A stretch of 55,115 bases of DNA from Candidatus Aminicenantota bacterium (lineage in GTDB: Bacteria > Acidobacteriota > Aminicenantia > Aminicenantales > Aminicenantaceae). The notes under the pieces are model-generated. The model was not told where the DNA came from and made no database searches. It worked only from the letters and a program-made list of their open reading frames with translations. Within the stretch, counting starts at the first letter, position 1; each line of letters begins with the position of its first letter. This document shows positions 1 to 55,115 of this stretch, piece by piece. Location of the stretch: NCBI GenBank assembly GCA_030669305.1, contig DAOVDU010000004.1:1-55115 (forward strand), in the 5' to 3' direction. Position numbers and translations under genes: made by a program.

Positions 1-1
1 G

Positions 2-556
2 GATAGTGATGTTAAAACTTGGCTGGAAACAGATGGTGTGGAATTCTTCAAGTCTATTGGTATGAAAAAGGGACAGGCTGTATTGGACTTTGGTTGTGGA
101 GAAGGTCATTATGCCATACCAGCTGCAAAACTTGTAGGAGAGAAGGGCAAAATATATGCGGTAGATAAAGATGAACAGGCCTTAGATCGATTGGCACAGA
201 TAATAGAGCAAAATAATATAAAAAATATTGAAGTGATAAAAGAAGAATCAAAAACTTCCCTAGAAAATAATTCTGTAGATTTCATTCTATGTTACGATGT
301 TGTCCATTATTTAAAAGACAGAAAGATCATTTATCATGAACTCTATAGAGTTTTGAGACCAGAAGGGATATTTTCTCTTTACCCTATGCATCACAAAAAT
401 GACTATCCTTTGATGGAATTAGCTAATATGAAATTGGAGGATATCATAAAAGAAGTCGAAGAAGCAGGGCTTTATCTGCAAGATAAATTTTTAAAAAGGC
501 TTATTCACGATGATTATTATAATGACGGCTATATACTGAATTTTAGAAAGGATTAA
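2..556 (+). CDS. Class I SAM-dependent methyltransferase (5' end outside window)
   Basis: The reading frame is open to the first base of the window, so the gene begins upstream; the GTG at 38 is internal or at best an alternative start. The protein has the Rossmann SAM-binding motif I (VLDFGCGEGHYA), then an acidic residue ending strand 2 (YAVDKD) and the post-motif LRPEGIF, typical of Methyltransf_11/25 proteins that act on small molecules or quinones. The substrate cannot be read from sequence. Part of its 3' half (about 349-437) is duplicated near 5249-5338, next to an arsR gene. ArsR/methyltransferase pairs are common in metal or sulfur stress loci, which is context and not proof of role. 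Confidence 0.85.
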   Translation, partial: DSDVKTWLETDGVEFFKSIGMKKGQAVLDFGCGEGHYAIPAAKLVGEKGKIYAVDKDEQALDRLAQIIEQNNIKNIEVIKEESKTSLENNSVDFILCYDVVHYLKDRKIIYHELYRVLRPEGIFSLYPMHHKNDYPLMELANMKLEDIIKEVEEAGLYLQDKFLKRLIHDDYYNDGYILNFRKD

Positions 557-558
557 TC

Positions 559-743
559 ATGGAAACTTCTAATTGGGATAGCTACATTGAATTTCAATCA
601 TTCCTATCTTTGTGTTCTTATTCTTAGCCGTTTGGCTTCCCTGTTGCTTGAGTGATATAATTTTCCCTCTTTTATTTGTCCCGGCTACAATGGAAAAAAT
701 ACAAAAAGAACCTTCACAGATAAAAAATAAAAATTGTGGATGA
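559..743 (+). pseudogene. Decayed membrane-protein gene remnant
   Basis: An ATG at 559 lies 2 nt after the methyltransferase stop and opens a short frame (METSNWDSYIEF...) that ends at a stop after about 22 codons. A different frame, open from 591 to the stop at 743, encodes about 50 residues that look like a membrane segment (IFVFLFLAVWLPCC, then SDIIFPLLF) followed by a polar Lys-rich tail. One gene start plus one hydrophobic C-terminus in different frames suggests a gene that lost its middle and was frameshifted. The parent family was not recognised. The alternative is non-coding sequence that is hydrophobic by chance. Confidence 0.35.
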
Positions 744-789
744 ATAATAATTAATAGATTTTAGAAATAATAGAGAAGGAGGCTAAAAA

Positions 790-1713
790 ATGCAGAATCG
801 GGATATAATTGTGATTGGTGCAGGACCAGCTGGTCTTACTGCAGGCATCTATCTAGCTTATTATGGCTTTGATACAATAATTTTTGAAGAAAAAATCCCA
901 GGAGGAGAGGCAGCTGAAATCCCTCTCCTTGAGAACTTTCCTGGTTATAGTGAGGGAATTACCGGGAAAGACCTCGTTGATAAAATGGTACAGCAGTGTA
1001 AAAAAGCCGGAGCAGAAATACATCAATTCGAGAAAGTAATTGAATTAAACCTTAAAGACAAAAGGAATGTTGTAAAGACGGAAAAATCTGTCTATACAGC
1101 TGCCTCTGTAATTATCGCTTCAGGAAGACATGCGAGAGTGCTTGGAGTGCCCGGTGAGAGTCAATTCCGAGGTAAAGGCGTAAGTTATTGTGCAGTATGC
1201 GATGGTGCTTTTTTTAAAGAGAAGAAAGTAATTATAGTAGGAGAGAATAGCCGGGCAGCAGAAGTTGCCATATTTCTTTCTGGATTGGCATCTCATGTGA
1301 AACTGGTTTGTGGGAGAGATAAATTATGTGCAGAGAGGATTCTTATAGAAAATCTTGAAAACCAGAAAGTAGAAATTCTGCATGATATGGAACTCAAAGA
1401 AATCAAAGGAGATATTAAAGTAAAGAGTGTCGTTTTAGTTGACAAGGCAACCGGGGACACAAAAGAAATAGATACTGATGGGGTATTTTTTCAGCTAGAA
1501 GGCATTCCTAACAGCCAAATAGCAAGAGAATCTGGGGTAAAAGCCGATAATGATGGCTATATTCTAGTTGACAATAGGGGAAGGACAAACATTGATAGCA
1601 TATATGCAGTTGGCGACATAACCGCCTGTCCAACAAAGGTAGTAATAACAGCAATTTCCCAAGCTACTTCTGCGGCTGTTGATGTAGTAGAGCATATCAA
1701 TAAACATATTTAA
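790..1713 (+). CDS. Thioredoxin reductase-like flavoprotein with degraded NADPH motifs
   Basis: The protein has 307 aa, a normal length for a low-Mr thioredoxin reductase. It has an N-terminal FAD motif (GAGPAGLTAG, residues 11-20), the redox-active CAVC at 134-137 and the C-terminal FAD motif YAVGDI. The NADPH-binding elements are abnormal: the usual GGGNTA reads GENSRA, and the HRRxxxR loop that reads the 2'-phosphate is CGRDKLCAER. This suggests an electron donor other than NADPH, perhaps reduced ferredoxin, NADH or the neighbouring HdrA. A strong AAGGAGG lies just before the ATG. It is followed by hdrA, a CxxC mini-thioredoxin, hdrC and hdrB in one direction, so it probably exchanges electrons with the small CxxC protein at 3557-3820. 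Confidence 0.85.
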   Translation: MQNRDIIVIGAGPAGLTAGIYLAYYGFDTIIFEEKIPGGEAAEIPLLENFPGYSEGITGKDLVDKMVQQCKKAGAEIHQFEKVIELNLKDKRNVVKTEKSVYTAASVIIASGRHARVLGVPGESQFRGKGVSYCAVCDGAFFKEKKVIIVGENSRAAEVAIFLSGLASHVKLVCGRDKLCAERILIENLENQKVEILHDMELKEIKGDIKVKSVVLVDKATGDTKEIDTDGVFFQLEGIPNSQIARESGVKADNDGYILVDNRGRTNIDSIYAVGDITACPTKVVITAISQATSAAVDVVEHINKHI

Positions 1714-1759
1714 TGCCGAACATAACTCATCTTTTAATTATGAGATTAACTGAAGGGTA

Positions 1760-3541
1760 ATGAATAGTAAGAAAGAAAAACGAATTGGTATCTTCATCTG
1801 TCATTGTGGTAAGAACATAGCTGGAGGCCTAAATATAGAATCTTTAGTCGAAAGCTCAAGACAAATACAGGGAGTTGTATATGTTATTGATAATAAGTTT
1901 TCCTGTTCTGAAGATGGTCAGGTCGCCATCCAGAAGGCAATTCAAAATCAGAAATTGGACAGAGTAATTATAGCTGCATGTGATCCTGCTTTGCATCTAA
2001 TGACTTTTCAAAGATGCGGTAAAAAAGCTGGAATAGAGCCAGGATTTGTGGATTTAATTGACATCAGAAAATGGACTATGCATGGAAGTCCGCATAGAGT
2101 CGACCCAGAACAAGCATTTGAGAAATCAAAGAAGCTCATTGAGTTAGCTGTAAAAAGGATGCGCTTAAAACGATTAATTCCTTTGGTTGAAGTAAAGGCT
2201 GAGCAATCAGTTTTGGTTATTGGAGGAGGTGTAGCCGGGCTGGAAGCAGGCTTAGATTTAGCGGATAAAGGTTATAGAGTGTATATTGTTGAACGGCTAC
2301 CGACTATTGGGGGGAAAATGGCGTTACTTTACAAGGTTTTTCCAACAAACGATTGTGCCCCCTGCATATTGGCCCCTAAAACAGCATATGCCAATATACA
2401 CCCTAATATAAATTTGTTAACCAACTCAGAAGTAAAGAGTGTAGAGGGTTATATAGGGAACTTTGACATTAAAGTCATTCAGAACCCACGATATATTGAC
2501 GCAAAAATGTGTACTGGCTGTGGAGAATGTATAGAAAAATGTCCTTCTAGAGTGATAGACAATGTATATTCGGCTGGAATGGGAGAGAGAAAAGCCATAT
2601 ATATTCCTTATGATCAGGCTATCCCAAAAAAGGCTATTATTGATGCTGAACACTGTCTTTATCTTAGAAGCGGTGCTTGCAGCTTATGTGAAAAGGTATG
2701 TCCTACTGATGCTATAGATTTTGAGCAACGAACTAGAACAATCAAGCTGAAAGTGGGGGCTATAATTGTTGCCACAGGTTTTGATGAATATAATCCTACA
2801 GAAAAAAGTGAATATGGATACGGACGATATGATAATGTCATTACTCAATTTCAACTAGCAAGGCTTTTAGACATTGATGGTCCAACAAAAGGTAAGCTTT
2901 TGAGACCGAATGACGGTAGGGAGCCAAAAAGTATTGTTATGATCCAATGTGTTGGTTCACGCGACGAAAATACAAATGCTTATTGTTCCAATATTTGCTG
3001 TATGTATGCATTGAAACATGCCCAGATGATCAGAGAGATGGTTTTGCCTGATACTGAAATCTATATTTGTTATATAGATATGCGTACAACGGGTAAAGGC
3101 TTTGAAGAGTATTACAGAAAAACCAGGGAGCTCGGTATCAATTTTATCCGCGGAAGACCCAGCGATATCATAGAAGAGACAGATACAAGAAACCTTATTT
3201 TGAAAGTGGAAGATCCTGATATCGGTAGACTCCTAAAAATAGAAACAGACTTAGTTGTTCTCTCTTGCGCCACGATCCCATCTTCAGGCACAAGACAGCT
3301 CTCGCAGATTCTACAAATAAACTTGGATGAAAATGGCTTTTACAAAGAAGTTCATCCTAAGCTTCGTCCTGTAGAAACAAATGTTCGCGGAATTTATATA
3401 TGCGGCGCCGCACAAGGTCCTAAGGACATTCCGGATTCGATAGTTCAAGCCAGAGCAGCCGCTTCCTTTTTGGATAAAGAGCTAAGGGAAGCTAAAATAA
3501 AGCTTCCCGAATATATAGTAAAAGCAATAAAACTAAATTAA
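1760..3541 (+). CDS. hdrA: HdrA, flavin/Fe-S subunit of heterodisulfide reductase-like complex
   Basis: This is a 593-aa soluble flavoprotein. Domains in order: an N-terminal HdrA domain with FICHCGKNI near residue 14; a FAD Rossmann motif (VIGGGVAGLEAG, about 152); the HdrA CxxC (DCAPC, about 197); and an inserted two-cluster ferredoxin (CTGCGECIEKC from 251, CSLCEKVCP near 307). The C-terminal FAD region includes CGAAQGPKDIPDS. In the family, HdrA is the flavin-based bifurcating or confurcating site that links HdrBC to a low-potential donor such as ferredoxin. It lies in a co-directional run with the TrxR-like gene upstream and a thioredoxin-like gene, hdrC and hdrB downstream. No MvhD is fused to it. 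No hydrogenase is nearby, so its electron partner is unknown. Confidence 0.92.
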   Translation: MNSKKEKRIGIFICHCGKNIAGGLNIESLVESSRQIQGVVYVIDNKFSCSEDGQVAIQKAIQNQKLDRVIIAACDPALHLMTFQRCGKKAGIEPGFVDLIDIRKWTMHGSPHRVDPEQAFEKSKKLIELAVKRMRLKRLIPLVEVKAEQSVLVIGGGVAGLEAGLDLADKGYRVYIVERLPTIGGKMALLYKVFPTNDCAPCILAPKTAYANIHPNINLLTNSEVKSVEGYIGNFDIKVIQNPRYIDAKMCTGCGECIEKCPSRVIDNVYSAGMGERKAIYIPYDQAIPKKAIIDAEHCLYLRSGACSLCEKVCPTDAIDFEQRTRTIKLKVGAIIVATGFDEYNPTEKSEYGYGRYDNVITQFQLARLLDIDGPTKGKLLRPNDGREPKSIVMIQCVGSRDENTNAYCSNICCMYALKHAQMIREMVLPDTEIYICYIDMRTTGKGFEEYYRKTRELGINFIRGRPSDIIEETDTRNLILKVEDPDIGRLLKIETDLVVLSCATIPSSGTRQLSQILQINLDENGFYKEVHPKLRPVETNVRGIYICGAAQGPKDIPDSIVQARAAASFLDKELREAKIKLPEYIVKAIKLN

Positions 3542-3556
3542 GGAGGCTCATAAATC

Positions 3557-3820
3557 ATGGAAGAAGTCTACGTGGAAGAATTTATGTCTCCTGGATGTGT
3601 AGGATGTCCAGCAGTCAAAGCAATGCTTGAAGGATTATCCGTTGAATTCAAAGACAAATTAATAGTTGAGGAAGTGGATATCACTGTGGATACTGCAAGA
3701 GCGACACAATACGGCATAATGTCAGTTCCTGCTTTAGCTATCAATGGTATCCTTAAATTTGTGGGCGTCCCCAGTAAGGAGGAACTAAAGAAAGCGATTT
3801 TGGAGGAGATTGAAGGATAA
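3557..3820 (+). CDS. Small thioredoxin/glutaredoxin-like CxxC protein
   Basis: This 87-aa protein has the thioredoxin-fold pattern of the mini-thioredoxin (thioredoxin_3 type) family: beta strand, active site SPGCVGCPAVK with Cys14 and Cys17, a helix, then the cis-Pro motif SVPALAING. It is probably cytoplasmic, as no signal peptide is visible. It sits between hdrA and hdrC, and an AGGAGG lies 15 nt before the ATG. The inferred role is dithiol carrier between the TrxR-like flavoprotein (790-1713) and the HdrBC site, or supplier of a disulfide substrate to HdrB. Confidence 0.85.
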   Translation: MEEVYVEEFMSPGCVGCPAVKAMLEGLSVEFKDKLIVEEVDITVDTARATQYGIMSVPALAINGILKFVGVPSKEELKKAILEEIEG

Positions 3821-3827
3821 AAATAAG

Positions 3828-4355
3828 ATGAAGCAGGATAACAGTCAAAGTGAACCTATTCGGATATCAAAGCTTGATCCAAAATTTAAATCAGAAGTTA
3901 TGAAACACAAAGATGCTCAGGGATTAAATGCTTGTTTTGCCTGCGGAACCTGTACTGCTGGATGCCCTGTTCATGAAATATTTCCTGAATATGATCCAAG
4001 AAAGTTGGCTAAAATGGTGAAACTGGGAATGAGAAAAGAAGTACTGAGTATTCCTTATATTTGGTATTGTGTTACCTGCCACAATTGCGAGCAACGCTGC
4101 CCACAGAATGTAAAGTTCTTTAATATATTGAACGTGTTAAAAAATATGGCAGCAAAAGAGGGCTATGCCCCTTCTCCATGGGTTGAACAAACTCAGCAGA
4201 TTATGCAAACAGGCATAGTATTCCCTAAGGATGAAGAATTGGCTAAAAAGAGAGAATCCTTTTTTCTTCCAGTTTTAAAAAGTGACTGTAAAAAGGCCAA
4301 AAAGCTGATCGAGTTAGCAGGCCTTGATAAAATTAAAGCAAAGAAACAAAGTTGA
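3828..4355 (+). CDS. hdrC: HdrC, two-[4Fe-4S] ferredoxin subunit
   Basis: This is a 175-aa protein from the ATG at 3828, which has GAAGGA 10 nt upstream. An in-frame TTG at 3810 would overlap the preceding gene and is less likely. Two classic cluster motifs are present: CFACGTCTAGCP (Cys36, 39, 42, 46) and CVTCHNCEQRCP (Cys81, 84, 87, 91). There are no membrane segments, so this is the soluble HdrC and not a QmoC/HdrE fusion. In the family, HdrC passes electrons from HdrA to the catalytic HdrB. The stop codon abuts the hdrB start, suggesting translational coupling. Confidence 0.92.
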   Translation: MKQDNSQSEPIRISKLDPKFKSEVMKHKDAQGLNACFACGTCTAGCPVHEIFPEYDPRKLAKMVKLGMRKEVLSIPYIWYCVTCHNCEQRCPQNVKFFNILNVLKNMAAKEGYAPSPWVEQTQQIMQTGIVFPKDEELAKKRESFFLPVLKSDCKKAKKLIELAGLDKIKAKKQS

Positions 4356-5246
4356 ATGAATAGATATGCTTTATTTCTAGGTTGCACTACTCCAACCCAA
4401 GTCATTCAATACGAGCTTTCTTCTAGATGGGTTTGTAAACATTTAGGGATTGAGCTAGTTGATATCGACGATTTCGTCTGCTGTGGAATCAACCAGATCA
4501 ATTTAAGTCAAGAAGCAGGATTGATGTTAGCAGCAATGAATTTAGCTCACGCTGAAGCAAAAGAGTTAGATATTCTCACGCTCTGTGCTGCATGCACTGG
4601 AGCTTTAGCAGAGGCTGTAGAAAGTTTAAAGGATCAGGAAACTAGAGATAGAGTAAATAGGAAATTGCAAACAATAGGCCTAAAATATAACGGAAGAACT
4701 AAAGTGAAACATATTTCAAGAGTTTTATATGAGGATGTGGGGATTGATAGAATAAAAATAAAAATAAAAAGAGATTTATCAAAGTTCCGAGTCGCCCCTC
4801 ATTATGGCTGCCACTATTTAAAGCCAGAATCTGCGTTTGAAGGATTTGATGATCCGGATAACCCGAAGACCCTTCATCAACTTATTTCTGCCACTGGCGC
4901 CTTCCCTGTTCAATATGAGACCCTCAACTTATGCTGTGGAGGGAAGAGCTTTCCGATTTCCAAGGAGCCAGCTTTTTATCTGGTACAAAAAAAGCTTGAT
5001 AACATTATGGGCAAAAAAATAGACTGCATGGTTGTTCAGTGCCAAACTTGTTATCTTATGTATAGCGATCAACAAAAAGTGATAAATGGTAGGTTTAAAA
5101 AACAATATAACGTTCCTGTTCTTCTTTATCCTCAACTTCTTGGTATTGCTTTAGGTGGGGATCCGATAAATGATCTCGGACTTAATTCAAATACAGTCTC
5201 TTTGAATAGTCTTCTTGCTAAAGGAGAAATAAATAAGCAGCTTTAA
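4356..5246 (+). CDS. hdrB: HdrB, CCG-domain catalytic subunit
   Basis: This 296-aa protein has two complete CCG (cysteine-rich) domains: Cys10, Cys42/43, Cys77/80 and Cys152, Cys193/194, Cys229/232. In methanogen HdrB this pattern binds two noncubane [4Fe-4S] clusters that reduce a heterodisulfide. All ten cysteines being present argues for an active disulfide- or persulfide-reducing subunit. The natural substrate in a bacterium without CoM/CoB is unknown; the adjacent CxxC thioredoxin-like protein is one candidate. The start directly follows the hdrC stop. The block ends about 10 nt before a fragment of a methyltransferase gene. Confidence 0.92.
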   Translation: MNRYALFLGCTTPTQVIQYELSSRWVCKHLGIELVDIDDFVCCGINQINLSQEAGLMLAAMNLAHAEAKELDILTLCAACTGALAEAVESLKDQETRDRVNRKLQTIGLKYNGRTKVKHISRVLYEDVGIDRIKIKIKRDLSKFRVAPHYGCHYLKPESAFEGFDDPDNPKTLHQLISATGAFPVQYETLNLCCGGKSFPISKEPAFYLVQKKLDNIMGKKIDCMVVQCQTCYLMYSDQQKVINGRFKKQYNVPVLLYPQLLGIALGGDPINDLGLNSNTVSLNSLLAKGEINKQL

Positions 5247-5248
5247 AT

Positions 5249-5338
5249 GTTTTGAGCCCAATTGGGATTTTTTCTCTTTATCTTAAGCATCACAAAAATG
5301 ACTATCCTTTGATGCAATTATCTTATATGGAATTAAAG
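5249..5338 (+). pseudogene. Fragment of a second methyltransferase copy
   Basis: About 90 bp align without large gaps, at roughly 80% identity, to positions 349-437 inside the first methyltransferase. The reading frame is conserved: GIFSLYLKHHKNDYPLM here against GIFSLYPMHHKNDYPLM there. No methyltransferase core precedes it, because hdrB ends at 5246, and similarity stops after about 30 codons. The open frame that runs on to 5497 has no further resemblance to the family. It is a leftover of a duplicated or interrupted gene, not a functional gene. Confidence 0.7.
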
Positions 5339-5428
5339 GGAGCAAGCCCGTTCCCAAGTATCAGAGCTTATCACAGAAATGGAGATGTTAATTTTAAAAA
5401 TTTATTGAAAAATAATTTTTTTTATAAT

Positions 5429-5468
5429 ATAAGTAAATGTTTATATAATAATATAATTATTTGCTTAT
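5429..5468 (+). promoter_or_regulatory. Candidate ArsR operator/promoter upstream of arsR
   Basis: An imperfect inverted repeat, ATAAGTAAAT (5429-5438) and ATTTGCTTAT (5459-5468), matches 9 of 10 positions and flanks very A+T-rich DNA containing TATAAT at 5444-5449 and 5452-5457. It ends 6 nt before the arsR ATG. ArsR-family repressors usually bind A+T-rich inverted repeats overlapping their own promoter, so autoregulation is plausible. No clear -35 box and no Shine-Dalgarno are seen. Base composition alone could give a chance repeat. Confidence 0.4.
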
Positions 5469-5474
5469 TTTTAG

Positions 5475-5747
5475 ATGACATCAAAAACCGACCGTAAAAA
5501 AGCTGTTCAACTCTTTAAAGCCCTCTCTCATTCAACTCGCCTCCTAATTGTACAAAAGCTATTAGAAGGGGAAAAATGCGTGAATGATATCAGAGATCTT
5601 TTTGATGTGAGCCAGCCAAATATCTCTCAACATTTAAACATATTGAAATTTTCTGGAATTGTTGATTTTCTCCAAGAAGGCAATTTGCGTTGTTACTTTT
5701 TAAAAAATCCAGAAAGAATAAAAAAAATAATCCAAGCTATTAAGTGA
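5475..5747 (+). CDS. ArsR/SmtB-family winged-helix regulator
   Basis: This 90-aa repressor-type regulator has the recognition helix region VSQPNISQHLNILKFSGIV and a beta wing (FLQEGNLRCYFL). Only two cysteines are present, Cys35 (GEKCVNDI, start of the helix that carries CxCxxC in ArsR) and Cys73 in the wing. The complete As(III)-binding CxCxxC motif is absent. Two isolated cysteines could sense thiol or persulfide state, as in SqrR/BigR-type members, but their positions do not match those proteins exactly. It sits between the hdrACB block and the dsrE-tusA-Hdr operon, so it may control either or both. The ATG lacks a Shine-Dalgarno. Confidence 0.88.
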   Translation: MTSKTDRKKAVQLFKALSHSTRLLIVQKLLEGEKCVNDIRDLFDVSQPNISQHLNILKFSGIVDFLQEGNLRCYFLKNPERIKKIIQAIK

Positions 5748-5792
5748 GTGGCAAGAAATCGAAGGACTAAATAGGTTTTTGCAATTAATTTT

Positions 5793-5804
5793 AATAAGCT
5801 TATT
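5793..5804. promoter_or_regulatory. Candidate ArsR operator upstream of dsrE
   Basis: AATAAGCTTATT is a perfect 12-bp palindrome in the 90-bp gap between arsR and dsrE. Its half site GCTTATT also occurs just before arsR (about 5463-5469). The shared half site suggests the same regulator at both places. The site is short and A+T-rich, so support is modest. Confidence 0.3.
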
Positions 5805-5837
5805 TATGTAAAAAAAAAACTTTTAAGGAGGTTTCAT

Positions 5838-6191
5838 ATGGCAAAAGTAGCAATTACGGTTAATGGCTCAGAACCCGGAAATGTATTTCCAGCTTTCATT
5901 TTAGGCTCTTCTGCAGTCGCATCAGGAGATGAAGTCATTATATTTTGCACTCCCGGCGGTTCTCCGGTTATGGTCAAAGGCATTATCGAAAAAATGGAAG
6001 TTAAAGGCTTGCCAAATCTGCTTGAATTATTCAATGGCCTAAAAGAACTAGGTGGAAAAATTTATGTCTGTGAACTGGCTTTAGACGCGAAAGATCTTAA
6101 AAAAGAAGATTTCAGGGAAGGCATAGAAATCATCGGCGCAACAACATTCATAAACGAAATCAAGGATGCTACTATAACTTTTTCTTTTTAA
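5838..6191 (+). CDS. DsrE-family sulfurtransferase-like protein
   Basis: This 117-aa protein has the DsrE/DsrF-like pattern: strand MAKVAITVNG, a helix beginning AFILGSSAVASG, strand EVIIFCTPGG, and a late strand KIYVCELAL. Cys37 and Cys78 are present; Cys78 falls where DsrE-type proteins carry the persulfide-accepting cysteine. In sulfur-metabolising bacteria DsrE proteins exchange sulfane sulfur with TusA, which is the next gene. A strong AAGGAGG precedes the ATG. It is the first gene of the dsrE-tusA-mvhD-HdrA-like run and is probably under the adjacent ArsR regulator. Confidence 0.8.
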   Translation: MAKVAITVNGSEPGNVFPAFILGSSAVASGDEVIIFCTPGGSPVMVKGIIEKMEVKGLPNLLELFNGLKELGGKIYVCELALDAKDLKKEDFREGIEIIGATTFINEIKDATITFSF

Positions 6192-6245
6192 AAGAAATTT
6201 GTCCCATCGATTCTGTTAATTCTTAACCGCAAAGGAGGAGATAAA

Positions 6246-6470
6246 ATGGCATTAAAAACACTTGACACTTTAGGACTTAAGTGCCCCCAACCTATATTAA
6301 AGGTGGCAATTATGGCCCCTCAGATGAACCCAGGGGATATCCTTGAGATTCAGGCTGACTGCGAATCTTTTCCCAAGGATATAAAAGCCTGGGCTGAAAA
6401 GACCGGAAAAACTCTGCTTTTCTGTAACGATGAAGGTGGAGGAAAATTTAAAGCTCAAGTCCAATTTTAA
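6246..6470 (+). CDS. tusA: TusA/SirA-like sulfur carrier
   Basis: This 74-aa protein contains the family signature LGLKCPQPILK, with the catalytic Cys13 in CPxP, followed by the two-strand, two-helix TusA fold ending in a Phe-rich strand. TusA proteins carry sulfur as a cysteine persulfide. AAAGGAGG precedes the ATG. Pairing with DsrE (55 bp upstream) and Hdr-like proteins downstream resembles the sulfur-delivery module of sHdr systems. The remaining sHdr parts (lipoate-binding protein and lipoate assembly genes) are not in the window. Confidence 0.9.
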   Translation: MALKTLDTLGLKCPQPILKVAIMAPQMNPGDILEIQADCESFPKDIKAWAEKTGKTLLFCNDEGGGKFKAQVQF

Positions 6471-6559
6471 CAGGAATCATGGTATATTCTTAACTCTCTG
6501 AGAATACATCTTCCTTTCTATCGCAGATAAAATCTAATATATAAAGGAATTGTCAGACT

Positions 6560-6985
6560 ATGAAACAAGATTTTAAACCTAACATAGTAGGCTTCTTATG
6601 TAACTGGTGTTCTTATGCAGGAGCGGATCTTGCTGGGTCAAGCAAACTAGAAATAAAGCCCTACCTATCTGTCATAAGAGTTATGTGTTCCAGTCGGGTC
6701 AATTCGAATCTAGTCTTAAACGCTTTCCTCTGGGGAGCCGATGGGGTTCTAATTGCTGGATGTCATCCTGGTGACTGCCATTATGAAAAAGGAAATTATT
6801 ATGTAAGGAGAAGGTTTGCTTTGCTTAAGAAAATTCTGGAAACATTAGACCTTGAACCAGACCGACTCCAGCTTTCTTGGATATCAGCATCTGAGGGAAA
6901 GCGTTATGCTGAAGTAGTAAATAAATTTGCTGAAGATATCACTCGATTGGGACCTAGCGCTTTTCACACTAATCCTAATATTTAG
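6560..6985 (+). CDS. mvhD: MvhD/FrhD-like [2Fe-2S] electron-transfer subunit (first copy)
   Basis: This 141-aa protein matches the delta subunit family: FLCNWCSYAGADLAG, then RVMCSSRV, GCHPGDCHYEKGNY, and SWISASEG near the C-terminus. These cysteines hold the [2Fe-2S] cluster that links an electron donor to HdrA in the Mvh-Hdr complex, and the same domain is fused to the C-terminus of QmoB. Here it is free-standing and directly precedes a QmoA-like HdrA. A second copy lies at 12435-12860, closing the same gene run. No hydrogenase large or small subunits are present. Confidence 0.9.
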   Translation: MKQDFKPNIVGFLCNWCSYAGADLAGSSKLEIKPYLSVIRVMCSSRVNSNLVLNAFLWGADGVLIAGCHPGDCHYEKGNYYVRRRFALLKKILETLDLEPDRLQLSWISASEGKRYAEVVNKFAEDITRLGPSAFHTNPNI

Positions 6986-7001
6986 GCAAAATAGGGGAAA
7001 A

Positions 7002-8276
7002 ATGAAAAACCCAAATGTTTTGGTAATAGGATCCGGCGTTGCTGGAATGGAGGCCAGCCTAATACTAGGCGAGGCAGGACAGAAAGTCTATCTCATTGAA
7101 AAAGAATCACTGATCGGAGGTCAAACTATTAAATTCGAAGAAGTCTATCCCAACATGGAATGCGCGACTTGTATGGTTGCCCCTAAGCAACAAGAAATAC
7201 TTCAGAATGAAAACATTGAGTTGTTCTTGCTCAGTGAAGTCGAACAGGTTAAAGGCTCTGTCGGGGAATTTAAGGTCAAAATCAAGAAAAAAGCTCGCTA
7301 TGTGAGCTTAGTCAATTGCATCGGTTGTGGTGCCTGTTATGAGCCGTGTCCGGTCAGTCTTGAGAACGAATTTGAGGAAGGCCTTTCAAAAAAGAAAGCA
7401 ATAGCCGTTGCCTGTCCGGGTGCTCTCCCCAATGTTCCCGCTATTGACCCTGAAAATTGTCTTCGTCTCAACGGTAAGAAGAAAGAATGTCAGGCATGTA
7501 AAGAAGCCTGCATGTTTGACGCGATCAATTTTTCTGAAAAAGATGAAATTCTTGATCTAGAAGTAGGAGCCATCTTAATCGCAACAGGATTTGGACTGCT
7601 TGATGCCAAGAACTTACCCCAATATGGCTACAGAAAAGCCAAGAATGTCTACACTGCAATGGAGTTTGAAAGACTTTACGCAGCAAATGGTCCCACTGAA
7701 GGAAAGCTTGTTCTTAGAGATGGAGAAACACCAAAATCAATCGCTATAATCCACTGTGTAGGTCGATCTGAGCAAGGATATTGTTCAGGAGTCTGCTGTA
7801 TGTATTCCACGAAATTTTCTCACTTCCTGAAACACAAAATACCTGAGGCTAAAATCTGCGAATTTCATACTGACCTATGTATTCCTGGCAAATCACACCA
7901 GAAATTTTATCAGAAAATACTTAATCAAGGCGTAGATTTTATTCGCTTTGACGATATAAAAGTGGAAGAAAAAAATGGTAAGATGCAGGTCATTTACAAA
8001 AACGGAAATGGCGAAAAAGACAAATTCATTGCTGATATGATTATATTATCTCCTGCTATGATACCAGGAGGAGATACAGAAAGTCTGGCTAAAACTATTG
8101 GAATCAGCTTGGATAAAAAAGGCTTTTTCTCAACACAAAGTGAAAAGCTCTCTCCTGTTGCAACCGCTGTGGATGGTATTTTTGTTGCCGGATGTGCAGA
8201 AGGCCCCAAAGATATTCCAGGCTCCATCGCTCAGGCTGAAGCGGCCGCAGGAAAAATTCTATCCATCCTCCGTTAA
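7002..8276 (+). CDS. Short HdrA (QmoA-like) FAD/Fe-S protein
   Basis: This is a 424-aa protein from the ATG at 7002, preceded by AGGGG; a longer frame from 6927 overlaps the previous gene and its extra residues do not fit the family. It lacks the N-terminal HdrA domain and starts directly with the FAD motif VIGSGVAGMEAS. It keeps the CxxC (ECATCM, about 54) and the internal two-cluster ferredoxin (CIGCGACYEPCP from 106, CQACKEACM about 163). The C-terminal region has AGCAEGPKDIPGS. Size and layout match QmoA. The next gene is the complementary long HdrA, so the two probably form a heterodimer. Confidence 0.88.
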   Translation: MKNPNVLVIGSGVAGMEASLILGEAGQKVYLIEKESLIGGQTIKFEEVYPNMECATCMVAPKQQEILQNENIELFLLSEVEQVKGSVGEFKVKIKKKARYVSLVNCIGCGACYEPCPVSLENEFEEGLSKKKAIAVACPGALPNVPAIDPENCLRLNGKKKECQACKEACMFDAINFSEKDEILDLEVGAILIATGFGLLDAKNLPQYGYRKAKNVYTAMEFERLYAANGPTEGKLVLRDGETPKSIAIIHCVGRSEQGYCSGVCCMYSTKFSHFLKHKIPEAKICEFHTDLCIPGKSHQKFYQKILNQGVDFIRFDDIKVEEKNGKMQVIYKNGNGEKDKFIADMIILSPAMIPGGDTESLAKTIGISLDKKGFFSTQSEKLSPVATAVDGIFVAGCAEGPKDIPGSIAQAEAAAGKILSILR

Positions 8277-8318
8277 GCTACGATTATTTAATGTTTTTTA
8301 AGTTGAGGATCAAAAAAA

Positions 8319-10004
8319 ATGAATGAAAAAATTGGAGTATATGTTTGTGAATGCGGACCCAACATTTCAGAAAGAATAGATATCGATAGAGTTTTGGAAG
8401 AAATATCTTCGGCAGAAGGTGTTAAAGTTGCTAAAAAATTTGGACTTCTTTGTTCCAATGACGGCAAAAATTATCTTGCAGATGAGATCAAAAAGGAAGA
8501 ATTAACCCATCTTGTTGTCGCTGCCTGCTCTCCAAGAGAACACGAACAGACTTTCATGAATGTATGCCTGGAGGCAGGTTTAAATCCCTATTTGTTCCAG
8601 CTAGTAAATATCCGCGAACAATGCGCCTGGATGATATCTGACAAAGAAGAAGCAACCAGGATGGCTATAAAGTATATCTATGCCGGAATTAGTCGCGTCA
8701 CTCTGCATAAACCGCTTCTGAAAAAAGAACTCGACAGCATTCCAGACGTTCTGATCATCGGAGGGGGTATTTCTGGCATTGAAGCTGCCCTCTGTTTAGC
8801 CGGGAAGGATCGAAAAGTATATTTGGTTGAAAAGACAGAATCATTAGGCGGAATGGTAAAAAAATTTTTCGAGCTTCTTCCTTATCAGGGATCAAATTTA
8901 GCCGTTATCGAAGAAAAAATTGAACAGGTTCAGAACAACGAAAATGTTGAGATATTAACCTCAAGCGAAGTCGAAGATGTACGCGGCTTTTTGGGGAATT
9001 TCGAAGCAGTTATCAAAAGCAAGAGTAATGGTTCAGAAACCAAAGAGATTAAAATCGGGGCTATTATAGTTGCTACCGGATTTAAGTTGTTCGATCCTAA
9101 GAATATACCACAATACGGATATGGAAAAATTGAAAATGTTCTGGATGCTTTGGAGTTCGAGCAAATGAGTGCTTCAGGAAAAATCTTGCTCAAGAACGGG
9201 AATCCACCCAAATCTGTTGCCCTTATACATTGTGTAGGTCGAAACGAAAAAGGTTACTGCTCTAAAGTTTGTTGTCTCTATTCGATAAAATTTGCCCGCC
9301 ATCTCCAAGATAAGCTACCAGGCATTGATGTGTCCGAATTTTACTCGGACCTTTGTCTTCCTGACAAAGCTGATCAGGATTATTTTGAAGAGGCAAAAAA
9401 GAAAGGAATCCATTTCATCAGGGCAGACAATCTCGAACTTAAGGAAAAAGATGGAAAAATAAATGTGGAGTACAAGGTTGCTGGAGGCAAAAAAGATAGT
9501 ATCGCCGTGGATATGGCTATACTTGCTCCTGCCATGGTGCCTTCCGAAGATACTTCAAAATTAGCTGAGATACTTAATCTCCCTCTTGATGAGACAGGAT
9601 TTTTCAAAGAAGTTCATGAAATGCTTGACCCAATCTCAACCCCGATCGAGGGCGTTTATGTGTCTGGCTGCGCCTTGGGCCCTAAAAATATTCCTGAATC
9701 GATTATACAATCTCAAGCTGCATCGGGAAAAATCCTTTCCAGCCTTATCCCTGGTAAAAAAATAGAGCCAGAAGTTAAAGTCTCCGAGATTAGAGAAGAA
9801 TTTTGCACAGGTTGCCAGACGTGTCTCTCTGTCTGTTTCTACGGAGCCATCAGCTTTGATGAATATAAAGGTATCTCAGTTGTCAACGAAGCGATATGCA
9901 GAGGATGCGGGAGCTGTGTCGGCATTTGTCCTTCTGGAGCGATCAGGTCCAAACACTTTACATATCCCCAGCTGTACCTCGAAGTTCTCCAGGCTTTACG
10001 ATAA
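8319..10004 (+). CDS. Long HdrA (QmoB-like) with C-terminal ferredoxin domain
   Basis: This 561-aa protein has the N-terminal HdrA domain (YVCECGPNIS), a FAD motif (IIGGGISGIEAA, about 146), the C-terminal FAD region SGCALGPKNIPES and an added two-cluster ferredoxin (CTGCQTCLSVC at 496, CRGCGSCVGICP at 527). It lacks both the HdrA CxxC, replaced by LPYQGSNLAV, and the internal ferredoxin that its neighbour has. QmoB has a related layout but carries a fused MvhD domain, which here is encoded separately. The inferred role is electron relay between MvhD, the short HdrA and the FrhB-like proteins. Confidence 0.87.
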   Translation: MNEKIGVYVCECGPNISERIDIDRVLEEISSAEGVKVAKKFGLLCSNDGKNYLADEIKKEELTHLVVAACSPREHEQTFMNVCLEAGLNPYLFQLVNIREQCAWMISDKEEATRMAIKYIYAGISRVTLHKPLLKKELDSIPDVLIIGGGISGIEAALCLAGKDRKVYLVEKTESLGGMVKKFFELLPYQGSNLAVIEEKIEQVQNNENVEILTSSEVEDVRGFLGNFEAVIKSKSNGSETKEIKIGAIIVATGFKLFDPKNIPQYGYGKIENVLDALEFEQMSASGKILLKNGNPPKSVALIHCVGRNEKGYCSKVCCLYSIKFARHLQDKLPGIDVSEFYSDLCLPDKADQDYFEEAKKKGIHFIRADNLELKEKDGKINVEYKVAGGKKDSIAVDMAILAPAMVPSEDTSKLAEILNLPLDETGFFKEVHEMLDPISTPIEGVYVSGCALGPKNIPESIIQSQAASGKILSSLIPGKKIEPEVKVSEIREEFCTGCQTCLSVCFYGAISFDEYKGISVVNEAICRGCGSCVGICPSGAIRSKHFTYPQLYLEVLQALR

Positions 10005-10043
10005 TAGTTCTAGATAGACACGTCTGAAAAGAAGGAGAAACCT

Positions 10044-11282
10044 ATGACTGCTACTCAAATTGATAGCAATAAAATGCCAACAAAAGGAGCAATCATCCCT
10101 GCCGAAGAAGAAATCAATAAAACAATTGTTGATATATTTAAAAAATCATTAGAAAAAAAGTGTTTTGATGCAATCTTGATTCCAGTAAGAGTTCCTGAGA
10201 CTGAAGCTTATGCCTGGGTTCTGCTAAAAGACCAGTCTCTGCTTGATGAGGCAAACCCTTTACCACCGATAATCTCGGTTCAAGGAGCAAAGGCCCTTCG
10301 AAGTTTAACCAAACGTGGAAAAATGACTCAGAATATCGCTGCAATTCTAAGGCCTTGTGAGATAAGAGCTGCTGTTGAACTCTCCAAACTAAAGCAAATC
10401 CATTTAGATAATATCAGCCTAATTAGCATAGATTGCCCAGGAGCAATGCCTCTGTCAGACTATCTGGCTGACCCAGAAAAATCTAAAAAAATCTATAAAA
10501 ATGTACTGGAGAAATGGGGAGAAGACGACTCTGTCAGACCCGTATGTCATATTTGTAATCGATTCAGCCTTCCGTCTCTCCTACATCGAAAATCAGTAAA
10601 AATTTCCCCAGTTGAACAAGATGAAGCAAAGATGCCAAGTATTGATTTACACATAGGGCTTCTAGGAGGAAACCAGGAAAAAATATTTCTTATTCCTGTC
10701 AATCCTAAAGGGAGAGAAATCCTGGAAAAACTCGAGTTAAAATCCGATGATTCTTTAGATCTCTGGCAAACTAAAGTGAGTGAAGTCCAAGAGAAAAAAG
10801 AAAAGATAAGAAAAGAATTCAACTTGGAACTTAAAGAAAAAATTGAGGGACAGAAAAAGCTCACTGCTGTGTTTGATGAATGCATCAATTGTCATAACTG
10901 TATGAGAGTATGCCCTATTTGCTATTGTCAGCAGTGCTTTTTTGATTCAGATTCTCTGACTCTTTCTCCTGAAACTTATATTTCAAGAGCAGAAAAAAAG
11001 GGTGCTTTGCGCTTTCCTCTGGATACAATGCTCTTCCATCTGGGCCGGATGTCTCATATGGTACTTTCATGTGTTTCCTGCGGTGTATGCGAAGATGCCT
11101 GTCCGATGTCCATTCCTGTTGCTCAAATATTCAGTCTAGTAGCAGATCAGACTCAGAAGTCCTTCGACTACACTCCAGGAATAAACAAAGAAGAACCTCT
11201 GCCCTTACAAGATTTTCTGGAGGATGAATTTCATGAAGTAGAAACTCCCAGTGAGGCAATGACCCCCGAAGAGGTAAATTAA
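10044..11282 (+). CDS. FrhB/FdhB-like Fe-S protein (first of tandem pair)
   Basis: This 412-aa protein has an N-terminal region with the FrhB/FdhB-type pattern (AAILRPCEIRAAVEL, about 100-115), a Cys-containing middle (RPVCHICNRF) and C-terminal [4Fe-4S] motifs CINCHNCMRVCPICYC (from 280) and CVSCGVCEDACP (from 343). In F420-reducing hydrogenase and formate dehydrogenase this family carries flavin and passes electrons to F420 or NAD(P). No catalytic hydrogenase or formate dehydrogenase subunit is present here, so it more likely acts as the electron input or output module of the Hdr-like complex. It is paralogous to the next gene and separated from it by 1 nt. Confidence 0.82.
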   Translation: MTATQIDSNKMPTKGAIIPAEEEINKTIVDIFKKSLEKKCFDAILIPVRVPETEAYAWVLLKDQSLLDEANPLPPIISVQGAKALRSLTKRGKMTQNIAAILRPCEIRAAVELSKLKQIHLDNISLISIDCPGAMPLSDYLADPEKSKKIYKNVLEKWGEDDSVRPVCHICNRFSLPSLLHRKSVKISPVEQDEAKMPSIDLHIGLLGGNQEKIFLIPVNPKGREILEKLELKSDDSLDLWQTKVSEVQEKKEKIRKEFNLELKEKIEGQKKLTAVFDECINCHNCMRVCPICYCQQCFFDSDSLTLSPETYISRAEKKGALRFPLDTMLFHLGRMSHMVLSCVSCGVCEDACPMSIPVAQIFSLVADQTQKSFDYTPGINKEEPLPLQDFLEDEFHEVETPSEAMTPEEVN

Positions 11283-11283
11283 A

Positions 11284-12393
11284 ATGTCTAACGTATTGAA
11301 AATAAAAAAAGGTGTTGAGCAAGGAGTTAACGAGCTTCTCAAATTCCTGTTAGAAAGCGAAAAAGTAAAGGGAATTTTCACTCTAAGAAAAATGAATGAA
11401 AATGGAGCTGTCTCTTACTCCCTAATTACTCATCCCAAAGAGCTGAAGAATGCAGTCCCCCTCTTTCCTCTTATGCCAGTGAATGCTGGAAAAATCCTCT
11501 CTGGCTTTACTTTAAAAAAAGCTATCAATGAACCAATAGCTGCTGTGCTTCGATCCTGCGAATTAAGAGCTTTTATTGAACTCATTAAACGAACTCAGGG
11601 CAGCCTGGAAAATTTTCTCTTAATTAGCTCAACGTGTGGAGGAGTTTATCCTTTAAAATCACTGACTGATGGCACATTTAAAGAACAGGTTTCTCAATAC
11701 TGGGAATCCGCTAAAAATGCCGAGATTGCATCTGACATCAGGCCTACTTGTGCGGCTTGTGAATATTTCATCCCACAGCAAGCTGATATGACTATTGCCA
11801 TAGTTGGGAAAAATGACCTGCAACAGGAATGCAGCATATTTCTAAACACTAAAAAAGGAGAAGAGTTTACCATAGGGGCACCTGGAAACATCGTCTCTGA
11901 AGAGATTGACACCAAAGAAACAACAAAATTACGGGAAAAAAGGCAAGACCAAAAAAAGAAACTTTTTGATGAATTCGAAAAAAACGGGTTCGGGATTAAA
12001 GCTTTGGTAAAGACATTTGCAGCTTGTCTGAGCTGTCATGGCTGCAGTAAAGCCTGCCCTATCTGTTATTGTACATTGTGTGATTTTGACTCTAAAACTC
12101 ATGAATACCTTCCTTCAAGTCACGAGATAGAACTAGAGCAAAAAGGTGGCATCCGAATTCCCCCTGGCACAATTTTTTTCCATATAGGCAGAATGATACA
12201 TATGGCTGTATCTTGTGTTAATTGTGGTATGTGTTCAGACGTCTGTCCGGTAAATATTCCTGTTTCGACAATTTTTTCCAAGGTTGGAGACTCTCTTCAG
12301 AAATTGTTTGACTACCTTCCAGGAAAAGATATCGAAGAACCTGTTCCTTCTGGAACGTATAAAGAAGAAGAATTTACTGAAATCGGAGAATAG
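11284..12393 (+). CDS. FrhB/FdhB-like Fe-S protein (second of tandem pair)
   Basis: This 369-aa protein is colinear with the preceding gene: AAVLRSCELRAFIEL, then RPTCAACEYF, CLSCHGCSKACPICYC (from 249) and CVNCGMCSDVCP (from 311), ending in a similar acidic tail. It is clearly the product of a tandem duplication that has diverged, and is mainly shorter at the N-terminus. GAAGAGG overlapping the end of the previous gene serves as ribosome binding site. Both copies keep all cluster cysteines, so both are probably functional, perhaps as a heterodimer or with different partners (one for each MvhD). Confidence 0.82.
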   Translation: MSNVLKIKKGVEQGVNELLKFLLESEKVKGIFTLRKMNENGAVSYSLITHPKELKNAVPLFPLMPVNAGKILSGFTLKKAINEPIAAVLRSCELRAFIELIKRTQGSLENFLLISSTCGGVYPLKSLTDGTFKEQVSQYWESAKNAEIASDIRPTCAACEYFIPQQADMTIAIVGKNDLQQECSIFLNTKKGEEFTIGAPGNIVSEEIDTKETTKLREKRQDQKKKLFDEFEKNGFGIKALVKTFAACLSCHGCSKACPICYCTLCDFDSKTHEYLPSSHEIELEQKGGIRIPPGTIFFHIGRMIHMAVSCVNCGMCSDVCPVNIPVSTIFSKVGDSLQKLFDYLPGKDIEEPVPSGTYKEEEFTEIGE

Positions 12394-12434
12394 TGAAACC
12401 TTGAATAATAAGACTTGAAAAGGAGTCAATGGAT

Positions 12435-12860
12435 ATGAATGACGAATATACACCAAAAATAATTGGATTTCTCTGTAATTGGTGCGCTTATACAGGCGCT
12501 GATCTGGCAGGTGTATCCAGAATACAAATAACCCCTTCGCTTAGAATAATCAGAGTTATGTGTTCTGGAAGAATAGATCCACTTTTTGTTCTAAAAGGTC
12601 TTCTAAAAGGAGCAGATGGCGTTATGATGATGGGATGCCATCCCGGTGATTGTCATTACCAAAAAGGAAATTATAGCGCTCGCCGGAGATATGTTTTGCT
12701 TCAAAAATTATTTGAGGATCTTGGTTTTGAATCCGAACGTATAGGGCTCTGGTGGGTATCCGCTTCTGAAGGACCAAGATATGCACAAGTGTCTTCAGAA
12801 TTTTCAGAGGAAATAAAAAAATTAGGTCCTAATCCTGTTCGAGAAGAGATATTTATATAA
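12435..12860 (+). CDS. mvhD: MvhD/FrhD-like [2Fe-2S] electron-transfer subunit (second copy)
   Basis: This protein is highly similar to the first MvhD: FLCNWCAYTGADLAG, RVMCSGRI, GCHPGDCHYQKGNY, WWVSASEG. The start is set at the ATG at 12435, because AGGAG at 12421-12425 is 9 nt upstream; it is only 3 nt from the ATG at 12429. The chosen start also gives the same N-terminal length as the first copy. It follows the FrhB-like pair by about 40 nt, so the Hdr-like run is bounded by an MvhD at each end. It could connect the FrhB-like proteins to the long HdrA. Confidence 0.9.
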   Translation: MNDEYTPKIIGFLCNWCAYTGADLAGVSRIQITPSLRIIRVMCSGRIDPLFVLKGLLKGADGVMMMGCHPGDCHYQKGNYSARRRYVLLQKLFEDLGFESERIGLWWVSASEGPRYAQVSSEFSEEIKKLGPNPVREEIFI

Positions 12861-12923
12861 GCCAGTTTTACATTAAAACTGTGATTCAATGACTCGAAAC
12901 TGATAATCCAACAGTCAAATTTA

Positions 12924-12952
12924 TTTCAAACATTTGCTCTTTTTGTTATAAT
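12924..12952 (+). promoter_or_regulatory. Candidate promoter for the IscU/NifU-like gene
   Basis: A perfect TATAAT lies at 12947-12952, with TTTCAA 17 nt upstream at 12924-12929 as a weak -35 (3 of 6 to TTGACA). It lies in the 196-bp gap after the second MvhD, about 105 nt before the IscU/NifU-like ATG. The long leader and weak -35 leave this uncertain. Confidence 0.4.
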
Positions 12953-13056
12953 ATTATGTAAACAAGAATTAATTAATTTTTTTTAATTCTAATTAACTCG
13001 AGATAAACCAATTAAATGCTGGAATTCTTTTAAAAATAGGAGCAATAAGAAAAGCT

Positions 13057-13527
13057 ATGTCCCAGGATGAAGACCTAGAAAAATTTGCTCGCGAGCTTCA
13101 AGAACAGATCTTGGAACAAATCAAGAAGCGGTATTCTGAAATAGTTATCGATCATTGGCAAAACCCAAGAAATTTCAGAAAAATTGGGAATCCAGATGGA
13201 TATTCAAAGGTTAAAGGTTCCTGCGGAGATACTATGGAGATGTTTATAAAAATGAAAGATGAAACAATTATAGAGTGTTGCTTTCAAACCGACGGCTGTG
13301 GTACAAGCATTGCCTGTGGAAGCTTAGCCACAGATATAGCACAAAATAAATCCTTCACTCAGGCTCTGGCTCTTGTCAGCGCTGATGAAATATTAAAACG
13401 CTTCGGCGGATTACCTGAAGCAGATGTCCACTGCGCTCAACTCGCCTCTGAAACATTGAGAAGGGCATTAGCCGATTATCTTTATAATAAAAGAGCTCCA
13501 TGGAAAAAATACTACAGGAAAACCTGA
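13057..13527 (+). CDS. IscU/NifU N-terminal-like Fe-S cluster scaffold
   Basis: This 156-aa protein matches the IscU-type scaffold: HWQNPRNFRKIGNPD near residue 34, SCGDTMEMF (Cys56, Asp58), TDGCGTSIACGS (Cys81) and ADVHCAQLA (Cys126). The three ligand cysteines and the stabilising Asp are all present. About 25 N-terminal helical residues precede the usual start of the family. No cysteine desulfurase is adjacent. Position just after the Hdr-like run, which needs many clusters, suggests a dedicated scaffold, possibly receiving sulfur from TusA. AGGAG upstream is 14 nt from the ATG, rather far. Confidence 0.85.
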   Translation: MSQDEDLEKFARELQEQILEQIKKRYSEIVIDHWQNPRNFRKIGNPDGYSKVKGSCGDTMEMFIKMKDETIIECCFQTDGCGTSIACGSLATDIAQNKSFTQALALVSADEILKRFGGLPEADVHCAQLASETLRRALADYLYNKRAPWKKYYRKT

Positions 13528-13618
13528 TCTTCGTAAAGCTGAAAACATAAGCCACAAACATTAAGATTAAAACTAATTGAAACGTGTATAAATTAATTGA
13601 GGTAGATTAAAATTCATA

Positions 13619-13652
13619 TTACGACTTACGACTTACAGCTTACGGCTTACGA
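13619..13652. repeat. 7-nt periodic spacer array (CTTACGR type)
   Basis: Five successive 7-nt units of the form CTTACGA, CTTACAG or CTTACGG occupy the spacer before the Cys-rich ORF. The same unit reappears in the spacer at 17774-17800 and 17930-17950. It has no coding potential and no long direct repeat, so it is a simple-sequence array. Confidence 0.75.
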
Positions 13653-13695
13653 ACTTTACATATTTGCACAAAATCCCTGATTAGAAGGAGTCGCC

Positions 13696-13899
13696 ATGAG
13701 AGAATGCCAAAAAGAACAAAATCTTCAAAATTGCAACTGCACATGGGAGCCCTGCAGCCACAAAGGAATCTGCTGCGAATGCATCCAGTATCACTGGAGA
13801 ATAAAAGAACTCCCTGCCTGCCTTTTTCCCGATGATGTGGAAAAAACTTATGACCGCTCTTTGAGAAGGTTTATCGAGGTATATAAAGACAAGATATAG
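13696..13899 (+). CDS. Small Cys-rich protein (DUF6485-like)
   Basis: This 67-aa protein has eight cysteines: [17 protein letters not shown], then [16 protein letters not shown] and PACLFP. The pattern fits a small zinc- or Fe-S-binding knuckle and resembles the DUF6485 family; the family name is from memory and not checked. AGAAGGAG lies just before the ATG, so the gene is real despite its size. The next gene, a radical SAM enzyme, begins 6 nt downstream with a TTG start. The two are probably cotranscribed. Function is unknown. Confidence 0.75.
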
Positions 13900-13905
13900 G
13901 AAACG

Positions 13906-14853
13906 TTGAATAAATCAGAAGATAAAAACAGCTGTGTTCATATCTACGGCCCTGTGCCCTCGAGACGCCTGGGTTTCTCTCTCGGGATAGATATTATTCC
14001 CTTTAAAACATGTACTCTTGATTGCATTTACTGTCAATTAGGCCCGACCACCAGGAAGACTATACGGAGAAAAGAATATTTCTCATCTGAAGAGATTTTA
14101 GCCCAAATTAAAATGAAACTTGCCTCAGGCCAGAGAATTGACTACATCACATTTTCTGGCTCAGGAGAACCAACCCTAAATACTTCAATAGGAAAACTCA
14201 TCAAAGAAATCAAAAAGATAACAGCAATCCCTGTAGCCGTGTTGACAAACAGTACTCTTCTTTCCCGAAAAAGTGTAAGAAATGCTTTGCTATCTGCTGA
14301 TTTTATCGTTCCGTCTTTGGATGGAGTGACTCAAGAAGTTTTTGTTCAAATCAACCGGCCTCATCCATCACTTAAGGCTGAGGAAATCATAGAAGGCTTA
14401 AAAAAATTCCGACAGGAATTCCACGGCTCGATGTTGCTCGAAATCATGTTAGTGAAAGGGATAAATGATTCTCCCGTCCATATCCAAAAGCTTAAAAAAG
14501 TAATCTCCGATATAAAGCCAAAAAGAATTCAGCTCAATACGGTTATCCGGCCTCCCGCAGAAAAATTTGCCTGTTCTTTGAGTCTAGTGGAACTTAAAAA
14601 AATTAACAAAATCTTAGGCGAAAAAGCCGAGATTATCGCTAAATTCGATAAAAAAGAGCAAATACCCCCATCTAAAAATCTGGAAGAGGCTATTTTCTTC
14701 ATGATTAAGAGAAGGCCGGTGACTCTCTCTGATATTTCCGCCTCTCTTGGAAAACACAAGAATGAAATCATAAAATACACCAATTTTCTCCTGGAAGAGA
14801 GAAAAATTAAATGTGTCACACACAAGGGACTGAAATATTATGAACCGACATAA
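13906..14853 (+). CDS. Radical SAM protein
   Basis: This 315-aa protein carries the radical SAM cluster motif CTLDCIYC (CxxxCxxC, near residue 36), the GGE-like motif FSGSGEPTL and a final winged-helix-like domain (DISASLGKHKNEII, about 265-310). The N-terminal YGPVPSRRLGFSLG is typical of a widespread MoaA-related family in anaerobes of unknown substrate. The frame starts with TTG at 13906, with AGGAAA just upstream; no in-frame ATG occurs before the essential N-terminal motif. The C-terminal helix-turn-helix could bind nucleic acid. Confidence 0.85.
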   Translation: MNKSEDKNSCVHIYGPVPSRRLGFSLGIDIIPFKTCTLDCIYCQLGPTTRKTIRRKEYFSSEEILAQIKMKLASGQRIDYITFSGSGEPTLNTSIGKLIKEIKKITAIPVAVLTNSTLLSRKSVRNALLSADFIVPSLDGVTQEVFVQINRPHPSLKAEEIIEGLKKFRQEFHGSMLLEIMLVKGINDSPVHIQKLKKVISDIKPKRIQLNTVIRPPAEKFACSLSLVELKKINKILGEKAEIIAKFDKKEQIPPSKNLEEAIFFMIKRRPVTLSDISASLGKHKNEIIKYTNFLLEERKIKCVTHKGLKYYEPT

Positions 14854-14908
14854 ATGGTAAATGAGGAATGGTGAATAAAAATCCTAGATTAGAGTGTTAG
14901 GAATTGGA

Positions 14909-15421
14909 ATGAAAGAAGTTAAAGATTTGACTAAAGAAGAGCTTTGGGCGCTTTTGAAAGATGCTTCCAAAAACTGGCTTGCCCATGATGGACTCTGGTT
15001 TCGAGCCGTGGAGAATAAATTCGGCATCGATGCTGCTATGGAACTTGACAGGAAGGCATGGGAAAACTTTACAGTCATCGAGGCCAAAAGGATAATGAAA
15101 AGACTCGGGATAGAACCCGGAGGAGGCATTCCAGCACTTGTCCATGCCCTTAAATTCAGACTATATGCACACATCAATGTCCAGGAAACCAAAGAAGTGA
15201 GTGACACACGATGTGTTTTCCATATGAATCGCTGTCGGGTGCAGGAAGCAAGAAAGAGGCAAGGGCTTCCCGATTTTCCATGCAAATCAGTAGGAATCAT
15301 TGAATACAGCGGGTTTGCCAAAACCATAGACCCGAGGATCAAAACCAAATGCCTGGTTTGTCCTCCTGATCCCCATCCTCCAGATGTTTGGTGTGCCTGG
15401 GAATTCACACTTTTGCCTTAA
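14909..15421 (+). CDS. Conserved protein of unknown function (DUF6125-like)
   Basis: This 170-aa protein starts at the ATG at 14909, with TAGGAAT upstream; a GTG at 14894 would add five residues. The N-terminal half is helical (LTKEELWALLKDASKNW, then HDGLWFRAVE). The C-terminal half holds scattered conserved-looking cysteines (MNRCRVQEARKRQG, FPCKSVGIIEY, KCLVCPPDPHP). The pattern fits DUF6125, a family found in anaerobes; the name is from memory. No signal peptide or membrane segment is seen. It overlaps nothing and precedes a methyltransferase gene by 5 nt. Confidence 0.7.
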   Translation: MKEVKDLTKEELWALLKDASKNWLAHDGLWFRAVENKFGIDAAMELDRKAWENFTVIEAKRIMKRLGIEPGGGIPALVHALKFRLYAHINVQETKEVSDTRCVFHMNRCRVQEARKRQGLPDFPCKSVGIIEYSGFAKTIDPRIKTKCLVCPPDPHPPDVWCAWEFTLLP

Positions 15422-15426
15422 CCCTT

Positions 15427-16074
15427 ATGAGTAAAGAAAAAATCAGGATTTTTGAAGAGAACTGGAAGAAATATGATGAATGGTTTGAACACCATCAAAA
15501 AATTTATCAATCTGAAATAAAGGCTATTAAGAAAGTTATTCCCACCGGCCTGGGGTTAGATATAGGTGTGGGAACAGGACGGTTCGCCTCTCCTTTCTAT
15601 GTTCAATTTGGCCTGGATCCCTCTCTTAATATGCTCCTCCTTGCTAGGCAAAGAAAAATAAAAATCATTCAGGGCGTGGGGGAAGCACTCCCGTTTAAAA
15701 ATGAATCTTTTTATTTTATCTTAATTGTGGTAACTATATGTTTCGCAAATAACCCCCATATATTTTTAAATGAAGCAGCAAGAATCTTAAAAAAGAAAGG
15801 TGAATTAATTCTAGCCATCATAGACAAAACCAGTGCATGGGGCAGATTCTATGAAGCCAAATCAACTCAAAGCAAATATTATGAAGCAGCCCACTTTTTC
15901 TCCCCAGAAGATATTCTCCAGATGTTTAATAATATCGATTTGGAATACAAAGAGTCTTATCAAACCCTTCTCCAACCGCCTCCAGATATCATAGAGATAG
16001 AAGAACCTCGAAAAGGATATGGAAAGGGTGGATTTATCGTCTTAAAAGCAATAAAAAAAGATAATGTCGTTTAA
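15427..16074 (+). CDS. Class I SAM-dependent methyltransferase (UbiE/Methyltransf_11 type)
   Basis: This 215-aa protein starts at the ATG at 15427; a longer frame from 15388 would overlap the previous gene. Motif I is GLDIGVGTGRFA, then GLDPS at the end of strand 2, GVGEALPFKNESF as motif II and ARILKKKGELIL as the post motif. The family methylates small molecules, quinones or metals such as arsenite. The C-terminal region is short, and the substrate cannot be inferred. It is spaced 5 nt from the DUF6125-like gene, suggesting cotranscription. Confidence 0.87.
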   Translation: MSKEKIRIFEENWKKYDEWFEHHQKIYQSEIKAIKKVIPTGLGLDIGVGTGRFASPFYVQFGLDPSLNMLLLARQRKIKIIQGVGEALPFKNESFYFILIVVTICFANNPHIFLNEAARILKKKGELILAIIDKTSAWGRFYEAKSTQSKYYEAAHFFSPEDILQMFNNIDLEYKESYQTLLQPPPDIIEIEEPRKGYGKGGFIVLKAIKKDNVV

Positions 16075-16122
16075 TTTTGAGGAAATTATCAAAAATAATA
16101 TGAAGGAGTTATAGGAGTAATC

Positions 16123-17088
16123 ATGTTTGATAATACTCATTTTCCAGGAGCTAAAAAGTACTGGCACATGGGAACATTTTATGACTGGTCCCGACCTAAT
16201 ATTCATCCAATGAGCCATGCCCTTCATTACGGTACTTCTGTATTCGAAGGAATCCGTGCTTATAATACCGCAAATGGTCCTGCTATATTTCGCCTTCCAG
16301 AGCATATCGACAGATTTCTGCACTCAGCCTCAGTATTGAGGATGGAAGTTCCTTATAGTAAGGAAGAAATCATAAACGCCATAAAAACCCTCATGAAGGA
16401 AAACAAGCTTGATTCCGCCTACATTCGTCCTCTCTTTTTTTCTTCTTATGGAAACCTGGGCCTTGTGCCCAAATTTTCTCCTGTCGAACTAACTATCGGA
16501 GCCTGGGAATGGGGAGCCTATCTAGGGGAAAAAATGGAAATAGGTGCTCACGTCTATATTGTGCCCTTTAAGCGGATCCATCACAGCCAATTTGATATGA
16601 CGGCCAAACTCGGCGGCGTTTATGTGCAATCTGCCATCTGCGGTCTGCTTGCGAGATCCCTTGGCTATGACGAGGCGGTCTTTCTCAATCTTGAAGGAAA
16701 TATTGCCGAAGGCCCTGGAGAAAACATCTTAATTGTAAAGGAAGGAATTCTTAAAACCAACGATAAATCAGAATCTATACTTGAGGGAATCACAAGAACA
16801 ACCATACTCAACATAGCCGAGGACTTAGGCATTCCCTCTTCTGTCGGGCCAATAACCAAAGAGGAATTTTTCCAGGCAGACGAGGGTTTCTTTTCAGGCA
16901 CTGCTGTAGAAATCGCACCAATTGTATGTGTCACCGATGCCTCCGATCCAAAAGTCTCAAAGAAAGACTATACTATCGGCTCAGGGAAAGTTGGCAACAT
17001 CTCTCAGAAACTCGTTAAAACATATAAGGATGCAGTGACCGGGAAGATTAAAGAATACGAAAAATGGCTGACTTATGTTTACGATTAA
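16123..17088 (+). CDS. ilvE: Branched-chain amino acid aminotransferase
   Basis: This 321-aa class IV PLP aminotransferase has HYGTSVFEGIRAYN, the PLP lysine region TAKLGGVYVQSA, then FLNLEGNIAEGPGENI and ILEGITRTTILNIAEDLG, in the order seen in IlvE proteins. It converts branched-chain 2-oxo acids and glutamate to Val, Leu or Ile in the cytoplasm. It is slightly longer than the E. coli enzyme at the C-terminus. A GAAGGAG lies about 20 nt before the ATG with a further GGAG closer. No other ilv or leu gene is adjacent. Confidence 0.93.
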   Translation: MFDNTHFPGAKKYWHMGTFYDWSRPNIHPMSHALHYGTSVFEGIRAYNTANGPAIFRLPEHIDRFLHSASVLRMEVPYSKEEIINAIKTLMKENKLDSAYIRPLFFSSYGNLGLVPKFSPVELTIGAWEWGAYLGEKMEIGAHVYIVPFKRIHHSQFDMTAKLGGVYVQSAICGLLARSLGYDEAVFLNLEGNIAEGPGENILIVKEGILKTNDKSESILEGITRTTILNIAEDLGIPSSVGPITKEEFFQADEGFFSGTAVEIAPIVCVTDASDPKVSKKDYTIGSGKVGNISQKLVKTYKDAVTGKIKEYEKWLTYVYD

Positions 17089-17202
17089 AGAAATATGGCT
17101 CTTCAGACTGCAGATGTCCCAGCCATCTGTTCTATTTCTCAAAAAACAACTCTGAATTAATATCTTTAATAAAAAAACTGCCATTTGAGAAGAAGGAAAA
17201 CC

Positions 17203-17673
17203 ATGGAAATCAAATTTAAACCCATCGGCGTTGTCCACTCCCCGTTGAAAAAAAAGGAGGATATCCAATCATCAAGATCCACTGATCCCCAAGGGTTTGA
17301 TTCTGTCCAGGGAGAATTAGAAATATTTAAAGAATTCGAAGAAGGCTTAAAAGACATCGATGGATTCTCCCATCTTATTCTCCTCTTTGCATTTCATAAA
17401 TCTGAAGAATGCAGACTCTTCGCCCATCCTCCATATGATAACAAGCGGAGAGGAGTTTTTGCTACAAGAAGTCCTAATCGTCCTAATCCTATCGGGATGA
17501 CTGTTTTAAAGCTCATCCAGATAGAGCGAAATATTCTGCGAGTCTCAGGAATCGATATGTTCGAAGGCACTCCGGTTCTCGATATCAAGCCCTACACCCC
17601 AAGAGATCAAAAATCCCCTATCAAACTTGGATGGCTGGAAGATAAAATAAAGCAAGCACCAAAATCCCAATGA
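17203..17673 (+). CDS. trmO: TrmO/TsaA-like tRNA N6-methyltransferase
   Basis: This is a 156-aa protein from the ATG at 17203, with AGAAGGA 6 nt upstream; a TTG at 17185 would extend it through that site. It has the start pattern FKPIGVVHSP, then DGFSHLILLFAFH, the signature SPNRPNPIGMTVLKL and DIKPYTPR. TrmO methylates t6A37 of tRNA using SAM. The last codons (APKSQ and the TGA stop) lie inside a dispersed repeat that begins at 17653, so the C-terminus was probably set by repeat insertion. The catalytic part is complete. Confidence 0.88.
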   Translation: MEIKFKPIGVVHSPLKKKEDIQSSRSTDPQGFDSVQGELEIFKEFEEGLKDIDGFSHLILLFAFHKSEECRLFAHPPYDNKRRGVFATRSPNRPNPIGMTVLKLIQIERNILRVSGIDMFEGTPVLDIKPYTPRDQKSPIKLGWLEDKIKQAPKSQ

Positions 17674-18090
17674 CCGAAAACTATATAGGTCTAAGGTTGA
17701 ATGTTTAATGTTTAAGGATTTATAATAAATTAAAAATATTTATACCTTAAACCTTAAACTTTAAACCTTAAACCCGTTACGGCTTACGATTTACGGCTTA
17801 CGTCCATGGGGAATACTGCAATACTGCTAAACTGCCATACTGCAGAAGAATAAGAAAATGGTAAATGGTTAATGGTAAATAGTTAATAGCTTTCTTGCCT
17901 TAAACCTTAAACTTTAAACCTTAAACCCGTTACGGCTTACGGCTTACGAATGTTGCCTTAAACCTTAAACTTTAAACCTTAAACTAATTCGTATGGGATT
18001 TGGGATTTTAATATTAGCCACGAGCAATAAGCCATAAATGTAATTTTGGAGCAATAGAGCGCTTATCCACATAAAAGGGGGAATAGCCAA
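17653..18090. repeat. Dispersed hairpin repeat copy A, with internal expansion; fills the 17674-18196 spacer
   Basis: From 17653 the sequence matches 31244 onward with one mismatch in about 107 bp. The core is an imperfect palindrome with arms built of TTAAGGTTGAATG / CCTTAAACC-type units around an A+T-rich loop. The tail of the repeat (from CTAATTCGTATGG at about 17985) matches the tail of the 31244 copy. Between core and tail sits about 210 bp of extra material: CTTACGG arrays, 8-nt ATACTGCA-like units (about 17810-17850), and two more copies of the CCTTAAAC block (about 17898-17928 and 17956-17985). No gene is seen in this 523-bp spacer. Confidence 0.85.
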
Positions 18091-18196
18091 ATAATTCTAC
18101 GTTTCTATCATTTCTAGCGATTTTTTGATATATTCTTTACACGGTAAAAAATTGTTAAATTCTTCAAACATTAAATTCCCAAAAGGAGGTAAAAAA

Positions 18197-19540
18197 ATGG
18201 CTAAATTCATATCTTATACTCTCTGTATTACCTTCTTGCTCTGTTTTCCATTGATAATGCACGGATCGGATATCCTCCCCTATGATTACAAAATCGAAGA
18301 GCTTGAAAACGGGCTTAAAGTCATATCCATTCCGCTTAACAACCCCCATATTATTTCTTACTATACAATCGTCCGTTCAGGATCCAGGAATGAAATCGAA
18401 CCCGGAAAATCTGGTTTTGCTCATTTTTTCGAGCACATGATGTTCAAAGGCACAAAAAACATTCCCCGTGAGACTTATGACGACTTCCTGACAGAATTGG
18501 GCGCAGGAACCAATGGGTATACTACAGATGATTACACATGCTATTTTATCGTATTCGCAGGACGGGATAACCTGGAAACTGTCGTAAAAACCGAAGCTGA
18601 CCGGTTCATCAACCTCTACTATGACGAAGAAATGATAAAAACAGAGGCTTCTGTTATCGAAGGAGAGTATTACTCGAGTGTCTCCAGCCCAGGCAGGCGC
18701 TTGTCTGAACTCCTTAGAGACACAGCTTTTGAAAAGCACTCCTACAAGCACACTACTCTCGGTTATCTCGAGGATATCCTGGACATGCCTAATCAATTTG
18801 AATACAGCCAGCTCTACAAAAAGCGTTTTTACGCCCCTGATTACTCCATTGTTCTTGTCGCTGGAGACTTTGACCATGACCAATTGATGGAATATGTCAG
18901 GAAGTATTACAGCAATTGGGAAAAATCCAACTATACGCTGGTAACGCCTGAAGAACCCCCTCAAACAAAAGCGAAGAGAGCCCATTATGACTGGCCCTCC
19001 CCAACACTCGCCAGAATTGCAATCGGATTCCATGGCCCTGTTTACTCCGATGAAAAAATCGACAAGGCAGCCCTGGACCTTCTAGCTGAAATTGCCTTTT
19101 CACGCTCTTCTTCACTTTATCAGAAATTGGTTATCGAAGAACAGAAATGTCGTACTCTTTCTGCCAGTTTTGCAGACAGACGTGACCCTTATCTTTTGGT
19201 TTTTAATGCCACAGTTAAAAAGGATAAGGATCTATCTTATGTCGAAAACGAAATATTCAAAGAATTAAAAAAACTGAAGAATGAGCCAGTTTCAGAGGAA
19301 ATCCTGGCAGATGTCAAGTCTAACGGTAAATACTCCTTTGCTAACTCCCTGGGAACTACCGATGGAGTAGCAAGCAGCCTCGCTTTTTACATCAATCTGG
19401 CAACCGATCCGGGAACCGTGAATAAACTCTTTGCCCTCTATGAGAAAATAACTCCTCAGGATATCCAGGAAATAACCAAAAAGTACTTCAAGAAAACAAA
19501 CAGCACTGTTGTTACCTTAACAGGAGGGAAAGCAAAATGA
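18197..19540 (+). CDS. M16 family zinc metallopeptidase, active subunit, secreted
   Basis: This is a 447-aa protein from the ATG at 18197, with AAAAGGAGG 7 nt upstream; an upstream frame from 18125 lacks such a site. An N-terminal signal peptide ends near residue 23. The inverted zinc motif HFFEH (76-80) is intact, followed about 75 residues later by the third ligand Glu in the EASVIEGEY region. The length fits one M16B half-clam subunit. It overlaps the next gene by 4 nt, and that gene encodes a zinc-less M16 partner. Such pairs form heterodimeric peptidases that degrade small peptides in the periplasm. Confidence 0.9.
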   Translation: MAKFISYTLCITFLLCFPLIMHGSDILPYDYKIEELENGLKVISIPLNNPHIISYYTIVRSGSRNEIEPGKSGFAHFFEHMMFKGTKNIPRETYDDFLTELGAGTNGYTTDDYTCYFIVFAGRDNLETVVKTEADRFINLYYDEEMIKTEASVIEGEYYSSVSSPGRRLSELLRDTAFEKHSYKHTTLGYLEDILDMPNQFEYSQLYKKRFYAPDYSIVLVAGDFDHDQLMEYVRKYYSNWEKSNYTLVTPEEPPQTKAKRAHYDWPSPTLARIAIGFHGPVYSDEKIDKAALDLLAEIAFSRSSSLYQKLVIEEQKCRTLSASFADRRDPYLLVFNATVKKDKDLSYVENEIFKELKKLKNEPVSEEILADVKSNGKYSFANSLGTTDGVASSLAFYINLATDPGTVNKLFALYEKITPQDIQEITKKYFKKTNSTVVTLTGGKAK

Positions 19541-21075
19541 GAAAAAATATTAAATATCATCTTTCAATAATATTTTTCTTAGGAATGTCTTTTTTGATTA
19601 CATCCTGCGCCAAGGAGATCCCCGGCAAACTCTCCTCCGAGCTCCTTCCCTTGGAAGGAAATCCCCTTGTGAGCTTTCGTATCCTCCTCCATGTAGGATC
19701 TGTGAATGACCCTGAAGGAAAGGAAGGCCTTTGCCAGCTCACCTTCAGCATGCTTGCCAGCGGCGGGAGCAAAAACCTAGCCTACAAAGAAATTTCAAAG
19801 AAGTTCTATCCCATGGCTACATCTGTTGGTCTTCAAGTGGAAAAAGAGATGTCTGTTTTCACAGGATCAGTCCATGTGGACAACCTGGAAGAATACTATG
19901 CCATTATCAAGGATATGCTTCTTGACCCTGGCTTTCGTGAAGAAGATTTTATCAGGATTAAAACCAACCTGCTAAACTTCCTGGAAAAATCCTTAGTCAG
20001 TACTAATTATGAACAATTCGGAAAAGAAATCCTGAACCTTATGATGTACGAAGGCCATCCATACGGCCATCACGACGCAGGATCCATAGAGAGTGTCAAG
20101 GGTCTGACTCTTGATGATGTACAAGCTTTCTACAAAGAACATTTTGTCCAGGGGAACATCACGACCGGCCTTGCAGGAGGTTGCCCATCCGCGTTTCCAT
20201 CAAAAGTCACAGGAGATTTTTCTGTTCTTCCTGAGGGACAAACTCCTCACCTGACCTTGCCAGAACAGCGCATGCCCGAAGGCCTTGAGATCGTCATTGC
20301 AGACAAAAAGACACCTGCTACTGCCATATCCATGGGTTTCCCTGTCCCCATTTCAAAGGCTAATGATGATTTCTTTGCCCTCTGGATCGCCGTTTCCCAC
20401 TTCGGGGAACACAGACAGCATCTCTCTCTCCTCTTTCAAAAAATCAGAGAGGAACGGGGACAAAACTACGGGGACTATGCCTATGCCGATCATTTTATTC
20501 AGGGACGGCGAAAGTTCCCGGCACAAAACTACTGCCGCCAACAGCAGTTCTTTTCTATCTGGATAAGGCCATTAGCTAATTCCAATCGACATTTTGTCAT
20601 TCGCCAGGCACTGCGCGAACTTAAAAAACTCGTACAAGAAGGAATCCCAAGAGAAAGGTTTGAATTGACCCGCAAATACCTCCTTAATTATACAAAACTC
20701 TATGCTCAAACTCTTGGAGAAAGGCTCGGCTGGCAGATGGATTCCACTTATTACGGATACAAAGATTTTCTGGCTGAAGTTCAAGAAAGGCTTCCTAAAA
20801 TAACTCTTGACGCCGTCAATCAGGCAATTAAAAAATACCTGAATTTCAACAACCTCTATATAGCCATTATTACAGAGGACGCAGAATCGCTCAAGGATGC
20901 TCTTGTATCAAACACTCCATCTCCAATAACCTATGCCAACCCAAACATGCCAAAAGAAATTCTGGAAGAGGACCTTGTTATCCAGACCTTTCCTCTTGAT
21001 GTTCTCCCAGAAAAGGTGAGGATAGCTCCAGCATCTGAATTTTTCAAAAAAATGGGAATACCTCGGACGAATTAA
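19537..21075 (+). CDS. M16 family protein lacking the zinc site, lipoprotein
   Basis: This 512-aa protein has an N-terminal lipobox (ITSC, Cys24), so it is probably lipid-anchored. M16-type domains follow, but the place of the HxxEH motif reads GLCQLTFSML, so no zinc is bound. The C-terminal part keeps REERGQNYGDYAY, the Arg/Tyr pair that in M16B heterodimers completes the active site of the partner subunit. ATGA overlap with the upstream gene indicates translational coupling. It probably serves as non-catalytic substrate-binding partner. Confidence 0.87.
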   Translation: MRKNIKYHLSIIFFLGMSFLITSCAKEIPGKLSSELLPLEGNPLVSFRILLHVGSVNDPEGKEGLCQLTFSMLASGGSKNLAYKEISKKFYPMATSVGLQVEKEMSVFTGSVHVDNLEEYYAIIKDMLLDPGFREEDFIRIKTNLLNFLEKSLVSTNYEQFGKEILNLMMYEGHPYGHHDAGSIESVKGLTLDDVQAFYKEHFVQGNITTGLAGGCPSAFPSKVTGDFSVLPEGQTPHLTLPEQRMPEGLEIVIADKKTPATAISMGFPVPISKANDDFFALWIAVSHFGEHRQHLSLLFQKIREERGQNYGDYAYADHFIQGRRKFPAQNYCRQQQFFSIWIRPLANSNRHFVIRQALRELKKLVQEGIPRERFELTRKYLLNYTKLYAQTLGERLGWQMDSTYYGYKDFLAEVQERLPKITLDAVNQAIKKYLNFNNLYIAIITEDAESLKDALVSNTPSPITYANPNMPKEILEEDLVIQTFPLDVLPEKVRIAPASEFFKKMGIPRTN

Positions 21076-21222
21076 ATTTCAATCTCTCTTCTGGATTATT
21101 CACTTTTAAATGCATAAAATTCTCATTCATACAAAAAAACATGCAAAAACAACGAAATTAAGGCAAAAAACATGCAAACAACTGGTATAAACAGAGGAAT
21201 CTAAGAAATTATAAAAAAATTG

Positions 21223-21252
21223 TTGAAATTTATTAATTATTTGTGATATAAT
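21223..21252 (+). promoter_or_regulatory. Sigma70-type promoter in the 21.1-21.7 kb spacer
   Basis: TTGAAA (21223-21228) and a perfect TATAAT (21247-21252) are separated by 18 nt. It lies about 500 bp before cpgS, and a strong terminator follows at 21502-21550, so it drives a short separate transcript and probably not the operon. Confidence 0.6.
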
Positions 21253-21258
21253 AATGAA

Positions 21259-21550
21259 GTTATATACAAAAGGGGCAAATAAAATCGAAGTTCAATCCAA
21301 ATAAATCTTTTACTTTTATCTCAAATTGACAGATGTTTCACAAATAAAGCAACTTTTTAACTATTTAGAGCGTATATATATATGGAATGAATAAAATGAG
21401 AGAAATAAAATTCTTCAGGGCAAGAAAGTCCCTCCTTTTAAACCCTCCTTTTTTCAAAGGATTTAACATAGATCCCCTAACCTTTTAACCCATCCCCTTC
21501 AAGGCTGCCTTTTTCACCCCAAGGAAAATGGCAGCCTGCTTTTCTTTTTC
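21259..21550 (+). ncRNA. Candidate ~290-nt non-coding transcript
   Basis: The interval begins about 7 nt after a good -10 box and ends at a rho-independent terminator. No convincing gene is present: a 16-codon frame at 21253 and a 33-codon frame at 21387 both lack ribosome binding sites. A separate promoter for cpgS follows the terminator, so this looks like an independent unit. No known RNA family was recognised, and the remainder of the 21076-21757 spacer holds nothing else that I can support. Confidence 0.3.
21502..21550 (+). terminator. Strong rho-independent terminator
   Basis: A 14-bp stem with one T-T mismatch (21502-21515 paired with 21524-21537, core AGGCTGCC/GGCAGCCT) and an 8-nt loop is followed by GCTTTTCTTTTTC. 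It would stop transcription from the promoter at 21223 and any readthrough from the M16 operon. Confidence 0.8.
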
Positions 21551-21665
21551 AATCCTTGATTTTCATATTCTTGCAAAACCAAAGAAGCAGGAACTTCAAG
21601 ACAAAAGTAACCTAAAGCCTTTTCCAATTACGGAAATTAAGATGCTTCCGTCTGAACTAGATTGT

Positions 21666-21694
21666 TTGCATAATTGCAGGTCGTGTATTATACT
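21666..21694 (+). promoter_or_regulatory. Candidate promoter of the cpgS-arcC-argF operon
   Basis: TTGCAT (21666-21671) and TATACT (21689-21694) are separated by 17 nt. It is placed after the terminator and about 65 nt before the cpgS start, giving a short leader. The -10 is 5 of 6; the -35 is weaker. Confidence 0.5.
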
Positions 21695-21757
21695 AAGCCC
21701 TTATTTTTTATCTTATAATATTGCTGATAAACATAGAATAAATAAGGAGGCAATTTC

Positions 21758-23062
21758 ATTAAAAAAGCCATAATAATGGGCGCTGCTGGAAGAGATTTTC
21801 ACAACTTCAATGTTTATTTCAGAGACAATGAAGAATATAGAGTGGCGGCTTTCACTGCAACCCAGATACCAGATATAGAGGGAAGAAAATATCCCTCTAT
21901 CCTTGCGGGAAAGCTCTATCCTGATGGAATACCTATCTATCCTGAGAAAGACCTCACCAAGTACATCAAAAAACTCGAAGTGTCTGAAGTGTTTTTCTCT
22001 TACAGTGATGTCTCTCATGAATATATCATGCATAAAGCCTCTGAAGTGATGTCAGCAGGCGCAAGCTTCACTCTCCTTGGGCCTCGAGAGACAATGATAA
22101 AGAGCAAGATTCCCTTGATATCGATTTGCGCTGTCAGAACAGGATGCGGTAAAAGCCAGACTAGCCGGAAAACTGCACTTATCCTTAAAGAAAAAGGGGA
22201 AAGAGTCGTAGTCATCCGCCACCCCATGCCTTATGGAGATTTGACCGAGCAGAAAGTTCAACGCTTCGCAACATACGAAGACATGATGAAACACAAATGC
22301 ACAATCGAAGAGATGGAAGAATATGAACCCCACATCAATAACGGTATTGTGGTTTACGCCGGGGTGGACTATGGAGCAATCCTGGAAGAAGCTGAAAAAG
22401 AAGCAGACATCATACTCTGGGATGGCGGAAATAACGATATCCCCTTCTACGAGGCTGATTTAGAAATCGTAGTCGTCGATCCACACAGACCAGGCCATGA
22501 ACTCAAATATCACCCGGGTGAAACCAATTTTAGAAGGGCACAAGTCCTTGTCATCAACAAAATTGGAACTGCAAAGAAAGAAAACGTAGAAATAGTGCTT
22601 AATAACATCAAAAAGTTCAATCCGGAAGCCACCATTATCCGGGCCAATTCTCCTATTTTTATTTCAGAAGCAGAAGAGGTTGCTGGTAAGACTGTACTAG
22701 TCATAGAAGACGGACCCACTCTGACCCATGGAGGAATGCCCTACGGAGCAGGAATCGTTGCTGCCGAGAAATACGGAGCCGCAAAAATCACAGACCCAAG
22801 ACCTTATGCAGTCGGAAGTATAAAGGAAACATTCCAAAAATTCACACATTTGGATAAAGTTCTCCCAGCAATGGGATACGGAAGAGAACAAATGGCCGAG
22901 CTTGCTCAGACAATAGACAAAGTTGACTGCGATCTTGTTATTAGCGCGACGCCTATTGACCTCGGCCGATTGATTAAAACAAACAAAAAAATTCTTCGAG
23001 TCACATACGAACTGGAAGAAATTGGATCCCCTGATCTTAAGGAAGTGCTTAGAGAATTCTAA
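21758..23062 (+). CDS. cpgS: Cyclic 2,3-diphosphoglycerate synthetase-family protein, apparent ATT start
   Basis: This 434-aa protein begins I(M)KKAIIMGAAGRDFHNF. The first ATG in frame (21776) would cut the first beta strand and is 25 nt from the Shine-Dalgarno. A perfect AAGGAGG (21744-21750) lies 7 nt before an ATT at 21758 in the same frame, and the next upstream in-frame codons contain no ATG, GTG or TTG before a stop. A P-loop-like motif is VRTGCGKSQTSRK, then WDGGNNDIPF and INKIGTA. The archaeal enzyme makes cyclic 2,3-DPG; bacterial members sit, as here, with carbamate kinase and ornithine carbamoyltransferase, so their real reaction may differ. Confidence 0.85.
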   Translation: MKKAIIMGAAGRDFHNFNVYFRDNEEYRVAAFTATQIPDIEGRKYPSILAGKLYPDGIPIYPEKDLTKYIKKLEVSEVFFSYSDVSHEYIMHKASEVMSAGASFTLLGPRETMIKSKIPLISICAVRTGCGKSQTSRKTALILKEKGERVVVIRHPMPYGDLTEQKVQRFATYEDMMKHKCTIEEMEEYEPHINNGIVVYAGVDYGAILEEAEKEADIILWDGGNNDIPFYEADLEIVVVDPHRPGHELKYHPGETNFRRAQVLVINKIGTAKKENVEIVLNNIKKFNPEATIIRANSPIFISEAEEVAGKTVLVIEDGPTLTHGGMPYGAGIVAAEKYGAAKITDPRPYAVGSIKETFQKFTHLDKVLPAMGYGREQMAELAQTIDKVDCDLVISATPIDLGRLIKTNKKILRVTYELEEIGSPDLKEVLREF

Positions 23063-24012
23063 TGGAAAGAAAAATTGCCCTAATTGCTTTTGGTGGAAAT
23101 GCCATCCTTCCTAAAGACCAGAGAGGGCTGCAGTCCGAGCAGATGAAAAATGCCCAAAAAGCAGCCCATCTCATGATCCATGTTGTGAAAAAAGGCTATG
23201 ACTTAATCATTGTTCACGGCAACGGCCCTCAAGTGGGAAATCTTCTTCTCCAGATGGAAGAATCTATCAACAAAATCCCTCCTTTTTCACTAGAAGTCTG
23301 CGACGCTATGACAGAAGGGAGCATGGGTTTTATGCTCGAGAAGGCTATTATCAACGAACTCCGCAAGAATTCTTTGGATAAGGAAGTCGCTACTCTAATT
23401 ACCCAAGTTGTAGTAGACAGAGAAGACCCGGCCTTTGAGAATCCCAGCAAACCAGTCGGTCCATTTTACTCTAAATACAGAGCCCAGATGCTCATCCGAC
23501 AGAAAAAATGGACCATGATCGAAGATGCCGGCCGGGGTTACCGCAAAGTCGTGCCTTCTCCCAAGCCTATAGATATTGTTCCAAAAAGAGTGATCCGGGA
23601 CTTAGTCCATTCCGGAAAAATTGTCATCGTTGCGGGCGGAGGAGGTATTCCTGTTATAATAAATGCTCGGGGGCTTTTCCAGGGCGTAGAAGCTGTAATC
23701 GATAAAGATTACGCTGCAAGCCTGATTGCCCGAGAAGTCAAGGCTAATCTTTTCATCATTTTAACCAATGTGAATCGAGTCTATTTAAACTACGGCACAC
23801 CAGATGAAACACCTATCACCACGATGACAGTTGAAGAGGCTCAAGAATATCTCTCCCAGGGACAATTCCCGGCAGGCTCCATGGGACCTAAAATCAAGGC
23901 AGCAATCGAATACATACAGAGCAATGGAAAAGAAGTTTTGATTACTTCAGCAAGCCACCTTAAGGCATCCTTAATCAATCGTTCAGGGACAAAGATCAGA
24001 TCATCGTATTAG
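23062..24012 (+). CDS. arcC: Carbamate kinase
   Basis: This 316-aa amino acid kinase-fold enzyme has ALIAFGGNAILP at the N-terminus, IVHGNGPQVGNLL, VAGGGGIPVI and GSMGPKIKAAI near the C-terminus, all typical of ArcC. It makes ATP from carbamoyl phosphate and ADP in arginine or citrulline fermentation, or the reverse. The ATG overlaps the last base of the cpgS stop, and argF follows after 9 nt, so the three form an operon. No arginine deiminase is present in the window. Confidence 0.93.
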   Translation: MERKIALIAFGGNAILPKDQRGLQSEQMKNAQKAAHLMIHVVKKGYDLIIVHGNGPQVGNLLLQMEESINKIPPFSLEVCDAMTEGSMGFMLEKAIINELRKNSLDKEVATLITQVVVDREDPAFENPSKPVGPFYSKYRAQMLIRQKKWTMIEDAGRGYRKVVPSPKPIDIVPKRVIRDLVHSGKIVIVAGGGGIPVIINARGLFQGVEAVIDKDYAASLIAREVKANLFIILTNVNRVYLNYGTPDETPITTMTVEEAQEYLSQGQFPAGSMGPKIKAAIEYIQSNGKEVLITSASHLKASLINRSGTKIRSSY

Positions 24013-24021
24013 GAGGATGAG

Positions 24022-24954
24022 ATGTTAGAAGATTTTCTTTCCATCCATGATTTAAGCCCTTATCAATTTAGCAAAATCTTAGACTTCATTCAGCAAATTA
24101 AAGATAAACCTTGGCGTTTTCGAAATAAACTCAAAAATAAAATCCTGGCCATGATATTCCAAAAGTCATCTTTACGAACCAGGGTAACTTTTGAAGTCGG
24201 CATGCTTCAACTCGGAGGAGAAGCCATTTATTTAAGCCCATCAGATATTCAACTGGGTACCCGTGAGACCCCGTATGATGTTGGCAAAAACCTGGAACGT
24301 TGGGTAGATGGAATTATAATAAGAACCTTTTCCCATCAAATTGCCGTTGATTTAGCTCAGGTCTGCCACATCCCAGTCATCAATGGCCTAACAGATCTTC
24401 TTCATCCCTGCCAGGCCATGGCTGATTTTTTCACTCTAAAGGAAAAGCTGAGAGGTCCAGCGAATTTAAAGCTGGCGTATATCGGAGATGGAAACAATGT
24501 CTGTCACAGCCTTATCTTTGCAGCCGCAAAAGCTGGGAGCAAAATGAGGGTGGCAACACCTCCTGGATATGAGCCAAATCCAGAAATTCTCAAACAAGCA
24601 GAACAAGATGGAAGGGAAACAGGATTCAGTTTCTACATTACAAATGACCCATATGAGGCAGTTCAAGAAGCAGACGCTGTCTACACCGATGTGTGGGCCT
24701 CAATGGGACAGGAACAAGAAAAGGAGAAAAGAACCAAAATCTTTGCCCCCTACCAGGTCAATCGTGCACTCATGACAAAAGCCAAGAAGGACGCCCTATT
24801 TATGCACTGCCTCCCTGCCCACAGGGGAGAAGAGGTCACCGACGAAGTTATCGACTCTGCTCAATCTGTAGTCTTTGACCAAGCTGAAAACAGGCTTCCT
24901 TTCCAAAAAGCCATTATGTTATCATTATTAGAAAAAAAAGCAAAAAATGGATAA
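24022..24954 (+). CDS. argF: Ornithine carbamoyltransferase
   Basis: This 310-aa protein carries the carbamoyl-phosphate loop KSSLRTRVTFE (Leu in place of the usual Thr in STRTR), HPCQAMADF, the ornithine-binding DVWASMGQE and HCLPAHRGEEV. AGGAGG precedes the ATG. With arcC upstream it can run catabolically (citrulline to ornithine plus carbamoyl phosphate) or in arginine synthesis; the pairing favours the catabolic direction. Its 3' end overlaps the next gene by 8 nt. Confidence 0.92.
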   Translation: MLEDFLSIHDLSPYQFSKILDFIQQIKDKPWRFRNKLKNKILAMIFQKSSLRTRVTFEVGMLQLGGEAIYLSPSDIQLGTRETPYDVGKNLERWVDGIIIRTFSHQIAVDLAQVCHIPVINGLTDLLHPCQAMADFFTLKEKLRGPANLKLAYIGDGNNVCHSLIFAAAKAGSKMRVATPPGYEPNPEILKQAEQDGRETGFSFYITNDPYEAVQEADAVYTDVWASMGQEQEKEKRTKIFAPYQVNRALMTKAKKDALFMHCLPAHRGEEVTDEVIDSAQSVVFDQAENRLPFQKAIMLSLLEKKAKNG

Positions 24955-27025
24955 GCAAAACGAAAACATAAAAATCATTGATGCAGACCTCTCTTTCATA
25001 GAAAAAGAGCTCTCCCAAACCAACAAAGCTCTTTCTCTGTATGAGCTGACAAAAAAATTAGCCTTCAAAAAAACCGCCAGTCAATTAAGCAAAGAAGTCA
25101 AAAAATATGATCCTTACTGCCAGTATGAAGTCGGAGATCTTATCTATAAAAAATACGACGAACCCTTGATGGTCAGCAGTAAAGGCGTTGAGCCCTTTGA
25201 CGGAGCTGTTGTGCTTGTAGTTATCAAGAAAATTACATATGAAAATTTCAACTGTGAGATGCTGGAAGTCGATTACACTGGAGGAGGAACTTTCAGAAAA
25301 CACATAGATTATATGAAAAAAACAAAGACTCAAGTTCTCCTACCCAGCAACCTCGAAGGAAAAGCATTGGCTCCAGAGATGCTGAAAAAAGAGGAAGACC
25401 CAAGGCTTCATCAACTTCCAATGGCTAATAAAGATTTAAAAACCCTGGAAAAATATTTGGGAACAGCACTCTCCAAGTCAGCAGCTTTTTTCAACTGGAA
25501 TGACCTTTGGCAGCAAAAAGAAAAACAAGTGGAAATCCCGCAAGAAAAAATAAAAGCAATTGAAAATCATTTCTTGAAAACGAATAAATCTGCCACAACA
25601 ACAGAACTGGTTTCTCAATTATTTAACTTTGATCCTTCAAACGATCTGTTTGATATCCACTGTATCAGTTTGAATTACATATTAGAAAAAAAATTCAAGA
25701 AAACTTATACCTTTGTTTCATCCGACAACTGGGGAAAATGGCATTTGAAGAAAATCCTCGACTCCTTACTGGAAAATCTTCCTCTCTCATCACCGAAGGC
25801 TAAACTCCCTCCGTTTGAGGAGGAGAAAAAAACAGAAACAGCTCAAGCCCAGAAGTTCCCGTTTAGAGTCTATCTTACCTGGAGAGAAATTCTATCCGGT
25901 GGATTTAAAATTCCCAGAAGCCTGAACAAGGAGTTATCTCACTCAAGAGAATATGTTTTTACTGATATAGAAAGTGGGAAGGATTATACTGTTTATTACT
26001 TCCCATCTCCTAGCATTTTTCTTGGTTTAAAAGAATTTTTTGAGAGTAATAATGTCCCTCAAGGAGCAAGCTTATCTCTTGAAAAGAAAGGACCTACACA
26101 TATCAGTTTCTGGCTTAAGACATCAAAGAAGAAGCTTTCTGTATCAAAGGTCGCCTATGATCCAAAAGAGGATATATTTTCTGAGACAGGCGAAGAAGTT
26201 TTCACTTTCTCTTTGCCCAACAAAATCATTCACTTAAAAATAGAAACCTTAAACAAACTTTTTTCCCTTTACGGCCAAAGAGATGACATGGATCTTCGGG
26301 AACTTCTGATCCTAATCTTCAAGAATTTTGGCCTGGAGGGAGAGGCTCTATTCCTACATTTTCTGAGAGCTTTTCATCTTGTCGACATGCTAAAGCAAAC
26401 TAACCAGGAAGATGTCGAAAAAACACTGCTTTTTTCTCCTGAATTTTCCAGATCAGAAAAAAATAAAGGGGTCTTTTTCTATCATGAAAAGATAAAAACT
26501 GAAGGAGAATTAAAGCCTGAAGAGCCTGTCGAAATTCCTTTAGAAATGCTGCCCGAGGAAAAGCTTGAAGAATATCCTGATGAAGTTCTCCCTGAACTGG
26601 GAACGATTGAAGAAATTCCTTTACCTGAACCCCCAAAAGAAAGGGAAGAAATAATAGAAGAGGTGAAAGTTCAAGTTCCCTCTGAACTTCAAAAAGAAGA
26701 AATTCAAAAAAGGCCAAAAAAAGAGAAACCCCCAAAAAAGAAAAAACGGAAGGCAAAAATAGACAAAGAAAGTACTCTTCGCATGAGAAAAGGGGAGAAA
26801 AAAATTATAGAAGAACGAATTGAGTTTGAAGAATCAGAACAGGAAGCTTTAATCGCTGTTAAAGCAAAAGAAAAAAAGGAAGACGTTGGAGAAGAAATAG
26901 CAGCCTATAAAGCAAAAGAAAAAAAGGAAGAGTATGAACCTATTGTTACTCAGAAGCCTGAATTTGGTATATTTGCTGAAAAGCTAAAATCAGCTTTAGA
27001 TAAAAAAAAGAAAAAGAAAAAATAA
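24947..27025 (+). CDS. Large protein of unknown function with Lys/Glu-rich tail
   Basis: This 692-aa protein was not recognised. Residues 14-75 and about 205-270 look like two related helical modules (IEKELSQTNKALSLYELTKK and IENHFLKTNKSATTTELVSQ), suggestive of winged-helix repeats. Each is followed by a beta-rich stretch (GDLIYKKYDEPLMV in the first). A beta-rich domain at about 310-420 (IPRSLNKELSHSREYVFTD...) follows, then a helical part. The final 180 residues are low complexity, Pro/Glu-rich, then strongly basic, ending in a run of lysines, so nucleic-acid binding is plausible. There is no signal peptide. The gene overlaps argF by 8 nt and shares its operon. Confidence 0.8.
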   Translation: MDKQNENIKIIDADLSFIEKELSQTNKALSLYELTKKLAFKKTASQLSKEVKKYDPYCQYEVGDLIYKKYDEPLMVSSKGVEPFDGAVVLVVIKKITYENFNCEMLEVDYTGGGTFRKHIDYMKKTKTQVLLPSNLEGKALAPEMLKKEEDPRLHQLPMANKDLKTLEKYLGTALSKSAAFFNWNDLWQQKEKQVEIPQEKIKAIENHFLKTNKSATTTELVSQLFNFDPSNDLFDIHCISLNYILEKKFKKTYTFVSSDNWGKWHLKKILDSLLENLPLSSPKAKLPPFEEEKKTETAQAQKFPFRVYLTWREILSGGFKIPRSLNKELSHSREYVFTDIESGKDYTVYYFPSPSIFLGLKEFFESNNVPQGASLSLEKKGPTHISFWLKTSKKKLSVSKVAYDPKEDIFSETGEEVFTFSLPNKIIHLKIETLNKLFSLYGQRDDMDLRELLILIFKNFGLEGEALFLHFLRAFHLVDMLKQTNQEDVEKTLLFSPEFSRSEKNKGVFFYHEKIKTEGELKPEEPVEIPLEMLPEEKLEEYPDEVLPELGTIEEIPLPEPPKEREEIIEEVKVQVPSELQKEEIQKRPKKEKPPKKKKRKAKIDKESTLRMRKGEKKIIEERIEFEESEQEALIAVKAKEKKEDVGEEIAAYKAKEKKEEYEPIVTQKPEFGIFAEKLKSALDKKKKKKK

Positions 27026-27026
27026 A

Positions 27027-27105
27027 ATTCTTAAGCATTTTACTTGAACCCCTGACCCCTTGACCCCTTGAATCCTTATGATCCTACCAACTCTTTTGGA
27101 GATGA
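27027..27105 (-). repeat. 79-bp dispersed repeat, copy 1
   Basis: It is identical at 76 of 79 positions to the reverse complement of 54979-55057. It contains CCCCTTGACCCCTTGAATCC and lies directly after the stop of the 692-aa ORF. On the minus strand it reads towards an ATGCTTAAGAAT, which at the second copy opens a short protein-like frame. The rest of the spacer to 27185 has a 7-nt periodic CTTACTC array (about 27122-27157). Confidence 0.85.
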
Positions 27106-27185
27106 GCCATAATTATTTAAACTCCTCACTTCTTACTCCTTACTCCTAACTCCTTACTTTTTAATTAGTTTTGAATTTTGAGTTT

Positions 27186-28271
27186 TTAGAGGATTTCCCG
27201 AATAGCACCCCTCCTGCGTGTTATTCCCATCTGATCAAGAAGCTCTAAAAGAGGAATAACATACTTCCGAGTGAGCCCGGTCATCTTTTTAAAGTCGGAT
27301 ACAGTTAGTTCTTTCTTACCGGAATTGCGAACCTTCGAGATAATCTCCTCCAGCCATCGAGAATGAAGGAAAAATCCGTCCTTTCCCTGGACTATCTTTT
27401 TTCTCTCGATGAGGAGAGAGAGCATTACATTAAGCTTCTTTGTAGAAAGGTTAAAATACTCCTTTAAATATTTTAAAGAAACAGCCTGAAACTCTCCTTT
27501 AAGGCACATCTCTTCCATCTGGTTTAAAATCTCCTTTTCCTCAGGAAGAAGGGATATTTCAAAATCAAAAAGAGCCACTCTATTTTCAATCTCTTTTATC
27601 TTAGCCTCTCGAGAAAGATATCTAAGGGCCAAAGACAGAATTCTGGGATTCAGGTCAAATCTTTTCTGAATCCTGGCAAACGATGCTCCAAGCTCATCAG
27701 GATGTTTCTTATGGAATCTCGATAGAAAGGCAATAATTTGTTCACAGAGAAACTCAAAACTCGCCTGAGAGAGAAGAAAAAGCGGAGAAAAAGCAAGGAT
27801 TCTTATCTTCCCTTCTGCCTCTAAGCCCTGGCTAAAGCGAAGAATAGACTCTCTGGACAGAGGGGAATAACTGATGATTTCCCTCTCGGTCACACCATGT
27901 ATCCCCCGATAATGAACAACCGCGAAAATCATCTGTTTTTCATCCCCAAGAAGTTGCCGAAGAAAATTTTCTCTTTTCTTTATCTTTTTTGGGGGAATCT
28001 TTTCAGAAAGCGGATTAAGAACTTTCCCCTTACCCAATATTCCCAGTTTTCCTTTCTCTTCAATCTCAAACCTATCCATCCATCTCAAAAGGAGAGGTTG
28101 AGAAGACTGTACCATAACAAAAAAATGACCCTTCCCTTCTTCTTTTGCCTGGCCATAAAAAAAGAAAGAAGCAGGAATCTTTGTTCCCCGGATACAGAGC
28201 AGCGCATTCAAAGTCTGCTTTTCAGCAGATGGAGGAACATCAATAACAGCATCAAAACAAGAATTTTCCAA
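27186..28271 (-). CDS. SelB-like protein lacking the GTPase domain
   Basis: This 361-aa protein starts at a TTG with AAGGAG 8 nt upstream. Residues about 1-95 resemble SelB domain III (IRGTKIPASFFFYGQ, then WMDRFEIEEKGKLG and GKGKVLNP). The remainder matches the winged-helix array that binds the SECIS element, with FHKKHPDEL in the middle and the diagnostic end TGLTRKYVIPLLELLDQMG. The EF-Tu-like domains I and II are absent (usual length is about 630 aa), and no GTPase coding sequence lies upstream, where a stop occurs in frame. It cannot deliver Sec-tRNA alone. It is either a decayed selB or an RNA-binding protein derived from it. Confidence 0.8.
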   Translation of the reverse strand: MENSCFDAVIDVPPSAEKQTLNALLCIRGTKIPASFFFYGQAKEEGKGHFFVMVQSSQPLLLRWMDRFEIEEKGKLGILGKGKVLNPLSEKIPPKKIKKRENFLRQLLGDEKQMIFAVVHYRGIHGVTEREIISYSPLSRESILRFSQGLEAEGKIRILAFSPLFLLSQASFEFLCEQIIAFLSRFHKKHPDELGASFARIQKRFDLNPRILSLALRYLSREAKIKEIENRVALFDFEISLLPEEKEILNQMEEMCLKGEFQAVSLKYLKEYFNLSTKKLNVMLSLLIERKKIVQGKDGFFLHSRWLEEIISKVRNSGKKELTVSDFKKMTGLTRKYVIPLLELLDQMGITRRRGAIREIL

Positions 28272-28387
28272 TGGGCCACTCCTTTTTTGGCTTATATCTA
28301 AATTGAATATTTAATCATAGCTTTAAATTTTCAAATGTTCAAAGCAATATTTTCAAAATTCCAAAGCCCAAATCACAAATTCCAAAT

Positions 28388-28506
28388 AAGCACCAAAATT
28401 CCAATGACAGAAACCTATATTGGTTTAAGGTTGAATGTTTAATGTTTAAAGATTAATAAAAAATGAAAAATATAAATACCTTAAACCTTAAACTTTAAAC
28501 CTTAAA
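28388..28506. repeat. Dispersed hairpin repeat, copy B
   Basis: It matches the 17653 and 31244 copies (AAGCACCAAAATTCCAATGA, then TTAAGGTTGAATG and CCTTAAACC arms) with more mismatches. It lies between rnr and the selB-like gene, with its right arm 5 nt from the rnr stop, and could act as the rnr transcript end. Between 28272 and 28388 only A+T-rich sequence is seen. Confidence 0.8.
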
Positions 28507-28511
28507 CTAAT

Positions 28512-30578
28512 CTATTTGGATTTTCCTGAAGAGAGTGTCAAAGTCATCCTCCTCAAGATAGGATCAACGGAAGCAAGGATGACTTTCAGCCTGTCTCCTA
28601 GCTCATATATCCTGCCTGTTCTCCTTCCGATAAGAGTTCTTTCTGATTTCCTAAAATAATAATCTCTGCCTAAATCACTAAAAGGAATTATTCCATCAAC
28701 AAAATAATCATTAAGTTCTACCACCAACCCCGCCCTCGAAACATCAACAATCACTCCTTCAAATTCATCCCCGAGTTTCCCCTTCAGGAATCGAAAAATC
28801 CTCCACTCTATAATATCTCGCTCAGCTTCACCTGCTTTTCTTTCCTGTTCGGAACAGTAAAGAGAAATCGCTGAGAGTGAGGAGGCTTTCGCTTTTTCTT
28901 GCCTGAGGGCACTTTTTAAGATCCGATGAACAGCCAAATCTGGATAACGCCGAATAGGAGAAGTGAAGTGAGTATACTCTCTTTTTGCAAGCCCATAATG
29001 CCCCTCATTCTCATCAGAATAAACAGCAAGTCTAAGGCTTTTGAGCACTTGTAAAGTAATAAATTTTTCTTCAGATTTTCCTTCTGCTTGTTTTAAAGCA
29101 CTCTGCAAATTTATTGACTTAATTTTCTTTGGAAGTGGGAGATAAATGTGAAAATGACTCAACATTTCCCGAAGCCTTTCCAGGTCTTCCAAAGCAGGAG
29201 GAGGATGAACCCTGAATATCAAGGGAATATCCTTCCCAAAAAGAAAAACAGCTACTGCTTCGTTAGCAGCGACCATGAATTCTTCTATAATCTGATGTGC
29301 TTCGTTTGTCTCGAACAGCACTACTGAATGGAGGGTTCCCTCTTTATACACAAGCTCCGGCTCCGCAAGGTCAAAATCAAGGCTCCCTTTCCCTAACCTT
29401 TCCTTACGCAGTAGGCGTGCCAAGTCCCGCATCCGAAATAAATCAGGAACTATATAGGAATATCTGTTCCGCTCTCGCTCATCCTCTTCAAGTATCTTGT
29501 AGACAGAATCATAGGTCATTCTCTCTCTAGTGCGGATCAAAGAAGGATGAAATTCAGTCTTTAAAACTTTCCCTTCTGCACTAATTTCAAGCAAAACAGA
29601 TAAAGTCAATCTTTCCTCTCTTGGCCTCAGGCTGCAAACATTGTTGGAAAGCTTCTCAGGAAGCATAGGAAGAGTCAAATCCGGGAAGTAGATGCTTGTT
29701 CCTCTCAAATAGGCTTCCTTATCCACGCATGATCCGGGTCTGACATAATGAGAAACATCAGCAATATGGACACCGAGAAGAAAATGCCCGTTTTTCAACT
29801 TCTTGATACTTACTGCATCATCAAAGTCCTGGGCGTTTTCGCCATCAATTGTTACTGTCAGCCAGCTTCTGTAATCTACTCTATCATTTCTTTCCTTCAA
29901 AGCAACTTCAGCAGAAACTTCCTCTGCCTCTTTCAGGGCCTCTTTTGAGAATGAGGAAGCCAGGTTATATCTCTTAAATACAACCTTTGTATCCACACCT
30001 TGATCATCAGGCAGTCCAAGGATCTGTTTCAAACTCAAGTTGTCTCTTTCAACCTCAACAATCATCCCGGGCTGAGGAGAAAGAGATGGGCTTTGTGTTA
30101 TCGGAATCTCCACTGAGAAAGGAGAGTCTAAAGGAAGAAAAAATGCTTGTCCCCCTTTTTCTCTGTAAAGACCTATCAAGCTCTTCTTTTCTTTTTTTAA
30201 TATCCTGACAACCTTTCCCTCAGGTTTCCCCTTTTTCCCCTTTTCCCTGTAAAATACTTCAACAACATCCCCACGTTGTGCTCCGCCTGAATATCGTGCT
30301 GGAATGAAGATATCTTCCAGTGAATCCTCATCTGGGCTGACAAATCCATAGCCTCTCAAAGAAGCGATAAATCTTCCCCTAGTAATATTCGATCTTGGAG
30401 CAATGAAATACTTGCTTTTTAACCTGAGAATAGCCCCCTGGCTTTCCATCTTTTTTAACTTTTTCTTTAACAATACTTTTTCTTTAGGTGAAAGGCCCAG
30501 TTCTCTGGCAATTCTTGCAAAATTCAAGCCTTCCCTGCGTTTTCTTAGGAGGAAAAAAATCTGTCTGACCATAACCAT
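28512..30578 (-). CDS. rnr: Ribonuclease R
   Basis: This 688-aa 3'-5' exoribonuclease has an N-terminal helix-turn-helix (about 1-60), a cold-shock domain (RGRFIASLRGYGFVSPDE), the RNB catalytic motif DGENAQDFDDAV with its metal-binding aspartates, the later THFTSPIRRYPDL and a C-terminal S1 domain (GDEFEGVIVDVSRAGLVVEL). It degrades structured RNA in the cytoplasm. The start is 2 nt after the stop of the 223-residue-frame gene upstream and lacks a clear Shine-Dalgarno, so it is probably translationally coupled. Confidence 0.94.
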   Translation of the reverse strand: MVMVRQIFFLLRKRREGLNFARIARELGLSPKEKVLLKKKLKKMESQGAILRLKSKYFIAPRSNITRGRFIASLRGYGFVSPDEDSLEDIFIPARYSGGAQRGDVVEVFYREKGKKGKPEGKVVRILKKEKKSLIGLYREKGGQAFFLPLDSPFSVEIPITQSPSLSPQPGMIVEVERDNLSLKQILGLPDDQGVDTKVVFKRYNLASSFSKEALKEAEEVSAEVALKERNDRVDYRSWLTVTIDGENAQDFDDAVSIKKLKNGHFLLGVHIADVSHYVRPGSCVDKEAYLRGTSIYFPDLTLPMLPEKLSNNVCSLRPREERLTLSVLLEISAEGKVLKTEFHPSLIRTRERMTYDSVYKILEEDERERNRYSYIVPDLFRMRDLARLLRKERLGKGSLDFDLAEPELVYKEGTLHSVVLFETNEAHQIIEEFMVAANEAVAVFLFGKDIPLIFRVHPPPALEDLERLREMLSHFHIYLPLPKKIKSINLQSALKQAEGKSEEKFITLQVLKSLRLAVYSDENEGHYGLAKREYTHFTSPIRRYPDLAVHRILKSALRQEKAKASSLSAISLYCSEQERKAGEAERDIIEWRIFRFLKGKLGDEFEGVIVDVSRAGLVVELNDYFVDGIIPFSDLGRDYYFRKSERTLIGRRTGRIYELGDRLKVILASVDPILRRMTLTLSSGKSK

Positions 30579-30580
30579 GT

Positions 30581-31210
30581 TTAATAATAATAAAGCGAAA
30601 TATGCGGGATTTTATACTTTTCTCTTACGTATTTTACCAACTTAATCCTGAAAATCCTACTGAATTCTTCATCATCCTTGAATCTATATCTAACTTCTAC
30701 CTCCTTCTTGATCTCTTCTCTTACCTCATTAGAGGCATTCTTCAAGAGAAGCTCTTCTATTTCTCGCTCCAGATGTTCAAGCTCTTCTTCATCAATAATT
30801 CCCTGAGATGCCATTTTCTGGACGCGAGAATATATGCCCCTCAAATATCCGATCTTGTCAGAGCTGAACTCTAAAAATCTTTTAACTGCAAACTCCATTC
30901 TCTCTTTTTTATTATCCATTTTCTCTGGTTTTCTTATGTCTCCAACTTTTCTCTCTCTATAAAGATCATACGCCTTAAAGACATGGGGATTACAGAAAGC
31001 TAGAGAAAGGATTTTACCCTTTCTTCCTGACCGCATCCTATAATTTTCGAAAGAACTTTTTATCCCTTCCAGGACTACACGAAGAGGAATTTCCATTTTT
31101 TCCCACTTTGCAATAAGATCGACTTCTTTTGACGAAAGAAAAAAGGGAGCGCCACGCTGCTCGAAGAAACGGTGTGCAATCGTTTGAAAATATCTGCTTC
31201 TTTTATCCAT
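30581..31210 (-). CDS. Helical protein of unknown function upstream of rnr
   Basis: This is a 209-aa protein from the ATG at 31210 (MDKRSRYFQTIAHRFFEQRG). A frame extending to 31252 would read through a dispersed repeat, so its 14 extra residues are rejected. It is predominantly charged and helical: FFLSSKEVDLIAKWEKM, a basic segment RMRSGRKGKI, and a long Glu/Lys coiled-coil-like stretch (IDEEELEHLEREIEELLL). It ends in YYY. No family was recognised. The 2-nt gap to rnr suggests a related role in RNA metabolism. Confidence 0.7.
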   Translation of the reverse strand: MDKRSRYFQTIAHRFFEQRGAPFFLSSKEVDLIAKWEKMEIPLRVVLEGIKSSFENYRMRSGRKGKILSLAFCNPHVFKAYDLYRERKVGDIRKPEKMDNKKERMEFAVKRFLEFSSDKIGYLRGIYSRVQKMASQGIIDEEELEHLEREIEELLLKNASNEVREEIKKEVEVRYRFKDDEEFSRIFRIKLVKYVREKYKIPHISLYYY

Positions 31211-31243
31211 TAATATCCCATGTAATAAATCCAAATACCAAAC

Positions 31244-31457
31244 AAGCACCAAAACCCCAATGACCGAAAACTATATAGGTCTAAGGTTGAATGTTTAATG
31301 TTTAAGGATTTATAATAAATTAAAAATATTTATACCTTAAACCTTAAACTTTAATCCTTAAACTAATTCGTATGGAATTTGTGATTTGGAATTTTAATAT
31401 TAGCCATAAGCAAACTACCAAATGTAACTTTGGAGCAATAGACGCTTACCCACACAC
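31244..31457. repeat. Dispersed hairpin repeat, copy C (most complete)
   Basis: This is the uninterrupted form of the repeat: AAGCACCAAAACCCC, the TTAAGG/CCTTAAAC palindrome and the tail ending GCTTACCCACACAC, about 214 bp. It is followed to 31506 by a 7-nt periodic ACTCCTT array. Copy A at 17653 differs at one base over the first 107 bp but carries an insertion before the tail. Confidence 0.85.
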
Positions 31458-31506
31458 ATTACTCCTCACTCCTTACTCCTTACTGAAACTGTAACTGCAT
31501 TCCGCC

Positions 31507-32274
31507 CTATTCTCTGTTTCTCTCATGAAGGATTCTGAGGCCTTCCAGGACAAGAAAAGGCTCATGAAAATCAATGAATTCAATCTCCTTGTGAATTTCT
31601 ACAGCAAAGCTTCCTGTAGATACGACTTTTGTATCTCTTCCTAGTTCACGTTTGATTTCTTTAATGATGTTGGAGACTAGACCGATGTATCCAAAATAGA
31701 GGCCTGATTGCATACTGGTTACAGTAGTACGTCCAACTGCCTCCTTTGGCTTTTTTATCTCTATTCGGGGAAGTTTAGCCGTTTTGAGATATAGGGCTTC
31801 AGCAGAGATTTGAATTCCAGGAGCAATAGCCCCTCCCAGATACTCGCCTGTGGAGGAAATTGCATCAAAAGTTGTGGCTGTCCCGAAATCAACCACAATT
31901 GAAGGGCCTCCAAACTTATCAAACACCGCAATAGATGCAACCACCCTGTCTGCCCCCACTTCCTGGGGGTTCTCATAAAGAATGGCCAACCCGGTTCTCA
32001 GCCCTGGCCCTACCACAAGCGGTCTAATCTGAAACAGGCTTCGGCATACATTCTGAAAAACAGGAGTCAAAGGGGGAACAACACTAGAGATAATAACAGA
32101 TTTTATGCTTGCGGCCTCAAGGCCTGACAAGGAAAGCAAGTTCAATAGAGTAATTGCATATTCATCGCAGGTCTTCTCCTGTACCGCTTTTATCTTCCAA
32201 TTCTTGATTAATTCTTTTTCCTGGAAAACACCCAGGGCAACATTGGTATTGCCGATATCTATTGCTAATAACAT
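31507..32274 (-). CDS. coaX: Type III pantothenate kinase
   Basis: This 255-aa protein has the ASKHA phosphate loop DIGNTNVALGVF, GADRVVASIAVF, VDFGTATTFDA and a late STGSFAVEI, as in CoaX. It phosphorylates pantothenate, the first step of CoA synthesis, and is not inhibited by CoA in the family. It begins 1 nt after birA ends, a pairing seen in many bacteria, and AAAGGAGG lies before the ATG within the birA end. Confidence 0.94.
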   Translation of the reverse strand: MLLAIDIGNTNVALGVFQEKELIKNWKIKAVQEKTCDEYAITLLNLLSLSGLEAASIKSVIISSVVPPLTPVFQNVCRSLFQIRPLVVGPGLRTGLAILYENPQEVGADRVVASIAVFDKFGGPSIVVDFGTATTFDAISSTGEYLGGAIAPGIQISAEALYLKTAKLPRIEIKKPKEAVGRTTVTSMQSGLYFGYIGLVSNIIKEIKRELGRDTKVVSTGSFAVEIHKEIEFIDFHEPFLVLEGLRILHERNRE

Positions 32275-32275
32275 G

Positions 32276-33034
32276 TTAATCCTCCTTTATCATGCCCTTA
32301 ATCGTTTGTATTTCAGCTGCACAGAAGTTTCTTTTTTTTCCCTTTCTTTCCAGAATCAAGCTGCCGCGTGAATCGATTCCTCTATAAACTCCTGAGGTAT
32401 GTCCATCTTCCATGATAACAGTAACTTCTTTTCCCAGAGGAATAACTGAATGCTCTTGAAACATATGGACAATCTTCCTCTCATCCCCCTGTGAAAAAAT
32501 ACTGTACCATCGATCTATAGCCTTCCAGAGCTCTTCGAGAAGGGCCTCTTCGTCGATTTCTCTTTTGAATATCATCTTTAAGGAAACGGCAAACAAGCGA
32601 ATGTCCCCGGGAAAATCTTCCTTCAAGTGATTGATGTTCAGGCCTATTCCTAGAATAACATAATTTAATTTATTCCCCAAAAAACTGCTTTCACAGAGAA
32701 TACCACCCAGTTTTCTCTTGTTCCAGATTATATCGTTAGGCCATTTGAGGCGGACCCGAATCCCAACTGAGTCAAAGACCGCATCCCTTACTGCTAACCC
32801 GGCCAAAAGCGGAAGGAGAGAAATATCATCTTTGGATGGACGAAGAATAACAGATATGTACAGTCCCTTTTTGCTTCCAGAAAACCACTCTCGTCCTTTC
32901 CTGCCCTTCCCTTGTGTCTGTTCCTCAGAGATGACAACTGTTCCTTCCTCCTCACCTCCAATCGCCAGTTCTCTGGCAATATCATTGGTAGAGGAGCAGG
33001 ATTCAACCCTGAAAATTTTCTCGCCAATTTTCAT
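32276..33034 (-). CDS. birA: Biotin--[acetyl-CoA-carboxylase] ligase
   Basis: This 252-aa protein has SCSSTNDIARELA at the N-terminus, the biotinyl-AMP loop GKGRKGREWFSG, KWPNDIIWNKRKLGGIL with the catalytic Lys, and a C-terminal SH3-like domain (VYRGIDSRGSLIL). The DNA-binding helix-turn-helix of E. coli BirA is absent, so this is a ligase without repressor function. It is followed directly by coaX. Confidence 0.94.
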   Translation of the reverse strand: MKIGEKIFRVESCSSTNDIARELAIGGEEEGTVVISEEQTQGKGRKGREWFSGSKKGLYISVILRPSKDDISLLPLLAGLAVRDAVFDSVGIRVRLKWPNDIIWNKRKLGGILCESSFLGNKLNYVILGIGLNINHLKEDFPGDIRLFAVSLKMIFKREIDEEALLEELWKAIDRWYSIFSQGDERKIVHMFQEHSVIPLGKEVTVIMEDGHTSGVYRGIDSRGSLILERKGKKRNFCAAEIQTIKGMIKED

Positions 33035-33039
33035 GATCT

Positions 33040-33188
33040 TTTCAGTTAGTCAGTTAATCTGTTAGTCTGTCTGTCAGTTATCTATTTTAAATTAAAAAAT
33101 GACAATATGAAACAAGCAACTCTTTAAAAAAAATGAAAATGTCTGAATTATCGACCAACAGAGAAACGGATTAACTGACTAACGGTTT
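33040..33188. repeat. 8-nt periodic GTTAGTCT array with inverted arms
   Basis: The spacer between valS and birA starts with GTTAGTCAGTTAATCTGTTAG-type units (about 33043-33080). It ends with the complementary GATTAACTGACTAACGG (about 33170-33186), 80 nt apart, so the arms could pair. The same units flank polA. Confidence 0.7.
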
Positions 33189-33189
33189 T

Positions 33190-35832
33190 TTAAATAAGGG
33201 ATACAATATGTTCCAGGTTCTCTTTCAACTTAGTTCTCTTCTCCTCAAGCTCATACAGCCTTGTTTTGGTCTCTCGAACGAGATCCTCTGGAGCCCTATT
33301 AAGGAAATTTTCATTTCTAAGCCTATCTTCGATTTTTTCTACTTCTAAATTTATCTTCGAGATCTCTTTTTCTAGCCTTTTTCTCTCTTGATCAAAATCT
33401 ATCAGACCTTCCTCTAGGGGAATAGCAATTTCCCAGGAACCAGCTACTCCTTTTAAAAGCTTTTCTTCCTGAGGAAAATCACTGAGAATATCAACATTTC
33501 GAACATTAGCCAGCGTTTGAAAATAATCCTGGTGCTCGCGAACTACATGTTTTTCTTCTTCTTTGTTAGTCTTTATCCAAAGATTGATTTTCTTGTTGGG
33601 GGGGATTCTATTCTCTGCTTTTATGGTTCGGACCTCAACGACAGCATCCTGAAGAAGGCTCATCATTGCTTCAACATCCTCGTTCTTCAATTCCTCTTGT
33701 ACTTGAGGAAAAACAGCAACTGCTATAGATTTCCCTGCCGAAGGAAGGTGCTGCCAGATCTCTTCAGTCACGAACGGCATGAAAGGATGGAGAAGCTTTA
33801 ATATCTGATCCAATGTATCAACCAGAACAGCCTGGCTCGTCTTATTTCCTTCCTTTAGGCTTGGCTTGACCAATTCAACATACCAATCACAAAATTCATG
33901 CCAAATGAAATGGTATATTTTGTCAGCTGCCTCATAAAATTTATATTGTTCTAATGCGGTATTCATTTCTTCGACTATCCTAACCAGCCTGCTTCTGATC
34001 CATTTATCAGCCAATGTCAGGTTTTCCTCCTTTACTTCCAGCTCATCCTCTTCCAGGTTCATCAAAACAAAACGGGATGCATTCCAGATTTTGTTTATAA
34101 AAGCCCGATAGCCAGCCATCCGTTCCTCAGAAAGAGAAATATCCATGCCGGGAATAGCTAGCGCAGCCATAGTGAATCTCAAAGCGTCTGTGCCATATTT
34201 TTCGATCATTTCAAGAGGATCAATGATATTCCCTTCTGACTTGCTCATCTTCCGTCTTTTAAAATCTCTAACCAAACCGTTGATAAAGACATGGCGAAAG
34301 GGAATATCTCCCATGAATTTAAGGCTCATCATGATCATCCTGGCCACCCAGAAAAAGATGATGTCAAAGCCGGTGGACATAAGATCTGTGGGATAGAAGT
34401 TTTTTAAATCCTCGGTTTCTTCAGGCCATCCCATCGTCGCAAAAGGCCAGAGGGCGGAACTGAACCAAGTATCAAGAACGTCTTCTTCTTGAACAAGGCT
34501 TTCTTTTTGGCATTTACCACACTTTTTTGGAGCCTCCATTCCGACAATCACTTCTCCACACTCCTGACAGTACCAAGCAGGAATTCTGTGCCCCCACCAA
34601 AGCTGGCGGGATATACACCAGTCATGGATATTGTACATCCACTCAAAATAGGTCTTTGCCCAGTTGGGCGGAATGAATTCAGTCTTTTCTTCCTCGACTA
34701 CTCGAATGGCTTCCTTAGCCAGAGGACCAACCTTGACAAACCACTGCCAGGATAAATGGGGTTCAATGATAGTCTTACAACGGTAGCAGTGACCCACAGC
34801 ATGAAAATAATCCTCGACTTTCTCAAGCAAACCCTTTTCTTTAAGCTTTGATAGGACATGTTCTCGGGCTTCAAACCTATCCAATCCTTGGAATTCTTCT
34901 CCTGCTGCTTCGGTCATCTTCCCTGATCCGTCAATCACGATTACTTGTTCGAGATTGTGGAGCTTCCCCAACCCAAAATCCACAGGATCATGAGCTGGAG
35001 TTACCTTCACCGCTCCTGTTCCGAATTCCCTCTCCACTCTCTCGTCAACAATGACAGGAATCTCCCTGTTGACTATGGGGAGGAGTATTTTCTTTCCCTT
35101 TAGCCTAGCGTAGCGTTCATCCTCAGGATGAACGGCAACTGCGGTATCTCCAAGCATAGTTTCTGGACGGGTTGTTGCAACAACGATATACTCATCAAAA
35201 TCGATAAGAGGATATTTGATGTAATAAAGTTTAGCCTTTAGTTCTTTATGCTCAATTTCGATATCTGAAAGAACGGTTCCGCAGTGAGGACACCTGTTCA
35301 CAAGATAATAATCTCTGTAGATAAGTCCTTCCTTATAGAGATCAACAAAAACTTTCCTTACAGCCTTAGAAAAACCTTCATCTAGTGTAAATCTTTCTCT
35401 CGTCCAATCCAGAGAAGCTCCAAGCTTTTTGAGCTGGTCAATGATTACTCCGCCGTATTTTTCTTTCCAATCCCAGGCAACTTTAAGGAATTCCTCTCGG
35501 CCGATTTTCTCCCTTGTCAAACCCTTCTTTGCCAAGCTCTGTTCAATCACGTTGTGAACTGCAATGCTTGCATGATCAGTGCCTGGAAGCCAGAGGGTAT
35601 TGTATCCCTGCATCCTTTTCCACCGAACGATGATATCGGGCAGAGTGAAGCAGAGAGCATGCCCCATGTGAAGAGAGCCGGTCACGTTCGGAGGGGGAAG
35701 GACCATAGAAAACTTTTTCTTCGAAGAAGGCATCTCGGCCACAAAGAGACCCTCCTCCATCCAGAATTTCAACCACTTTTCTTCAACAGGCTTAGGATCA
35801 TAAACTTTTTCTAAAACTAATTTTTCCTTCAT
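33190..35832 (-). CDS. valS: Valyl-tRNA synthetase
   Basis: This 880-aa class I synthetase has PPPNVTGSLHMGHAL (HIGH motif), the editing domain region (ATTRPETMLGDTAVAV), zinc-type CxxC pairs (CPHCG and CQECG...CGKCQ), RRKMSKSEGNIIDP (KMSKS) and a C-terminal coiled coil (from about 810) that clamps tRNA. Length is normal. It charges tRNA-Val in the cytoplasm. AAGGAA is 4 nt into the start region, and no strong upstream site was seen. Confidence 0.96.
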   Translation of the reverse strand: MKEKLVLEKVYDPKPVEEKWLKFWMEEGLFVAEMPSSKKKFSMVLPPPNVTGSLHMGHALCFTLPDIIVRWKRMQGYNTLWLPGTDHASIAVHNVIEQSLAKKGLTREKIGREEFLKVAWDWKEKYGGVIIDQLKKLGASLDWTRERFTLDEGFSKAVRKVFVDLYKEGLIYRDYYLVNRCPHCGTVLSDIEIEHKELKAKLYYIKYPLIDFDEYIVVATTRPETMLGDTAVAVHPEDERYARLKGKKILLPIVNREIPVIVDERVEREFGTGAVKVTPAHDPVDFGLGKLHNLEQVIVIDGSGKMTEAAGEEFQGLDRFEAREHVLSKLKEKGLLEKVEDYFHAVGHCYRCKTIIEPHLSWQWFVKVGPLAKEAIRVVEEEKTEFIPPNWAKTYFEWMYNIHDWCISRQLWWGHRIPAWYCQECGEVIVGMEAPKKCGKCQKESLVQEEDVLDTWFSSALWPFATMGWPEETEDLKNFYPTDLMSTGFDIIFFWVARMIMMSLKFMGDIPFRHVFINGLVRDFKRRKMSKSEGNIIDPLEMIEKYGTDALRFTMAALAIPGMDISLSEERMAGYRAFINKIWNASRFVLMNLEEDELEVKEENLTLADKWIRSRLVRIVEEMNTALEQYKFYEAADKIYHFIWHEFCDWYVELVKPSLKEGNKTSQAVLVDTLDQILKLLHPFMPFVTEEIWQHLPSAGKSIAVAVFPQVQEELKNEDVEAMMSLLQDAVVEVRTIKAENRIPPNKKINLWIKTNKEEEKHVVREHQDYFQTLANVRNVDILSDFPQEEKLLKGVAGSWEIAIPLEEGLIDFDQERKRLEKEISKINLEVEKIEDRLRNENFLNRAPEDLVRETKTRLYELEEKRTKLKENLEHIVSLI

Positions 35833-36061
35833 AATTCAATCCATAGCTAGAAAAGCTAGAAAGGCAATCTTTTTCTTTCTATTCCACCTTCACTTCTCTA
35901 CATTCTCGATCATTCGCTATTTTATCAAGTTAATAAATATTTTTCTTCTTTTTATTACTGCTCTCTGCCTCCTGATTCTGTCGCCTTGTCACCGTTTCAC
36001 CCTGTTATCCCTTTCTTATTTAAATAAATCTGCCTACTGCTTACTGCCCACTGCCTGTTGC

Positions 36062-36631
36062 TCACTTGTTTTTAAGATGTTCCTTAATCTCTGCAAGAAT
36101 GCGGGCCTTGATTCTCTTTTCCAATTCTCTTTCAACACCAAGAATTTCCTCTCTAACCAAATCTTTTACTTTCTCATCAAACTCTACTTTCACCTCAGGA
36201 TCAGAAATTTCGTCCAGGATAGGTTCTTCAGGAAGAGTTAAAGGAATTTTTCTCCCCTCAATAATACTCCGGACCATTTGGACTAAACCTTCGGAATCAA
36301 AAGGTTCATGTATCAATTTGTCATAATCTATGCTGGCAATTCTTTCCTTATCGAGAGGCTCAAAAGCCCCTTTTAGCAAAATAAGAGGTGTCTGACTGAA
36401 TTGCTCCTTGCTTTTCAAATAAGAGCCTACCTCATAGCCATCCTTGTGAGGAAGCGATAGGTTCAGAAGAATGGCATCAGGTTTTATTTCACTGATAGAT
36501 TTCATGACCTCCCTGCCATCTGCAAAAGAAAAGATTTCGAACTCTGTTTCCGGGAAAGCCATCTTGATGACTCTCTGGATGGAAGGGCTATCATCTGCAA
36601 CAATCAATCTGTACGCCATCTCAAAACTCAC
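36062..36631 (-). CDS. Receiver-like protein lacking phosphorylation residues
   Basis: This is a 189-aa protein from the GTG at 36631, which has AAGGGGG 8 nt upstream; an ATG at 36619 is 20 nt from that site. Residues 7-125 have the response-regulator fold (LIVADDSPSIQRVIKMAF start). The phospho-acceptor Asp is Asn57 (ILLNLSLPHKDGYEVG), the conserved Thr/Ser is Lys87 (LILLKGAFEP), and the conserved Lys is Glu109 (LIHEPF). The acidic pair DD is kept. The C-terminal 60 residues are a charged helix. Without the acceptor it is a pseudo-receiver that probably works by constant protein contact. Confidence 0.82.
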   Translation of the reverse strand: MSFEMAYRLIVADDSPSIQRVIKMAFPETEFEIFSFADGREVMKSISEIKPDAILLNLSLPHKDGYEVGSYLKSKEQFSQTPLILLKGAFEPLDKERIASIDYDKLIHEPFDSEGLVQMVRSIIEGRKIPLTLPEEPILDEISDPEVKVEFDEKVKDLVREEILGVERELEKRIKARILAEIKEHLKNK

Positions 36632-36723
36632 ATCAGAATCCCCCTTCAATTAACATTTTTCTCACCCACTGTCAACGGAAAAGAGAACCTTTAAATTTAA
36701 CCGGCATAACAGAATAAACGGAT

Positions 36724-39700
36724 CTAATATTCAATTATTACCGATTCCTCTCCCAGCAAACCCTCAACACTTTTTGTGAGTTTTTCTGACGGCACAACAC
36801 CCTGAATTTCAACAGATTTTACGATCATGCGATAAGAATGAGGTGTCTCAAGCTCAAAAAAAACAGGGCACTCCCCACGGTTTTTTTCCAAGATGCTTTT
36901 TAATTCCTCGAAAACTGCCTCTTCAATCCCGGGAAGAATGATTCTCAGGATCACCCGTTTTGCCTGCTTCTGGAAGGCGTCAGCTAACGGCATAATCTGT
37001 AAAAGGTAAATCCTCCGGCTTTCACCTTCGCCTAAAAACTCCCCCTTGACCCAGACTAGCAAGTCTTCTCTTAGGGATTCATAATATCTTTTATAACTGT
37101 CAGGAAAAACCACAACCTCTATTCGGCCGCTCAGGTCTTCCAAGATGAACGTGGCCATCCTCTCTTCTTTCTTTGTTTTGAGGGATTTAATAGAAGATAT
37201 AATCCCGGCAACTCTTATTTCTTTATTAAAATCTTTCTCATCATCCAGATGGCTTATGGAATGAGAGACAAGCTTAAGCAAGCTTTTCCCGTATTGGGCC
37301 AGAGGATGGCCCGTAATATAAAATCCCAAGGCATCCTTCTCATAAGAGAGAAAAAGCGGCTCGTCCCACTCCCGCATCTGCTTCACTTCTACAGGTATGG
37401 GCGGAGGTTCTAACTGAGCGTGACCAAACAGAAGATTCTGCTTCGAGTATTTGATTTTTTGTGTTTCATGGGCATAATCGATCATTCTATCGACAAGATG
37501 AAAGAGCTGCGAGCGTTTCCATCCTAAACAATCAAAGGCTCCAGCTTTTATCAAACTCTCAATTACTTTCCTATTGACACCTTTTGGATCTATCTCTCGA
37601 AAAATGTCAAATGGAGAAGAGAATTTTCCTATCTTTTCCCTCGCTTGAATCAGAGCCTGTACAGCTCCTTCCCCAACATTCTTAATGGCAGAGAGGCCAA
37701 ACCGGATATCTCCCTCTGTAACAGTAAAATTGAATTCGCTCTCATTGATATCAGGTGGAAGAACTTTGATGCCCATTTCCTTACATTCGTTGATATATTT
37801 GACCACTTGAGATGTGGCTCCTCTCTCCGCTTCAGAAGTCAAAAGAGCCGCTAAAAAACAAATAGGAAAATGAGCCTTCAGATAGGCTGTCCGATAAGCT
37901 AAATAGGCATAGGCAGCACTATGAGATTTATTAAACCCATATCCGGCAAAGTGCTTTATTTGCTCAAAGATTTTATTGGCCTTGGCTTGGCTTATGTCTT
38001 TCTGCTTCGCCCCCTGGATAAATCTCTGTTTCTGGGCTTTCATAACAGATGCCTTTTTCTTGCCCATAGCCTTGCGCAGAATGTCAGCCTCAGCCATGGA
38101 AAATCCGGCCAGTTCTGTAGCAATTTTCATCACCTGTTCCTGGTAGACGATGATACCTTTGGTCTCCTCCAGAATCGGTTCTAACTCAGGAAATTCGAAG
38201 CTGATACGATCGGGGTGGTTTTTGCACTTTATAAACTCATCCGTCATCCCGCTCTTCAATGGCCCTGGCCGATAGAGTGCATTCAAGGCAATCAAATCGC
38301 GGAAGTTTTCAGGCTTGAAATTCCTGAGCAAATCTTTCATCCCTGTACTTTCAAACTGGAAGACCCCATCTGTATTGCCGGACTGGAATACCTCAAACGT
38401 TTTTTCATCATCAAGCGAAATATTCTTCAGGTCGATTTTTTGATTAGAATCTTTTTCAACAAGTTCAACAGTGTCTTGAATAACAGTCAGGTTGCGAAGC
38501 CCGAGCAAATCCATTTTGAGAAGACCAAGGGCCTCGATATCTTGCATAGGAAACTGAGTTGTAATCTCTCCTTTTACCGACTGGTAAAGCGGCATAAACT
38601 CAACGAGAGGCTTTGGAGATATGACTATGCCCGCTGCATGAATGGATGGATGACGAACCTGCCCTTCTAATATCTGAGCAATGGAAAGGAGGTTAGCAAT
38701 CTTTGTATGTTTATCCCTTAATTCTTTCAACTGTGGAATTTTTTTTAAAGCACCCTCAATCGTAGCGTCCGGGCCAAAGGGGGGAATCATTTTTGCAATC
38801 TTATCCACTTCTGGAAGAGGAACCTCTAGAACTCTTCCCACATCCCTGACTGCTTGACGAGCTGCCATGGTACCAAAAGTAATGATCTGACAGACATTTT
38901 CCTGGCCGTATTTATTTGTAACATAGGAAATGACTTCATCCCTGCGCCTTCCGCAGAAATCAATATCAATATCCGGCAGGCTAGTCCGCTCGGGATTTAA
39001 AAATCTTTCAAACAAAAGGTCGTACTCAAGGGGATCTATATCTGTTATTCCTAGGCTATAAGCAAGAAGGCTCCCCGCTACTGAGCCTCGCCCTGGCCCG
39101 ACAGGAATATTCCTTGATTTTGCCTCCCGGATTAGATCCCAGACAATCAAAAAATACCCCCCAAAACCCATTTCTTTAATAAGCCGCATCTCCCTTTCCA
39201 GCCTATTCTCGTATTTCTTAAGCCTGGGAAGCTCGCCCTTTTTAATCCTTCCGCTGAGGGCCTGCATCTGTTTCTGAAATCCCTCCTTTACTGTTGAGTC
39301 AAAATACTCGCCTATAGAAGTTCCTTCAGGAGCCTTGAAATTTGGTAAGAAATATCCAGACGAAGGAAAATCAAAATTGCACTGTGCTGCGATTTTTGTT
39401 GTATTCTGGATCGCCTCCGGAATTTCTTTAAAAAGCTCTGTCATTTCTTCACTTGACTTAAAATAGAATTCATTTGTACTGAAACGAATTCTATCCTGGT
39501 CTGTCACTTTTTTATTGGTCTGTATACAAAGGAGAACATCATGGCTTTCCGCATCTTCTTTTCGGAGATAATGGATATCGTTTGTAGCGACTAAAGGGAG
39601 ACCGAGTTTTCGTGAGATCCGCACGAGTAAAGGATTGATTTTCTTCTGTTTCTCAATGCCGTGATCCATAATCTCGATGTAAAAATCTCCTTTTGGAAAA

Positions 39701-40200
39701 AAGGAGGCATACTCTAAAGCCACCTCTCCAGCTTTTTCTTCAAGGCCCAATCCCAAACAATAATTTATCTCTCCTTTTAAACATCCAGAAAGTCCGATCA
39801 ACCCTTCGCTGTGGCGTGCTAAAAGCTCCTTATCAATACGCGGCCTATAATAAAAACCTTCCAAATAGCTTCTGGTAATAAGCTGACAGAGATTTCTGTA
39901 ACCTTTTTCATCTTTTACGAGTAAAACCAAATGAAAGTGGTAGGGTCCTGACTTACCGGGCTTCTTATCGGTCCGACTTCGAGGAGCAACATATAGTTCG
40001 CAGCCAAGTATAGGCTTGACCTTTTTCTCCTTTGCCTGCCGGAAAAAGCCTACTGCACCAAAAATATTTCCATGGTCAGTAAGAGCAACGGCTGGCATTT
40101 TGTTTTGATATGCCGCCTCCACCAGAGACGCAGTTTTTAGATCGCCATCCAGAATGCTGAATTCTGAATGGTTGTGAAGATGAATAAACGAAGATTCCAT
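36724..40200 (-). CDS. dnaE: DNA polymerase III alpha subunit
   Basis: This 1158-aa protein has an N-terminal PHP domain (HLHNHSEFSILDGD), GPGRGSVAGSLLAYSLGI, the catalytic acidic motif LPDIDIDFCGRRRDEV and a later GYGFNKSHSAAYAYLAY. A helix-hairpin-helix, an OB-fold (VAGIISSIKSLKTKKEERM) and a C-terminal tau-binding-like region follow. Length fits DnaE1, the replicative polymerase. It lies in the same direction as valS and the receiver-like gene, which is 74 bp downstream. The divergent apgM gene starts 170 bp upstream. Confidence 0.96.
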   Translation of the reverse strand: MESSFIHLHNHSEFSILDGDLKTASLVEAAYQNKMPAVALTDHGNIFGAVGFFRQAKEKKVKPILGCELYVAPRSRTDKKPGKSGPYHFHLVLLVKDEKGYRNLCQLITRSYLEGFYYRPRIDKELLARHSEGLIGLSGCLKGEINYCLGLGLEEKAGEVALEYASFFPKGDFYIEIMDHGIEKQKKINPLLVRISRKLGLPLVATNDIHYLRKEDAESHDVLLCIQTNKKVTDQDRIRFSTNEFYFKSSEEMTELFKEIPEAIQNTTKIAAQCNFDFPSSGYFLPNFKAPEGTSIGEYFDSTVKEGFQKQMQALSGRIKKGELPRLKKYENRLEREMRLIKEMGFGGYFLIVWDLIREAKSRNIPVGPGRGSVAGSLLAYSLGITDIDPLEYDLLFERFLNPERTSLPDIDIDFCGRRRDEVISYVTNKYGQENVCQIITFGTMAARQAVRDVGRVLEVPLPEVDKIAKMIPPFGPDATIEGALKKIPQLKELRDKHTKIANLLSIAQILEGQVRHPSIHAAGIVISPKPLVEFMPLYQSVKGEITTQFPMQDIEALGLLKMDLLGLRNLTVIQDTVELVEKDSNQKIDLKNISLDDEKTFEVFQSGNTDGVFQFESTGMKDLLRNFKPENFRDLIALNALYRPGPLKSGMTDEFIKCKNHPDRISFEFPELEPILEETKGIIVYQEQVMKIATELAGFSMAEADILRKAMGKKKASVMKAQKQRFIQGAKQKDISQAKANKIFEQIKHFAGYGFNKSHSAAYAYLAYRTAYLKAHFPICFLAALLTSEAERGATSQVVKYINECKEMGIKVLPPDINESEFNFTVTEGDIRFGLSAIKNVGEGAVQALIQAREKIGKFSSPFDIFREIDPKGVNRKVIESLIKAGAFDCLGWKRSQLFHLVDRMIDYAHETQKIKYSKQNLLFGHAQLEPPPIPVEVKQMREWDEPLFLSYEKDALGFYITGHPLAQYGKSLLKLVSHSISHLDDEKDFNKEIRVAGIISSIKSLKTKKEERMATFILEDLSGRIEVVVFPDSYKRYYESLREDLLVWVKGEFLGEGESRRIYLLQIMPLADAFQKQAKRVILRIILPGIEEAVFEELKSILEKNRGECPVFFELETPHSYRMIVKSVEIQGVVPSEKLTKSVEGLLGEESVIIEY

Positions 40201-40331
40201 ATCAATTCCTAAAACCTTGTCATCTGAATTTTATCATGTTTCGATTTTAGCAAAGCAATTTTGGATTGTAAACAAAGAAAGGAATCGCTGGACCCTCAAG
40301 GCCAAACTTTTTTTAAAACGTCTGACCTTGA

Positions 40332-40360
40332 TTGACTTCATCTCAATAATTTCTTATAGT
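40332..40360 (+). promoter_or_regulatory. Strong promoter directly before apgM
   Basis: TTGACT (40332-40337) and TATAGT (40355-40360) are separated by 17 nt. Each hexamer is 5 of 6 to consensus. The expected transcription start (about 40367) is only a few bases before the ATG at 40371, and no Shine-Dalgarno is visible, suggesting a leaderless mRNA. Confidence 0.7.
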
Positions 40361-40370
40361 TGTTTTTAAG

Positions 40371-41573
40371 ATGGACTTTGAAAAAATTGTCAAAGAATTG
40401 AGTATTGAAACAAATTCAAAAATAATTCTTTTGGTCATCGACGGCCTAGGCGGTCTTCCAATGAAGGGTAAAACCGAGCTCGAAGCCGCACATACTCCAA
40501 ACCTCGATTCCCTCGCAGCAGAAAGCACATGCGGCCTGACAGATCCTGTTTTCATGGGGATCACGCCCGGAAGCGGACCTGCTCACCTCTCTCTTTTTGG
40601 TTATGACCCAACGAAATACATACTAGGCAGAGGTATTTTGGAAGCCCTCGGTGTAGGTGTCAGCGTCGGGAAAAATGATTTAGTGGCAAGGGGAAATTTT
40701 GCGACTTTAAAAGATGACCTTATTGTCGACCGAAGGGCAGGCAGGATCCCAACCAGCGATAATGAAAAACTCTGCCAGAGGCTCAATAGTTTCTTGAAAA
40801 CAAAAGATGGAACAAAGATCACGCTTTATCCCGGAAAAGAGCACCGGTTTGTGGTCAAGTTCAGCGGGAAAGGGCTTTCAGATGCCCTCACAGACGCCGA
40901 CCCGCAAAAAGAAAACAAACACAGGGTTTACACTCAGCCCCTTTCCCAGGAAGCAAGCAAGGCAGTAGAAACCGTAAACACATTTCTTGATGAGGTAACA
41001 GAATTCTTAAAAAATTCCCCAAAAGCCAACACCATCCTTTTAAGGGGATTTTCCAAGTTTCCATCCCTCCCTACAATGGAAGAGTTGTACAAATTAAGGC
41101 CTGCAGCCATAGCTAATTATCCTATGTATAAAGGATTGGCAAAGTTAGTCGGGATGAAAATCATAAATGTAGGCCAGGAAATGAACGATCTTTTTAACGC
41201 CTTGGAAAAAAACTACAATAATTATAATTTCTTCTATGTCCACGTCAAAAAAACAGATTCAGCAGGTGAAGACGGAAACTTCTTAGCTAAAAAAAAAGCT
41301 ATTGAAGAAACAGATAAATTTATTCCCCGCCTTCTCGCACTCCAGCCCGAAGTGCTGGTTGTTACTTCGGATCATTCCACCCCAAGCCTTCTGAAATCCC
41401 ATTCATGGCATCCAAACCCCTTTATTCTGCATTCTCGAACTGCACAAACAGATAAAACGACGTTATTTTCCGAAAAAGAGTGCAGCATGGGCTATTTAGG
41501 GCGGTTTCAAGCTGTATACACTATGCCTTTGATGCTGGCTCATGCTGGAAAGCTAAAGAAGTATGGGGCTTAA
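40371..41573 (+). CDS. apgM: 2,3-bisphosphoglycerate-independent phosphoglycerate mutase, archaeal type
   Basis: This 400-aa alkaline phosphatase-superfamily protein has LLVIDGLGGLP (metal-binding Asp), AAHTPNLDSLA, the nucleophile region GITPGSGPAHLSLFGYDP, FYVHVKKTDSAGEDG and a late VTSDHSTPS with HSWHPNPF. This layout is that of ApgM, shorter than GpmI (about 510 aa). It interconverts 3- and 2-phosphoglycerate in glycolysis. It is the first gene of the + strand group after dnaE. Confidence 0.92.
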   Translation: MDFEKIVKELSIETNSKIILLVIDGLGGLPMKGKTELEAAHTPNLDSLAAESTCGLTDPVFMGITPGSGPAHLSLFGYDPTKYILGRGILEALGVGVSVGKNDLVARGNFATLKDDLIVDRRAGRIPTSDNEKLCQRLNSFLKTKDGTKITLYPGKEHRFVVKFSGKGLSDALTDADPQKENKHRVYTQPLSQEASKAVETVNTFLDEVTEFLKNSPKANTILLRGFSKFPSLPTMEELYKLRPAAIANYPMYKGLAKLVGMKIINVGQEMNDLFNALEKNYNNYNFFYVHVKKTDSAGEDGNFLAKKKAIEETDKFIPRLLALQPEVLVVTSDHSTPSLLKSHSWHPNPFILHSRTAQTDKTTLFSEKECSMGYLGRFQAVYTMPLMLAHAGKLKKYGA

Positions 41574-41623
41574 GCTTTTACTGAATTGAAAGATATCGAC
41601 ATATTTTATAGAATTAATAGAGA

Positions 41624-42808
41624 ATGCGTCCAATGATCAAAAAGTATGTGTGGTTATTCTTGCTCTTTCTTTCCTGTTTCCTTTCCTCGTTGTTTTCTTT
41701 CCAGGCAGACCCCCGCATTGAAATCTCCAGCCTCCGCTACCACACACACCCCTCTTTTACCCGAATTGTCGCAGATATTGGAAAATTAAGAGAATACAAT
41801 TTCAGCGACCTTCTTTCCCCAGATCGAATTTATGTTGACATCTACCAGGCCAAGCTGAATCCTATTCTCCATGGCAAAACCATTCCAGTTAAAAATAACT
41901 ACCTTAGCCAGATAAGAATTGCTCAAAAGACAACTTCCACCGTCAGGATTGCTGTGGATATTGATTTTAAAAAAATCAAACGTTACCGCGTATGGCATCT
42001 CTTCGATCCTTTCAGGATTATCATTGATATCTATCCGGGAAACTCTCCTCTCAAACATCCTCCTGTAAAAATTACACAACCAGCAAAACCTGCTAAGGAA
42101 GGCTACAGCATGGTGCGCCAGCTCGGCCTTGGAATCCAAAGAATAGTCATTGACCCCGGCCATGGCGGCTCAGACCCTGGATGTATCGGGAAAAAAGGAG
42201 CCCAGGAGAAAGATATCGTTCTTGATGTCTGCACACGCTTGAAAAAACTTTTGAGCTCAAAAAAAGGCCTTGAAGCAATTCTGACCAGAGAGTCGGACAT
42301 CTTCGTCCCTTTAGAAAACAGAACCATTATCGCCAACCAGAAACAAGCAGATATTTTCATCTCCGTACACGCAAACTCTAACACGAACAAAAAGCACTAT
42401 GGAATTGAAACGTTTTATCTCAATTTCAGCCAGGACCCTTCTGTCAACGAGACTGCAGCTCGTGAAAACGCAACCTCCACAAAGAACATCAGTGAAATGA
42501 AGGAAATCATCGAAATGATCGTTAAAAACAGTAAAATCGTCGAATCAAAGGAACTCGCAGAAAATATCCAAAAAAATATGACAAAATGTCTTTCAAAAAA
42601 ATATAAAAACATCAAAAACCTTGGCGTTAAAGGAGGTCCATTTTGGGTTCTCATTGGCGGAGAAATGCCATCTGTGCTTGTAGAAATCTCACATCTAAGC
42701 AACCTCAGGGAAGAAGAGAGATTAAAGAGCCCGCAGTATCTCCAGCGTATTGCCCAAGGTATCTATGAAGGTATTATTGAATACATACAATCCTTAGGGA
42801 AAGGATAA
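41624..42808 (+). CDS. N-acetylmuramoyl-L-alanine amidase with AMIN domain
   Basis: This 394-aa protein (alternative ATG at 41633) has an N-terminal hydrophobic signal of about 25 residues, an AMIN domain (about 30-145, IEISSLRYHTHPSFTRIV) that targets peptidoglycan, a short Pro/Lys linker and an amidase_3 domain. Zinc ligands are visible in VIDPGHGGSDPG and SVHANSN, and the catalytic Glu in LVEISHLSN. It cleaves the stem peptide from MurNAc in the periplasm, as AmiC does in cell separation. The DUF362 gene follows after 6 nt. Confidence 0.92.
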   Translation: MRPMIKKYVWLFLLFLSCFLSSLFSFQADPRIEISSLRYHTHPSFTRIVADIGKLREYNFSDLLSPDRIYVDIYQAKLNPILHGKTIPVKNNYLSQIRIAQKTTSTVRIAVDIDFKKIKRYRVWHLFDPFRIIIDIYPGNSPLKHPPVKITQPAKPAKEGYSMVRQLGLGIQRIVIDPGHGGSDPGCIGKKGAQEKDIVLDVCTRLKKLLSSKKGLEAILTRESDIFVPLENRTIIANQKQADIFISVHANSNTNKKHYGIETFYLNFSQDPSVNETAARENATSTKNISEMKEIIEMIVKNSKIVESKELAENIQKNMTKCLSKKYKNIKNLGVKGGPFWVLIGGEMPSVLVEISHLSNLREEERLKSPQYLQRIAQGIYEGIIEYIQSLGKG

Positions 42809-42814
42809 ACAGCA

Positions 42815-43702
42815 ATGAAACGAAGAGATTTCTTAAAGGACATCACTATTGGGAGCATCCTTCTGAATGTCAAGCCTGGCCTCCTGGCCCAGGGAAAAGA
42901 ATATCCCGACCTGGCCTTGATACAAGGCAACTCTCCTGCCCAGTTAACCAAAGAAGCTGTTGCTCTGTTAGGTGGAATCAATCGCTTCGTTTCTAAAGGA
43001 GATGTTGTTTTAGTAAAACCGAATATCGGTTGGGATAGAACTCCAAAGCAAGCCGCCTGTACCAATCCAGAAGTAGTCAAGACTCTTGTTGAACTCTGCC
43101 TTGATGCAGGAGCAAAACAAGTCAAAGTCATGGATAACCCCTGCAACCCTGCCAGAAGAACCTATGTCCGCTCTGGCATCGCTGCAGCCGCAAAAAAAGC
43201 GGGCGCAAAGGTCCCATATCCCAATGATCATCGACTAAAAAAAATGGCACTTAAGGGAGAATGGCTTAAAGAGTGGGAAGTCTACACCGACTTTGTCGAA
43301 GCAGACAAAATCATAAACGCCCCGATCGCCAAAACCCATAGTCTTTCACGGCTGACCATGGGGATGAAAAACTGGCTTGGTGCTCTCGGGGGAAAGCGAA
43401 ATCAGCTTCACCAAAAGATTGACTTTGCCATGGTCGATCTTGCTGCCTTCTTCAAACCTGTTCTCACTGTCTTAGATGGCTACAGAATTCTTATCAGGAA
43501 CGGCCCACAAGGAGGCAGACTCTCTGATGTTAAACTCCACAAAACCATAGTGGCAGGCGTAGATTACGTGGCTGTAGACGCAATAGGAGCGACTTTCTTC
43601 GGCATAAAACCAGAGGACCTGCGTTTTCTTCAACTTGCAAATCAAAAGGGATTTGGAAAAATCAATCTGGAGAAATTAAGGATTGAAAAAAGAACGGTCT
43701 AA
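42815..43702 (+). CDS. Tat-exported DUF362 protein
   Basis: This 295-aa protein begins MKRRDFLKDITIGSILLN, a twin-arginine signal, so it is probably exported folded with a cofactor. The DUF362 domain follows: VLVKPNIGWDR, then INAPIAKTHSLSRLTMGMKNWLGALGG and VAVDAIGATFFGIKP. In many bacteria DUF362 proteins accompany ferredoxin-type proteins, and here the next gene encodes a membrane polyferredoxin overlapping by 20 nt. No Fe-S cluster motif lies within this protein. The substrate is unknown. Confidence 0.88.
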   Translation: MKRRDFLKDITIGSILLNVKPGLLAQGKEYPDLALIQGNSPAQLTKEAVALLGGINRFVSKGDVVLVKPNIGWDRTPKQAACTNPEVVKTLVELCLDAGAKQVKVMDNPCNPARRTYVRSGIAAAAKKAGAKVPYPNDHRLKKMALKGEWLKEWEVYTDFVEADKIINAPIAKTHSLSRLTMGMKNWLGALGGKRNQLHQKIDFAMVDLAAFFKPVLTVLDGYRILIRNGPQGGRLSDVKLHKTIVAGVDYVAVDAIGATFFGIKPEDLRFLQLANQKGFGKINLEKLRIEKRTV

Positions 43703-45278
43703 AAAATACCGGATTATCCAAATCATCAGGATCCTTATCCAATTTTTCTTTTTTTTGCTTTTTTTCTATCTTTTACTTGGAACTCGCTTCCCTGGAGAGG
43801 ATTATATCGGGAATGTTGAAGTTTTTTTTCATTTCGACCCCCTTCTTGCCCTGACAACCTTTATAGCTTCCCGAGCTGTATTCGTGGCATTTGCCTTGGC
43901 AGCCATCACTATCATCGTCACTTTTTTCATGGGTCGAATAGCATGCGGCTGGGTATGCCCTTTGGGATCCCTCCATCAGTTCTTCTCCTTCATCTTTAAA
44001 AAGTCAAAACTCCTGCATCCGAAAAAAGTCCAGGATAACCTTACAGCTTTGAAATACTATCTTCTGGTATTCATTCTTATCAGCGCTATTTTTACACTCG
44101 ACCTGGTTGGCCTATTTGATCCTCTCTCTCTTCTCTATCGTTCTTTCACAGTCGGGATTATTCCCGCCATAAGCCTCAGTATCTATAGCCTCATGGATTT
44201 TCTTTATCAAGTAAATCTTTCTTCTCTAGGTGATAGTCTTGTTCAATTCTTCGAGAACCTTGACTTCAATGCTACTTTTCTCCAGGGTTTTTTTATTGCA
44301 ATGATATTCATCGGCATTGTGCTTTTAAATATCCTCAGGGAAAGATTCTGGTGCCGCTATCTGTGCCCTTTAGGAGCTTTTCTTGGCCTTGTTTCAAGAT
44401 GGAATGTATTCAAACTTAAGATTAATCCTGAAAAATGCATTGAATGCGGACTCTGCACGATTCACTGTCAAACTCAAGCCAATCCATTCCCGAATGAAGA
44501 ATGGAAAAGTTCTGAATGTGTGTACTGTTACACCTGTAGCGCTATCTGCCCTACGAGTGCCATCGGATTTCCTTTGAAACCTGCACCTGAAAGAATCGAG
44601 ACAGTAAACCTTTCTAGAAGAAAGCTTATCTTTAGTTCGCTTTTAGGTATTTTTGTCGTTCCGTTCTTCCGAATCTCTCCGTCCAGGAAACGGGCATCAG
44701 AGAAATTGATCCGACCCCCAGGGGCACTTTCTGAAGAGCGGTTTCTTCAAAAATGTATCAAATGTGGCGAATGCATGAAAGTCTGCCCCACCAATGCTCT
44801 CCAGCCAGCCTTAACAGAGGCAGGCCCGGAAGGCATCTGGACACCCATGCTTGTACCCAAGATCGGATATTGTGAATATTACTGTTCTCTTTGTTCACAA
44901 GTTTGCCCCACTGGAGCCATAAAAGAGCTAACCATAGAACAGAAAACCCAGGTCAAGATTGGAACAGCCTGGGTTAACAAAAATCGCTGTATTCCCTGGA
45001 TATTTGGTGATCCCTGTATCGTGTGTGAGGAACATTGTCCGGTTTCCCCTAAGGCCATAAAATTGATGAAAACAGAAGTAACGCTTCCTGATGGAGTCGT
45101 AAAAACTCCTTTAACCCCTGTCATCGATATAGAACTCTGTAATGGTTGCGGAATATGCGAGAATAAATGCCCGGTGGTGGATGCCCCTGCTATCTATGTG
45201 ACGAGTGTTGGAGAGAGCCGTTCAGAAAAAAATCAACTGTTGCTCGATATCATCCAGCAGGAAGAAGAGATCTATTAA
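43683..45278 (+). CDS. Membrane polyferredoxin (NapH-like fused to multi-[4Fe-4S] domain)
   Basis: This 531-aa protein starts at a TTG (AAGGA just upstream) inside the end of the DUF362 gene. About four to five membrane helices (near 10-32, 58-82, 127-145, 160-180, 215-237) carry the NapH/YccM signatures GRIACGWVCPLGS and WCRYLCPLGAF. Cluster motifs follow: CIECGLCTIHC, CVYCYTCSAICP, CIKCGECMKVCP, CSLCSQVCP, CIVCEEHCP and CNGCGICENKCP. Between them NLSRRKLIFSSLLG looks like an internal Tat-type signal, as if NapH and NapG-like proteins had fused. It probably passes electrons across the membrane to the exported DUF362 protein. Confidence 0.88.
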   Translation: MKKERSKKYRIIQIIRILIQFFFFLLFFYLLLGTRFPGEDYIGNVEVFFHFDPLLALTTFIASRAVFVAFALAAITIIVTFFMGRIACGWVCPLGSLHQFFSFIFKKSKLLHPKKVQDNLTALKYYLLVFILISAIFTLDLVGLFDPLSLLYRSFTVGIIPAISLSIYSLMDFLYQVNLSSLGDSLVQFFENLDFNATFLQGFFIAMIFIGIVLLNILRERFWCRYLCPLGAFLGLVSRWNVFKLKINPEKCIECGLCTIHCQTQANPFPNEEWKSSECVYCYTCSAICPTSAIGFPLKPAPERIETVNLSRRKLIFSSLLGIFVVPFFRISPSRKRASEKLIRPPGALSEERFLQKCIKCGECMKVCPTNALQPALTEAGPEGIWTPMLVPKIGYCEYYCSLCSQVCPTGAIKELTIEQKTQVKIGTAWVNKNRCIPWIFGDPCIVCEEHCPVSPKAIKLMKTEVTLPDGVVKTPLTPVIDIELCNGCGICENKCPVVDAPAIYVTSVGESRSEKNQLLLDIIQQEEEIY

Positions 45279-45299
45279 TCAAAAAATCCAAATTCCAAT

Positions 45300-45515
45300 T
45301 TCCAAATAAATTAGTTTAAGGTTGAATGTTTAATGTTTAAGGCAAAAATGCTACTTTAAACCTTAAATATTCAACTTTAAATAAAATCTGTCTTGCCTCT
45401 TTGTCTTGCCTACTTAGATAAACTTTTATACTGCTATACTGACTTACTGACTTAAATCGTGAGCCGTGAGCAGAAATAATGGTTTAAGGTTGAAGGTTTA
45501 ATGTTTAAGGAAAGA
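45300..45515. repeat. Hairpin repeat units, copies D and E
   Basis: TTTAAGGTTGAATG (45314 on) and the complementary TTTAAACCTTAAATATTCAAC (to about 45380) form a palindrome between the polyferredoxin and etfA genes, which converge here. A single arm recurs at about 45481-45510, with short ACTGACTT and CGTGAGC arrays between. Confidence 0.7.
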
Positions 45516-45550
45516 GTAGAAACAGGTTTAATTTTTTTAGAATTTGGAAA

Positions 45551-46528
45551 TTATTCTGCTAGTGCCTTCTTTAATTCTTCCTGCAGATGGGGAATAACCT
45601 GAAACAGATCGCCTACTACGCCAAAGTCGGACACCTTAAAGACAGGGGCTTCATGATCCTTGTTCACAGCCACTATGTATTTTGAGGAAGACATCCCTGC
45701 TAAGTGTTGAATTGCGCCTGAAATCCCAAATGCCAAATAAAGATTCGGAGAGACGGTTTTTCCTGTTTGGCCTACCTGATTTTGATGATCAATCCATCCA
45801 GCGTCTACTGCAGAACGAGAAGCACCCACAGCAGAATGGGGCAGGATAGAGGAGAGATTCCTAAGCATGTCAAAATTTTCAGGTCCCTTCATCCCTCTTC
45901 CTCCCGAAACCACAATATCTGCTTCAGTTACATCAAGCTCTGTACCTTCTTCCCTTATAATCTCGACCACTTGAGCTTTAATCTGGTCCTCGGTAAAAAC
46001 CGCATCTTTTCTTATGACCTCAGCCTGTTCATCCACAGGATCGATAAGAGGAAACACATTTGGTCTGAGGGAAGCTATTTGTGGTGAAGATTTAAGAATA
46101 AAGGTCGCAAAGGCTTTCCCAGCAAAAATTGGCCGCACAACCTCCAGTTTTCCATCTTTGCAAGCTGTTTGGGTACAATCAGAAGCCATGCTCACTCCCA
46201 GTTTAGCAGCCAGCCGAGGCGCTAAATCCCTGCCCATGGCAGTAGCCGAAAACAGAATAATTTCAGGGTTGATTTCCCCTGCCAAGGAAAAAAGCACCTC
46301 CGCAAAACCAGAAGGAGAATAGCGGCTGAGAAGAGAATTTTCAAGGACAAACACCTTTGAAGCCCCATAACGGAAAATGTCGGGAGCAAGGCTCTCTAAA
46401 TTATGGCCAACAAGAACAGCATTGACTTCAGTGTTCATCTCTGCGGCTCTCCTTTTGCCCTCAGAAAGGGCTTCCAAAGAAGATTTTTTTACCTTGCCTT
46501 CTCTAACTTCTATAAAAACTAAAATCAT
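45551..46528 (-). CDS. etfA: Electron transfer flavoprotein alpha subunit
   Basis: This 325-aa protein has an N-terminal domain with ATAMGRDLAPRLAAKLG and the C-terminal FAD domain with VSGGRGMKGPENF, VGASRSAVDAGW, VGQTGKTVSP and AFGISGAIQHLAGM. It binds FAD and transfers electrons between dehydrogenases and a quinone oxidoreductase or, in bifurcating forms, ferredoxin. There is no N-terminal ferredoxin extension. It follows etfB by 9 nt. No acyl-CoA dehydrogenase or FixC is adjacent, so the partner is unknown. Confidence 0.94.
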   Translation of the reverse strand: MILVFIEVREGKVKKSSLEALSEGKRRAAEMNTEVNAVLVGHNLESLAPDIFRYGASKVFVLENSLLSRYSPSGFAEVLFSLAGEINPEIILFSATAMGRDLAPRLAAKLGVSMASDCTQTACKDGKLEVVRPIFAGKAFATFILKSSPQIASLRPNVFPLIDPVDEQAEVIRKDAVFTEDQIKAQVVEIIREEGTELDVTEADIVVSGGRGMKGPENFDMLRNLSSILPHSAVGASRSAVDAGWIDHQNQVGQTGKTVSPNLYLAFGISGAIQHLAGMSSSKYIVAVNKDHEAPVFKVSDFGVVGDLFQVIPHLQEELKKALAE

Positions 46529-46537
46529 TTCCTCCTC

Positions 46538-47320
46538 CTAGATGACCTTGGCTTCCTTGTGTAAGAATTCCACAATTTTCTTTGCCACCTCCTTAGGTTC
46601 ACCCTCTATGATCTTTCCAGCCTCCCTTGTGGGCGGGCTCTCCATTCTAGTTAACTCCAGTTGTGAAACAAGATCCTCTGTATTTAGACCCAAATCTTCC
46701 AGAGATAGCACTGGTATTTGTTTTCTCTTAGCCATCATGATGCCCTTTAATGTTTCGTAACGAGGTTCATTTAAACCTTTCTGAGCACTGATAACTGCTG
46801 GCAAAGGAAAAGAAACTTTCTCTATGGCTCCCTCAATTTCTCGATGAGCAGTGCCATTATTTCCTTCAATTTCCAGTTTCGTCACCACGTTAACTTGAGG
46901 CACACCTAGAAACTCAGCAACCATGGCAGGGATTTGGGCATTATCAGCACCCATAGACTGTTTCCCGAACAGGAGCAAATTGTATTCAGGAAATTTTTCC
47001 TTTAAGGCGTGCGCAATAATCTTGGCTGTCCTTAAACCATCATAAGTTTCAGGGGTATCATCCTTCAAAAGCACTGCCTCATCAGCTCCCATTGCCAGAC
47101 ATTTCTTCAATATTCTCAATCCCTCTTCAGACCCAACCGAAAGGACAGTAACTTTGCCTTCTTTAGCCTCTCTTATTCGAAGGGCTTCCTCCACCGCATA
47201 CTCATCATAAGGATTCAAAACAAAGTTTAGGCCTTCCTCGATAACACTATTCGTCTCAGGGCTTATCCTTATCTTGGATTCGGTATCAGGCACCCTTTTA
47301 ACAAGAACAAAAATATTCAC
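46538..47320 (-). CDS. etfB: Electron transfer flavoprotein beta subunit
   Basis: This 260-aa protein has VLVKRVPDTESKIRI at the N-terminus, NPYDEYAVEEALRI, GADEAVLLKD and the C-terminal KGIMMAKRKQIP recognition-loop region. With EtfA it forms a heterodimer; the beta subunit binds AMP, or a second FAD in bifurcating types. Which type this is cannot be decided by eye. AGGAGG lies just before the ATG. Confidence 0.94.
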   Translation of the reverse strand: MNIFVLVKRVPDTESKIRISPETNSVIEEGLNFVLNPYDEYAVEEALRIREAKEGKVTVLSVGSEEGLRILKKCLAMGADEAVLLKDDTPETYDGLRTAKIIAHALKEKFPEYNLLLFGKQSMGADNAQIPAMVAEFLGVPQVNVVTKLEIEGNNGTAHREIEGAIEKVSFPLPAVISAQKGLNEPRYETLKGIMMAKRKQIPVLSLEDLGLNTEDLVSQLELTRMESPPTREAGKIIEGEPKEVAKKIVEFLHKEAKVI

Positions 47321-47356
47321 TTGATCCTCCTATTCAAAAACAAAGCAATAAAATTT

Positions 47357-47495
47357 GGTTTAAGGTTTAAAGTTGAAGGTTTAATGAAAATTATGAGTAG
47401 TGAATATTACTCTCAAACTTATTTTTGTCTCCAAAATTTCAAAACGGATTAGATGAATTTCTTGCCTTAAACATTAAACGTTCAACTTTAAACGA
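47357..47495. repeat. Hairpin repeat units, copy F
   Basis: GGTTTAAGGTTTAAAGTTGAAGG (about 47357-47380) and CCTTAAACATTAAACGTTCAAC (about 47463-47485) are complementary arms separated by about 80 nt, between fabF and etfB. Confidence 0.65.
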
Positions 47496-47506
47496 TGATA
47501 TTTAAT

Positions 47507-48781
47507 CTATTCTTCAAATCTCTTCAAAAGAAGAGTTCCATTCGTCCCGCCAAATCCAAAAGAATTACTTAAGGCATAAATGATCTCCGCTGTGCGGGCT
47601 TTATTGGGAACATAGTCCAGGTCACAGTCAGGGTCAGGGTATTCATAATTAATTGTTGGAGGCATGATTTGATTTTTCAGACAAAGGGCTGAAATCGCAG
47701 CCTCGAAGCTTCCTGCAGCACCCAGGAGATGTCCAGTCATTGACTTAGTCGAATTTACACATATCTTGTACGCATGGTCTTTGAAAACCCTTTTTATGGC
47801 CAACGTCTCGATTCTGTCGTTATGAGGAGTGGAGGTACCATGAGCATTTATATAATTTACTTCTCTGGGCTGAATACAAGCATCCTTGATAGCTCTTTTC
47901 ATCGCCAGGTAGGCCCCCTCTCCATCCAGACAAGGAGCAGAAACATGATAAGCATCTCCGCTCATCCCGTATCCGACGATCTCTGCGTATATTCTAGCCC
48001 CTCGCTTTAAAGCTGTACTAAAATCTTCAAGAACAAGAATAGCGGCTCCCTCTCCTATAACAAATCCATCCCTCTGTACATCGAAAGGGCGGGAAGCTTT
48101 ATGAGGTTCATCGTTTCTCATAGAAAGGGCACGCATAGAACAAAAACCTGCAAGCCCGAGCGGAGTAATTGTGGCTTCTGCCCCACCAGCAAGCATGATA
48201 TCAGCATCTCCTCTGGCGATAATCCGATAGGAATCACCAACGCTATGGGCACTGGTAGAACAGGAGGTTGAAGTAGCTAAATTAGGGCCTTTCGCCTTGT
48301 ATCTTATAGAGATCCAGCCTGAAGCTTCATTAATTATGGATGAAACTAAAAAAAACGGCGAAACTCGACTTGGACCTTTTTCGAGCAATTTTTTATGTGT
48401 TTCCTCGATAGTACCAATACCTCCTATCCCTGAGCCCACATAAACACCTGTTCTTTCTCCCTCCAAAAGTGCAGGCTTAATGAATGAATCTTCTGCCGCT
48501 AACTGAGCAGCAGAAACAGCATACTGGATGAAAGGATCCATCTTCCGGATCTCCTTTTTTTCGATAAAATCGAGAGGGTCGAAGTCTTTGACTTCTCCTG
48601 CAATTTTAGAAGAATAACCGGAAGTATCAAACTTGGAGATAAGGGCAATTCCTCCTCTGCCTTCTAAAGCCGCCTTCCAATTCTTCTCAATGCCAACTCC
48701 TAAGGGGGAAACTATACCAATGCCTGTAATAGCTACGCGCCTCGAAGGGACTACTTTTCTTGAGGAAAGGGGGATTCCCAT
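47507..48781 (-). CDS. fabF: Beta-ketoacyl-ACP synthase II
   Basis: This 424-aa protein carries the catalytic Cys in STSCSTSAHSVGDSY, His in NAHGTSTPHNDRIE, and KSMTGHLLGAAGSFEA, ending SFGFGGTNGTLL. It elongates acyl-ACP in fatty acid synthesis. The N-terminus has about 14 residues more than usual before RRVAITGIGIVSP, so the true start may be further in. It follows acpP by 17 nt, the common order in bacteria. Confidence 0.94.
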   Translation of the reverse strand: MGIPLSSRKVVPSRRVAITGIGIVSPLGVGIEKNWKAALEGRGGIALISKFDTSGYSSKIAGEVKDFDPLDFIEKKEIRKMDPFIQYAVSAAQLAAEDSFIKPALLEGERTGVYVGSGIGGIGTIEETHKKLLEKGPSRVSPFFLVSSIINEASGWISIRYKAKGPNLATSTSCSTSAHSVGDSYRIIARGDADIMLAGGAEATITPLGLAGFCSMRALSMRNDEPHKASRPFDVQRDGFVIGEGAAILVLEDFSTALKRGARIYAEIVGYGMSGDAYHVSAPCLDGEGAYLAMKRAIKDACIQPREVNYINAHGTSTPHNDRIETLAIKRVFKDHAYKICVNSTKSMTGHLLGAAGSFEAAISALCLKNQIMPPTINYEYPDPDCDLDYVPNKARTAEIIYALSNSFGFGGTNGTLLLKRFEE

Positions 48782-48798
48782 CTTGAACTTATATCTTT

Positions 48799-49047
48799 TT
48801 ACTTATTAGAGAGATTGCCTAAAACATAATCTATAGTCTTGCCAACGGTTGTCAATTTCTCCGCTTCTTCATCAGGAATATCCATATCAAATTCATCCTC
48901 TAAGGCCATGACCAATTCAACTGTATCTAAAGAATCTGCGCCTAAATCATCAATAAACGAGGCCTCTTCAGTAACTTGGTCCTCACCGATGCTAAGTTTG
49001 TCTGCAACGATAGCTTTTATTTTTTTCAGTAATTCTTCTCTCTCCAT
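48799..49047 (-). CDS. acpP: Acyl carrier protein
   Basis: This 82-aa acidic protein has the phosphopantetheine attachment Ser in [18 protein letters not shown]. It carries growing acyl chains. AGGAGG precedes the ATG. It sits between fabG and fabF. Confidence 0.97.
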
Positions 49048-49095
49048 TCTTGTCCTCCTCTATATTAGATTTGTATACAAAAACATCACAGAATG

Positions 49096-49836
49096 TTACA
49101 TAAACATTCCGCCATTTACGTTAATAACCTGGCCAGTGATATAAGCAGCCTCATCGGAAAGAAGGAATTTAACAACATGTGCAACCTCCTCAGGAGTCCC
49201 CAATCTCTTCAATGGGATGATATCAACAAAGATTTTTTTTGCTGAGTCAGAAAGATTCTCGGTCATGGGGGTAGCAATATAACCCGGCGCGACAGCATTA
49301 ACTGTTATTCCCCTGGAAGCTACTTCCCTAGCTAATGATTTTGTAAAACCAATAACACCTGCTTTTGAGGCAGAATAGTTAGTTTGTCCAGCGTTGCCCA
49401 TTAAGCCCACAACTGACGAGATATTAATGATGCGGCCGTATCGATTTTGAATCATATTCCTGATTACTGCTCTGGAAAAATTAAAAACACCCTTTAAATT
49501 GACTGTCAAAACAGCATCCCATTCTTCCTCTTTCATTCGCATCAGGAGATTATCCCTTGTAATGCCTGCATTGTTGACCAAATGATCAATTTTTTGATGA
49601 TTCTGGATAATCGCCTCCACAACTTCAGATATTTTTCCCATACTTGTAACATCAGCACAATAAACAGAAGCTTTCCCGTTGCTGGCTTTTATATTACGGG
49701 CAACTTCTTCTAATTTTTCCTTTTGAACATCAACCAGAACAACCTCTGCTCCTTCTCTAGAAAGCTCTCGGGCGATGGCTTTGCCAATCCCTTGAGATGC
49801 TCCAGTAACAATCGAAACTCTTTCAGAAAATTGCAT
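49096..49836 (-). CDS. fabG: 3-oxoacyl-ACP reductase
   Basis: This 246-aa short-chain dehydrogenase has the cofactor motif VTGASQGIGKAIA, NNAGITRDNLLMRM, Ser and the YSASKAGVIGF active site, and the C-terminal GQVINVNGGMFM typical of FabG. It uses NADPH to reduce 3-oxoacyl-ACP. It lies between plsX and acpP. No fabD or fabH lies between plsX and fabG, unlike in many genomes. Confidence 0.96.
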   Translation of the reverse strand: MQFSERVSIVTGASQGIGKAIARELSREGAEVVLVDVQKEKLEEVARNIKASNGKASVYCADVTSMGKISEVVEAIIQNHQKIDHLVNNAGITRDNLLMRMKEEEWDAVLTVNLKGVFNFSRAVIRNMIQNRYGRIINISSVVGLMGNAGQTNYSASKAGVIGFTKSLAREVASRGITVNAVAPGYIATPMTENLSDSAKKIFVDIIPLKRLGTPEEVAHVVKFLLSDEAAYITGQVINVNGGMFM

Positions 49837-49852
49837 TTTATGCCTTTAGATC

Positions 49853-50851
49853 CTAAATCTCTGAGAAAGCCTGTCCAATTTCCTTTTGAATTTTCTCCTG
49901 GACCTTGCCCACCACAAAATCCTTTGCTAATTTCACTGCATTCTTTACTGCAGTTGGGTTTGAACGTCCATGGCCAATGATACAGGCTCCGTTTAACCCC
50001 AGCAAATGAGCCCCTCCATACTCTGAATAATCCACTTTTTTATAGAGTTTTTTCAAATTTCTCTTCATTAAAATAAATCCGATTTTAGAGAAAATATTCT
50101 TCATGATTTCAGTACGAGCCATTTTAAAAAAAGTCTCAACAACTCCTTCGCTAGCTTTTAAGGCAATATTCCCTGTAAAGCCATCGCTTACAATAACATC
50201 CGCTTTCCCTGAATAAATATCTTTACCCTCTACATTTCCAATAAAATTCAAAGGAGAGGATTGCAGCCTTTCAAAAACTTCTTTGATAAGGTCATTTCCC
50301 TTTGTCCTTTCTTCTCCTATACTCATGAGGGCTATACGAGGATTCTTTAAACCAAGCACGCTTTCCACAAAAATCCGACCCATTATCGCAAATTGCTGGA
50401 GGTGATGGGCACTACAGTTGACACTTGCTCCAACATCTAATAGCAAAGTAAGGCCACTTAGTGCAGGAACAAGAAGAGCTAATGCAGGTTTATCCACTCC
50501 TTTTAAAGTCCCTAGTACTTTCTTTGATGTATAGACAATTGCAGCAGTATTGCCTGTGCTGACAAAAGCCTGTGCTTCTTCTTTTTTTACTAGCTGAGTC
50601 CCGATACGGATAGAAGATCTCTTCTTTCTTCTGAAAGAAAGAAGGCCTTCTCCCATGCCGATGGCCTCCGCTGCATCAATGATTGTAACCTTTGCCTTTG
50701 AGTGGTCGAGCCTGTCTAACTCTTTTTTTATAAGCGCTTCTATACCAACCAGAAGAACTTCTATTTGATTCTCCTGTGATGCCCTTACTGCTCCTTCAAC
50801 CATTACCTTGGCTCCGAAGTCTCCTCCCATTGCATCAACTGCTACTCGCAT
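49853..50851 (-). CDS. plsX: Phosphate acyltransferase
   Basis: This 332-aa protein begins MRVAVDAMGGDFGAKVMVEG and has FVSTGNTAAIVYTSKK, LLLDVGASVNC, VSDGFTGNIALK and GAHLLGLNGACIIGHG, all PlsX signatures. It makes acyl-phosphate from acyl-ACP for phospholipid synthesis. It follows rpmF by 12 nt in the usual order. Confidence 0.95.
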   Translation of the reverse strand: MRVAVDAMGGDFGAKVMVEGAVRASQENQIEVLLVGIEALIKKELDRLDHSKAKVTIIDAAEAIGMGEGLLSFRRKKRSSIRIGTQLVKKEEAQAFVSTGNTAAIVYTSKKVLGTLKGVDKPALALLVPALSGLTLLLDVGASVNCSAHHLQQFAIMGRIFVESVLGLKNPRIALMSIGEERTKGNDLIKEVFERLQSSPLNFIGNVEGKDIYSGKADVIVSDGFTGNIALKASEGVVETFFKMARTEIMKNIFSKIGFILMKRNLKKLYKKVDYSEYGGAHLLGLNGACIIGHGRSNPTAVKNAVKLAKDFVVGKVQEKIQKEIGQAFSEI

Positions 50852-50863
50852 CTAATCCCCTTT

Positions 50864-51046
50864 TTAATCTTCAGCTCCTTCCATCACCTGCCGACCTTTG
50901 TAATATCCGCATTCAGGACATGCCCGGTGAGGCAATTTTGGATTTCCACAGTTGGAACATAGGGACAGAGAGGGAACCTTAAGAGCATCATGGGCTCTTC
51001 TCTTCCCTTTTCTTGAGCAAGAATGTCTCCTTTTTGGATGTGCCAT
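50864..51046 (-). CDS. rpmF: 50S ribosomal protein L32
   Basis: This 60-aa protein has the L32 start MAHPKRRHSCSRKGKRRAH and a zinc ribbon CSNCG...CPECGYYKGR with four cysteines. The start adjoins the yceD stop. It belongs to the conserved yceD-rpmF-plsX order. Confidence 0.96.
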   Translation of the reverse strand: MAHPKRRHSCSRKGKRRAHDALKVPSLSLCSNCGNPKLPHRACPECGYYKGRQVMEGAED

Positions 51047-51565
51047 TTATCTTTTATCTCTCAAAAAAATTTTAAGCTTCTTGAGGCGAGGGTCAGATTC
51101 ATTCTCCATACATAAACATTCACCTTTCTTGATAATTTTCCCGCAAATGGGACAGATTCCTTGACAATCTTCACTACATAAGGGTTTCACTGGAAAAGTC
51201 AGGTTCAACTGTTCCAAAACAATCTCTTTAAGGTCTATCTTTCGGGTGTAATAAAAACATTTATTCAAGTCGTCTTTATTCAATTGATCCTTTCCAGCAT
51301 CAAGTTCTTCATGAAAAGAGACAAGATCAAAACTGGAATCGATAGGAAATTCAAATGGGAGCAGGCAACGGCTGCAGACAAAACTAAGGCAAGTACGAAC
51401 TCTTCCCTTTATTAAAATTTCCTCTCCGACCTTTCTTACTGAAATTTCTGCATGCACAGGCTCACAAAATACAGCATTTTCCTCCACAAGTTCAACATTG
51501 AAGAATTCAAAGTCTCTACAAACTTTTAGCCCTTCTGAGGGCAATCTATCAATATCTATGATCAT
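51047..51565 (-). CDS. yceD: YceD/DUF177 family protein
   Basis: This 172-aa protein has the DUF177 core (CSRCLLPFEFPID and LDLKEIVLEQL-type segment DLKEIVLEQLNLTFPVKPLC) and a C-terminal metal knuckle CSEDCQGICPICG followed by CLCMEN. YceD is linked to 23S rRNA and ribosome assembly and nearly always precedes rpmF. It is the first gene of the lipid/ribosome operon, right behind a consensus promoter. Confidence 0.9.
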   Translation of the reverse strand: MIIDIDRLPSEGLKVCRDFEFFNVELVEENAVFCEPVHAEISVRKVGEEILIKGRVRTCLSFVCSRCLLPFEFPIDSSFDLVSFHEELDAGKDQLNKDDLNKCFYYTRKIDLKEIVLEQLNLTFPVKPLCSEDCQGICPICGKIIKKGECLCMENESDPRLKKLKIFLRDKR

Positions 51566-51592
51566 CTTATTTCTCTTAAAAAAAGTTACCCT

Positions 51593-51620
51593 ATTATACC
51601 ATCTTGCGTTTCTTTGTCAA
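51593..51620 (-). promoter_or_regulatory. Consensus sigma70 promoter of the yceD-rpmF-plsX-fab operon
   Basis: Read on the minus strand, TTGACA (51620-51615) and TATAAT (51598-51593) are both perfect, with a 16-nt spacer. The expected start is about 20 nt before the yceD ATG at 51565. Confidence 0.85.
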
Positions 51621-51659
51621 CAGCATAGCCTAGCAAAACAACCAGGACGGGCAAGACAA

Positions 51660-51735
51660 ATTTGGTTTAAGGTTTAAGGTTTAAGGTTACAATTTCTTTC
51701 CTTAAACCTTCTACATTAAACATTCAACTATTTAA
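51660..51735. repeat. Hairpin repeat units, copy G
   Basis: Three GGTTTAA-type units (about 51663-51690) face CCTTAAACC and ATTAAACATTCAAC units (to about 51731). They occupy the 301-bp spacer between the divergent yceD and the 83-aa ORF, which otherwise holds only the yceD promoter and about 130 nt of A+T-rich sequence. Confidence 0.7.
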
Positions 51736-51866
51736 TAGTTCTAAAATTTTGCTTTAGATCTAATTCTGGTCTTATGTCTACGTTTTCCACAATTCACCGA
51801 CCTACTATTTGCTTGATATCCTGACAACAAGGAGTATAATATTGCATGTAGGGAACAGGGTTAACA

Positions 51867-52118
51867 ATGGCTGGATATAACACAGAAGTCTCACACAAAG
51901 GATCAACCTTTCACGTTCAAACACAAGACAAAGGAATAAACGCTCATTATATCGAATCTATCATCTATAAATCCGGAAAAGTTCTCTCTTCTCGAAGAAC
52001 TTTTTACACATCTTTCCTCAACAGCCTTTATCTCAAAGATAAAATCACTCAAATCATAGAAGAACAACACAAAGCAATCCTCAATGAAATATCAGAGGGC
52101 AAATTTGATCATTTATGA
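51867..52118 (+). CDS. Small conserved-looking protein of unknown function
   Basis: This 83-aa protein begins MAGYNTEVSHKGSTFHVQTQ and continues with a beta-rich part (IESIIYKSGKVLSSRRTFY) and a helical end (DKITQIIEEQHKAILNEI). Codon use resembles its neighbours, and AGGG lies about 13 nt before the ATG. I believe similar short ORFs occur in related anaerobes, but no function is known to me. The compact beta-then-helix layout looks like a real folded protein. It lies alone upstream of the array before polA. Confidence 0.65.
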   Translation: MAGYNTEVSHKGSTFHVQTQDKGINAHYIESIIYKSGKVLSSRRTFYTSFLNSLYLKDKITQIIEEQHKAILNEISEGKFDHL

Positions 52119-52123
52119 TTTCT

Positions 52124-52247
52124 GTTAATCGGTTAGTCTGTTAATCGGTTAATCTGTTAGACGGTTTGTCGGTTATTTTAATTTAAATATTTAACAGATT
52201 AACTGACTAACAGATTAACTGATTAACAGACTAACTGACCAACTGAC
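52124..52247. repeat. 8-nt periodic GTTAATCG array with long inverted arms
   Basis: The left half (52125-52175) is about six 8-nt units of GTTAATCG/GTTAGTCT type. The right half (52195-52245) is the complementary GATTAACTGACTAACA type. Together they can form a long imperfect hairpin around an A+T-rich loop directly before the polA ATG. The same unit occurs next to valS and after polA (54930-54950). Confidence 0.75.
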
Positions 52248-52248
52248 A

Positions 52249-54927
52249 ATGATGAAAGAAAAAAAAATTTTTTTAATCGACGGCAATTCTCTCCTTTACC
52301 GCTCTTTTTATGCCATTCAACATCTATCTACTTCTCAAGGATTTCCGACCAATGCTATTTATGGTTTCATCACCATGCTCAGAAAGTTCAAAGAGAGAGA
52401 AAAACCTCGCTACCTTGGAATAGTCTTCGACACCAAAGGGCCTACTATCCGTCACAAAGCCTTCAAAGATTATAAAGCTCACCGTAAACCGATGCCAGAG
52501 GATTTAGTCATTCAGATACCAGTCCTAAAAAAAATCATCAAAGCCATGAAAATTCCCTTTTATGAACACGAAAACTATGAAGCAGACGATGTCCTGGGGA
52601 GCCTGGCATACAAGGCCTCCGCCCAAAATATACATTCTGTCATTGTTACTAGTGATAAAGATCTGCTCCAGCTCGTCGATAAGTCAATTACTGTCTACAA
52701 CCCTAAAAAAGAAATATATCTAGACGAAAAAAAAGTAAAAGAAGACTTCGGAGTTGCCCCTTCTCAGATTGTTGATGTCCTTGCTCTATGGGGCGATCCT
52801 TCTGATAATGTTCCAGGTGTACCCGGAATTGGAGAAAAAACGTCCAAAGAGTTGATTAATCTATTCGGCTCTCTCGATAACCTGTTGAGAAACCTTGATC
52901 AAATACAAAAAAAGCGACTGCGAGAAAAAATCGAGAACAATCTGGATCAGTTAAACCTGAGCCGCCAATTAGTAACAATCTATAAAGAATTAAACATAAA
53001 ACTCAGCCTGCAAGAACTCTCTGTATCCGAGCCAAACTATAAAGAGCTGACCCAGCTCTTTCAAGAATTAGGATTTTCTTCCCTTATATCTGAATATCTG
53101 AAGAAGCCACAAGGAATTAAAAAAAAATATAACTATATCTTAGAAGAAAAATCTCTATGCAACCTGATATCTCAAATAAAAAAAGCAAAATCCGTCTCCC
53201 TCGATACTGAAACAGACAGTCCATTCCCAACACAAGCCCGGTTAGTTGGGGTGTCTTTTGCCATAATACCAGGTAAAGCTTTCTACCTTCCTCTTCGCCA
53301 TGATTACCCCAATGCCCCAAAACAAATTCCAAAAGAAAAAGCCTTCCGCCTTCTTGAAGAGATTCTTACGGACTCCAGGATAAAAAAAATAGGACAAAAC
53401 ATCAAATATGATTATATCGTTCTTAAAAGAGAAGGAATTTCTCTTCAAGGTATAGATCTAGATACAATGGTAATTTCCTATCTCTTAGAGCCAAACTGGG
53501 GAAAACACAATTTAAACAAGCTAGCCTTAACCTATCTCCAGGTCAGAACCATCCCTTACCATGATATTGTAGGGAAAGGGAAGAATGAAGTCACAATGAA
53601 TGCCGTAGATATCAAGCAGGTAGCTCCTTATGCCTGCCAGGATGCAGATGTTGCTCTTCAACTTAGCTCAATGCTCTGGCCTAACCTCCAAGAAAAAAAA
53701 CTGGACACCCTTTACAAAAAAATCGAACTCCCCCTTATTGAAGTTCTTGCTGATATGGAAATTGCAGGTGTAAGGATTGATTCTGAAGCCTTAATAAAGT
53801 TGTCTGCAGAGCTTCAGGAGGAACTTAATCGTCTAAAAAAGAAAATCTACTCATTCAGTTGTGGAGAATTCAACATCAACTCTCCACAACAGCTCGCACA
53901 TATCCTTTTCGATAAATTAAAACTTCCTCCATCCCGAAGGACAAAAATTACTAAGGGATATTCTACTGGTTTTGATGTCCTTCAAGAATTATCCAAGGAT
54001 TTTCCTATAGCTAAACATATCCTCGAATACAGGCAGCTTGCAAAACTCAAGTCAACCTATGCTGATTCTCTTCCTCTTCTTATCAACCCTGAAACAGGGA
54101 GAATTCACACTTCTTACAATCAGACAGTGGCGGCTACAGGAAGACTGTCCAGCAGTGATCCGAACCTCCAAAACATACCGGTTAGAGGGGAATGGGGACA
54201 GAGATTCCGTCAGGCTTTCATCCCTGCGCCGGACCATCTCTTTCTCTCGGCCGATTATTCGCAAATAGAACTCAGGGTTTTGGCGCATCTTTCCGAAGAT
54301 CCCGTTTTAATCGAGACTTTTCTCCACGACCGGGATATCCACCAAGAAACAGCAGATCAGGTTTTTGGAAGCTCCGCAGCTCTCTTCAAGGAGGAACAGC
54401 GCAGGAGAGCTAAGATAATCAATTTCAGTATCGTATACGGGGCATCCGCCTTTTCTCTGGCAAAAGAACTCGGGACTTCCAATTCTGAAGCCCAGAAATT
54501 TATTTATCTATATTATGAAAAATTCCCTCTAGTGAAGGAATTCCTGGAAAAGATTGTAAACGAAACAAGGGAAAAAGGATTCTCAGAAACTCTCTTTGGA
54601 AGGCAGCGGCAGGTCCCTGAGCTCAAGCATAAAGATAAATCTGTCCAACAGGCAGGACGCCGTATCGCTCTTAACACACCGATTCAAGGCACAGCTGCTG
54701 ACTTAATAAAAAAAGCAATGATCGACATCTGGCACGAGATCAGAAAGCACAATCTAAGGAGTAAAATGATTCTCCAAGTACATGATGAGCTTGTTTTCGA
54801 GGCACCAAAAGAGGAATGTGAAGAAATAGAGGCGCTAGTTAAAGAAAGAATGGAGAATGTTTTCCCCTTAAAAGTGCCTTTAAAAGTACATCTGGGATGG
54901 GGAATCAATTGGGCCGAGGCGAAATAG
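52249..54927 (+). CDS. polA: DNA polymerase I
   Basis: This 892-aa protein has a 5'-3' exonuclease domain (FLIDGNSLLYRSFYAI to about 290). The 3'-5' exonuclease domain keeps its catalytic residues (SLDTETDS, GQNIKYDY, YACQDADVAL), so proofreading should be active. The polymerase domain has motif A DYSQIELRVLAHL, RRRAKIINFSIVYG and motif C QVHDELVFEAP. It works in repair and Okazaki fragment processing. The start is ATG-ATG at 52249/52252 with no Shine-Dalgarno, because the preceding bases belong to the array. Confidence 0.96.
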   Translation: MMKEKKIFLIDGNSLLYRSFYAIQHLSTSQGFPTNAIYGFITMLRKFKEREKPRYLGIVFDTKGPTIRHKAFKDYKAHRKPMPEDLVIQIPVLKKIIKAMKIPFYEHENYEADDVLGSLAYKASAQNIHSVIVTSDKDLLQLVDKSITVYNPKKEIYLDEKKVKEDFGVAPSQIVDVLALWGDPSDNVPGVPGIGEKTSKELINLFGSLDNLLRNLDQIQKKRLREKIENNLDQLNLSRQLVTIYKELNIKLSLQELSVSEPNYKELTQLFQELGFSSLISEYLKKPQGIKKKYNYILEEKSLCNLISQIKKAKSVSLDTETDSPFPTQARLVGVSFAIIPGKAFYLPLRHDYPNAPKQIPKEKAFRLLEEILTDSRIKKIGQNIKYDYIVLKREGISLQGIDLDTMVISYLLEPNWGKHNLNKLALTYLQVRTIPYHDIVGKGKNEVTMNAVDIKQVAPYACQDADVALQLSSMLWPNLQEKKLDTLYKKIELPLIEVLADMEIAGVRIDSEALIKLSAELQEELNRLKKKIYSFSCGEFNINSPQQLAHILFDKLKLPPSRRTKITKGYSTGFDVLQELSKDFPIAKHILEYRQLAKLKSTYADSLPLLINPETGRIHTSYNQTVAATGRLSSSDPNLQNIPVRGEWGQRFRQAFIPAPDHLFLSADYSQIELRVLAHLSEDPVLIETFLHDRDIHQETADQVFGSSAALFKEEQRRRAKIINFSIVYGASAFSLAKELGTSNSEAQKFIYLYYEKFPLVKEFLEKIVNETREKGFSETLFGRQRQVPELKHKDKSVQQAGRRIALNTPIQGTAADLIKKAMIDIWHEIRKHNLRSKMILQVHDELVFEAPKEECEEIEALVKERMENVFPLKVPLKVHLGWGINWAEAK

Positions 54928-54978
54928 TATCTATTAGTCGGTTAGTCTGTTTCATTTCATTGGTTTTATATTAGAGGA

Positions 54979-55057
54979 TCATCTCCAAAAGAGTTGGTAG
55001 GATCATAAGGATTCAAGGGGTCAAGGGGTCAGGGATTCGAGTGAAATGCTTAAGAAT
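54979..55057 (+). repeat. 79-bp dispersed repeat, copy 2
   Basis: It is the reverse complement of 27027-27105 with three differences. It lies downstream of polA, after a short GTTAGTCT-type array. It ends at ATGCTTAAGAAT, the beginning of a short protein-like frame. Confidence 0.85.
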
Positions 55058-55102
55058 TACAAAGAATTAAAAGTTTGCACAGGAGGGAATAGGAGAGGTT
55101 GA
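55046..55102 (+). pseudogene. Truncated start of a four-helix-bundle (S23-type) protein
   Basis: The frame from 55046 reads MLKNYKELKV and then departs, ending at TGA after 18 codons. The first ten residues match the usual N-terminus of the four helix bundle / 23S intervening-sequence protein family as I remember it (normally about 120 aa). The rest is missing, so this is a remnant or a chance match. It cannot be judged beyond 55115. Confidence 0.3.
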
Positions 55103-55115
55103 GAGGATGCTCAAA

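Follow-up and report, generated by a model that had tools for sequence, protein, structure and literature searches.

We analysed a stretch of 55,115 nucleotides, referred to below as the window, from a bacterial genome assembly of 2.06 Mb in 122 contigs that is ~91% complete. On its minus strand, positions 27186-28271 hold a SelB-like open reading frame of 361 aa that starts with TTG and contains no stop. A Shine-Dalgarno motif, AAGGAG, is read from the sequence at 28279-28284 (minus strand), with a 7-nt spacer to the TTG, as an earlier note on this DNA had proposed. The conserved upstream neighbour is rnr (28512-30578, minus strand), encoding RNase R with its OB_RNB/CSD2, RNB and S1 domains. 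Throughout the order, rnr is immediately followed on the same strand by the SelB-like gene, the pair being preceded in the block by valS, a birA-like gene, coaX and a 213-aa gene. The two last genes overlap in 19 of the 33 cases that were measurable, by 4 nt (ATGA) in 14 of the 19. In the window they are separated by 240 nt, an unusually long gap that is due to a dispersed intergenic repeat (28290-28500) that has 69 matches genome-wide. Identity is 70-93% for most of them, and more copies in the window lie at 31227-31354 and 17654-17766. Upstream of rnr, 30581-31252 (minus strand) encodes a protein of ~213-223 aa that is conserved order-wide and for which Pfam gives no family over cut-off. Facing the SelB-like gene in convergent orientation, 24947-27025 (plus strand) encodes a lysine-rich protein of 692 aa, conserved order-wide and also in families f10 and f12, with no Pfam or NCBIfam match over cut-off. 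Between these convergent genes, 27040-27180 is occupied by low-complexity direct repeats (CCCCTTGACCCCTT, ACTCCTTACTCCTAACTCC).

The SelB-like protein consists of domain III and the four winged helices of domain IV, without domains I and II, a conclusion drawn from profile matches, Foldseek and a collinear profile alignment. The earlier description of a SelB cut down to its RNA-binding half is therefore correct. Residues 1-92 (27996-28271) form a six-strand barrel resembling domain III of EF-Tu and SelB, as judged from the AlphaFold strands (residues 2-86), EF-Tu matches and a column comparison; in a relative, PF25461 matches at the position corresponding to this barrel. Next come winged helix 1 (residues ~94-168; 27768-27992), winged helix 2 (PF09106; residues ~169-240; 27552-27767), supported by Pfam and the AlphaFold model, winged helix 3 (residues ~241-303; 27363-27551), delimited with the AlphaFold model, and winged helix 4 (PF09107; residues 304-361; 27189-27362), supported by Pfam, the column comparison and conservation; all of them lie on the minus strand.

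The NCBIfam selB model (TIGR00475) aligns to the protein over model positions 307-575 of 581 only, and the score of 59.3 bits is below the curated cut-off of 242.25 bits. Pfam recognises SelB-wing_3 (57.0 bits) and SelB-wing_2 (29.8 bits), both above gathering threshold, and phmmer aligns residues 119-358 to domain IV of Moorella SelB (1lva; E 5.8e-22). The AlphaFold model (pLDDT 89.5) shows the six-strand barrel followed by winged helices. Searched with this model, Foldseek matched the full-length SelB structures 5lzb and 4zu9 across 365-366 columns, and EF-Tu entries across 91-108 columns only, as expected if the domain III-like barrel alone matches. Profile-profile alignment shows the protein to be collinear with residues 262-611 of E. 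coli SelB (probability 100, E 2.3e-51). By profile search and alignment, the N-terminal EF-Tu-like GTPase domain is absent from the protein and from its relatives. The protein thus descends from SelB yet fails its defining features: it has the domain III fold and a domain IV with the winged-helix-4 residues, but neither the GTPase nor a score reaching the TIGR00475 cut-off.

Domain III had also been described as kept. This is true of its fold and collinearity, but not of its residues, since a column comparison with true SelBs shows SelB-invariant residues replaced at positions 26, 71, 74, 75, 78 and 81. By contrast, winged helix 4, with which SelB binds the SECIS, retains R335, K336, L342, E343, D346, T351 and R353 as in the E. 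coli and Moorella proteins. It is also the most conserved part of the molecule, with a mean top-residue fraction of 0.75 compared with 0.41-0.59 in the other parts. The wings of two other winged helices carry conserved residues specific to this clade, namely the motif E151..G154..RILxFSPLF in winged helix 1 and K292 and G299 in winged helix 3. The predicted pI of the standalone proteins is mostly 8-10, so that they are basic.

Standalone proteins fall into three length classes. The commonest, of ~360 aa, corresponds to domains III and IV, and members of ~255-260 aa are restricted to domain IV, domain III being missing. The third class, of ~470 aa, is found in family f8; its proteins align by profile to residues 163-612 of E. 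coli SelB (probability 99.8) and, on this alignment, likely comprise domains II, III and IV, the AlphaFold model of the domain II-like part being poor (pLDDT mostly <50). Across standalone members the length of domain IV is steady at ~240 residues.

The relatives matched by sequence are Candidatus Aminicenantes, mostly metagenome assemblies, some of which are labelled Acidobacteriota. An ortholog with an open, stop-free frame is present in 56 of 60 genomes of the same order; among the other four, the matches of G035 and G037 are their SelBs, and G031 and G032 have no match. At the level of the class, the standalone protein is found in 69 of 71 Aminicenantia genomes that are ≥90% complete, in all families seen, a count that leaves out G037 (whose sole match is its SelB) and G358. 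The dN/dS values fall in the range 0.10-0.38 in every close pair examined, indicating purifying selection. Together with the class-wide presence and the stop-free frames, these values bear out the earlier view of a frame that is maintained and not decaying. In a tree of domain IV (midpoint root; some rows with long branches or biased composition), the 42 standalone proteins cluster on a single branch (support 97/90), and the 18 full-length SelBs from these bacteria on a separate one (support 93/96). From this topology, the truncation looks like a single old event followed by vertical descent. We propose the name "standalone SelB III-IV" for this family of SelB homologues without GTPase, which forms one clade, is class-wide in Aminicenantia and is mostly linked to rnr. 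In the other Acidobacteriota that were sampled, we recognised no standalone member, and nearly all matches there lie in frames of ~580 aa or longer; the exceptions are one fragment at a contig edge and one match within a 289-aa frame.

The standalone protein is independent of the selenocysteine machinery. Among its 56 carriers in the order, 17 also encode a separate full-length SelB and 39, including near-complete genomes, have none. When the order is restricted to 29 genomes with ≥90% completeness and ≤5% contamination, SelB is found in 11 and in none of the rest, and the standalone protein in 28, G037 being left out of the latter count. As for the window's genome, the earlier note had seen no selA, selC or selD in the window, and this can be extended to the whole assembly (~91% complete): selA was not found, the best selD match reaches 75.9 bits (cut-off 125), the best tRNA-Sec match reaches 45.1 bits (cut-off 47; true ones score 63-77), and no SelB GTPase exceeds the cut-off. 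The sel genes are clustered in relatives, for example on contig 391 of G001, so that a single missing contig could account for the absence of all of them from this assembly; the case for independence rests on the many near-complete relatives. Another Aminicenantes genome, G024, encodes two full-length SelBs (contig 1; L160, L177) in addition to the standalone protein.

Since it is conserved even in species showing no selenocysteine machinery, the SECIS-binding half of SelB probably took on a new RNA-binding job. We favour, with reasonable confidence, the view that it is an exapted piece of SelB which, without its GTP and tRNA functions, is reused as a basic binder of hairpin RNA made together with RNase R. 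In an ancestor of the class Aminicenantia, a SelB would have shed the GTPase domain and, in most lineages, domain II too, and with them GTP hydrolysis and the delivery of Sec-tRNA. The remainder would be a basic protein composed of a relaxed domain III scaffold, itself gone in some lineages, and of the four-winged-helix arm. Winged helix 4 most likely binds structured (hairpin) RNA as SelB binds the SECIS, and this binding would be constitutive, without a ribosomal GTPase cycle. We infer RNA binding from the SelB ancestry and the retained residues. Indeed, domain IV is the SECIS-recognising part of SelB (PMC8124441), and winged helices 3 and 4 of E. coli SelB, isolated from the GTPase, bind the SECIS hairpin in vivo (PMC7590224). 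The proposal of a SECIS-like RNA-binding regulator is compatible with these data and has partial support in the unchanged SelB-invariant residues of winged helix 4 and the basic character of the protein.

As the SelB-like gene is the last gene of the rnr operon, its most likely role would be in RNA turnover together with RNase R, as an RNA-binding regulator or adaptor for structured RNAs. A functional partnership with RNase R, for which the evidence is the operon structure, is possible, and we put it forward tentatively. The rnr-(pgi)-SelB-like link persists in f8, where the argF, arcC and ~690-aa flanks are gone. However, the convergent side (the ~690-aa gene, argF, arcC) is as conserved within the order as the rnr side, and the rnr link is lost in f9 members, so that co-transcription need not mean partnership. 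More speculatively, the SECIS arm, once freed from the GTPase, might have become a general hairpin-RNA adaptor that delivers structured RNAs to RNase R or shields them, outside any selenocysteine context; we regard this extension as doubtful. A replacement of SmpB beside rnr was also considered and rejected, an intact smpB being present elsewhere in the window's genome.

Against a hairpin-RNA binder stands the search for an RNA target near the gene. RNAalifold windows placed at the junction with rnr, upstream of that gene and downstream of the SelB-like gene revealed no conserved RNA structure, and Rfam gave no match in the window. Conservation at fourfold sites gave no clear signal in these scans, the best z of 2.8, uncorrected for many windows, lying inside rnr. 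No autoregulatory SECIS-like element was thus found at or near the rnr operon, an absence that is weak evidence at the present divergence.

DNA and proteins are also possible ligands of winged helices, and other activities have to be weighed. SelB acts on the ribosome, and its remnant of domains III and IV could modulate ordinary translation without GTP by docking on mRNA structures or on the small subunit. The ancestry of the protein and the retention of domain III in most members speak for such a ribosome-associated factor. However, this domain has lost most of its SelB-invariant residues and is missing from the 255-260-aa members, and valS is the sole translation gene in the neighbourhood, so we consider this role unlikely. 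It is likewise unlikely that the winged helices are reused in a DNA-binding transcription regulator. Winged helices often bind DNA, a weak MarR-like match was obtained in a relative, and the clade-specific residues in the wings of winged helices 1 and 3 would fit; but conservation is highest in the RNA-binding winged helix 4, whose SelB-invariant residues are unchanged, and the gene ends an operon instead of being divergent from a target.

Two further possibilities would keep the protein within selenocysteine biology. An accessory or regulatory factor of the system, for example a competitor for the SECIS, would bind the same class of RNA, and both proteins do occur together in 17 relatives. 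The 39 of 56 carriers in which no SelB was found, some of them near-complete, make this very improbable. The other possibility, raised in the earlier note, is that of a split SelB whose GTPase half lies elsewhere and which still inserts selenocysteine. Exactly the domains for SECIS recognition are present, but the partner is not: the best GTPase match to SelB in the window's genome is IF2 by sequence, located behind NusA and below the cut-off, and the other matches below the cut-off would be, by length, LepA, EF-G and EF-Tu fragments at contig ends. selA, selD and tRNA-Sec all being without a match over cut-off in this genome also argues against it, as does the finding that selA-positive relatives mostly carry a complete separate SelB. 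In f8, f10, f11 and f12, a gene of ~400-457 aa does precede the SelB-like gene; it encodes phosphoglucose isomerase (PF00342) and not a GTPase, and lies between rnr and the SelB-like gene (L181 4182-5390, L185 6568-7941, L188 4619-5953 in these sister families). We therefore rejected the split SelB as having next to no likelihood. Finally, a decaying remnant or a frameshift or assembly artefact, which two missing domains and an incomplete assembly might suggest, can be dismissed on the identical architecture without internal stops in dozens of independent genomes, the dN/dS values, and the upstream gene being rnr or pgi, so that neither a frameshift joining the frame to a GTPase nor the many stop codons in relatives that the earlier note envisaged is seen.

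Compared with bacterial SelB (TIGR00475; Moorella 1lva/2uwm/2ply, E. coli 5lzb, Aquifex 4zu9), the standalone protein shares the collinear domain III and four winged helices and the invariants of winged helix 4, but differs by the loss of domain III invariants, by having neither GTPase nor domain II nor dependence on selA, selC and selD, and by its place behind rnr. The nearest parallel that we found in the literature is the archaeal aSelBL, a SelB paralogue of unknown function that occurs mostly in organisms not encoding selenocysteine (PMC3037878). What aSelBL has retained is the GTPase part, its G domain being disrupted to a variable extent, and it has no SECIS-binding C-terminal extension (PMC3037878). 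Both are thus SelB homologues that persist largely without the selenocysteine trait, but they are mirror images, the standalone protein having kept the RNA-binding part only; its opposite architecture places it outside the definition of aSelBL. Eukaryotic eEFSec and SBP present, by description, a similar arrangement in which the protein recognising the RNA is distinct from the GTPase; unlike the standalone protein, which persists without the Sec machinery, SBP serves selenocysteine insertion. The isolated winged helices 3 and 4 of E. coli SelB show that a free winged-helix arm works as an RNA hairpin binder in vivo (PMC7590224), although that SECIS-binding tool is an engineered fragment and the standalone protein a natural one. 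A census of translational GTPases (PMC4342817) would not cover the standalone protein, which has no GTPase. No description of the family was found in a literature search that lacked most subscription journals.

SelB is regarded as a factor devoted to selenocysteine, and its homologues would be expected to disappear once the trait is lost. In Aminicenantia the arm that recognises RNA has outlived the trait throughout a class and under purifying selection, and in some of these bacteria it occurs alongside a separate, complete SelB belonging to a clade of its own. This is a natural case of an elongation factor that shed its GTPase and kept RNA recognition only, the reverse of archaeal aSelBL, and, in a phylum of which little is known, the protein is a defined candidate for a novel RNA binder. 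It also has a practical side: standalone proteins may be misannotated as SelB, leading to false calls of selenocysteine use. As a minor observation, the record JARYMI010000020.1 (L155), titled 'Clostridiales bacterium', carries a gene of the Aminicenantia type and appears to be mislabelled.
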